Virus record (IMG/VR): IMGVR_UViG_3300047557_000501
Location: 1-34,441 of that record
Source of the DNA: a virus
Direction: 5' to 3' (one strand)
DNA: 34,441 nucleotides
Shown: positions 1 to 34,441 of the stretch, piece after piece
Position numbering within the stretch: position 1 is the stretch's first letter
Layout: the number at the start of each line of letters is the position of its first letter
The notes under the pieces: model-generated
The model's database searches: none
Seen by the model: only the letters and a program-made list of their open reading frames with translations
What the model was told of the DNA's origin: nothing
Program-made: the position numbers and the translations under genes

Positions 1-2
1 GG

Positions 3-53
3 GTGGACTCACTGCCAGAGAAAGAGAATCAATACGATCTAGTAGGAAGATAA
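3..53 (+). CDS. C-terminal end of an upstream gene (partial)
   Basis: An open frame enters from the left edge and ends at TAA 51-53, giving a short polar tail (VDSLPEKENQYDLVGR). It stops 18 bases before the next start, matching the tight packing of this gene block. Only 16 residues are visible, so no function can be given. Another frame stays open to 79 but would overlap the next start, so I prefer this one. Confidence 0.35.
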   Translation: MDSLPEKENQYDLVGR

Positions 54-71
54 GATTACCGAGGGAGAAAA

Positions 72-911
72 GTGCTTAAGCTATCCCGAGCTTGGAGCAG
101 TGTCACAACTAAGGCAACTCCGTTGCCCCAAGTGTGGACGGATTTAGACCATCAGGACTTTAAGATTAAGTTCCGGCGCGGTCAAGTGTGTATGGTTGCC
201 GCTGCACCTAACGCTGGAAAGTCTATGTTCGCATTGGTCTATGCCATCCGAGCAAAGGTGCCTACACTTTTCTTCTCTGCAGATACTGATACTGCAACGG
301 TGATGATACGAGCAGCTTCGGCGCTATCAGGCCACGGCCAACTTAGCGTCGAGGCACAGCTCGAAAAAAATCCTAGAGCCTACAAAGATGATCTTCAGGG
401 TTTATCTCATATCCAATGGTGCTTTGATTCGTCGCCATCGCTAGATGATTTAGAGTTAGAAATCAAGGCTTATGTAGAACTTTATGGAATACCACCTGAA
501 CTTATAGTCATAGATAACCTGATGAACGTAGTCGCTGAACACGACAACGAATGGGCAGGTCTTCGTCAGATTATGGTTGAACTACACGATATGGCTAGAA
601 AGACTGGAGCCTGCGTGATGGTTCTTCATCACGTCTCAGAACAGAGTGAGTATGGCGATACAACTAATCCACCTGCTCGTAGAGCAATCCACGGCAAGGT
701 CTCACAACTACCCTCTTTGATTCTAACTCTTGGCTATTCGCCAATGGATGGAACTCTAAGAGTCTCACCGGTCAAGAATCGCTTTGGTCCTATGTATGCC
801 AACGCTGATCATCACGTTGCTTTGTTTGTTGACTATGCAACTTGTCAGATTGAGAACGTAGATGCAAGAGGCAGGATGGTTAGGCGAGCAAATCCGTTGG
901 TGAAGTATTAG
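72..911 (+). CDS. DnaB/RecA-fold ATPase, probable replicative helicase
   Basis: This is a 279-aa RecA-fold ATPase, probably the phage replicative helicase or a related DnaB/RepA-type protein. A Walker A motif APNAGKS lies near residues 45-51, and a Walker B strand ELIVIDN near 143-149 carries the acidic residue D148. A hydrophobic strand ending in VLHH near 183-186 sits where DnaB/RecA ATPases have their sensor strand. It is shorter than bacterial DnaB and lacks an evident N-terminal primase-binding domain, as in many small phage helicases. The start is GTG at 72 behind GAGGGAG (61-67). It opens the visible replication operon, and its TAG stop shares one base with the next GTG. DNA repair RecA-like function is the main alternative. 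Confidence 0.8.
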   Translation: MLKLSRAWSSVTTKATPLPQVWTDLDHQDFKIKFRRGQVCMVAAAPNAGKSMFALVYAIRAKVPTLFFSADTDTATVMIRAASALSGHGQLSVEAQLEKNPRAYKDDLQGLSHIQWCFDSSPSLDDLELEIKAYVELYGIPPELIVIDNLMNVVAEHDNEWAGLRQIMVELHDMARKTGACVMVLHHVSEQSEYGDTTNPPARRAIHGKVSQLPSLILTLGYSPMDGTLRVSPVKNRFGPMYANADHHVALFVDYATCQIENVDARGRMVRRANPLVKY

Positions 912-1495
912 TGCTAAACGATATCTTTGACAGGATTGTAGTAATCAACCTTGACTCTAGGCCAGATCGTATGGAGTCTTTTGATAAGCAGGCTAAGAAG
1001 TATGGCATTGAATATCAAAGGTTCTCTGCGGTACCTGCTGACCCGCCTAAGTTACCGCCTACCTGGGCCTGTAAGGAGAGCCATAAATCTGTCATCAAGC
1101 AGGCAGTAGAAGATAACGTAAAGAGATTGTTTGTCTTTGAAGATGATGCTTTATTTGTAGAAGATTTCAATACAAAACTAGCTGATTTATACAAGGAACT
1201 ACCCGAAGATTGGGATATGTTTTACCTAGGAGCTTGGCATCTGGAGTATGAGAAGTACAAGGAAGGGCTGGTAAAGATGAAAGATAGTTACTCGGCTCAC
1301 GCCTACGGAATCAATGAGCATTACTTAGATGACGCATTCGCTGTTGTGTATAAACCTAAACCGATTGACATTGCTTTAGCATCAAAGCATCCATTCATCA
1401 AGGCTTACTGTGCCAAGCCAGCACTGGTAGGTCAGATACCAGGCTATTCAGATATCGAAAAGGAGTATCGGGACGTAACCGACAAATATTTATGA
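911..1495 (+). CDS. GT25-like glycosyltransferase
   Basis: A 194-aa protein resembling glycosyltransferase family 25 (LPS glycosyltransferases and eukaryotic collagen galactosyltransferases). The N-terminus has the typical hydrophobic strand followed by NLDSRPDR (13-20). A CKESH segment (54-58) and the acidic metal/nucleotide-sugar motif FEDDA (76-80) follow. It probably transfers a sugar from a nucleotide donor in the cytoplasm; the acceptor cannot be read from sequence. The GTG start at 911 overlaps the previous TAG by one base, and the gene heads a four-gene sugar block inside a replication operon. A link to the collagen-like fibre at 27374-28453 is speculative. LPS-type acceptors are unlikely if the host is a Gram-positive actinobacterium. 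Confidence 0.75.
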   Translation: MLNDIFDRIVVINLDSRPDRMESFDKQAKKYGIEYQRFSAVPADPPKLPPTWACKESHKSVIKQAVEDNVKRLFVFEDDALFVEDFNTKLADLYKELPEDWDMFYLGAWHLEYEKYKEGLVKMKDSYSAHAYGINEHYLDDAFAVVYKPKPIDIALASKHPFIKAYCAKPALVGQIPGYSDIEKEYRDVTDKYL

Positions 1496-2160
1496 ACACA
1501 AACCTAGTGATAATCCCAGCAAGAGGAAGACCTGACAAGGCAGAGTTCGCATTCCACGAGCTGAAGAGATTAAGTAAGATATCAGATTTTATGATTGGTC
1601 TTGATGACGATGATGCTGATAACTACCCAGAGATTGATGGTGTAATCAGAGAGGTCAACCCAAGACTTAAGATGAACGGCACACTCAACCTGCTGGCTAC
1701 TAAGTATGCCGACAAGTACGAGACCATTACTTTTATGGGAGACGATCATTTAGTTAGAACTGATGGCTGGGATGAGAAGTTATATGAACCAATCAAGAAC
1801 AGAGGCTTTGGTATCTCATACGGTAATGACCTATTCCAAGGTGAGAACCTACCTACAATGGTAATGATGTCTACCAACATAATTAAAGAGCTTGGCTTTA
1901 TGGCTCCGCCGAAGTTGATTCATCTATTTATGGATAACTTCTGGAAAGTATTTGGTCAGGTCCTTGGCTGTCTTGACTACAAGGGTGATGTAATCATCGA
2001 GCATATGCACTATATGGCAGGTAAATCCAAGGTGGATGCGCAGTATCAAGAGGTTAACTCATCGGATGTATCTAGCCACGATGCTTTGGCATTCAAGGAA
2101 TATGCTGAGACTCAACTAAAGGATGATGCAATCAGAGTGCTGATGGCGGTGAGCAAGTGA
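1492..2160 (+). CDS. glycosyltransferase-like protein (GT-A fold)
   Basis: This 222-aa protein looks like a small GT-A-fold transferase. It starts with a hydrophobic strand and a PARGRPDK turn (9-16). It has an acidic DDDDADNY run (38-45) where GT-A enzymes carry their first acidic patch, and an FMGDDH motif near residues 82-87 where the DxD motif is expected. The ATG at 1492 overlaps the previous TGA in an ATGA junction, so translation is probably coupled. No membrane segment is apparent, so it should act in the cytoplasm, probably with the GT25-like protein and the SDR enzyme beside it. The donor and acceptor are unknown. Assignment rests on motif pattern rather than on a recognised family. 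Confidence 0.6.
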   Translation: MNTNLVIIPARGRPDKAEFAFHELKRLSKISDFMIGLDDDDADNYPEIDGVIREVNPRLKMNGTLNLLATKYADKYETITFMGDDHLVRTDGWDEKLYEPIKNRGFGISYGNDLFQGENLPTMVMMSTNIIKELGFMAPPKLIHLFMDNFWKVFGQVLGCLDYKGDVIIEHMHYMAGKSKVDAQYQEVNSSDVSSHDALAFKEYAETQLKDDAIRVLMAVSK

Positions 2161-3023
2161 AGCAAGTAATTATCACCGGAGATAGAGGTTTTGTAGGTAG
2201 ATACTTCTGGAAGAAGTTAGATAACAAGGAATGGAATATCATCGGTGTTGATAAGAAAGATGGCGGAGATGACTGCCGATTCTTTTTCAAGCATTGGGAT
2301 AGACAGGTTGATTTAGTTATTCATCTTGCCGCTATTGTAGGTGGCAGAGAGACTATTGAAGGCAGGCCTCTTGCTGTAGCTGATAACTTCAGTATTGATT
2401 CTGCATTCTTTCAATGGTGTATGAGAACTAAACCTAAGAAGGTAGTCTACTTCTCAAGCAGCGCTGCTTATCCGATTGGATTCCAAACAGAAGCACGCAA
2501 CGTCAGACTATCTGAAGGTATGTGTTCTTGGCAGCATATGGACCAGCCTGATATGACATACGGACTTAGCAAATTAGTTGGAGAATACCTTGCATCCTTT
2601 GTAGATAATGTCTATGTCTTCAGACCATTCAGCGGATATGGCACAGACCAAGACTTGAACTATCCATTCCCGATGTATGTCAAGCGAGCTTTAGATAAGG
2701 CAGATCCATTTGAAGTATGGGGTCCAGGCACACAGACAAGAGACTTTATTCATATCGAAGATATTGTCAATGCTGTTATGACAGCGCTAGAGAGTGAACC
2801 TATCGGTCCAGTTAATCTTGGATGGGGCAGGTCAACATCATTCTTAGAGTTAGCAAAGATGTCTATGGATGCAGTCGGATATCAAGGTGAGATAGTTACT
2901 AGACCAGAGAAGCCAGTCGGTTGTATGCACCGAGTATCTGACAATAGTAAGATGCTTTCGTTCTACACTCCGAAGATAACTTTGGAAGAGGGAATTGATA
3001 GAGCAGTAAAGGGAATCCTTTAA
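2157..3023 (+). CDS. NAD-dependent nucleotide-sugar epimerase/dehydratase (extended SDR)
   Basis: A 288-aa extended short-chain dehydrogenase/reductase of the nucleotide-sugar epimerase/dehydratase type. The Rossmann motif TGDRGFVG lies at residues 7-14, a HLAA segment at about 56-59 follows the expected strand, the catalytic serine region YFSSS is at 98-102, and the YxxxK pair is Y135/K139. Members convert UDP-, GDP- or dTDP-sugars (4-epimerases, fucose synthase-like and dehydratase enzymes); the exact substrate cannot be fixed. It probably supplies an activated sugar to the two transferases upstream. The GTG start at 2157 forms a GTGA junction with the preceding stop. Confidence 0.85.
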   Translation: MKQVIITGDRGFVGRYFWKKLDNKEWNIIGVDKKDGGDDCRFFFKHWDRQVDLVIHLAAIVGGRETIEGRPLAVADNFSIDSAFFQWCMRTKPKKVVYFSSSAAYPIGFQTEARNVRLSEGMCSWQHMDQPDMTYGLSKLVGEYLASFVDNVYVFRPFSGYGTDQDLNYPFPMYVKRALDKADPFEVWGPGTQTRDFIHIEDIVNAVMTALESEPIGPVNLGWGRSTSFLELAKMSMDAVGYQGEIVTRPEKPVGCMHRVSDNSKMLSFYTPKITLEEGIDRAVKGIL

Positions 3024-3604
3024 TGGAATGGAAGTTATTTGACGGAGATACTTCCGAGTTTACTACTGCAAAATGGTATGAAGATAGAGAAGCAGCGCAC
3101 CATCTTGAAGAGGTTGGTCACAAGGAACGCATATTAGTTGCTGCTGAAATGGTACGTCAGGCACACGGACTTGGCGCTAAGACTGCAGTTGATTTAGGTT
3201 GCGGTGATGGTGGCTTACTTCAGCTATTAAAGTTTACTGAAGTCAAGGCTTGGGGTTATGACCTGATGCCAAAGAATATTGAACACGCAACCAAGGTGCG
3301 TGGCGTAGATGCAAGGCTTACAGACTTTAACTCTGATGATATTGAATATGCAGACATAGCTATTATGACTGAAGTGCTAGAGCATATGACAGACCCACAC
3401 AAAGTTGTAAGAGAGTTACCATCTAAGTATCTGATAGCAAGCAGTCCATATAACGAGAGCGACAAGAGCCACTACGAGTTTCATCTATGGGCTTGGGATC
3501 CTTCTGGCTATGACGCTTTGATTGCTCAAGGTGGATACAAGATAATCAATAAGGTTTACTCTGCTGGCTGGTCACAGGTAGTGCTTGGAGTCAGGGATGA
3601 GTAG
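3023..3604 (+). CDS. class I SAM-dependent methyltransferase
   Basis: A 193-aa Rossmann-fold methyltransferase. Motif I DLGCGDGG (57-64) binds S-adenosylmethionine. A post-motif acidic YDLMP segment and a TEVLEHM motif (around 116-122) match the UbiG-like/Methyltransf_23 group of small-molecule methyltransferases. DNA methyltransferase motifs such as DPPY or PC are absent. As the fourth gene of the sugar block it could methylate a sugar or sugar intermediate, though other small substrates are possible. The ATG at 3023 shares its first base with the previous TAA stop (TAATG), and its own end overlaps the nuclease gene by eight bases. Confidence 0.8.
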   Translation: MEWKLFDGDTSEFTTAKWYEDREAAHHLEEVGHKERILVAAEMVRQAHGLGAKTAVDLGCGDGGLLQLLKFTEVKAWGYDLMPKNIEHATKVRGVDARLTDFNSDDIEYADIAIMTEVLEHMTDPHKVVRELPSKYLIASSPYNESDKSHYEFHLWAWDPSGYDALIAQGGYKIINKVYSAGWSQVVLGVRDE

Positions 3605-4034
3605 TTACAACAAGGTCAAAGGCTCAAAGTTTGAGACAGATGTGATGAAATATCTACGCAAACTAGGACATTTTGCCGAGCGTTTGGCTAAAGCTGGCTC
3701 ATCAGATGAAGGTGATATCGTCACTGTAGTCGCAGGTCAGACCTATATTTTGGAATGTAAGAACCGCAAGAAGATAGACTTGCCCGCCTTTTGGGATGAA
3801 GCGCGGGTTGAAGCAAGAAACTATGCGAAGGCTAGAGGAATCTCCGTCACTCCGCTGGCCTTCGTTATAGTCAAACGCAAGAACAAAGGCATCGAAGATG
3901 CCTGGGTAATACAACCATTGGAGCAATGGATCAATGGCAACAGCAATAAAACCAATAAGGAAATGGAAGAGAACGGCTTGGAGAAAGAAGTATCTAACAC
4001 AATCCCAGAGATGGGGAAAGGTAGTAATAACTAA
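3597..4034 (+). CDS. Holliday-junction resolvase-like PD-(D/E)XK nuclease
   Basis: A 145-aa probable endonuclease of the PD-(D/E)XK fold, resembling archaeal-type Hjc and phage resolvases. The visible core is E13 in the first helix, SDEGD (36-40) supplying the metal-binding aspartate, and ECK (53-55) as the E-x-K catalytic pair. It would cut branched DNA produced by replication or recombination before packaging. I chose ATG 3597, placed behind GGAG at 3587-3590, over an upstream TTG at 3585. The Lys/Glu-rich C-terminal tail after about residue 115 looks disordered. A general single-strand or flap nuclease role is also possible. Confidence 0.7.
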   Translation: MSSYNKVKGSKFETDVMKYLRKLGHFAERLAKAGSSDEGDIVTVVAGQTYILECKNRKKIDLPAFWDEARVEARNYAKARGISVTPLAFVIVKRKNKGIEDAWVIQPLEQWINGNSNKTNKEMEENGLEKEVSNTIPEMGKGSNN

Positions 4035-4108
4035 TGCCAACACCACAAGGCGAGATAACATCAACAGAGATAATCAAACCGAAGGAAGAGAAGAAAGAAG
4101 ATAAATGA
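4034..4108 (+). CDS. very small Lys/Glu-rich hypothetical protein (24 aa)
   Basis: A 24-codon ORF begins at an ATG that shares a base with the preceding TAA and ends in an ATGA junction with the next gene. The product (MPTPQGEITSTEIIKPKEEK...) is polar and probably disordered. The back-to-back start/stop overlaps on both sides are the only support. No family is recognised. It may be a real micro-protein or merely a coupling ORF that keeps ribosomes moving to 4105. Confidence 0.4.
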   Translation: MPTPQGEITSTEIIKPKEEKKEDK

Positions 4109-4281
4109 TCTGCGACAGTTGTAAAGTTGCTGGTGATTTCAATTCATACAACAACCTAGATAAAGCTGAAGAACTACACGACTTATGCGAAGGGGATTGC
4201 GGATGCCATCACAAGATTGGTCTAGGGTGGGTCGTAAAGGCAAACGAAAAGGCTCCGTTGATACAAGTACAATCTCCATAA
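4105..4281 (+). CDS. small Cys-rich, probable zinc-binding protein (58 aa)
   Basis: A 58-aa ORF starting at ATG 4105 in an ATGA junction. Cysteines C3 and C6 form a CxxC knuckle. A second cluster, LCEGDCGCHH, at residues 27-36 provides C28, C32, C34, H35 and H36, so a single zinc site is plausible. The C-terminal part (KIGLGWVVKANEKAP) looks like an ordered tail. It overlaps the primase zinc-finger ORF by 79 bases in a different frame. Function is unknown; placement directly before the primase suggests a replication or nucleic-acid-binding role. Confidence 0.6.
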   Translation: MICDSCKVAGDFNSYNNLDKAEELHDLCEGDCGCHHKIGLGWVVKANEKAPLIQVQSP

Positions 4282-4580
4282 TAGATATCGTCAGGTTCTA
4301 CGGAGGGGAAGTAAGAGAAGGGCGCAACGTCTCAGTTCGTTGCTGTATACACAATGACACAAGACGTAGTGCAGTCATAGATACTTATGGCAATTTATAT
4401 TTCTGTCACACTTGCGGTAAGGGTGGCACAGCAGTTGATGTAATAATGGAGAAGGAAGGGATAGGTTTCAAAGATGCAGTCGAGCGGGCAGATGAAATCC
4501 TTGCTGGAGTCGGCGCAACATTACGCACAGAATCTAAGCGCAGAGGCCGTGCAATACCTAGAAGGACGTGGGATATCTGA
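4203..4580 (+). CDS. DNA primase zinc-binding (CHC2) domain protein
   Basis: A 125-aa protein holding the CHC2 zinc finger of DnaG-type primases. The motif RCCIHND (46-52) and FCHTCGKGG (67-75) give ligands C47 or C48, H50, C68 and C71. The following segment (GTAVDVIMEKEGIGFKDAVE) matches the helices after the zinc finger in DnaG. It recognises template DNA for primer synthesis. I chose ATG 4203 because AGGGG at 4191-4195 is well spaced; an in-frame ATG at 4185 is possible. From about residue 106 the frame reads as Arg-rich sequence unlike primases, while the family-like sequence continues in the next ORF, which overlaps by 107 bases. Confidence 0.8.
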   Translation: MPSQDWSRVGRKGKRKGSVDTSTISIIDIVRFYGGEVREGRNVSVRCCIHNDTRRSAVIDTYGNLYFCHTCGKGGTAVDVIMEKEGIGFKDAVERADEILAGVGATLRTESKRRGRAIPRRTWDI

Positions 4581-5118
4581 AGATATAGCTAGGCAGTTTA
4601 TGCTTGGTACTATCACTGATGCCGCACCTGGTCACGAGATGCACGAGGGGTGGCTATCAATCCCATACATAACAGTCTTAGGTCATTGCGTTGGCTTTAA
4701 GTTCCGCCGTCTTGATGATGGCAAGCCTAAGTATGGATCACCGCTAGGTCAGAAGAGCCATCTCTATAATGTTTCAGATGTAACACTTGATGTACCTTCC
4801 ATCGTTGTATGTGAAGGTGAGTTAGATGCAATAGTTTTATCAGGGCTATGCAACATACCAGCAGTTGGTGTGCCAGGTGTGACAGCTTGGAAGCCACACT
4901 TTGCAAGATTGTTCACCGGTTTCGACACGGTTTATATTGTCGGAGACAATGACGTCAAGGAAGATGGTTCTAATCCAGGCGCTGAGTTTGCTCGGCGTGT
5001 CGCTGGAGAACTTACAAACGGACAAATAGTATCATTGCCACCTAATATGGACATCAATGAACTGTATCTGGCAGAAGGACCTGACGCTTTGAATCACCTA
5101 CTAGGAGGAGTGCGATGA
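4474..5118 (+). CDS. DNA primase TOPRIM-domain protein
   Basis: A 214-aa protein with the catalytic half of a DnaG-like primase. The segment AVQYLEGRGISEDIARQF (25-42) matches the linker region before TOPRIM. The TOPRIM core shows CEGELDA (113-119, with E114 as the conserved glutamate) and VGDND (156-160, the DxD pair). It would polymerise RNA primers together with the zinc-finger ORF upstream and the helicase at 72-911. ATG 4474 lies about 12 bases after an AGGAAGGGA stretch; ATG 4492 is an alternative. The two primase parts are in different frames (zero and plus one), so this is a split primase, a programmed frameshift or a sequence error. Confidence 0.8.
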   Translation: MQSSGQMKSLLESAQHYAQNLSAEAVQYLEGRGISEDIARQFMLGTITDAAPGHEMHEGWLSIPYITVLGHCVGFKFRRLDDGKPKYGSPLGQKSHLYNVSDVTLDVPSIVVCEGELDAIVLSGLCNIPAVGVPGVTAWKPHFARLFTGFDTVYIVGDNDVKEDGSNPGAEFARRVAGELTNGQIVSLPPNMDINELYLAEGPDALNHLLGGVR

Positions 5119-5531
5119 ATGAGCAAGAAAAAAGACTTGGAAGAGGCAGCCAGATTATTGATGGATATGGGGATGATAATAGTCTCGATAGATTACAAGG
5201 TTGGGACGATAACCTGCAAGCCTCAGCCAATAAGGAAGTAGATGATGAGTTTATTGCAAATGTTTGGAGAGTCCTCGACTCAGCAGGGAATCTGCTCATC
5301 CGCAAACATCACGATTACGGTCCAAAGAATGTCGCTCACTCTCCAGGTGGACCACTCAACGGACTCCGCGTGCGAATGTGGGACAAGGTTGCTCGAATCA
5401 ATAATTTGGTCGACTCTAAAGTACACCCATCCAACGAATCACTCAGAGACTCCTTCATAGATCTGCTGAACTACAGTGCCATTGCAATTATGGTGCTAGA
5501 TAAGACTTGGCCCGAGCTTCGTAATGACTAA
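5115..5531 (+). CDS. DUF1599-like protein (nucleotide-modification-associated)
   Basis: A 138-aa protein whose residues from about 55 to 135 resemble DUF1599, also called nucleotide modification associated domain 1. Visible hallmarks are KHHDYGPKN (64-72), a GLRVRMWDKVARI helix (83-95) and a C-terminal LRDSFIDLLNYSAIAIMVL helix. The family is small, helical and MazG-like in appearance and is frequent in phages near nucleotide metabolism genes; its reaction is not established. The first 45 residues are polar and unrelated to the domain. ATG 5115 makes an ATGA junction with the primase stop, behind AGGAGGAG at 5103-5110. Confidence 0.7.
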   Translation: MNEQEKRLGRGSQIIDGYGDDNSLDRLQGWDDNLQASANKEVDDEFIANVWRVLDSAGNLLIRKHHDYGPKNVAHSPGGPLNGLRVRMWDKVARINNLVDSKVHPSNESLRDSFIDLLNYSAIAIMVLDKTWPELRND

Positions 5532-5736
5532 TACATTTACATTCCCTAATGGGGATGAAATTTCTATAGATCACTATGAATACATTGAGAAGTTTATTCG
5601 CAATCAAATTGCTAATGACTTAGAGAAGCAGGCATTTGACGCAATGATAAGTAATGAATATAGCTTCAATGATACTGCTGTCCGTGCTAAAACTTTTTAT
5701 TATGCTGCTCAAATTATCAAAGGTAAAAATGACTAA
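5524..5736 (+). CDS. small hypothetical protein (70 aa)
   Basis: A 70-aa acidic protein, probably helical in its central part (IEKFIRNQIANDLEKQAFDAMI). It overlaps the previous gene by eight bases (ATGACTAA) and the next by another eight (again ATGACTAA), so it lies in a translationally coupled string. There are no cysteines, membrane segments or catalytic motifs. No family is recognised. Confidence 0.6.
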   Translation: MTNTFTFPNGDEISIDHYEYIEKFIRNQIANDLEKQAFDAMISNEYSFNDTAVRAKTFYYAAQIIKGKND

Positions 5737-6361
5737 CCTTCACCCTGCCTTCTATGACATAGTGCCTGCGGTAGCAACAAGTATCTACCGACGCTATCGT
5801 CAATGGGTAGAGAGAGAAGACTTGAATCAGGAACTCTATGCCTGGGCTATGTCTAGGGCTGACCACTATACAGAGTTACTAAACGATGAGAATGCAGTAC
5901 AGAGAATTATCAATGAGAAGCGTATCTCTTGGCAGATGCGCCGTCACGCAGAGCGTTACGCTAGAAAAGAGAAGGCTAAGAAGAGTGGCTATCAGATAGG
6001 CGATGAGTCCTTCTACGATACAGTCTTGCTTGGTCAACTATTACCACACGTTATCGCTTCCGTTGTAGATGGTACAGTCCTAGAGCAAGCACAGAATCTA
6101 ATCAACGATGGGCAACCACGCAAGCCATCAGCTCCGGCAGAAGGTGGCAACTTACTTGCCATCCTGATAGATATAAAGAAGGCTTACCTAAAGTTAGATG
6201 TAACAGATAAAGATATTCTTATCAAGAGATACCACGAGAACCTAACCCTTGAAGAGTTGGGTGAATACCTAGGCTGTGCTACTTCTACTGCCGATCGTAA
6301 ATGTAATAACGCTATTCGCAGACTACAGAATCTGCTGGGTGGGGAGAGTCCCTGGCAATGA
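5729..6361 (+). CDS. sigma-factor-like / HTH DNA-binding protein
   Basis: A 210-aa basic protein with a C-terminal sigma-70 region-4-like helix-turn-helix. The segment from about residue 155 onward has DVTDKDILIKRYHENLTLEE followed by LGEYLGCATSTADRKCNNAI, which matches the region-4 pattern of a regulatory helix, turn and recognition helix. The N-terminal half (YRRYRQWVEREDLNQEL) resembles region 2 of ECF sigma factors. It may redirect host RNA polymerase to phage promoters or act as a transcription factor. I chose ATG 5729, which overlaps the previous stop, instead of an upstream in-frame ATG at 5654 that would overlap the prior gene deeply. Confidence 0.7.
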   Translation: MTNLHPAFYDIVPAVATSIYRRYRQWVEREDLNQELYAWAMSRADHYTELLNDENAVQRIINEKRISWQMRRHAERYARKEKAKKSGYQIGDESFYDTVLLGQLLPHVIASVVDGTVLEQAQNLINDGQPRKPSAPAEGGNLLAILIDIKKAYLKLDVTDKDILIKRYHENLTLEELGEYLGCATSTADRKCNNAIRRLQNLLGGESPWQ

Positions 6362-6735
6362 AAGAACAAGACCTCTTCGACTATCTAAAAGACAAACACT
6401 TCCCCGACCTAGAGAAGAGTGAAGGGGCTTTTGATTCCTTTGATTGCACCACAATAGATAAAGGTTTATACATTGAACTCAAGTGTAGGCATACCCACTA
6501 CCCTGACCTGCTGATTGAAGAGATGAAATATCGCAGGCTAATCAACCAAGCTGGACCATTGACTCCGTACTACATCAACTCCACACCGGAAGGTATATGG
6601 GGTTTTGATTTATCAAGAGTACCTGAACCTGCCTGGTCTGAGCGCAGAATGCCAGCGACTACAGAGTTTACTGATACTAGAAAGATTATGAAGTTAGTAG
6701 GTTTTCTCCATTTAGATTATGGATTAGTTCTATGA
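6358..6735 (+). CDS. putative PD-(D/E)XK-fold protein
   Basis: A 125-aa protein with a possible minimal PD-(D/E)XK core: acidic residues around E19-E22, D26 and D29, then the strand YIELKCR with E40-L41-K42. The helix LLIEEMKYRRLIN (51-63) follows as in this fold. It could be a small nuclease acting on phage or host DNA. The assignment depends on a short motif and could be wrong. It is coupled to the sigma-like gene by an ATGA junction and to the next gene by another. Confidence 0.45.
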   Translation: MKEQDLFDYLKDKHFPDLEKSEGAFDSFDCTTIDKGLYIELKCRHTHYPDLLIEEMKYRRLINQAGPLTPYYINSTPEGIWGFDLSRVPEPAWSERRMPATTEFTDTRKIMKLVGFLHLDYGLVL

Positions 6736-6911
6736 AGTATGAATATGAATGTCCAGGCTGCGGTAATATCCTTTCCGTTATCCGCAGTATTCACGATATC
6801 GAAATAGAGTATGACTGCCCTACCAAGGGATGCGGTACTACCCTCAACCGCAAGTGGACCTCTCCTTCCATCCACTTCCGAGGCAATGGCTTTTACTCTA
6901 CCGATAAATAA
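6732..6911 (+). CDS. FmdB-like zinc ribbon protein (59 aa)
   Basis: A 59-aa protein that starts MKYEYECPGCGN and ends FRGNGFYSTDK, the arrangement of the small FmdB/CxxC zinc-ribbon family. C7 and C10 make one knuckle, and C29 with C34 the second. The family is common in bacteria and actinophages; its role is unproven but is often described as regulatory. It is the last gene of the rightward block, starts in an ATGA junction and stops just before a strong hairpin. It is distinct from the other Cys-rich proteins of the window by this C-terminal FRGxGFYSTD signature. Confidence 0.8.
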   Translation: MKYEYECPGCGNILSVIRSIHDIEIEYDCPTKGCGTTLNRKWTSPSIHFRGNGFYSTDK

Positions 6912-6949
6912 ATAAACCGCCGGTTAGCACTCTTGGTCCGGCGGTTTAT
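6912..6949. terminator. bidirectional transcription terminator hairpin
   Basis: A perfect 12-bp inverted repeat, ATAAACCGCCGG (6912-6923) and CCGGCGGTTTAT (6938-6949), with a 14-base loop. The GC-rich inner stem with A/T outer arms can act on both strands, and it sits exactly between a rightward block ending at 6911 and a leftward block ending at 6983. Confidence 0.85.
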
Positions 6950-6982
6950 CAATGCAAGTTGAAGGGACTTGCAGTACTAAAC

Positions 6983-7288
6983 TTACTCGCTCTCTTCCTC
7001 CCTGTCAATAGTGTGGGCTTCGAGCTTTATTCCAAAAAGACCAAGCCTTACAAGGCGTTCCGTAACGATGTTCAATGTAACGCAAACCTCGTAGAACCTG
7101 GATTCTAGGGTCTCTACTTCTCTCTCCAAGTAGTTGAGCGATTCCGAAAGCTGAACTTCCTTGCTGATTGGTAGCGAGGTGGTCAAACCTGCTCTCACGG
7201 GTCCATAAGGACTTGAGACATTGCCATTCTCCCCCTCTCCATCCCCACCCTGCAGCAGCGTAAGCCTTGGCGATTCGCTTATTCTCAC
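6983..7288 (-). CDS. possible out-of-frame gene nested over the endolysin (101 aa)
   Basis: A 101-codon ORF that lies almost entirely inside the endolysin gene in another frame. Its GTG at 7288 overlaps the TGA of the 98-aa gene (7285-7287) in a GTGA junction, and GGAGGAG lies about five bases upstream. The first half is low-complexity (Gly, Ser, Pro), while residues 45-90 read as an amphipathic or coiled-coil helix (SLNYLEREVETLESRFYEV) before an acidic end. The start signals copy those of real neighbours, but the GGAGGAG also encodes part of the endolysin, so the ORF may be chance. If real it would be a lysis accessory gene of unknown role. Confidence 0.35.
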   Translation of the reverse strand: MRISESPRLTLLQGGDGEGENGNVSSPYGPVRAGLTTSLPISKEVQLSESLNYLEREVETLESRFYEVCVTLNIVTERLVRLGLFGIKLEAHTIDREEESE

Positions 7289-7433
7289 GCTTCTCCTCCA
7301 TCGTTGCCTTTACTGCCTTTATTTCTGATGGTTTGTTTAGATCGATTGGATTGTGCGCTCTTTCCAATCCGAGTATTACTAGGAGGAATGATAGTAGTGC
7401 CAACCCTCCCCCACGTCTTACCTTCTGATTCAT
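7005..7433 (-). CDS. endolysin: signal-anchored SLT/APF-like transglycosylase
   Basis: A 142-aa lysis protein. A hydrophobic segment (residues 10-23, LALLSFLLVILGL) after basic residues forms a signal anchor or signal peptide. The C-terminal domain has W70-Q71-C72, LWTRESRFD (76-84) with E80 as probable catalytic glutamate, SSAFGIAQLL (93-102) and RYGTPCKAWSFW (123-134). This is the pattern of short lytic transglycosylase/aggregation-promoting-factor-like domains in actinobacteria and their phages; C72 and C128 may form a disulfide. It would cleave peptidoglycan. I chose ATG 7433, behind AGGAGAG, over an upstream TTG at 7454. It overlaps the preceding gene by 149 bases and another ORF by 284 bases, so three minus-strand frames are used here. 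Confidence 0.8.
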   Translation of the reverse strand: MNQKVRRGGGLALLSFLLVILGLERAHNPIDLNKPSEIKAVKATMEEKRENKRIAKAYAAAGWGWRGGEWQCLKSLWTRESRFDHLATNQQGSSAFGIAQLLGERSRDPRIQVLRGLRYIEHRYGTPCKAWSFWNKARSPHY

Positions 7434-7581
7434 CTCTGGCTCTCTCCTCTTCAAGTAATCTGAAGTACTCCTCCTGATTAGCTTGAGCTAGTTTAACCAG
7501 CGCTCTATCACGAGCGCGACGGTAGTTACGGTAATAAACGGCAGCCTTGACTGCAGCTACAGTCCTCTTATCATCTTCCAT
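7285..7581 (-). CDS. small basic hypothetical protein (98 aa)
   Basis: A 98-aa protein with a strongly charged helical N-terminal half (YYRNYRRARDRALVKLAQAN, then EEYFRLLEEERARDESEGKTW). This type of Arg-rich helical start is seen in small conserved actinophage proteins, but I cannot name a function. The C-terminal 45 residues are Gly/Ser/Lys-rich and overlap the endolysin start. ATG 7581 follows GGAGGA with eight bases of spacing, so the start is secure. It follows the 26-aa membrane peptide in an 11-base overlap. Confidence 0.7.
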   Translation of the reverse strand: MEDDKRTVAAVKAAVYYRNYRRARDRALVKLAQANQEEYFRLLEEERARDESEGKTWGRVGTTIIPPSNTRIGKSAQSNRSKQTIRNKGSKGNDGGEA

Positions 7582-7651
7582 TCAATCGGTCCTCCAGGCA
7601 TATAAGTCCATATGCTAGAAGAGTCACTAATATTACACCTAAGATTATCAC
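7571..7651 (-). CDS. 26-aa single-span membrane peptide, holin candidate
   Basis: A 26-codon ORF reading VIILGVILVTLLAYGLICLE then DRLNGR. Residues 1-18 are an almost uninterrupted hydrophobic span, followed by a short charged tail. The GTG at 7651 forms a GTGA junction with the previous gene's TGA, and GAGG lies eight bases upstream. It precedes the endolysin by one gene, so a holin, pinholin or lysis-regulator role is a reasonable guess; a membrane anchor for another protein is an alternative. It is shorter than known holins. Confidence 0.55.
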   Translation of the reverse strand: MIILGVILVTLLAYGLICLEDRLNGR

Positions 7652-7911
7652 TTCACTATCCTCAACTTTCTCTCACTTGGGTCCTTTGGGTCGAATGGCT
7701 GGCATAGAAGGGTAGCTCTGATGATAGGCGTCACGTCTATCGGGTTATCAACTAAACGATAGTCGTCCTCACTCTCCGTATTCCAGACGGAGACTTGGAC
7801 CTTGGCATTAGCATTCCGTCTAAACCATTCTACCGCTTCATACGCGCTCTCCCCTCCCCATATGATGTCATACTCGGAGTCCATTACTTCATAGAATTGA
7901 GTCAGCTTCAT
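7648..7911 (-). CDS. hypothetical protein (87 aa)
   Basis: An 87-aa protein starting MKLTQFYEVMDSEYDIIWGG. Residues 15-45 resemble a small alpha/beta unit (ESAYEAVEWFRRNANAKVQV), with a basic C-terminal tail. I chose ATG 7911 behind a GGAGGGAGAGG stretch instead of an in-frame codon at 7956. It overlaps the previous gene by 23 bases and ends in a GTGA junction with the small membrane peptide. No family is recognised. Confidence 0.65.
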   Translation of the reverse strand: MKLTQFYEVMDSEYDIIWGGESAYEAVEWFRRNANAKVQVSVWNTESEDDYRLVDNPIDVTPIIRATLLCQPFDPKDPSERKLRIVK

Positions 7912-8074
7912 TGACCTCTCCCTCCTCGGCCTCTTCCACCGGAATAAACGTGCCACCTAGTGCAGTCTTCACGTAGATTAGATTGCGTTTGATGTTCGCT
8001 CTCTTCCCCACTCTCGGTTCCATAGCCTTAGCTATGAGATCGATTTGCTCTTCTACTGTATATTCTTTACTCAT
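7889..8074 (-). CDS. hypothetical protein (61 aa)
   Basis: A 61-aa acidic protein starting MSKEYTVEEQIDLIAKAMEP. The N-terminal segment should be a helix, and the C-terminal end is Glu-rich. The ATG at 8074 overlaps the previous gene's last codons by eight bases, and purine-rich GAGAGGG lies just upstream. No family is recognised. Confidence 0.65.
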   Translation of the reverse strand: MSKEYTVEEQIDLIAKAMEPRVGKRANIKRNLIYVKTALGGTFIPVEEAEEGEVNEADSIL

Positions 8075-8222
8075 TACCCTCTCCCTCTTCTATCATTCTG
8101 ATTAGGTCATCAATCTCCGGCGTGTACTTCACGCTCGGAGCTTTGCTATCTTCATCGCATAACTCTGCGTGCTTCACCATTAGCTCTCCGTAATGGTCGC
8201 CGCATACTCCGCATCTACTCAT
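8067..8222 (-). CDS. small Cys/His protein (51 aa)
   Basis: A 51-codon ORF starting MSRCGVCGDHYGELMVKHAE. C4 and C7 form a CxxC knuckle; H10 or H18 and C22 could complete a zinc site. The C-terminal half is acidic. A strong GGAGGG lies upstream of ATG 8222, and both ends overlap neighbours by eight bases. It may bind nucleic acid or a host protein; no function is known to me. Confidence 0.65.
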   Translation of the reverse strand: MSRCGVCGDHYGELMVKHAELCDEDSKAPSVKYTPEIDDLIRMIEEGEGNE

Positions 8223-8346
8223 CGCTCTCTCCCTCCTTACAGTTATCGCACCAATAGAATGTCACAGAATCGATCGAATATGGCTTGACTTCTGCCTCTT
8301 CTGTGCAACTATCACAGTAGTCTTTGACTCTATTCACCTTCTCCAT
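8215..8346 (-). CDS. small zinc-ribbon-like protein (43 aa)
   Basis: A 43-codon ORF with two CxxC knuckles, YCDSC (C11, C14) and WCDNC (C33, C36), separated by 18 residues. This is a compact zinc-ribbon pattern. ATG 8346 lies directly behind GAAGGGAG, and the gene overlaps its neighbours by 17 and eight bases. Role unknown; phage zinc ribbons often bind RNA polymerase or DNA. Confidence 0.65.
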   Translation of the reverse strand: MEKVNRVKDYCDSCTEEAEVKPYSIDSVTFYWCDNCKEGESDE

Positions 8347-8449
8347 CTCCCTTCAGTAGTCGTTCAGCTCTTTCAGCCTTCTCATACTCACCGTCATATT
8401 CCCAGTTAGAGATTGCGATAAGTAATGCCTCTCTCATTAGCTCATTCAT
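8330..8449 (-). CDS. very small helical acidic protein (39 aa)
   Basis: A 39-codon ORF starting MNELMREALLIAISNWEYDG and ending Gly/Glu-rich. It should be one amphipathic helix. Its ATG at 8449 shares a base with the TGA of the 246-aa gene (TGATG), so it is probably translated by reinitiation. The tail encodes the GAAGGGAG ribosome site of the next gene. No family is recognised. Confidence 0.55.
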   Translation of the reverse strand: MNELMREALLIAISNWEYDGEYEKAERAERLLKGDGEGE

Positions 8450-9189
8450 CACTTGGCCTCGCATTCACAGTCGTAGAAGTAATTACCGCATCCCTTATGG
8501 CATCCATATTCATCCACTATCTCTCTCTGGATAGCTTCATCTAGGTCCATAGTGTCGGGTAGGTGCTTTATTGGATAGATGCTGAAGTAGGCACCGGTCG
8601 GTTCATCGTGGGAATAGCGACGTGCTGTAAAGATACCGTCGCCATCTATCTCCATCCTGATAGTAAAGTCTCCATCGATACGGAGCGCATTCAGTAGAGA
8701 CTCCCAATCGGAGCGCACGTCAGCCCATCCTGATAGGTTACGCCAGCTCATACGCCTACCCTCTATCCGTAGGCGCTTGGTATCCTCATTGGATGCCACG
8801 TATTCATTGAGCATCTCTTCTGCGATATAGCTGGCATCTTCCCAGCACGTGCCATCGCAGTAGGTCATAGACTGCAGCTCGCCGCCACAGTCTATGCAGC
8901 GGCCATCCTCTGGCCGTCCTACGCATCCCACGTCGCAGCCCTGGCAGTGATAGCACTGGCAGTCGGTCGATATCTCTACTCTGGACTTGATTACTGTAGT
9001 CACTCTCTCTCCTATCTCGGTAGTTATATGGTAAGTCTCTTCACTATCTTCCACACAGTCGCAATTATCAGCATTGCACGGACACGCATCGCCGCTGAAG
9101 TAGGCGGAATACTTAGCCTCAGCCTGGTCCTCATTCTCAGCCTCAATCGTCAGGACTTGAGTCACGACTGCCATCTCATAGACTTTCAT
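8449..9189 (-). CDS. Cys-rich hypothetical protein (246 aa)
   Basis: A 246-aa acidic protein with three Cys-rich patches: ACPCNADNCDC near residues 35-45, DCQCYHCQGCDVGC near 76-89 with CIDCGG near 97-102, and a C-terminal CHKGCGNYFYDCEC. Several zinc sites are likely. The region between residues about 130 and 220 (GWADVRSDWESLLNAL, then DGDGIFTARRYSHDEP) looks like a folded domain with alternating strands. I do not recognise the family. The start is supported by GAAGGGAG eight bases upstream. It sits in the middle of the leftward accessory cluster. Confidence 0.7.
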   Translation of the reverse strand: MKVYEMAVVTQVLTIEAENEDQAEAKYSAYFSGDACPCNADNCDCVEDSEETYHITTEIGERVTTVIKSRVEISTDCQCYHCQGCDVGCVGRPEDGRCIDCGGELQSMTYCDGTCWEDASYIAEEMLNEYVASNEDTKRLRIEGRRMSWRNLSGWADVRSDWESLLNALRIDGDFTIRMEIDGDGIFTARRYSHDEPTGAYFSIYPIKHLPDTMDLDEAIQREIVDEYGCHKGCGNYFYDCECEAK

Positions 9190-9341
9190 TACTTATCTCC
9201 CTTCAGTAGACACTCTTCTACACTTCCCCAGCACCAACCGTCTCCGATAAACCAGAGATTCATTGAGACTTGAATCAGCCCATAGGCTGCAGCTATCAGA
9301 ATCAATGCGACCACTATCCGGCCGCGTCGCGTCAGCTTCAT
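9189..9341 (-). CDS. small single-span membrane protein (50 aa)
   Basis: A 50-codon ORF: a basic start MKLTRRGR, then a hydrophobic span VVALILIAAAYGLIQV (about 10-25), then a short tail with two cysteines (C37 and C44). The ATG shares a base with the TGA of the 237-aa gene, and the stop shares a base with the next ATG. The N-in, C-out topology predicted by the positive residues places the cysteines outside the membrane. It could affect superinfection or lysis, but there is no direct evidence. Confidence 0.6.
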   Translation of the reverse strand: MKLTRRGRIVVALILIAAAYGLIQVSMNLWFIGDGWCWGSVEECLLKGDK

Positions 9342-10054
9342 CACTCACTCTCTTTCATTGCAGCGCCACAGACTGGACACGGTAGATAGTTCAGCTTCAG
9401 TAGGTCGCGTCTCTGGGCCATCTCATAGGGGTCATATTCTCGGGAATAGCATCCTTCATAGGTCCATTCTCCACCGGACCAGTCGAATCTATGAGGCCCG
9501 TCGCTATCGACTGCGTTCCCATCGCAATAGATGGCGCCATCTTCCATTATTAGGTCATATTCAGAATCGATCGAGAAAATACGTGGACGGGTATAACCGC
9601 CGCGTACGTCAGCTCCTCCGTGTACTTGAAGCGCTACCAGTATCTCGCTGCCGGTATCGTAGACGGTATACTGAATCACTTGAGATAGTAGACTCTCGCG
9701 GTTATAGCTATTCTCTGTGAATAGCCTCTTCCATCCCATAGATACAGGGAAGGACTCCATCAACTCCAGCCAGCTCTCCTCCCTATTACCGGCCCAGTCG
9801 TTAAACTCTTCTGTGTACTCTGGCGAGTAGGTGAGTTTCTCCGTCAAGTGATGGAAGAGAGATACCGTCGCGTCGTAGTACTTGGTATCGAATACGGTCC
9901 GCGGTTCATTGCGGAAGTCCTCAATAGACTTGGACTGATTGCGCTGCCAGCTCCGGCCATTCTCGCCGCCGCTATCCAATAGATGGCGGCCGGTATTCTC
10001 CGTCAGCATCTCGAAGATAACTGACTCTGTGCGCGTTGCGTTCATAGTGTTCAC
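9341..10054 (-). CDS. conserved-type phage hypothetical protein (237 aa)
   Basis: A 237-aa acidic protein. Near residues 17-40 it has the segment MLTENTGRHLLDSGGENGRS, which resembles an N-terminal pattern found in hypothetical proteins of actinophages. The middle (FHHLTEKLTYSPEYTEEFND) is helical, and a CPVCG knuckle sits near the end (228-232). No enzymatic motif is evident. GTG 10054 lies behind GAAGGGAG at good spacing; an in-frame ATG at 10045 with AGGTG upstream is an alternative start. Confidence 0.65.
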   Translation of the reverse strand: MNTMNATRTESVIFEMLTENTGRHLLDSGGENGRSWQRNQSKSIEDFRNEPRTVFDTKYYDATVSLFHHLTEKLTYSPEYTEEFNDWAGNREESWLELMESFPVSMGWKRLFTENSYNRESLLSQVIQYTVYDTGSEILVALQVHGGADVRGGYTRPRIFSIDSEYDLIMEDGAIYCDGNAVDSDGPHRFDWSGGEWTYEGCYSREYDPYEMAQRRDLLKLNYLPCPVCGAAMKESE

Positions 10055-10105
10055 CTATAGCTCCCTTCAAGCTATCCTGCCGCTAATCTAGCGACTAGGC
10101 CATCC

Positions 10106-10127
10106 CTTACGGTAGCACTACCGTAAG
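10106..10127. repeat. perfect 10-bp inverted repeat, operator-like
   Basis: CTTACGGTAG (10106-10115) and CTACCGTAAG (10118-10127) face each other across two bases, between two leftward genes. No U-run follows on either strand, so a protein-binding site is more likely than a terminator. Similar half-sites occur at 10490-10508 and 10524-10530. Confidence 0.55.
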
Positions 10128-10141
10128 AGATAGTCCAGCAA

Positions 10142-10435
10142 CTAGGCCCGTGCTGATTCGATTCTAACTTTGGTTACCCATTCCGGCCCGTGAGGGTATG
10201 AGCAGAATCTAGCCCGTGAAGTTACAATAGCCCCGTACTCATTGCATCCCTCGCGGTCGCACTTGGCAAGATATCCTGAAGCAACCAAGAATCGTTCACG
10301 GTTGAATCTTGGGTTATCTTGCGCTAGAGCTGAAGCAAGCGCTAGAGCTAATTTATCGCGGTCAATTACGTCTCCAGCATCACCAACAAAGTTTGCAAGC
10401 ACTGAAGCTATCAGTTCATAATCTTTACGTGTCAT
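10142..10435 (-). CDS. small actinophage-type hypothetical protein (97 aa), first gene of the leftward block
   Basis: A 97-aa protein starting MTRKDYELIASVLANFVGDA and continuing through a helical region to DNPRFNRERFLVASGY (40-55). This layout resembles widespread small actinophage proteins of unknown function. The C-terminal part holds CDREGC (59-64) and a later C78. It is the first gene after the putative leftward promoter, with GAAGGG about 8 bases upstream of the ATG. It may be an early gene. The weak relation to known proteins is from memory of the pattern only. Confidence 0.65.
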   Translation of the reverse strand: MTRKDYELIASVLANFVGDAGDVIDRDKLALALASALAQDNPRFNRERFLVASGYLAKCDREGCNEYGAIVTSRARFCSYPHGPEWVTKVRIESARA

Positions 10436-10462
10436 TCTAGTTTACCCTTCTAGTAAGTTCAT

Positions 10463-10479
10463 CTATCTAATTTAGATAG
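10463..10479. promoter_or_regulatory. perfect palindrome, possible repressor site
   Basis: CTATCTAA and TTAGATAG flank a single T. The palindrome sits in the 5' leader of the leftward block, about 30 bases before the first start codon, where a bound repressor would block transcription. Confidence 0.45.
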
Positions 10480-10486
10480 TGAGTGT

Positions 10487-10516
10487 ACATTACCGTCAGC
10501 TACGGTAAGGAGTCAA
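10487..10516 (-). promoter_or_regulatory. candidate leftward promoter
   Basis: On the minus strand a TTGACT -35 element (10516-10511) is followed after 18 bases by TAATGT (10492-10487). The -35 is five of six to consensus; the -10 is weaker. It is correctly placed and directed for the leftward block starting at 10435. Confidence 0.4.
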
Positions 10517-10530
10517 GTATTAAACGGTAA
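10490..10530. promoter_or_regulatory. operator-like inverted half-sites over the leftward promoter
   Basis: TTACCGT (10490-10496) and ACGGTAA (10502-10508) form an inverted repeat inside the promoter spacer, and a further ACGGTAA lies at 10524-10530 just upstream of the -35. They resemble the palindrome at 10106-10127. This fits a repressor that controls the leftward genes. Confidence 0.45.
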
Positions 10531-10546
10531 CAGTTTGATAACAAAG

Positions 10547-10578
10547 TTATCCACAGGCTGGCGGCTGGCTGTGGATAA
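10547..10578. promoter_or_regulatory. inverted pair of perfect DnaA boxes, candidate replication origin
   Basis: TTATCCACA (10547-10555) and its exact complement TGTGGATAA (10570-10578) face each other over 14 bases. Both match the classical DnaA box perfectly. The pair lies in the noncoding divergent region, next to an AT-rich stretch near 10625-10645. Confidence 0.6.
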
Positions 10579-10711
10579 GTTACAGCTCGACGGGCCGGAC
10601 TGGTCGAGCTGGCAGGCTGGCTGATTCAGCTATCTATTTATTTAGGAGAGAGCGTAGGCGTGCCGGAGCTGGAGCCTGCCCGTCAAAGAATTACAGGATA
10701 CAGCTAGGCAG

Positions 10712-10729
10712 GGCCGGCCTATGCCGGCC
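10712..10729. repeat. GC-rich hairpin
   Basis: GGCCGGC (10712-10718) and GCCGGCC (10723-10729) pair over a CTAT loop. No U-run follows, so it is not a standard terminator. It lies in the GC-rich part of the intergenic region. Confidence 0.5.
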
Positions 10730-10749
10730 GGCTGCACGGTCCGACCGCG

Positions 10750-10767
10750 AGCAGACCCGGGTTTGCT
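10750..10767. repeat. near-perfect 18-bp palindrome
   Basis: AGCAGACCCGGGTTTGCT is palindromic except for one base pair. It ends the GC-rich segment and could be a protein-binding site; no function is evident. Confidence 0.4.
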
Positions 10768-10868
10768 TAAATGCGAGCGGGCGGTATATGTACTCCCTCA
10801 CAAAATATCTCGACTAAATTGGGGGTCTCGATCTTTTTGTTCGGATGTCCGTTTTATACCACTATATC

Positions 10869-10884
10869 TGTGACGTTAGTCACA
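10869..10884. promoter_or_regulatory. CRP/GlxR-type operator, perfect TGTGA-N6-TCACA
   Basis: TGTGACGTTAGTCACA has perfect TGTGA and TCACA arms with six bases between, the consensus of CRP-family sites and close to the corynebacterial GlxR motif TGTGANNTANNTCACA (one mismatch, in the centre). It lies about 38 bases before a putative rightward start point. Confidence 0.55.
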
Positions 10885-10902
10885 TCTATAAAGATTTTTT
10901 GC

Positions 10903-10908
10903 TAGTAT
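10903..10908 (+). promoter_or_regulatory. candidate rightward -10 element (late promoter)
   Basis: TGCTAGTAT carries an extended -10 TG and a TAGTAT hexamer (10903-10908). The -35 position is poor, as expected for an activator-dependent promoter, and is occupied by the CRP-like site. An alternative -10, TATAAA, lies at 10887-10892. This promoter would drive the terminase and virion genes. Confidence 0.35.
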
Positions 10909-10933
10909 GCGGGAAATGAGTTTTTTTTCCCGC
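10909..10933 (+). repeat. hairpin in the terminase leader
   Basis: GCGGGAAA (10909-10916) pairs with TTTCCCGC (10926-10933) over a nine-base T-rich loop. It is the first of several stems downstream of the putative rightward promoter. Confidence 0.5.
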
Positions 10934-10948
10934 CTACTATACAGTAGA

Positions 10949-10977
10949 GGGATATACAGCGGGGATTAGTATATCCC
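10949..10977 (+). repeat. hairpin in the terminase leader
   Basis: GGGATATAC (10949-10957) and GTATATCCC (10969-10977) form a perfect 9-bp stem with an 11-base purine-rich loop. A shorter stem, CTACT/AGTAG, lies just before it at 10934-10947. Confidence 0.5.
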
Positions 10978-10982
10978 GATGG

Positions 10983-11012
10983 GCTACGCTTGCGCTACGC
11001 CCCCTAGGGGCG
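10983..11012 (+). repeat. direct repeat and GC hairpin
   Basis: GCTACGC occurs twice (10983-10989 and 10994-11000). CGCCCC (10998-11003) and GGGGCG (11007-11012) form a short stem over CTA. Confidence 0.45.
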
Positions 11013-11043
11013 GAGAGCAGACTTACCCCTCACTTCGCTGTAG

Positions 11044-11073
11044 CTCGCTCGGGCGCTCAAGCCCGTAAGCGAG
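11044..11073 (+). repeat. large GC hairpin in the terminase leader
   Basis: CTCGCT-CGGGC (11044-11054) pairs with GCCCG-TA-AGCGAG (11061-11073) over a six-base loop with a two-base bulge. It is the strongest structure before the terminator-like stem. Confidence 0.55.
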
Positions 11074-11078
11074 GTACT

Positions 11079-11101
11079 AGAAGTGCCCAGCACTTCTTTT
11101 A
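11079..11101 (+). terminator. terminator-like hairpin before the terminase gene
   Basis: AGAAGTGC (11079-11086) and GCACTTCT (11090-11097) form a perfect 8-bp stem with a CCA loop, followed by more T residues (to 11100). It looks like an intrinsic terminator, yet it lies only 27 bases before the terminase start. It may end a small RNA or attenuate late transcription. Confidence 0.55.
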
Positions 11102-11127
11102 GTTGCAATAATTAGATCAGGAGCCTG

Positions 11128-12987
11128 ATGGCTGAGAATACCGCCGATATCGCGAAGCGAGTAATACTTCAAGCGGTAGCCGAAGGCTTAACAGTAGAAC
11201 AGGCAGTAGGCTCTGCTGGCAAGTCTATGAAGACTTATGAGTACTACCGCAGGACTGATAGGTCCTTTGCAGATAAGATGGATAGAACTAGGCTAGGCTT
11301 AAAAGAGAAGACCTACGCCTCAGCAGATGTCCACGACATCGACTTCGCAGAATTTAGAAAACGCTTTCTACATCAACACACCTTCGGTCATCAACAGAAC
11401 CTGGTGGATGTTATAGAAGGCCGCTCCCCTAGTTGGCACCACCCTGCTATGAAGTATGAGAAGGGTACTGCTGATAACCGCATCCTTATCAACATCCCAC
11501 CTAACCACGCCAAGTCAATTACTATAACCGTTGACTATGTGACCTGGAAGGTCGCTCAGAATCCAAACTTTAGAGTTCTTATAGTAAGCCAGACCCAGCA
11601 GTTAGCTGCAGACTTTCTTTACGCTATTAAGCAAAGACTTACCCATCCGATGTATGAAGACCTGCAGACCGCTTACGCGGCAGGTGTCGGCTTTAATTCT
11701 AAGACAGCTTCTTGGCAAGCCACCCGAGTAGTCTTCGGAGATGAGTTAAGAGAATCTTCTGAGAAGGACCCGAATATTGAGGCTGTCGGTATCGGCGGTC
11801 AAATTTACGGTAAACGTGCAGATATGATCATCGTAGATGATGCTGTCACCTTAAAGAATGCAAATGAGTTTGAGAAGCAAATCCGCTGGCTCACTCAAGA
11901 TGTTAGGTCTCGTCTTAACCCAACTGGTAAGTTGGTAGTTATCGGCACCCGCGTTGCCTCTGTAGATTTGTATAAAGAACTCAGGAATCCAGACCGTTAC
12001 CCAGGCGGCCTTGTCCCTTGGACATATCTGGCTATGCCAGCTTTACTTGAAACCAATGAGGACCCCGCTAAGTGGGTTACGCTCTGGCCTTATTCAGACC
12101 AACCCTTTGATGGTCAGACTGAATCAGATAAGACCGAAGAAGGTCTATATCCAAGATGGCACGGCAAGCATTTATTTAATGAACGTCAAGCTATGGATGC
12201 TCAGACTTGGGCCTTAGTCTATCAACAGCAAGATGTATCCGATGATGCAATCTTCGATCCGGTCTGTGTGAAGGGTTCTATAGATGGAATGCGAAAAGCA
12301 GGACGACTTGTACCTGGCAATCCTGGTCACCCCAAGGACCTCAACGGTTTCAGTTTTATCTGTGGCCTTGACCCCGCGATGGTCGGTGACACAGCAGCAG
12401 TTTGTTATGCAGTTGATCGGGTATCTCATAAACGCTTCATTGTTGATGCTATTAAGATTACGCGCCCTACCCCTGCTCAAATCCGGCAACTTATTACCGA
12501 CTGGACTAATCTTTACACTCCGTCCGAATGGATTGTTGAGCGTAACGCATTTCAGTCCTTCCTTACCCAAGATGAGGGAATCAGAGGATTCCTTGCAACT
12601 AAGGGCGTTCTTCTAAGAGAACACCATACTGGTAATAATAAATGGGATGCAGGCTTCGGTGTTGCATCTATGTCTACTTTGTTTGGTACTAAGCAACCTG
12701 ATGGTAAGCACCATAGAGATAATCTGATTCATCTGCCGTCAGACCAAACAGAAAATATTAAGTCTTTAATGGAACAACTTATTACCTGGTCGCCAACGAC
12801 CAAGGGTAAGACAGATATGGTTATGGCTCTCTGGTTCTGTGAGATTAGAGCAAGAGAGATGCTCAACACAGGTCTTCACCAGAAGCACCATATGAATAAT
12901 CCATTCCTCTCACGCACCGAACGCAGTAAGAGGATAGTAGTAAATATAGACAGTCTACTTGCAGAGCAAGACCGACAGTTCATTTAA
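11128..12987 (+). CDS. terminase large subunit (with N-terminal HTH-like segment)
   Basis: A 619-aa packaging motor. The ATPase half has an atypical Walker A, PPNHAKS (124-130), and a Walker B strand DMIIVDDA (232-239). The nuclease half, of RNase H fold, shows GLDPAMVGDTAA near residue 411 with the catalytic aspartate, and later acidic residues. The first 55 residues (EGLTVEQAVGSAGKSMKTYE) resemble a helix-turn-helix of small terminase type, so the protein may have absorbed part of that role; no separate small terminase gene is seen nearby. It cuts concatemeric DNA and pumps it into the prohead. AGGAG at 11119-11123 supports the start. It opens the virion gene block. Confidence 0.9.
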   Translation: MAENTADIAKRVILQAVAEGLTVEQAVGSAGKSMKTYEYYRRTDRSFADKMDRTRLGLKEKTYASADVHDIDFAEFRKRFLHQHTFGHQQNLVDVIEGRSPSWHHPAMKYEKGTADNRILINIPPNHAKSITITVDYVTWKVAQNPNFRVLIVSQTQQLAADFLYAIKQRLTHPMYEDLQTAYAAGVGFNSKTASWQATRVVFGDELRESSEKDPNIEAVGIGGQIYGKRADMIIVDDAVTLKNANEFEKQIRWLTQDVRSRLNPTGKLVVIGTRVASVDLYKELRNPDRYPGGLVPWTYLAMPALLETNEDPAKWVTLWPYSDQPFDGQTESDKTEEGLYPRWHGKHLFNERQAMDAQTWALVYQQQDVSDDAIFDPVCVKGSIDGMRKAGRLVPGNPGHPKDLNGFSFICGLDPAMVGDTAAVCYAVDRVSHKRFIVDAIKITRPTPAQIRQLITDWTNLYTPSEWIVERNAFQSFLTQDEGIRGFLATKGVLLREHHTGNNKWDAGFGVASMSTLFGTKQPDGKHHRDNLIHLPSDQTENIKSLMEQLITWSPTTKGKTDMVMALWFCEIRAREMLNTGLHQKHHMNNPFLSRTERSKRIVVNIDSLLAEQDRQFI

Positions 12988-12996
12988 GGAAGATAA

Positions 12997-14736
12997 ATGT
13001 TAAATGCCAAAGAGGTTATAGCCAAGGTTGGCCGCCTTCAGACTAAGTATGCAAAACGCGATCAGCGTATGCGCGACGTTCTATCCGTGCGTCAAGGAGA
13101 TATCTCCAAGGTCTACCCTGCTATGTTCTCCGAGGATTATCCAAAGCCTCTAGTCGCAAACTTTATTGATGTTGCAGCTCGCGACCTCGCAGAAGCAATG
13201 GCACCACTTCCAGCCTTTGAATGCTCTGCTACCAATATGGTTTCAGATTCAGCACGTAAGGCTGCTGATACTAGAACTCGCATAGCTAACTACTATGTAG
13301 CAGCGAGTGACCTACAGATTCAGATGTACTCTGGAGCAGATTGGTTTAATACCTACGGAATGCTCCCAGCGATTGTGGAGATGGACTATGAGACGAACAA
13401 TCCTCGTATTCGCCTACTTAATCCGTTTGGTGTTTATCCGGAAATCGACAGATTCGGTCGGTGCATCTCAATCACTCAGGTTGTTATCTCAGATGCGGAA
13501 ACTATCGCAGCGCAATACCCAGAGTTCGCAAGAGACATTATAGGAAGAAACGCCTATCTACAGAATTCCCCATATGTATCGCTCGTTAGATATCACGACA
13601 AAGACCAAGACCTGATATTCCTACCTGAGCGTAATAACTTAATTCTATCTAATATTCCTAATCCGGTAGGTAAGTGCTTGGCCTCGGTTGCTGTACGTGC
13701 ATCCCTAGATGGTGAAGCACGCGGTCAGTTCGATGATGTTCTAGCGGTACAACTTGCTCGTGCGCGTTTTGCTGTGCTACAAATTCAAGCAGCAGAGAAA
13801 TCTATCCAAGCGCCGATTGCCATTCCGCAGGATGTCCAAGAACTTGCACTTGGCCCTGACTCAATTATGCGTTCTGCTAATCCCCAAGCAATTCGCAGAG
13901 TGCCGCTAGAACTTCCACCAGGAGTCTTTGCAGAATCTGGTGTACTAGAGCGAGAACTACGTTTGGGTTCACGCTATCCAGAAGTTAGAAGCGGAAACCT
14001 TGATGCCTCCGTTGTTACTGGTCGTGGCGTACAAGCGTTACAGGCTGGCTTTGATACCCAAATTCGCTCGGCTCAAGCACAGTTTGCTCGCCTATTTACA
14101 GATATGGTTTCACTTTGCTTTGAAGTAGACGAGAAGATATTTGGCAATATGACCAAAGAGATTCGCGGCGCTGAAGATGGCACACCATTCTCGATGAAGT
14201 ATGTACCATCAAAGGCTATCGCTGGTGAGTACGGTGTAGATGTTCGCTACGGAATTATGTCCGGTATGGATCCTAACCGTGCAATTATTGCTTTGCTACA
14301 AATGCGTTCCGATAAACTTGTCTCACGCGATTATGTACGTCGCGAGATTCCGATGGAGTTAAATGTCACCCAAGAAGAACAGCGTGTGGACATTGAAGAG
14401 ATGCGTGATTCTCTTCGTGTTGCTGTCGCTCAGTATGCTCAAGCTATACCCGCCCTTGCAGCACAAGGTCAAGATCCTTCTCAAATTGTTACCCGAATCG
14501 CGGAAGTCATCAAAGGTCGTCAAAAAGGCAAAGCGCTAGAGACGGTCATTCAAGAAGTCTTCCCAGAGCCAGAGGCTCCAGAAGTCCCAGAAGAAATGAT
14601 GGGCGCACAGGTTCCAGCAGCAGGTATGGCCCCAGCCCCTGCCTCGCAGCCAACTCCAGAAATGACGACTGGTGCGGCCTCTGCTGCTGGTCCTCGTCCA
14701 GACATACAAAGTTTGCTCGCGCAAATCGCAGGTTGA
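12997..14736 (+). CDS. portal protein
   Basis: A 579-aa protein directly after the terminase, in the usual position of portal. It has the expected size and mixed alpha/beta composition: an N-terminal helical part, a strand-rich central region (PRIRLLNPFGVYPEIDRFGR, near residues 136-155), and a long helical part with SGNLDASVVTGRGVQALQAG near 334-353. The C-terminal 60 residues are rich in Pro, Ala and Met and probably disordered. It would form the dodecameric ring for DNA entry and bind the terminase. Spacing to the terminase is nine bases, with AGGAAG as ribosome site. Family-level assignment comes from context plus composition. Confidence 0.8.
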   Translation: MLNAKEVIAKVGRLQTKYAKRDQRMRDVLSVRQGDISKVYPAMFSEDYPKPLVANFIDVAARDLAEAMAPLPAFECSATNMVSDSARKAADTRTRIANYYVAASDLQIQMYSGADWFNTYGMLPAIVEMDYETNNPRIRLLNPFGVYPEIDRFGRCISITQVVISDAETIAAQYPEFARDIIGRNAYLQNSPYVSLVRYHDKDQDLIFLPERNNLILSNIPNPVGKCLASVAVRASLDGEARGQFDDVLAVQLARARFAVLQIQAAEKSIQAPIAIPQDVQELALGPDSIMRSANPQAIRRVPLELPPGVFAESGVLERELRLGSRYPEVRSGNLDASVVTGRGVQALQAGFDTQIRSAQAQFARLFTDMVSLCFEVDEKIFGNMTKEIRGAEDGTPFSMKYVPSKAIAGEYGVDVRYGIMSGMDPNRAIIALLQMRSDKLVSRDYVRREIPMELNVTQEEQRVDIEEMRDSLRVAVAQYAQAIPALAAQGQDPSQIVTRIAEVIKGRQKGKALETVIQEVFPEPEAPEVPEEMMGAQVPAAGMAPAPASQPTPEMTTGAASAAGPRPDIQSLLAQIAG

Positions 14737-14758
14737 GCATAGCCGAAGGAGGTGCTAA

Positions 14759-14890
14759 ATGAAAAAAGGTGGTCGCGCTGCTGCTCCAATGCAGAAGCCA
14801 ACAGAAGGCAAGAAAGACACATCAAAGCCTAAAGGCGGAGAAGTGAAGTTCGGATATGCCCCTGCCGGACGTAAGGGCAAGAAGGCTTAA
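14759..14890 (+). CDS. small Lys/Gly-rich basic protein (43 aa)
   Basis: A 43-codon ORF starting MKKGGRAAAPMQKPTEGKK. It is strongly basic and low-complexity and should be disordered. GAAGGAGG lies seven bases upstream of the ATG, an excellent ribosome site. It resembles the tiny basic proteins at 25536-26720 in composition. It could bind DNA or RNA, or cement part of the capsid; no family is known. Confidence 0.6.
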   Translation: MKKGGRAAAPMQKPTEGKKDTSKPKGGEVKFGYAPAGRKGKKA

Positions 14891-14916
14891 GTAATACTTA
14901 GAGAATAGGACCGAGT

Positions 14917-15138
14917 GTGTACAAAGAAGATAATGAAGTTCCACGCTCGGTCCATTCCTCTGATATTTTAGTTGTAATCAGTGCATTCTTTCATAACTTA
15001 ATATCAGCATTTCACGCACTATCAGAAGAACTTTTAGAATTAGCGGTGTATAACGCAAACCGCAAGAATAAGATAAACAAAGTCTGGAATGACTTTACAC
15101 AAGATTTAGAGAAGATTCAGGAGGAGAACAATGGCTAG
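14917..15138 (+). CDS. small hypothetical protein with amphipathic/hydrophobic helix (73 aa)
   Basis: A 73-aa protein whose middle (DILVVISAFFHNLISAFHAL, near 16-35) is hydrophobic and helical, followed by a charged helix ending in Glu/Asn-rich sequence. It may be an amphipathic coiled-coil rather than a true membrane protein. GTG 14917 follows AGGA at six bases. It overlaps the next gene by eight bases. Position in the portal region suggests a virion or assembly role, but none is recognised. Confidence 0.55.
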   Translation: MYKEDNEVPRSVHSSDILVVISAFFHNLISAFHALSEELLELAVYNANRKNKINKVWNDFTQDLEKIQEENNG

Positions 15139-15526
15139 AGGTCCATTAGCAGGAGCATCAGGTCCTGGTAAGTTCTCCAAGAGAACAGATATGACTTTAC
15201 CTTCACAAGCATACGGCGAAGGCGTTGAGACCCAAGCAATTAAGCAGGGCGCTCCGCTCGCTAAAACTCCAGATGTACGCGGCCTTCCAGCATCGCAGGT
15301 ACGTGAAGCAGCTAGAGTTACCCCATTATTCGCACCTACAGAACGTCCAGAAGAACCAATCACTACAGGTATTGCTGTAGGTGATGGTGCAGGTCCTGAA
15401 ATTCTTGGTATTAACCAAGTACGTCAACAGGGACGTTTGTCAGATGCTTTAGCACAGATGCTTCCATACGATACAACCGGAGAAATAACCGTCTTGTACC
15501 AAGAAGCATTAGCGCGAGGTGATTGA
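15131..15526 (+). CDS. structural-region hypothetical protein (131 aa)
   Basis: A 131-aa Gly/Pro-rich protein starting MARGPLAGASGPGKFSKRTD. The first 60 residues look unstructured, with a short motif RGLPASQVREAA near 50-61, and the end (RQQGRLSDALAQMLPYDTTG) is helical. The start follows a strong GGAGGAG. It sits between portal and a giant protein and overlaps the latter through a TGATG junction, so it may help assemble or dock it. No family is recognised. Confidence 0.6.
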   Translation: MARGPLAGASGPGKFSKRTDMTLPSQAYGEGVETQAIKQGAPLAKTPDVRGLPASQVREAARVTPLFAPTERPEEPITTGIAVGDGAGPEILGINQVRQQGRLSDALAQMLPYDTTGEITVLYQEALARGD

Positions 15527-18500
15527 TGGCTGACCTAAATGCACTAGCAAGTGCTGCTGGGTTATCGGACGAGCAAAAGAAAAGCATAGAGCGTTTTAAT
15601 AAATCGCTTGAAACCCACAAGGCTCTTTCAAATTTACCTACTACAACTGCAAACCAAGTCTATAACACCAAGTTAACTCCTAAAGAACAACAAGATTTGG
15701 TTAATAAGTTTGGAAATCAGCCTCCAGAAGAGAAACCTCAGCGTGGTTGGCTTGGTACTGCTTGGCATTACACAGGTGGTAAGGTGTTTGACTTCCTACA
15801 AGCAGCCTCTGACTTCTCAACTCGCGTTGCTCGTACTGGAATTATTGCCATTGAAGAGGGTAGAGACCTTGCTGATGCTTGGGATCGCTCTGAAAGAGAT
15901 GGACAGAAGGTATTTAATGAGCGTCGTTTAGAAGAAGCTCAGAAAAAATACGGTTCTAACCTTGTAAATGTAGCAAAGAAGATTCGTTCTGCTAAGACAA
16001 GCGAAGAAGTAGCTAAACTTATGGCTACTGCTACACCAGAAGAACTGTATTGGTTGCAGATTTCAGACCGTACTGTCACAAATCTACCAGGCGCTGACAC
16101 AAAGAAGATTCAAGCAGACCGAGATTTGCTAGATGATGCAATATCTGCGGTTAATGCTGCACAATATTCACCAGGTCGCTTCGTTGCTAACCTAATTGAC
16201 ACCTTTACACCTGGCGATTTCTATAAGAGTGGCTTCTTTTACAAGATTACTTCAGGTGCAGCAGATGCTGCCTATCGAGTATTTGCAGATCCAACACTTT
16301 TACTTGGCAAAGCCAAGCGTTTATATGATGTAAACAAGTATGCCTATGAAGTTATCCTAGGCACTACAAAGAAAAGCAAAGAAGCTGCTGCTGCTTATTG
16401 GGCAAATCCTCAAACCAAGAATCTTTGGGATAGATATGGTCAGAATCTAAAAGACCTACGCACTGCTACTGAAAAAGGTTTACCAGAAGCCGCTGCTAAG
16501 GCTCGTAAAGAAGCAGAACGCCTAGTTCCAGAGTTTGGCCCTGCAGTAATTAACCTATTAAACAAGTCAGATGTAAGCGATGCCAAGTCTGCTCAAGCAT
16601 TTTTTGAGAATACCGGAGATGCTTTTAAGATTATGGCAGCAGGTAATGCTCGCCGTCGTATTCTTATGCCTCGTCTTAATACGGCTCGTAAAACAAGAGT
16701 GGCATTACTAACTGGTGCTAATAAAGTATTTAACCTAGATGATATCGGTCCAAGACTGGTAGATGATTTCTTTGGCGCTCCTGAAACCACAGATGGTATC
16801 TATAAGTCTGTAACTGAAACACCTGAACAGTTGATTAAATCAGCAAAAGAGTTCCAACCTAAAGGTGCATTACGGTTCTCAAGTTTTAATATAGCCCGTC
16901 GTATTGATAACGCAAAACGTAAGTTTACTGCTGTGCCTTTATTTAGAGATGATGTCTTTGATGTAACAGCAAAAGATGCACCAGAAAAGATTTACAGACT
17001 AGCTGCACTATTCGTGCCAACTCGTCAGGCTAAGTTAATCTCTGAAACCTTCGCAGGTCTTGAAGAGACTGGTAAGCGTAAAGAATTTTTCTACGGTCTA
17101 TACGCTTCTATTGCTGAAGTTCGTGGTATGAATATGACTGTTAATGGACAGAAGGTTGTCCGTCAGATGACAGGTAAAGGTCAGGTTAAGTACAGCATTG
17201 CTGGAACTGACGATTATGTTGACTTTGGTTTACTACCTAGCGAAATGAATAATCTTGTCTCGGCTCCTAGCCTTGTAGACATAGATCGTATGGCATCTCG
17301 TAGCAGTTTAATTCAGCGTTTAGTTGGTGTATCTAACTCTCGCTTTATGGAAAGCACTACAAATGCTTGGTCATTTTTTACCCTAGCTGGATTTAGATAT
17401 GCAGTTCGTAACTCTATCGAAGACTTAATGGTAAATATTGCTATTGGTAAGTCTCCTTGGGGTATCGCTAAGAATCGTTACTATTCAACTCGTATAAATA
17501 CAGCACTTCGTTTAACGCCAGGACTTACCGCTGGTGAGAAGTTTGCAGCAGAACCTTTGGGTTTTGTAATGCGTTTTGTTAATAAAGGCGAATCATCAAG
17601 ATATGACGCACGTATCAAAGAAATTGATACTATGCTCTCTGCTAAAAGAGCCAAGATTGCTGAATATTCAGAGATTGTAAAAACCAGCAAAGATGCTAAA
17701 AAAGTAAAAGATGCTCAGGCTGGTATCCGTCGTATTCGTAAAGAGATTGCTGGCGGTGCAGAAGAAGAAGTCCGTAAGATTATGGCGGAGGCTCTTACTG
17801 CTGGACGTGTACAGAAGTTTGCTAGAAATCTTGGCATTAAAAAACTTGATGATACAACTCTAAATGATTTAACAGAGCAAGTCTTATATGGAGATGTAGA
17901 GAACCTACTATCTATTGTTTCTGAAGGTGGATTTAACTTTGCCGCTGGCGCTAACTATATTGATTCATCATTTGATTTAGCCAAGACTCTTGGCGTAAAG
18001 CAGGCAGAGCTTCGCCTAGACCTCAATGGTCTAAAGGAACGCTATGCTAAGGCACAGGGTAGAAGAGGCTTTACTGAAATTGGTTTAACACCAAACAATG
18101 AAGCATCTATGATTGCTTGGGCGCTGCGCATATCTTTCTATGGTAATGATGAACTAGGCTCGATTGCTCTTGCTAACGCAGATGACCCAATAAAGGCTGT
18201 AAATGCTTTGAAGACCTGGCTATCTGACCCTAAGAATGCACAGGTTCTAAAGGATGCCAGACTATCTGCAGGTAAAAATCTATCTATAGATGAGTATGCA
18301 AAGATAGTTTACAACCGTGCTAAGGCTATTGTCACCGGTCGAAATGGTGAGATAAACGTAGATCTTTTAAATAAGATTCGCTCTTTTGACGCAGACTTAG
18401 ACCGTAATGTTATATCTGGAAAATTATCTTTAGATGATCTACCAGATAATCCAGAGTTTATACCAGCAACAGTTGTTGGCCCTGAATTAGTACCAGTATC

Positions 18501-20367
18501 TGATGTCAATAATTATACATCGCCCTTAATGCAAAAGGGTTGGGTATGGTTAGGTTTGTCAACTGCTCGTTTATCACGTCAGCCAATGGCATTATATGAG
18601 GTTACGAGAGTACGCAAGATGGCTCGTAAGACTGGTTTTGATGAGGCTTTCTATAACTTCTACACTAAAGATATAACAGATCCTGAAGCAAAAGCAGCAG
18701 CCTTAGCTAATGCCAAGAGAGAGTTTGCCAAACTTGTAGAAGAAAGAGCAGTATCTGAGATACTTCCTTACGTGGATAATCCACTTATCCGCAGCCAGGT
18801 AGCATTCTCTTCACGTAACTTTGCTCGTTTCTATCGCGCACAAGAAGATTTTTACAGACGTCTTGCTCGTATTGTTCGCTACAATCCAGAGGCAATCCAG
18901 AAGTTAGCCCTTACATTTGACGGTATAGCGCACTCTGGCTGGGTACAAGAAGATGACCGTGGTGAGAAGTACTTTGTTTACCCACACTTTGCACCAGGAT
19001 ATCGCGCTGTTCAAGGCGTAATGGAAGCACTTGGATTACCACAAGACTTCAAGGTTCCATTCCCAGTGCAGTTTGGTGCATCTGTAAAGATGCTATCACC
19101 ATCACTAAATACTGAATCTTGGCTACCTACATTCTCAGGTCCTGCGGCAGCTTTGCCTATTACAGTAATTGAGAATCTAACCAGCAGATTATTCGAGCCA
19201 GGTATGGGCGATACAATCGCTAGATATACATTAGGTGAGTATGCTGTAGGTACAAGCCTTGTATCTCGTTTTATGCCAGCTCACGTCAATAGATTACTAA
19301 ATGCTATGGATCAAGATGAGCGTAATAGCCAATATGCTTCTGCGTATCGCAAGGCTGTTACCTATCTTGAAGCAGCAGGCCACGGTATTCCAAAGCGTTA
19401 TGATGAAGCAGGCCAGTTAATTCCACCATCCGCTGGTGAACTTGAGGCTTACCGTGAAAGAGTTGCTAATGCAACTAGGGCGGTACTGGCAACTAGATTC
19501 GTATATGGTTTCTTTTTACCAGCATCGCCATCTATCCAACTCAAGACCGATATGCAAGAGTGGATTAGAGATGCAGGTCAAGCCAGCTTCAAGCAATCGT
19601 TTAATGCTCTTAGACAACAATATGATGGCGATTACGATGCAGCAATTAAGCGCTGGATTGAACTATATCCAAATGCTGTGCCATATACAGTTACCGAATC
19701 AGAACGTAAGACCGTAGCATTCTTTGATTATGCTGAGGAATCAGGTAAATTCGTAGAAGATAACAGAGGTATGTTTGAAGAATACCCTGAAGCGGCAGCA
19801 TTCTTGATTCCACACAAAAACGCATTCTCTTTCGATGCTTACCGCACTATGGAAGGTATGGGTCTTCGTACTAACAAGAGAGTAGAAGACTATCTACGTG
19901 AGGTTCAGACTGCAGCAGACTTGCAGACTTACTTCCAAAAGCGTGATGAGTATGAAGCATCACTAGAGTTTATGGGTTCTGATACTGCTCGCAGTATTGT
20001 ACGTCAAGAATTCAATACTTGGAAAGATAGATTCTTTGCAGGCAGACCTTTGGTTAAAGAAGAACTAAATCAAGGCGCTGAGAAGCAGATTAAAAGACTT
20101 GAGTCTTTACAAGATCTTGAAAGATTCTTACAGGATTCAAGATACAGTAATATCCGCAGAGACGTACAAGATGTTCTTCGGGAAATGGTTAAGACCTATG
20201 GCGATTACAAGAGTCAGAGGGAACTATTTGAATTAACCGGAGCAAGAGATAGTACGATTTCATTTGTAAAAGACAGCACAATCTCAAGACTAAGAGAACT
20301 TGCTACATATAACGAAAATACTCAAGCAGCGTATGACGCGCTGTTTGGAAGATTACTGGGCGACTAG
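15526..20367 (+). CDS. giant probable internal virion protein (1613 aa)
   Basis: The longest gene of the window. The product is charged and mainly helical, with no signal peptide or clear enzymatic motif. Segments near residues 620-660 (SFFTLAGFRYAVRNSIEDLM) and the C-terminal 400 residues (ESGKFVEDNRGMFEEYPEAA, then a VEDYLREV helix near 1450) have the look of large internal or ejection proteins of phages. It may enter the host cell with the DNA, form part of an ejection channel or occupy the portal. A polyvalent protein of unknown enzymatic content is an alternative. ATG 15526, behind GAGGTG, overlaps the preceding stop (TGATG). Position between portal and scaffold is less usual for ejection proteins, which often follow the tail genes. 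Confidence 0.6.
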   Translation: MADLNALASAAGLSDEQKKSIERFNKSLETHKALSNLPTTTANQVYNTKLTPKEQQDLVNKFGNQPPEEKPQRGWLGTAWHYTGGKVFDFLQAASDFSTRVARTGIIAIEEGRDLADAWDRSERDGQKVFNERRLEEAQKKYGSNLVNVAKKIRSAKTSEEVAKLMATATPEELYWLQISDRTVTNLPGADTKKIQADRDLLDDAISAVNAAQYSPGRFVANLIDTFTPGDFYKSGFFYKITSGAADAAYRVFADPTLLLGKAKRLYDVNKYAYEVILGTTKKSKEAAAAYWANPQTKNLWDRYGQNLKDLRTATEKGLPEAAAKARKEAERLVPEFGPAVINLLNKSDVSDAKSAQAFFENTGDAFKIMAAGNARRRILMPRLNTARKTRVALLTGANKVFNLDDIGPRLVDDFFGAPETTDGIYKSVTETPEQLIKSAKEFQPKGALRFSSFNIARRIDNAKRKFTAVPLFRDDVFDVTAKDAPEKIYRLAALFVPTRQAKLISETFAGLEETGKRKEFFYGLYASIAEVRGMNMTVNGQKVVRQMTGKGQVKYSIAGTDDYVDFGLLPSEMNNLVSAPSLVDIDRMASRSSLIQRLVGVSNSRFMESTTNAWSFFTLAGFRYAVRNSIEDLMVNIAIGKSPWGIAKNRYYSTRINTALRLTPGLTAGEKFAAEPLGFVMRFVNKGESSRYDARIKEIDTMLSAKRAKIAEYSEIVKTSKDAKKVKDAQAGIRRIRKEIAGGAEEEVRKIMAEALTAGRVQKFARNLGIKKLDDTTLNDLTEQVLYGDVENLLSIVSEGGFNFAAGANYIDSSFDLAKTLGVKQAELRLDLNGLKERYAKAQGRRGFTEIGLTPNNEASMIAWALRISFYGNDELGSIALANADDPIKAVNALKTWLSDPKNAQVLKDARLSAGKNLSIDEYAKIVYNRAKAIVTGRNGEINVDLLNKIRSFDADLDRNVISGKLSLDDLPDNPEFIPATVVGPELVPVSDVNNYTSPLMQKGWVWLGLSTARLSRQPMALYEVTRVRKMARKTGFDEAFYNFYTKDITDPEAKAAALANAKREFAKLVEERAVSEILPYVDNPLIRSQVAFSSRNFARFYRAQEDFYRRLARIVRYNPEAIQKLALTFDGIAHSGWVQEDDRGEKYFVYPHFAPGYRAVQGVMEALGLPQDFKVPFPVQFGASVKMLSPSLNTESWLPTFSGPAAALPITVIENLTSRLFEPGMGDTIARYTLGEYAVGTSLVSRFMPAHVNRLLNAMDQDERNSQYASAYRKAVTYLEAAGHGIPKRYDEAGQLIPPSAGELEAYRERVANATRAVLATRFVYGFFLPASPSIQLKTDMQEWIRDAGQASFKQSFNALRQQYDGDYDAAIKRWIELYPNAVPYTVTESERKTVAFFDYAEESGKFVEDNRGMFEEYPEAAAFLIPHKNAFSFDAYRTMEGMGLRTNKRVEDYLREVQTAADLQTYFQKRDEYEASLEFMGSDTARSIVRQEFNTWKDRFFAGRPLVKEELNQGAEKQIKRLESLQDLERFLQDSRYSNIRRDVQDVLREMVKTYGDYKSQRELFELTGARDSTISFVKDSTISRLRELATYNENTQAAYDALFGRLLGD

Positions 20368-20382
20368 GGAGACAAATAGGCA

Positions 20383-21885
20383 ATGGCAGAGACAGACATT
20401 ACGGGCGCATTTGGCTCAGTAAAAAGTGAGAAGGGTTACCTATCTTCTCGTCTTGATGTTCAAAGTGCTAGAACTAAACTCTTTGACGCCAACAGGGAAC
20501 TCACACTAGCTCAACGTGCTTTTGCTGACATAAGTTCTACAGATACTGCTAACTATCAAAGAGCTGCTGATGCTGTAAAGGCTGCTCAGGCTAAAGTAGA
20601 TACTGCAAGGCAGGAAGTTGGCCGTGTTGAATCTATAGCAAAGTCTGACTACAGACAGGCAAAATCAAAGATTGACGCCAAGAAAGATAAGGCTGAATCT
20701 GGCAAGATACAAGATGAACTTGATCGCTTAAGTATTCAACTTCAAAGAGCTAAAGACTCTGGTCAAAGTACTCTTGAAATAGAAACTAAAATAAAAGATT
20801 TTACTGATAGAAAAAATAAAACTGGCAAGTATGCTCCTCCTAAAGAGCAGACAGGAACTGTTGTTGACCAGCAACAGACTGGTACAAATCTTCGTAATTA
20901 TGGTGAAGAAGTAAAGAATGCTGGAAGTTTTATTTATGGCAAAAATGCACAAGGTATACGTGATATCAGCAGGCTTCTTAAGGATGCAAATTTTTACAAA
21001 GGCCCAATAACTGACAGGCCTAACAATCAACTTGTTGAGGCATATATTGCAGCCCTTCAAGATAACTCAGTAACCTCAACCTATAAAGGTACAGATGTAC
21101 CATTTGGCGAGTACATAGCCGACAGAATTAGGTTCGTTAAAGAGACCGGAACTGGTGCGGCTAAACCAACCGCTGGTATGAGTTTCTCTTCAGAGTCTCA
21201 GGCTGCTGCAAGAATTGAAACTATATTTAAGACTGAACTTGGCAGAATGCCAACACCCGCTGAAGTTGAGAAATATACCAAGCGATTGATGAAGGAAGAA
21301 AGAAAACCATCATCATTCCAAAAGTATGAGACTGAAGTTATCGGTGGCGTTAAAGTCCGTAAGGTTATTGAAGGTCTTGATAAAGACCAATTCCTAACAG
21401 GGCTTGTACGTAAACTTCCTGAGTACGATAAGCGTAAAGCAGAGACTCGTTCACTTACAATTCAGAGTTTACAAGGTGTGGCTAATGATAATGGTATTAC
21501 CTTGTCTCCGCAACAATTAGACCAATATGCTTTTGAAGTCCAGAACGGAAAAGATGTAAAGGTTATTCAGAGCCAAATCCGCGCTCTTGCTGGCCTTGGT
21601 ATGCCGGACAATGTAAAGAAACTTCTAGCTGAAGGTACCGATTTAAGCACGGTCTATTCTCCATACAAGAAAGCTATGGCTGCTGTTTTAGAAATCAATC
21701 CAGAAACAATTAGCCTATCTGACCCAGTATTGAGAAGCGCTATCGGACCAAATGGTGAGATGAGTTTATATGAGTACCAACGTTCACTCCGCAAGGATCC
21801 TCGTTGGCAATACACAAACAATGCTCGTGAAGATGTATCTACAGCAGCACTGCAGGTACTTCGTGACTTCGGATTCCAGGGGTAA
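20383..21885 (+). CDS. probable internal virion protein with coiled coils (500 aa)
   Basis: A 500-aa protein with a long coiled-coil N-terminal half (residues about 20-145, including KIQDELDRLSIQLQRAKDSG). A more ordered C-terminal part follows, with IFKTELGRMPTPAEVEKYTK near residue 284 and a terminal DPRWQYTNNAREDVSTAALQ near 472. It is rich in charged residues and has no cysteine or membrane segment. It follows the giant protein with 15 bases of spacing, so the two are probably made and packaged together. No family is recognised. Confidence 0.55.
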   Translation: MAETDITGAFGSVKSEKGYLSSRLDVQSARTKLFDANRELTLAQRAFADISSTDTANYQRAADAVKAAQAKVDTARQEVGRVESIAKSDYRQAKSKIDAKKDKAESGKIQDELDRLSIQLQRAKDSGQSTLEIETKIKDFTDRKNKTGKYAPPKEQTGTVVDQQQTGTNLRNYGEEVKNAGSFIYGKNAQGIRDISRLLKDANFYKGPITDRPNNQLVEAYIAALQDNSVTSTYKGTDVPFGEYIADRIRFVKETGTGAAKPTAGMSFSSESQAAARIETIFKTELGRMPTPAEVEKYTKRLMKEERKPSSFQKYETEVIGGVKVRKVIEGLDKDQFLTGLVRKLPEYDKRKAETRSLTIQSLQGVANDNGITLSPQQLDQYAFEVQNGKDVKVIQSQIRALAGLGMPDNVKKLLAEGTDLSTVYSPYKKAMAAVLEINPETISLSDPVLRSAIGPNGEMSLYEYQRSLRKDPRWQYTNNAREDVSTAALQVLRDFGFQG

Positions 21886-21887
21886 TA

Positions 21888-23141
21888 ATGGCACCTAAAA
21901 AGAGTACGACATCCATCCCTAAGTCAAGTATGCCATTTGGTGGCAAGTCTGTAACTTCAGGAACTAAAGATAAGACTCCAAAACCTCCAACTAAAACTAG
22001 CGGAGATACAAAAGGTAAGATAGATGCGCTTACTGGACTTACAAAAAGCCTTGGTGGTTTAGCTGATTTAGTAAAGTTACTTGGAGAATCCGGCGCAGGA
22101 ACTGGTGCAGGTGCTGGCTCGGACCAGTACTACACTTCTGAAGGTAGAACTGGAACATCTAGTACTGGTAAAAGATATATTGCAGGTAAAGAAGTAACTG
22201 AAGAAGAATTTACTAAGTTTTTAGGTGCTGGCACAGGTGGTGCAGGCGCAGGAGAAAGTGGCACTTCAGCCTCAGAGGAAGCCGAAAAGAAACGTAGAGA
22301 AGGCCAGTCTGCTTACACGCTCTTATTAGAAGAGTTTAATAGATACGGCCTTGGCGCTTTAGTGGAACCTCTAAAGGGTTTTATTATAGAAGGTTTATCT
22401 CCAGCAGAGTTTACTCTTAAGTTACGTGATACTGATGCTTATAGAAAACGTTTTGGTGCTAATCAGACTCGTATTGCTAAGGGACTTCGCGCTTTATCTG
22501 AGGCAGAATATATTGGCTTAGAAGACCAGTATCAGAATGTTATGCGTCAGTATGGATTACCTGCCTCGTACTACACCCGCGGAGATATGGGTCGTCAAGA
22601 AGGATTTGAGAAGTTTATTGCTGGCGACGTATCCGCCGCAGAACTTGAAGATAGAATCCAGACTGCACAGAATCGCGTAATCAATGCGGCTCCTGAGATT
22701 GCAACTACATTAAAGTCATTCTACCCAGACATTACAAACGGCGATATCCTTGCCTATGCGTTAGATCCAGATAGAGCAATTACAGAGATTCGTCGTAAGG
22801 TAACCGCTGCTGAAATTGGTGGCGCTGCAACTATGGCAGGGCTTGCTGCAGATAGAGCAAGAGCTGAAGAGTTAGGTCGCTTTGGTGTGACTGGTGAAGC
22901 AGCACGTCAAGGATTTAGAGCAGTAGCAGAAGTTGCTCCTCGTGGTGGACAGTTGGCTGAGTTCTATCGCCAGACACCATATACACAGACAACAGCAGAA
23001 CAAGAAGTCTTTGGACTTACTGGTGCTGTTGAAGCTGGAAGACAACGCAGAAAATTAACAGAACTTGAAACCGCCGCATTCTCTGGTCAAGCCGGAGCAG
23101 CAGGTGGCGCACTAGCCCGCGATAGAGCGGGCGCATTCTAA
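21888..23141 (+). CDS. probable internal virion protein (417 aa)
   Basis: A 417-aa protein. The first 130 residues are Gly/Ser/Thr/Lys-rich and low-complexity (GESGAGTGAGAGSDQYYTSE). From about residue 140 it becomes helical and well-ordered (SAYTLLLEEFNRYGLGALVE, later AEIGGAATMAGLAADRARAE). The C-terminus returns to Gly/Ala-rich sequence. It is the third member of the large-protein group after the portal. A role in the ejection apparatus or inner head is likely from context, not from homology. Confidence 0.55.
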   Translation: MAPKKSTTSIPKSSMPFGGKSVTSGTKDKTPKPPTKTSGDTKGKIDALTGLTKSLGGLADLVKLLGESGAGTGAGAGSDQYYTSEGRTGTSSTGKRYIAGKEVTEEEFTKFLGAGTGGAGAGESGTSASEEAEKKRREGQSAYTLLLEEFNRYGLGALVEPLKGFIIEGLSPAEFTLKLRDTDAYRKRFGANQTRIAKGLRALSEAEYIGLEDQYQNVMRQYGLPASYYTRGDMGRQEGFEKFIAGDVSAAELEDRIQTAQNRVINAAPEIATTLKSFYPDITNGDILAYALDPDRAITEIRRKVTAAEIGGAATMAGLAADRARAEELGRFGVTGEAARQGFRAVAEVAPRGGQLAEFYRQTPYTQTTAEQEVFGLTGAVEAGRQRRKLTELETAAFSGQAGAAGGALARDRAGAF

Positions 23142-23146
23142 GCCTG

Positions 23147-23170
23147 CCAGCAGAACGACCGGCCTGCTGG
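23147..23170 (+). promoter_or_regulatory. hairpin in the scaffold leader
   Basis: CCAGCAG (23147-23153) and CTGCTGG (23164-23170) form a 7-bp stem over a 10-base loop in the 119-base gap before the scaffold gene. GCCTGC recurs three times in this gap. The hairpin may mark an RNA processing or control site that separates capsid gene expression from upstream genes. Confidence 0.45.
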
Positions 23171-23260
23171 AGAGATACCAAGACCGGAAGTAGGAGCCAC
23201 GTTGCGTTCCCCAAACAGCGTGAGGCCTGCGACAACTACTAATAAGGGAGAAACGGACCT

Positions 23261-23734
23261 ATGTCCAACTACGACTACGAAGACGACGATGATGATTTCA
23301 GCATCGAAGATAAGGCTAATGATCTCGTCAAGCAGTTGCGTAAAGCAAACAAACAGAAAGAAAAAGAACTGGCAGATTTGAAAAGTCAGTTTGAGAATCT
23401 TTCAAAAGCACAAAGAGAACGAGCAATCAAAGACGCCCTCGCTAGTCGCGGGGTAAACAGCAAGATTGCTGCATTTATCCCACAGGATATAGACCCAACT
23501 GAGGAGTCTGTATCAAAATGGCTCAGTGAATATTCCGATGTATTCGGTATTGATACTGGGTCGAACCAGGCTACACCTAATGTAGACCCAGCTCAGGCAA
23601 AGCAATATCAGAAGATGACCCAAGCAGTTGATGCTGGTGCAACGATTGATAGTGGCGATGACATTATGCGTCGTCTACTTAATGCTAATAGCCGTGAAGA
23701 GTTGGATGAAGTTATTAGGCAGTCTGGACTCTAA
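23261..23734 (+). CDS. scaffolding protein (head assembly)
   Basis: A 157-aa protein directly before the major capsid gene. The N-terminus is extremely acidic (YDYEDDDDDF), followed by a Lys/Glu coiled coil (residues about 22-50). A helical C-terminal segment (DDIMRRLLNANSREELDEVI) follows. This is the usual form of a phage scaffold, which templates the procapsid and leaves before DNA enters. GGGAG lies upstream. Proteolysis or a fused protease is not visible. Assignment rests on position, charge and length. Confidence 0.8.
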   Translation: MSNYDYEDDDDDFSIEDKANDLVKQLRKANKQKEKELADLKSQFENLSKAQRERAIKDALASRGVNSKIAAFIPQDIDPTEESVSKWLSEYSDVFGIDTGSNQATPNVDPAQAKQYQKMTQAVDAGATIDSGDDIMRRLLNANSREELDEVIRQSGL

Positions 23735-23767
23735 TCCGATCCTAGACAATAGAAAGGTGGTGCGAAA

Positions 23768-24697
23768 ATGGCAGTACCTGGTGGTTCACCCACGACGGTA
23801 ACGTCAATTTCAAACCTCGTACAAACTGCGTATGACCAGTATGTACGTATGGCTCTCCGTAGCATTCCAGTAATGCGTGCGATTGCCGATGTCAAGCCTG
23901 TTCAACAGGCTATGCCAGGATCGTCAGTTGTTTTCTCCATCTACTCAGATCTTAGCGCTGCAACCAGCACTCTGACAGAAACAGCCGACGTTTCCTCTGT
24001 TGCCCTTGGCAACCCATCACAAGTAACCGTAACTCTTCAAGAGTACGGCTCTGCTGTGACAACAACCAAGAAGTTAAACCTAACTTCTTTCAACGACGTA
24101 GATGCAGCACTTGCTGACATCATTGCATACAACGCTGCCGATTCAATCGACCAAGTTGTAGCAGGCGTTCTCACCGCAGGTCAGAACGTAATCTACGCAG
24201 GTACCGCAACCAACACCAACGGAATCACATCTTCAATGACAATCTCCGTTGCTGACATCCGTGAGGCTGTCACACAGTTGCGTACCAACAAGGCAGTTCC
24301 TCGCATTGGCGAGCTATATGCTGCTTACCTCCACCCACGTCAATCTGCAGACCTCCGTGCCGAAACCGGTACCGGTGGTTTCCAGGAACTCACCAAGTAC
24401 GTCGAGCGCACACCGTTCGTCGCTGGTGCAGTTGGCGTAATCGAAGGTGCGTTCATCGTTGAAACACCTCGTGTCCCATTCGCTGCAAACAGCGGTTCAG
24501 TTAACGTCTACGATGCAGTTATCGCAGGCCGTGAAGCTCTTGCTGAAGCGCAAGCACAGGACATCAGCACCGTCATTGGTCCAGAAATCGACGCACTCCG
24601 TCGTTTCCGTACCATTGGTTGGTACTACTTCGGTGGCTTCAACCGCCTCCGTGAAGCAGCTCTCTACAGAATTGAGTCTGCTACATCAATTAACTAA
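23768..24697 (+). CDS. major capsid protein, N4-gp56 family type
   Basis: A 309-aa HK97-fold coat protein. The sequence ALGNPSQVTVTLQEYGSAVT (near 81-100), a central PRIGELYAAYLHPRQSADLR segment (near 178-197) and the terminal GWYYFGGFNRLREAALYRIE (near 285-304) fit the N4-gp56-like major capsid family. It forms the icosahedral shell around the portal. The gene uses many codons ending in C, unlike most neighbours, consistent with high expression. GAAAGGTGG precedes the ATG. A hairpin follows the stop. Confidence 0.85.
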   Translation: MAVPGGSPTTVTSISNLVQTAYDQYVRMALRSIPVMRAIADVKPVQQAMPGSSVVFSIYSDLSAATSTLTETADVSSVALGNPSQVTVTLQEYGSAVTTTKKLNLTSFNDVDAALADIIAYNAADSIDQVVAGVLTAGQNVIYAGTATNTNGITSSMTISVADIREAVTQLRTNKAVPRIGELYAAYLHPRQSADLRAETGTGGFQELTKYVERTPFVAGAVGVIEGAFIVETPRVPFAANSGSVNVYDAVIAGREALAEAQAQDISTVIGPEIDALRRFRTIGWYYFGGFNRLREAALYRIESATSIN

Positions 24698-24711
24698 GTT
24701 GATTGATTCTG

Positions 24712-24742
24712 AGGGACAGGCATATTAGAAAAGTCTGTCCCT
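24712..24742 (+). terminator. stem-loop after the capsid gene (weak terminator or RNA stabiliser)
   Basis: AGGGACAG (24712-24719) and CTGTCCCT (24735-24742) pair perfectly over a 15-base loop. The T run after the stem is short, so partial termination or mRNA stabilisation is more likely than full termination. Confidence 0.5.
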
Positions 24743-24770
24743 TGGGATGAGTCAATTCTGAAAGGAAGAT

Positions 24771-25082
24771 ATGACTTTATACCAAGTAAGAACGCCGTTT
24801 CAGAATGAAACTTGGATTAGTGGTTCTATGTATGATCCATATGCTCGTCTTGCTGGTCGTCCTTTAAGTAACGGAACAAGATTGACAGATGTCCCAAGAG
24901 GGGTAACTCTGTTGGTAAATGGAACTACAGTTACTGAAAATAGAACTCCATATCAAGATGATTTGGCTAATGCTGACGCTTACTATCTAGGCGGTCACGA
25001 ATACGTTGTAGACCAGTCAGCAGCAGATATACTTATTAACGCAGGTTACAGCGAATATGTAACACCGATAGCAGGGACTTGA
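24771..25082 (+). CDS. head-region hypothetical protein (103 aa)
   Basis: A 103-aa protein starting MTLYQVRTPFQNETWISGSM. The composition, rich in Gly, Asn, Thr and Tyr, suggests a small beta protein, with a short helix near the end (QSAADILINAGYSEYV). Its position after the capsid protein suggests a head decoration, head completion or adaptor role. No family is recognised. GGAAG lies upstream of ATG 24771. Confidence 0.6.
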   Translation: MTLYQVRTPFQNETWISGSMYDPYARLAGRPLSNGTRLTDVPRGVTLLVNGTTVTENRTPYQDDLANADAYYLGGHEYVVDQSAADILINAGYSEYVTPIAGT

Positions 25083-25369
25083 TGACTAATCCAAACTGTC
25101 GTTCTGGGTGCAAGACCCAAGACCACGACTCATACGCAGACTGCCTACAGTCAGCAAACTTAGGATTTGCAGGGTGTTTCCCCACTCGGCAAGGTTGGGA
25201 CAAGACCAAGGAAACCGCTGATACTAAAGAGTTAAACTCTTATTACTCAGCAGTCCGTCAAGGCATTGAACCAATTAGCACAAAGAAAAAAGATATAGAT
25301 GCAGCAGTAAGACTATCGAATGAAGCTGGCAAGGCTTTCGATGGTAACACTATGACCTTTAAGGAGTAA
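25082..25369 (+). CDS. small Cys-containing protein (95 aa)
   Basis: A 95-aa protein starting MTNPNCRSGCKTQDHDSYAD. C6 and C10 with H15, C21 and C32 give a compact Cys/His group that may bind zinc. The helical second half (TKELNSYYSAVRQGIEPIST) is polar. ATG 25082 shares its first base with the previous stop, and I prefer it to a TTG at 25079. The pattern is familiar from environmental phage proteins of unknown role, which is only an impression. Confidence 0.6.
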   Translation: MTNPNCRSGCKTQDHDSYADCLQSANLGFAGCFPTRQGWDKTKETADTKELNSYYSAVRQGIEPISTKKKDIDAAVRLSNEAGKAFDGNTMTFKE

Positions 25370-25371
25370 CA

Positions 25372-25536
25372 ATGCCAATCCCAGATCCAGCGCAATATAA
25401 GAACAAGTACAAGGCTTCAGAGCGTCCAGAGTTCTATCAGCCTTATCCATCAGATTCTAACGATAAGCCATTTATGACTTACGAAGCTATCTCCGGTGGA
25501 GCAATGGGTAAGCCTGCACCAAAGCAGGGCAAGTAA
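25372..25536 (+). CDS. small hypothetical protein (54 aa)
   Basis: A 54-codon ORF starting MPIPDPAQYKNKYKASERPE. It is Pro, Tyr and Lys-rich and ends KPAPKQGK. AAGGAG in the preceding coding end serves as ribosome site. The stop shares a base with the next start (TAATG). It is the first of seven chained micro-genes. No family is recognised. Confidence 0.6.
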   Translation: MPIPDPAQYKNKYKASERPEFYQPYPSDSNDKPFMTYEAISGGAMGKPAPKQGK

Positions 25537-25655
25537 TGCCAAAGCACACAGGTAAGAAGCACGAGAAGACCGAATCTAGAAAAGAGATGGTCAAGGAATA
25601 CGGCAAGAAAGCCGCTATGAAAAAACTCGCTATGCGTAAAAAGGGCAAAAAATAA
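25536..25655 (+). CDS. very basic micro-protein (39 aa)
   Basis: A 39-codon ORF, about 40 percent Lys and Arg, starting MPKHTGKKHEKTESRKEMVK and ending in a Lys-rich tail. It should be a basic helix. Start and stop share bases with neighbours (TAATG on both sides), so translation is coupled. A nucleic-acid-binding role is likely from charge alone. Confidence 0.6.
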   Translation: MPKHTGKKHEKTESRKEMVKEYGKKAAMKKLAMRKKGKK

Positions 25656-26014
25656 TGGCTGAAAAAATAAAACGTATGGGCGCAGGTGACCCAAACTACG
25701 TAAAGAATATGATTAAGATGGGTAAGAAATCATCTGGTGGTCCAAAAATCTCAGCACCAGAAGGTGGAAGACTTCAAGATGTAAAGCCTAAGGCTAAAGC
25801 AAAGAACGTAATGCCAACCGTTAAGGTAAGCAAAAAGGAATTAAAAGCATTCAAAAAAGAAGTTACAAAGCCAGTTAAAAAGGCTGCTCGTAAGTCCGAT
25901 GGAATGCTATCTAGCAAAGAAGCAGGCAAGGTCTATAAGAAGGCCATAAATAAAAAGGGTAAATTTGACCCAACCAAGATTCCAGGATTCTCATACGGGA
26001 AAGGAACACGATGA
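25655..26014 (+). CDS. very basic small protein (119 aa)
   Basis: A 119-aa Lys-rich protein starting MAEKIKRMGAGDPNYVKNMI. The middle (VSKKELKAFKKEVTKPVKKA) and the end are strongly basic with helical segments. It resembles histone-like or core proteins that condense DNA, but there is no recognisable HU or H1 signature. It overlaps the next gene by four bases (ATGA). Packaging with DNA inside the head is one possibility. Confidence 0.6.
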   Translation: MAEKIKRMGAGDPNYVKNMIKMGKKSSGGPKISAPEGGRLQDVKPKAKAKNVMPTVKVSKKELKAFKKEVTKPVKKAARKSDGMLSSKEAGKVYKKAINKKGKFDPTKIPGFSYGKGTR

Positions 26015-26175
26015 AGAAGGCTAAAGGCGCTAAGAAGGTTGCCAAAGTAATGCGTGAGTTCAAGTCAGGTACTTTGCACTCAGGTAAGAAAGGCCCAGTA
26101 GTTAAGTCCCGTAAGCAAGCCGTTGCTATTGCAATGAGCGAAGCTGGAATGGCTAAGAAGAAAAAGAAGAAGTAA
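26011..26175 (+). CDS. DUF6496-like basic protein (54 aa)
   Basis: A 54-codon ORF with KVMREFKSGTLHSGKKGPVV (12-31) followed by SRKQAVAIAMSEAG (33-46), which matches the small DUF6496 family of phage and bacterial proteins as I remember it. A poly-Lys tail closes the protein. Function of the family is unknown; the helix and basic residues suggest DNA binding. The ATG overlaps the preceding stop in an ATGA junction. Confidence 0.7.
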   Translation: MKKAKGAKKVAKVMREFKSGTLHSGKKGPVVKSRKQAVAIAMSEAGMAKKKKKK

Positions 26176-26327
26176 TGTCGTCAGGCAAATACCGCCGACA
26201 CGACGGTTTTAATTCAGTTCAAATCAAAGACGGTCTTGTAGTTCGTCTAAGAAAAGATGGAACTATCAGAACTGTCCTTGGAAAGTATGGGGAATATGGC
26301 AAACAAGAAAGATCCAAGGCTCGCTAG
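26175..26327 (+). CDS. small basic hypothetical protein (50 aa)
   Basis: A 50-codon ORF starting MSSGKYRRHDGFNSVQIKDG and containing an alternating strand-like segment (LVVRLRKDGTIRTVLG), unlike its Lys-rich neighbours. It overlaps the next gene by 32 bases in another frame. Its ATG shares a base with the preceding stop. Function unknown; a small beta fold is possible. Confidence 0.55.
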   Translation: MSSGKYRRHDGFNSVQIKDGLVVRLRKDGTIRTVLGKYGEYGKQERSKAR

Positions 26328-26562
26328 AGCCGGAGTAGCAGGGTTTAATAAACCAAAGAGAACTCCAAGCCATCCAACCAAGTCGCACGTTGTAGTAGCC
26401 AAAGAAGGTAGTCAAGTAAAGACTATCCGATTTGGTCAGCAAGGTGTAAGTGGGGATAAGAAACCAACCGCAAGACAAAAGTCATTTAAGGCTCGTCATC
26501 GAGCCAATATCCAAAAAGGCAAGATGTCAGCAGCGTACTGGGCAGACAAGGTGAAATGGTGA
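26296..26562 (+). CDS. DUF6321-like basic protein (88 aa)
   Basis: An 88-aa basic protein starting MANKKDPRLARAGVAGFNKP. It has TPSHPTKSHVVVAKEGS (23-39), TIRFGQQGVSGD and a C-terminal KARHRANIQKGKMSAAYWAD helix. This arrangement matches a conserved phage family that I believe is DUF6321; the number is from memory. The strands and C-terminal helix suggest an ordered basic fold. I chose ATG 26296 instead of an upstream start at 26257 because family-like sequence begins there. Confidence 0.65.
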   Translation: MANKKDPRLARAGVAGFNKPKRTPSHPTKSHVVVAKEGSQVKTIRFGQQGVSGDKKPTARQKSFKARHRANIQKGKMSAAYWADKVKW

Positions 26563-26720
26563 AGAAGAAGAAAGCATTTTGGGATAAACCCAATCCGAAG
26601 AAGACTAGCAAGAAGTTAACGCCAGCGCAGAAGAGCGCAGCAAAGAAGCGTGCAAAAGCAGCAGGCCGTCCATATCCAAATCTTGTGGACAATGCCGCTG
26701 TAGCCAAGAAGAAGAAGTAA
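26556..26720 (+). CDS. very basic micro-protein (54 aa)
   Basis: A 54-codon ORF starting MVKKKKAFWDKPNPKKTSKK, followed by a helical TPAQKSAAKKRAKAAGRPYP segment and a Lys tail. It overlaps the previous gene by seven bases. It is the last of the chained basic genes. The family is not recognised; nucleic-acid binding is likely from composition. Confidence 0.6.
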   Translation: MVKKKKAFWDKPNPKKTSKKLTPAQKSAAKKRAKAAGRPYPNLVDNAAVAKKKK

Positions 26721-26730
26721 GGAGACCTAG

Positions 26731-27023
26731 GTGCCAACGTACGGAAATTCTAATTCGACTTTTAATGACGAGTTAAACCGCCTTGCCAATGGAGGCACCT
26801 ATCGCTCTAAGAGTCAGATGGTTGACACTGCTCTGGCTGCTCGTCAATGGGCTGCAGCTCGTGCTGTCACCACATATCACACAGATACTGTAGGAGTTCT
26901 AAATGACATCGCGGGTATCACGGGTCCTGCTATCAATCACCTTGACCTTGCTGGCGTATGTAACAATCTCGCTGGTACTTTTCAATTACCTGCAGTCGCT
27001 GCTCTCAGAGAAATCGAGTCCTG

Positions 27024-27024
<1 letters not shown>
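26731..27024 (+). CDS. virion-region hypothetical protein (97 aa)
   Basis: A 97-aa protein starting MPTYGNSNSTFNDELNRLAN, Ala/Thr/Asn-rich and mainly helical in the middle (MVDTALAARQWAAARAVTTY). GTG 26731 follows GGAG at short spacing. It ends in a TGATG junction with the next gene. It sits between head and fibre genes, so a head-tail or fibre-attachment function is plausible. No family is recognised. Confidence 0.6.
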
Positions 27025-28453
<1,429 letters not shown>

Positions 28454-28462
28454 ACTAGAGTA

Positions 28463-29542
28463 ATGAAAGTTGCTGTCTATACGATTGCTCTAAATGAAGA
28501 GCAGTTCGTTGCCCGCTGGTATGACTCTAGTAAAGAAGCTGATTATCATTTAATCTGCGATACCGGATCTACAGATAGAACTGTAGAGATAGCAGAGTCT
28601 TTAGGTATCAAGGTAGTTCACTGTAAAGTCAAACCGTTTAGGTTTGATGACTCTAGGAATATGGCTTTGTTCTCATTGCCAGAAGATATTGATTACTGCG
28701 TTGCATTAGATATGGACGAAGTAATGCAACCTGGTTGGCGAGAAGAACTTGAAAGGGCTTACGCCGAAGGAACAGATAGGCCGCAGTATAGGTTTATTAC
28801 TGATTGGGATGCTGAAGGTAAACCAGCAGTAGAGTTTGATGGATTTAGAATCCATAGGCGTCACGGCGTCAGATGGATATATCCAATCCACGAAGTACCA
28901 AGTACATTCGACGGACCGGATAATCGTAAGCGGTATAACTTTGAGATTCATCACCGCCCAGATAAAAGTAAATCAAGAGGTCAGTACCTGCCGATGTTAA
29001 TTATGGCAGCTAAAGAAAATCCTGATTCAAGAAATCTTTACTATCTAGGTCGAGAATACTTTTATCGTCAGCAGTATGTTGAGTGCGCTAATACTCTCAA
29101 GCAATATTTAGAGAAGTCAGTTTTCAAAGCTGAGATGGCTTACGCAATGCGGATGCTCGCTAAGTGCGAGCCAGACCAAGCAGAAGAATGGCTGACTAAA
29201 GCGATAGAGACATTTCCCTGTAAGGAATCTTTACTTGCTCTAGCAAATCATTACTATATGACTCAGCAATGGGCTGAATGTATATTAGTTGCTAAAGAGG
29301 CTTTGAAGATAACACAAAAGCCAACAGAGTTCCTATCCGAAGGTTGGGCTTGGGGACATATGGCAGATGATCTGATAGCAGTCTGCTCTTGGCAGTTAGA
29401 AGATTTTAAGACGGCTTACAAACACGGCAAGATAGCGGCAGAGATGTCGCCTAATGATGAACGGCTACAAAAGAACCTAGCGTTCTATAAGGAGAAGATA
29501 AATGCCAACGTTCGACGAACTGGTAGACGAGGTAAAAAGTAA
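28463..29542 (+). CDS. family 2 glycosyltransferase with C-terminal helical repeats
   Basis: A 359-aa enzyme. The N-terminal GT-A domain has VYTIALNEEQFVARW (4-18), ICDTGSTDRTVEIAES (31-46) and the metal-binding DMDE (77-81), all typical of GT2 (EpsB/WcaA-like) glycosyltransferases. Residues about 200-350 are helical repeats resembling TPR (YYLGREYFYRQQYVECANTL), which could hold a protein substrate. It transfers a sugar from a nucleotide donor in the cytoplasm. Placement between a Thr-rich fibre gene and an adaptor gene suggests that the acceptor is a virion protein. Its last 41 bases overlap the next gene. Confidence 0.8.
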   Translation: MKVAVYTIALNEEQFVARWYDSSKEADYHLICDTGSTDRTVEIAESLGIKVVHCKVKPFRFDDSRNMALFSLPEDIDYCVALDMDEVMQPGWREELERAYAEGTDRPQYRFITDWDAEGKPAVEFDGFRIHRRHGVRWIYPIHEVPSTFDGPDNRKRYNFEIHHRPDKSKSRGQYLPMLIMAAKENPDSRNLYYLGREYFYRQQYVECANTLKQYLEKSVFKAEMAYAMRMLAKCEPDQAEEWLTKAIETFPCKESLLALANHYYMTQQWAECILVAKEALKITQKPTEFLSEGWAWGHMADDLIAVCSWQLEDFKTAYKHGKIAAEMSPNDERLQKNLAFYKEKINANVRRTGRRGKK

Positions 29543-30404
29543 CCTTATTGGTTATGCCCTGCGTCAAGACCGTTTGACATATGTAACTAATGCAGGTGGT
29601 ATCACCACCAGTTCATCAACCATCACTGTTGGTTCATCTGACAACCTTGCCAAAGGTATCATTGAGATTGATGACGAGTTAATTTGGGTTGACTCGTTTA
29701 ACAAGCAGAGCAATACACTGAATGTAGCTCCAGGCTTTGGTCGTGGTTATATGGGAACTACTCCAGCACCACACGCATTAAACTCAATGGTAACGCTATC
29801 TCCGTCGTTTCCTAGAGTTAATATCAAGAAGGCTATCAACGATACCATCAAGAGTTTCTATCCTAAATTATTTGCAGTAGCCTCAACAACCTTTACCTTT
29901 AACGCATCTCAGGTTACCTATGCGCTACCCGATGATGCTAGAGAAATCCTTTATATGTCTTGGCAGACCACCGGATCATCTCTTGAGTGGCTACCTATCA
30001 AGCGCTGGCGCTTTGACCCACTAGCAAACGTAGCAACCTTTAATACTCAAAAGACTGTAAACATCTATGAGAACATCCAGCCAGGTAGAACTGTAAAAGT
30101 TTGGTACACAATGGTTCCAGATACTATGGATGCCAATACCGATGACTTTGTAGATGTAACTGGCTTGCCAGAATCTTGTGTAGATGTAGTTGTCTACGGA
30201 GCAGCCTATCGTCTATTGACATTCCTAGATGCAGGTCGAATCAATTTAACTTCTGCTGAGTCTGACTTTGCTGATTCTAAGAATCCATATAACTCTGGCT
30301 CTGCTGCAAGCAGATATATCTTTGCATTATTCCAACAGCGTCTACAGGAAGAAGCGCTTAAGTTGGCAGACCAATTCCCAATCAGACTCCACATCACCAA
30401 GTAA
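29502..30404 (+). CDS. head-tail adaptor / neck-type structural protein (300 aa)
   Basis: A 300-aa protein. The N-terminus has a short helix (FDELVDEVKSNLIGY), then strands (TSSSTITVGSS, EIDDELIWVDSF). A second domain from residue about 105 (VNIKKAINDTIKSFYPKLFA) is helical and ends with LKLADQFPIRLHI. The layout resembles phage adaptor proteins that bridge the portal and tail, and also some tail-fibre N-terminal parts with the EELI motif. AAGGAGAAG precedes ATG 29502. The overlap with the GT2 gene suggests co-translation. I rate adaptor as likely but not proven. Confidence 0.55.
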   Translation: MPTFDELVDEVKSNLIGYALRQDRLTYVTNAGGITTSSSTITVGSSDNLAKGIIEIDDELIWVDSFNKQSNTLNVAPGFGRGYMGTTPAPHALNSMVTLSPSFPRVNIKKAINDTIKSFYPKLFAVASTTFTFNASQVTYALPDDAREILYMSWQTTGSSLEWLPIKRWRFDPLANVATFNTQKTVNIYENIQPGRTVKVWYTMVPDTMDANTDDFVDVTGLPESCVDVVVYGAAYRLLTFLDAGRINLTSAESDFADSKNPYNSGSAASRYIFALFQQRLQEEALKLADQFPIRLHITK

Positions 30405-30413
30405 GGAAGGCAT

Positions 30414-31343
30414 ATGGCACGTCTATTCAGTTCGATCAGCGTAGAGACGACGCTGGCATCTGGTATATCCAACAGCGCGACGTCGTTTACAGTTGCCGCC
30501 GGTACTGGCTCTGCCCTTCTCGGTGGGGTCACTATCAACAGCGGGGACCAGTTCACACTAGCGCTAGACCCAGATACACAAAATGAAGAAATCGTATTTG
30601 CTACTGCGAATACTAGCGATACCTTTACAGTAACTCGTGGACAAGCAGGTTCATCTGCTGTAACGCACTCCGCAGGAGCAACAGTCAAGCACGTACTTAC
30701 GGGAAGTGATTTAACTTGGTTTGAATCTAATACCAGCCCAGTAGCCTCTTGGGGAATTAGAGGGTCTTCAAGCGGAACTACTACCCTTGTAGCAACCGCT
30801 GTAGCTTCTGGAACGCTTACGCTTCCAGCAGTCACAGACACAATCGTATCTTTGACAGCTACACAAACTTTGACTAATAAGACTTTAACTAGCCCAACAA
30901 TCAATACTCCAGTATTGACACTATCTACAACCACAGCAACTGCTGAAGGTAGGATTGCTTGGGAAGGAACTAACGATAAGATTGTAGTAGGTGATGGTTC
31001 TTCTACAAAAGAATTTACACCAAACACTATTGCTACCAATTCTCAAACTGGAACTACATATACCCTGGCTCTAACCGACAGAGATAAGTTGGTTACTTTA
31101 AGCAATGCCTCTGCAATTACTCTAACCGTTCCACTTAATTCATCAGTCGCTTTTGCTACCGGTGCAGTAGTAAATATTCAACAGACTGGAGCTGGTGCGG
31201 TAACTATTCAAGGAGCAGCAGGAGTAACTATTACCTCAACTGGAGCTACAGCAACTGCGCCAGTAACTAGAGCGCAATACTCTGCAGCAAGCATTATTAA
31301 GACTGGTACAGATTCCTGGACTGTGATTGGAGACCTATCCTAA
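30414..31343 (+). CDS. tail fibre / appendage protein with shared C-terminal module (309 aa)
   Basis: A 309-aa Thr/Ser/Ala-rich beta protein. The N-terminal part contains QNEEIVFATANTSDTFTVTR (near 62-81), a segment common in tail appendage proteins. A middle stalk-like part (TATQTLTNKTLTSPTINTPV) is typical of fibre shafts. The last 100 residues (from NSQTGTTYTLALTDRD) closely match the C-terminus of the protein at 31669-32088. It is probably a trimeric fibre component. No enzymatic motif is visible. Confidence 0.7.
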   Translation: MARLFSSISVETTLASGISNSATSFTVAAGTGSALLGGVTINSGDQFTLALDPDTQNEEIVFATANTSDTFTVTRGQAGSSAVTHSAGATVKHVLTGSDLTWFESNTSPVASWGIRGSSSGTTTLVATAVASGTLTLPAVTDTIVSLTATQTLTNKTLTSPTINTPVLTLSTTTATAEGRIAWEGTNDKIVVGDGSSTKEFTPNTIATNSQTGTTYTLALTDRDKLVTLSNASAITLTVPLNSSVAFATGAVVNIQQTGAGAVTIQGAAGVTITSTGATATAPVTRAQYSAASIIKTGTDSWTVIGDLS

Positions 31344-31669
31344 TGGCAACCACATATAAAGTATTAGGGCAGTTAGCCCCAGCCTCAACAACTGGCACTC
31401 TATACACAGTACCCGCCGCCACACAGACGATTGTTTCTACAGTCAATGTAGTTAATACTGGATCTACTTCAGCAACAGTTGCAATAGCAGTAAGACCAGA
31501 TGGCGCTACTTTAGAGACTAAACATTATCTAGTTAAAGACCTGCCGATTGCTTCTAAAACTACCTTTACATATACAGCAGGTATTACACTAGATGCCTCA
31601 GATGTTATTACAGTCGTATCATCAACGAACGACTGTGCGTTCAATGCGTTCGGAAGCGAGATAGCCTAA
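31343..31669 (+). CDS. small beta-rich virion protein (108 aa)
   Basis: A 108-aa protein starting MATTYKVLGQLAPASTTGTL. It consists of alternating strands (TIVSTVNVVNTGSTSATVAI) and looks like a single Ig-like or beta-sandwich domain. It lies between two fibre genes with one-base junctions on both sides (TAATG), so it probably contributes to the same fibre complex, for example as a joint or cap. No family is recognised. Confidence 0.6.
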   Translation: MATTYKVLGQLAPASTTGTLYTVPAATQTIVSTVNVVNTGSTSATVAIAVRPDGATLETKHYLVKDLPIASKTTFTYTAGITLDASDVITVVSSTNDCAFNAFGSEIA

Positions 31670-32088
31670 TGTCAGTAAATCTAACTCCTAATCCCAATGT
31701 TCTAGGCCCAACTGGGTCTACAGGTCCTACAGGTGGAACAGGGCCTACTGGCCCAACTGGACCATCCGGTGTTGATGCAATCAACGCTCAGACTGGAACG
31801 CTTTACACCTTCGCTCTTGTCGACCAAGACAGTTTAATTACAATAAGCAACTCAGCTACACAGACTATTGTAATTCCACAAAATTCATCTGTATCTTTTC
31901 CAGTAGGTGCTGCGGTTAATATCGTAAGAGCAGGCACTGGTCCAGTACAGATTACTCAAGGATCTGGAACTACTATCCGCTCTACTGGTGCTACCGCTAC
32001 TGGCCCATACTTACGCGCTCAATACAGCGCTGCTTCAGCTCTGTATGAAGGAACCAATGTTTGGTATGTGATAGGAGATATTTCGTAA
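31669..32088 (+). CDS. short collagen-like fibre protein with shared C-terminal module (139 aa)
   Basis: After 13 residues, about eight Gly-x-y triplets ([19 protein letters not shown]) form a short collagen-like shaft. The C-terminal 100 residues from NAQTGTLYTFALVDQD match the end of the protein at 30414-31343 (both carry STGATAT, LRAQYSA/TRAQYSA and VIGD). It is probably a second fibre with the same tip module on a different stalk. It starts in a TAATG junction. Confidence 0.7.
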   Translation: MSVNLTPNPNVLGPTGSTGPTGGTGPTGPTGPSGVDAINAQTGTLYTFALVDQDSLITISNSATQTIVIPQNSSVSFPVGAAVNIVRAGTGPVQITQGSGTTIRSTGATATGPYLRAQYSAASALYEGTNVWYVIGDIS

Positions 32089-32636
32089 TGACACCTATTC
32101 TTGGTATATGGGCATCTCAAAATTATTCCAGAACTTCTTTTGATTCAATCGCTACTGTAACTGTGGGCGCTGGCGGCACAGGTTCAATTACTTTTGATAA
32201 CATACCAGGCACTTTTGCGCATTTACAAATAAGAGGAATCGCTAGAGCAACTGCAACTGGTTGGGTTACTGCTACGTTTAATGATGATGTAACTGCAAGC
32301 ATATATCGTGACCATTATTTATATGGCAATGGCACTAGCGCAATAGCAGGTACTAATGGTGCTAATAATTTAATGTATTTTGGTCCTTATTTGGGTGCTA
32401 CGACATCAAATGTATTTGGCGTTAACGTTACTGATATTTTAGATTATGCAAATACAAACAAAAATAAAACTGTCAGAACAATGTGGGGTTATGAAAACAA
32501 TAACGTTGGTGGCGACCAAGTCTGGTTTCAATCTCAACTGTGGATGAAAACAAATGCAATAACAAAAATAACTTTGTCACTGAGTAACTTTGCCCAATAC
32601 TCTCACTTTGCCCTGTACGGAATAAAGGCAGCCTAG
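32088..32636 (+). CDS. fibre-tip/lectin-like paralogue 1 (182 aa)
   Basis: A 182-aa beta-rich protein with the family signature IATVTVGAGGTGSITFDNIP near residue 21 and the terminal FALYGIKAA. It is paralogous to the next two proteins, with the same start pattern, similar length and YGIK end. It probably belongs to a receptor-binding or host-adsorption set. I chose ATG 32088 (TAATG overlap) over an upstream frame opening at 32061. AGGAGATA lies upstream. Confidence 0.65.
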   Translation: MTPILGIWASQNYSRTSFDSIATVTVGAGGTGSITFDNIPGTFAHLQIRGIARATATGWVTATFNDDVTASIYRDHYLYGNGTSAIAGTNGANNLMYFGPYLGATTSNVFGVNVTDILDYANTNKNKTVRTMWGYENNNVGGDQVWFQSQLWMKTNAITKITLSLSNFAQYSHFALYGIKAA

Positions 32637-32644
32637 GAGATATA

Positions 32645-33145
32645 ATGCCAGCAACATACGAACCGATTGCAACAACTACTTTGGGTAGCGCACAAACAAC
32701 AATTACGTTATCTTCAATACCTGCCACATATACTGATTTAGTTCTCATTGGATATTTAAGACTTGCTAGCGGTACATCCTCAGGTTGTTATAGATTAAAT
32801 GGCGATACTGGTAATAATTATTCTACTATTTCAATATGGGGTGATGGTTCAACTGCATCTTCTTACCGCAATTCTAATATATCGGTTGCATATTTTGACA
32901 CAGGCACTATTCCTAATGCCGCTGATACTTTTATGCCTGTTATTTTGCATTTTATGAACTATTCCAATACTACAACTAATAAAACAATTATTGGGCGAAG
33001 TAGCAACAGCAGCAGTTTGGTTCAAGAATCAGTTAATTTATACCGCAGCACATCTGCTATAAACTCAATCGAGATAAGAAATGATGCTAACGTCAATTTT
33101 GCAACAGGTTCTATGCTTTCACTTTACGGAATAAAGGCGGCCTAA
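32645..33145 (+). CDS. fibre-tip/lectin-like paralogue 2 (166 aa)
   Basis: A 166-aa protein starting MPATYEPIATTTLGSAQTTI. It has the SIPATYTDLVLIGYLR motif (near 24-39) and ends MLSLYGIKAA. The fold is probably a small jelly-roll/beta-sandwich. It shares the block SIP-x-TYTDL with the third paralogue and the YGIK end with both. CTAGGAGATATA upstream supports the ATG. Function in adsorption is an inference. Confidence 0.65.
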   Translation: MPATYEPIATTTLGSAQTTITLSSIPATYTDLVLIGYLRLASGTSSGCYRLNGDTGNNYSTISIWGDGSTASSYRNSNISVAYFDTGTIPNAADTFMPVILHFMNYSNTTTNKTIIGRSSNSSSLVQESVNLYRSTSAINSIEIRNDANVNFATGSMLSLYGIKAA

Positions 33146-33200
33146 CTATGCTGACAATTAATTTTATTAATCATCTAGCCGACAATAACCGAAAGGATTG

Positions 33201-33722
33201 GTGATTGTCTTGCCAGTTACATATCAAGCAATAGCAACAGTTAGCGTAACTAACGCAACACAGGCTTCAATAGAGTTTACTTCTATTCCTGGAACTTATA
33301 CGGATTTACTAATAAAAATATCTTCTAGAGATGACCGTGCTGGAGTTACCGCTACCGGAATAAATTTATCATTTAATGGCAGCACTTCTAATTTTACTTA
33401 CAGAGTTTTAGAAGGTAATGGTGCAACTGTTGCGAGTGCCAATGGTTCAACAAGTCTTTCTGCAATTAGCACAAGTGCTTCTGCAACTTCCAATACATTT
33501 AGTAATTGTGAAATTTATATTCCTAATTACGCTGGTTCAAACAATAAATCATTTAGTAGCGATTCAACAATAGAAAATAATGGAACAACATCTTTTATAG
33601 ATTTATTTGCTAGTTTATGGTCACAAACTGCCGCAATAACGTCTATTACATTGACACCGACCGTCACTAGCAACTTTGTCCAATACTCAACCGCCACACT
33701 TTACGGAATCAAGAACAGTTAA
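33201..33722 (+). CDS. fibre-tip/lectin-like paralogue 3 (about 173 aa)
   Basis: A protein with PVTYQAIATVSVTNATQASI at the N-terminus, SIPGTYTDLLIKISSRD (near 27-43) and a terminal ATLYGIKNS, clearly paralogous to the two preceding proteins. The start is uncertain: GTG 33201 has AAAGG four bases upstream, whereas TTG 33210 would give MPVTYQ, matching paralogue 2. A tiny 18-codon ORF at 33148-33204 overlaps this start and may couple translation. Confidence 0.65.
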   Translation: MIVLPVTYQAIATVSVTNATQASIEFTSIPGTYTDLLIKISSRDDRAGVTATGINLSFNGSTSNFTYRVLEGNGATVASANGSTSLSAISTSASATSNTFSNCEIYIPNYAGSNNKSFSSDSTIENNGTTSFIDLFASLWSQTAAITSITLTPTVTSNFVQYSTATLYGIKNS

Positions 33723-33734
33723 GAAAGGAAAACA

Positions 33735-33962
33735 ATGCCAACAAAACTCGTAGTTGATTGCTCAACTGGAATCACCACAGAGGTAGAACTTACTGCTGAG
33801 GAGATTGCCCAGCGTGAGGCTGATGCTGCTGCATTCGCTGAAGCAGAAGCACAACGCCTTGCAGATGAACAAGCAAAGGCTGCTGCAAAGCAGGCTGCTC
33901 AAGACAAGTTGAAGGCTCTTGGCCTAACTGATATTGAAGTAGCAGCACTCGTAGGCGCGTAA
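33735..33962 (+). CDS. small coiled-coil protein, fibre-associated (75 aa)
   Basis: A 75-aa protein starting MPTKLVVDCSTGITTEVELT, followed by a long Ala/Glu/Lys helix (residues about 25-60) and a short acidic end (LGLTDIEVAALVGA). Similar short proteins follow tail fibre genes in many phages and may be chaperones or anchors (compare XkdW-like proteins), but this is only a resemblance. GAAAGG lies upstream. Confidence 0.6.
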   Translation: MPTKLVVDCSTGITTEVELTAEEIAQREADAAAFAEAEAQRLADEQAKAAAKQAAQDKLKALGLTDIEVAALVGA

Positions 33963-33987
33963 ATAAACCAGTCAAAGGAGTAATAAG

Positions 33988-34441
33988 TGGCACCGTATGG
34001 TGATGATGTTACAGAGGGCTTGCCCTATTCTCTTTCAAACCCTTCGGGTTCTACCACCTATTCCGCTACCGGTGAAGCATACGATGTAGCCATCAATGGC
34101 TTACCGTTCTTTATCAACTCAGGTGATGATACACCCTATCGCCGTGTTACTGCTGCCTACAGAAAACAACAGATTGACCAGAGTAGAGAGCCTGGTGAAC
34201 AGACACTTACTGGCTGGTGGCTACGATCTCAGTCATCATTCCACTTCGGTCAAGGCATTAAGTACTACGAGCCAGCGCAAGATGAGAGCTTGCGATTCCA
34301 ATACACCGAATCTAAAGGTGTAGATGTCTGGACTAAAGGACAAGCAAGTCTTATCTACGATGTAGACCCAGGCCACGTCACTACCGCTGCTATAAATAGC
34401 AATGGCAAACCAGACCAACATCTACGATCAATCAAGTGGAC
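33988..34441 (+). CDS. actinophage-type tail protein, 5' part (runs off the window)
   Basis: Translation from GTG 33988, behind AAAGGAG, stays open to the right edge (151 complete codons). It contains TGWWLRSQSSFHFGQGIKYY (near 72-91), then a FQYTESKGVDVWTKGQASLI segment (near 100-119). This order of WLRSQSSFH, YY.P and GVDVWT.GQ is characteristic of minor tail/fibre-type proteins in actinobacterial phages, as I recall them. It would be a tail-tip or baseplate component. The 3' end is missing. Confidence 0.75.

What the first reader, a model, noticed from the sequence alone, without database searches (positions are those of the whole stretch)
911..3604. Four-gene sugar block (GT25, GT-A, SDR, methyltransferase) inside the replication operon
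The GT25 family includes collagen galactosyltransferases, and large DNA viruses use GT25-like domains on collagen proteins. Here a GT25-like gene lies with a sugar-nucleotide enzyme and a methyltransferase in a phage that also makes a collagen-like fibre. The block could supply and attach the same sugar, or modify host envelope. Because the repeat lacks Lys, the hydroxylysine route of animal collagens is excluded, so Thr would be the target.
Basis: partly seen in the sequence, partly recalled or inferred. Interest (0 to 1): 0.7.

Follow-up and report, generated by a model that had tools for sequence, protein, structure and literature searches.

The report
Phage sugar genes for collagen-like fibre
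A virus of (most likely) freshwater actinobacteria carries a small set of sugar-handling genes that, judging from hundreds of relatives, most likely decorates its own fibre proteins (in this virus a collagen-like one) rather than its DNA; if true, it is a bacterial-virus counterpart of collagen glycosylation.

Summary
In detail: 911-3604 encodes a GT25, a GT-A-fold transferase, an SDR and a class I methyltransferase, overlapping end to end between a DnaB-like helicase and a Holliday-junction resolvase/primase. The collagen link is partly right. The block is not a collagen unit. Its conserved core is the GT-A-SDR pair; GT25 and methyltransferase are optional. Nineteen of 28 informative relatives have collagen without the pair, and four of nine with the pair have a non-collagen fibre. 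Two things support virion-fibre glycosylation. First, in 67 of 67 relatives with the collagen gene in view, a glycosyltransferase lies between it and the next virion gene: a GmaR-like GT2-TPR, a group-1 GT, and in 27 of 67 a GT25. Second, in unrelated phages the GT-A-SDR pair sits inside the structural module, between capsid and connector genes or behind a large fibre. The pair co-occurs with the GT2-TPR-only fibre slot (9/9 versus 0/19), in two lineages. The GT25 model's best solved match is human collagen galactosyltransferase, but features essential there are missing. DNA modification is unsupported (no thymidylate-synthase-type hydroxymethylase found). Cultured Planktophila phages of the family lack collagen, slot GTs and block. 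No donor, acceptor or product was shown.

The parts
2..76 (+). C-terminal end of a WhiB-like regulator gene cut by the window edge (actinophage marker)
   Evidence: frame 2 reads ...RKIRLPREKSA*, matching the end of the WhiB of relative G001, PF02467 E 2.5e-15
72..911 (+). DnaB-like replicative helicase, upstream flank of the block
   Evidence: PHROG 243 E 2.6e-70; PF13481/PF03796
911..1495 (+). GT25-family glycosyltransferase, single domain, EDD motif at residues 77-79; optional member of the block
   Evidence: PF01755 58.5 bits; AF2 pLDDT 94.4, best PDB COLGALT1 E 3.4e-14; D78/D79 invariant in 28 homologues
1492..2160 (+). GT-A-fold glycosyltransferase, core of the block
   Evidence: PHROG 14945 E 5e-50; AF2 pLDDT 93.2, GT-A/GT2 enzymes as best folds; GDDH motif invariant in 31 homologues
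2157..3023 (+). extended SDR, nucleotide-sugar epimerase/reductase type, core of the block
   Evidence: PF01370 E 2e-29; best PDB UDP-sugar epimerases and GDP-mannose 3,5-epimerase; SSS-A-[AV]-YP and YG-x-[SA]-K in 71 of 71 homologues
3023..3604 (+). class I SAM methyltransferase, optional member of the block; substrate unknown
   Evidence: PF13489 E 1e-10; absent from many blocks that keep GT-A and SDR
3585..4034 (+). Holliday-junction-resolvase-like nuclease, downstream flank
   Evidence: PHROG 244 E 2e-25
27374..28453 (+). collagen-like fibre protein, proposed acceptor (Thr at Y position)
   Evidence: PF01391 E 4e-49; Y: Thr 79%, no Lys
28463..29542 (+). GT2-TPR glycosyltransferase directly behind the collagen gene; proposed partner of the block
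   Evidence: PHROG 13126 E 3e-118; PF00535 plus TPR; only PDB match is GmaR, E 5e-4
29502..30404 (+). conserved virion-region protein that bounds the collagen/GT slot
   Evidence: PHROG 7578 E 9e-115; slot boundary in 80 relatives

Best explanation
The block most likely belongs to a phage-encoded virion-protein O-glycosylation pathway whose main acceptor in this phage is the collagen-like fibre. Proposed steps: the GT2-TPR enzyme behind the collagen gene puts the first sugar on Thr residues at the Y position (inferred from GmaR-like architecture and adjacency); GT-A, with a nucleotide sugar converted by the SDR, and GT25 extend or branch the glycan; the methyltransferase caps it. GT-A and SDR serve the fibre glycan whether or not the fibre is collagen-like; GT25 and methyltransferase are optional additions, GT25 probably tied to collagen-like fibres. 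Shown: gene content, folds, neighbourhoods and co-distribution. Inferred: donor sugars, order of steps, acceptor, and that these proteins act together.
For: In 67 of 67 relatives with the collagen gene in view, a GT gene lies between it and the next virion gene; in 60 it is the very next ORF; 27 of 67 include a GT25. The GT2-TPR family also lies behind collagen-like genes in two unrelated sequences: DSL-LC01, where a halogenase and one other gene come between, and fecal contig MT838491. GT25 model: best PDB COLGALT1, E 3.4e-14. In unrelated phages the GT-A-SDR pair sits in the structural module: capsid - GT4 - 267/285 aa ORF - GT-A - SDR - connector/major tail protein/tape measure (L302, L307), or behind a 971-aa fibre with a prolyl-4-hydroxylase-like oxygenase and a PF11397 GlcNAc transferase (L252). 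Where both places are visible the pair occurs exactly with a GT2-TPR-only slot, 9/9 versus 0/19, in two helicase lineages. Cultured family members E7 and F5 lack collagen, slot GTs and block together.
Against: The block is 24 kb from the fibre gene and among replication genes. Most collagen-bearing relatives do without it, and the pair occurs in phages with no detected collagen. The 9/9 association is mostly one clade plus one further lineage, and the helicase used for that tree is next to the block and may move with it. Thr-rich collagen is equally common in genomes without GT25. No acceptor, donor or product was tested; SDR and methyltransferase substrates are unknown.
Confidence: 0.55

Rival explanations
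1. The block modifies the host cell envelope (wall teichoic acid, capsule or glycolipid), for example to stop superinfection.
For: The best folds for GT-A are generic GT2 enzymes, several of them envelope enzymes (WrtF, TarP, RmlT; E about 1e-8, about 10% identity). The authors of the Planktophila phage paper name this as a possible role of phage GTs (PMC10202952). Early-gene position beside helicase and primase.
Against: GT25's best match is collagen galactosyltransferase. GT-A-SDR homologues in unrelated phages lie inside capsid/tail or fibre operons. The inferred host, an actinobacterium, has no LPS (general knowledge), so the usual role of bacterial GT25 does not apply.
Confidence: 0.2
2. 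The block glycosylates phage DNA (hypermodified base) as an anti-restriction device, using its position among replication genes.
For: Position in the replication operon; DNA protection proposed for GTs of related cultured phages (PMC10202952); relative G001 has Dam and C5-cytosine methylase genes.
Against: No thymidylate-synthase/hydroxymethylase homologue in 14 block-bearing records, with controls ringing; no Tet_JBP match (though that search had no positive control). No DNA-GT family hit. GT-A-SDR sits in structural modules elsewhere.
Confidence: 0.1
3. GT-A and SDR have a separate job from collagen and fibres (virion or otherwise); only the slot enzymes GT2-TPR, GT25 and GT4 glycosylate the fibre, and the block GT25 is an incidental addition.
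For: Most collagen-bearing relatives have no GT-A-SDR; the pair occurs without GT25 in many blocks and without collagen in other phages.
Against: 9/9 versus 0/19 co-occurrence with the GT2-TPR-only slot, in two lineages; location next to structural genes in unrelated phages.
Confidence: 0.15

Closest known systems
Animal procollagen galactosyltransferase COLGALT1/GLT25D1 (CAZy GT25)
   Same: GT25 domain fold (E 3.4e-14, TM 0.73) and EDD motif; gene family linked to a collagen-like protein
   Different: 194 aa single domain against a two-lobed enzyme; lacks the N-terminal DXD lobe and the RMQV sequence reported as essential (PMC3244457); the phage collagen has no Lys
Mimivirus L230 (lysyl hydroxylase + GT25-like glucosyltransferase)
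   Same: A virus using a GT25-like enzyme on its own collagen-like proteins (PMC9614988)
   Different: L230 acts on hydroxylysine and carries its hydroxylase; here no hydroxylase, no Lys, separate genes, bacterial virus
Listeria GmaR flagellin O-GlcNAc transferase
   Same: GT2 domain followed by TPRs; only solved-structure match of the slot enzyme (E 5e-4)
   Different: Remote similarity; acceptor here would be a collagen-like fibre; donor unknown
Bacillus anthracis BclA collagen-like glycoprotein
   Same: Collagen-like region carrying O-glycans that include an O-methylated sugar (PMC6222408 abstract); that its repeat is Thr-rich is my own knowledge
   Different: Bacterial spore protein; its glycan genes were not compared with the block here
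Streptomyces Stanwilliamsviridae GT gene pair (Jay2Jay 39-38-37, Blueeyedbeauty 76-77-78)
   Same: GT25-like gene next to a GT-A of the same family (about 41%) and a sugar-nucleotide enzyme
   Different: Nucleotidyltransferase instead of SDR; no collagen match in the two genomes tested

Membership tests
GT25 glycosyltransferase family (Pfam PF01755) | profile match above cut-off with conserved acidic metal-binding motif | tested here: met
   58.5 bits vs 24; D78 and D79 invariant; COLGALT1 fold
Collagen hydroxylysine galactosyltransferase (COLGALT type) | additional N-terminal GT lobe with essential DXD motif | tested here: not met
   protein is 194 aa and aligns only to the C-terminal GT25 domain; DXD requirement from PMC3244457
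Collagen hydroxylysine galactosyltransferase (COLGALT type) | RMQV sequence in the GT25 domain | tested here: not met
   aligned residues in the window protein are HLEY (motif from PMC3244457)
Collagen hydroxylysine galactosyltransferase (COLGALT type) | hydroxylysine acceptor in the collagen | tested here: not met
   window collagen-like protein has 0 Lys
Extended SDR nucleotide-sugar epimerase/dehydratase (PF01370) | GxxGxxG, Ser and YxxxK motifs | tested here: met
   all three in 71 of 71 homologues; PF01370 E 2e-29
GDP-fucose synthase / GDP-mannose 3,5-epimerase | catalytic Cys in the SSxCxYP motif | tested here: not met
   motif is SSSAAYP or SSSAVYP, no Cys; NCBIfam score 89 vs cut-off 500
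Phage virion-glycosylation system | glycan present on virion proteins, dependent on the phage GT genes | not testable with these tools
   only gene neighbourhood and co-distribution were examined
Phage DNA hypermodification pathway | enzyme making a hydroxylated base for the GT (thymidylate-synthase-type hydroxymethylase or TET) | tested here: inconclusive
   no PF00303 in 14 records, controls positive; no PF12851, but without positive control

The most novel reading that the evidence does not exclude
A widespread family of actinobacterial phages has its own modular collagen-glycosylation system: collagen-like fibres glycosylated on Y-position threonine by interchangeable GT cassettes (GT25, GmaR-like GT2-TPR, GT4, GT-A-SDR), the sugars standing in for the hydroxylation that stabilises animal collagen.
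Probability: 0.35. Interest if true: 0.75.

Novelty: new variant of a known kind. Interest (0 to 1): 0.58.

Why it matters
Collagen glycosylation is known from animals and giant viruses, and bacterial collagen-like proteins with glycans are known, but the few GTs noted in these freshwater actinophages were read as DNA protection or superinfection exclusion (PMC10202952). A conserved gene slot that pairs collagen-like fibres with exchangeable glycosyltransferases, in dozens of relatives, points to a directly testable fibre-glycosylation system, with natural variants (with and without GT25, with and without collagen) for comparison.

Tried and rejected
DNA search of the block against phage records: no match. 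GT25 by protein in phage records: only four uncultured megaphage-size records. GT-A by sequence against PDB: nothing alone, only an insignificant match with the alignment. PADLOC: no convincing defence match. 'COL-less' status of G032 and G036 rejected, because their contigs stop at the slot. GT-A-SDR/GT2-TPR association as 28 independent cases rejected because of shared ancestry. GT25 tree: block and slot clades lie in one group whose order is not resolved, so the direction of transfer is open. Thr content does not separate genomes with and without GT25. Literature search for Riftia Thr-galactose collagen found nothing held.

Full report
What is there. The four genes are real and placed as described. 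They overlap by 1-4 nt, start at the stop of a DnaB-like helicase gene and run into a Holliday-junction-resolvase-like gene. The window is a 34.4 kb IMG/VR record, about 45% G+C on average. It starts inside a WhiB gene and carries a sigma factor. Its terL, portal, capsid and replication genes are collinear with E7 and F5, the phages isolated on 'Ca. Planktophila' (PMC10202952); an actinobacterial host is therefore likely, but inferred.

Anatomy of the enzymes. GT25 is a single-domain enzyme; an alignment-based AlphaFold2 model (pLDDT 94.4) matches the GT25 domain of human COLGALT1 best, then mimivirus R655, then bacterial beta-1,4-galactosyltransferases. By sequence, too, COLGALT1 is the nearest solved protein (E 2.7e-5). 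It lacks the extra lobe and the RMQV sequence that collagen galactosyltransferase needs (PMC3244457), so it is a GT25 but not a COLGALT. GT-A (pLDDT 93.2) has a generic GT2-like fold with about 10% identity to its best matches. The SDR is an extended nucleotide-sugar enzyme, without the Cys of GDP-fucose synthase and GDP-mannose 3,5-epimerase (that this Cys is catalytic there is general knowledge). The methyltransferase is class I, specificity unknown.

Relatives. Searches with terL, GT25, GT-A, SDR and the protein at 29502-30404 brought in some 300 loci, and complete or near-complete records were read. Between helicase and resolvase, the constant element is GT-A followed by SDR; GT25, a second GT25, methyltransferases or a 240-aa protein of unknown family come and go. 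Other relatives have no such genes there: helicase abuts resolvase or a small ORF.

The collagen slot. In the 80 loci found with the 29502 protein, 67 show the collagen-like gene, and in all 67 at least one GT lies between it and that protein, 60 times as the next ORF. Three kinds occur: GT2-TPR alone (9), GT4 with or without other ORFs, and GT25 plus GT4. G014 and G015 have GT25 plus GT2-TPR. G009 and G012 have identical helicases and nearly identical terL, yet one has GT25 behind collagen and the other not. Many of these loci are close kin, so the counts are not independent. In near-complete records PF01755 was found in 12 of 23 with collagen, nine in the slot and three in the block, never both; L084 shows that a block can hold two GT25-like genes.

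Is the block tied to collagen? Of 28 records with both places readable, nine have GT-A-SDR and nineteen do not. All nineteen have collagen; of the nine, five have collagen and four a different fibre (G003, G004, G024, G056; in G024 the fibre itself is out of view and is placed there by its near relative G004). So the pair is not specific to collagen. But all nine have the GT2-TPR slot without GT25, and none of the nineteen has. Most of the nine are one clade by terL and helicase; G056 is a second lineage whose helicase relatives have the GT4 slot and no block. Block GT25 occurs in window, G001 and G017, all with collagen, and in none of the non-collagen records where the place is visible.

Outside the family. 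GT-A-SDR lies between capsid and connector genes in L302 and L307, beside a GT4 and a 267/285-aa ORF of unknown family. In L252 it follows two genes with collagen-like segments, a 971-aa fibre and a prolyl-4-hydroxylase-like oxygenase (E 9e-12), and precedes a PF11397 GlcNAc transferase. Streptomyces phages have a weak GT25-like gene next to a 41%-identical GT-A and a nucleotidyltransferase, without collagen in the two genomes tested. The GT2-TPR family lies downstream of collagen-like genes in DSL-LC01 and MT838491, and resembles GmaR, a flagellin O-GlcNAc transferase (GmaR's function is my own knowledge).

Reading. The commonest theme across all these contexts is virion proteins, not DNA. 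I therefore favour fibre glycosylation, with the slot enzyme first and the block enzymes extending or capping, at 0.55. Host-envelope modification remains possible (0.2), a separate job for GT-A-SDR 0.15, DNA glycosylation 0.1. That Thr glycosylation would stabilise a hydroxyproline-free triple helix is an inference from general knowledge of glycosylated Gly-Pro-Thr collagens, not tested here.

Noticed in passing
L252:332-9685 (record G047): An unrelated phage contig holds two proteins with collagen-like segments (one with GEPGPKGDR), a large fibre, a prolyl-4-hydroxylase-like oxygenase (best PDB procollagen-proline dioxygenase/prolyl 4-hydroxylase, E 9e-12), GT-A, SDR and a PF11397 GlcNAc transferase: an animal-like hydroxylation-plus-glycosylation set.
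   Followed up: partly
L246:9279-10001, L258:5043-5762, L275:873-1610, L271:444-1190: A 239-248 aa protein next to GT-A/SDR with no Pfam or PHROG match where tested (L246) but a D-x-D-A-R motif; possibly an undescribed glycosyltransferase family.
   Followed up: partly
G009 versus G012 (loci L129-L130, L133-L135): Near-identical phages (by helicase and terL) that differ by presence of the GT25 gene exactly behind the collagen gene: a natural with/without pair.
   Followed up: partly
L348, L349 (Planktophila phages E7 and F5): Cultured, collinear family members lack collagen, slot GTs and sugar block; the published note on their GTs suggests DNA protection. The paper's GT genes were not located with my queries.
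   Followed up: partly
L350:5433-7004 (DSL-LC01): A tryptophan-halogenase-like gene lies between two collagen genes and the GT2-TPR homologue in a freshwater actinophage.
   Followed up: no
G003, G004, G056 fibre region (e.g. L128:3354-6176): The collagen gene is replaced by a 725-1000 aa fibre (no Pfam match for the one tested, G004), while the GT2-TPR gene behind it is kept.
   Followed up: partly
window 31669-32088: A second, short protein with a [19 protein letters not shown] stretch, further down the same virion gene cluster.
   Followed up: no
L122:7094-9245 (relative G001): Dam and split C5-cytosine methylase genes in a relative; no matching genes recognised in the window.
   Followed up: partly
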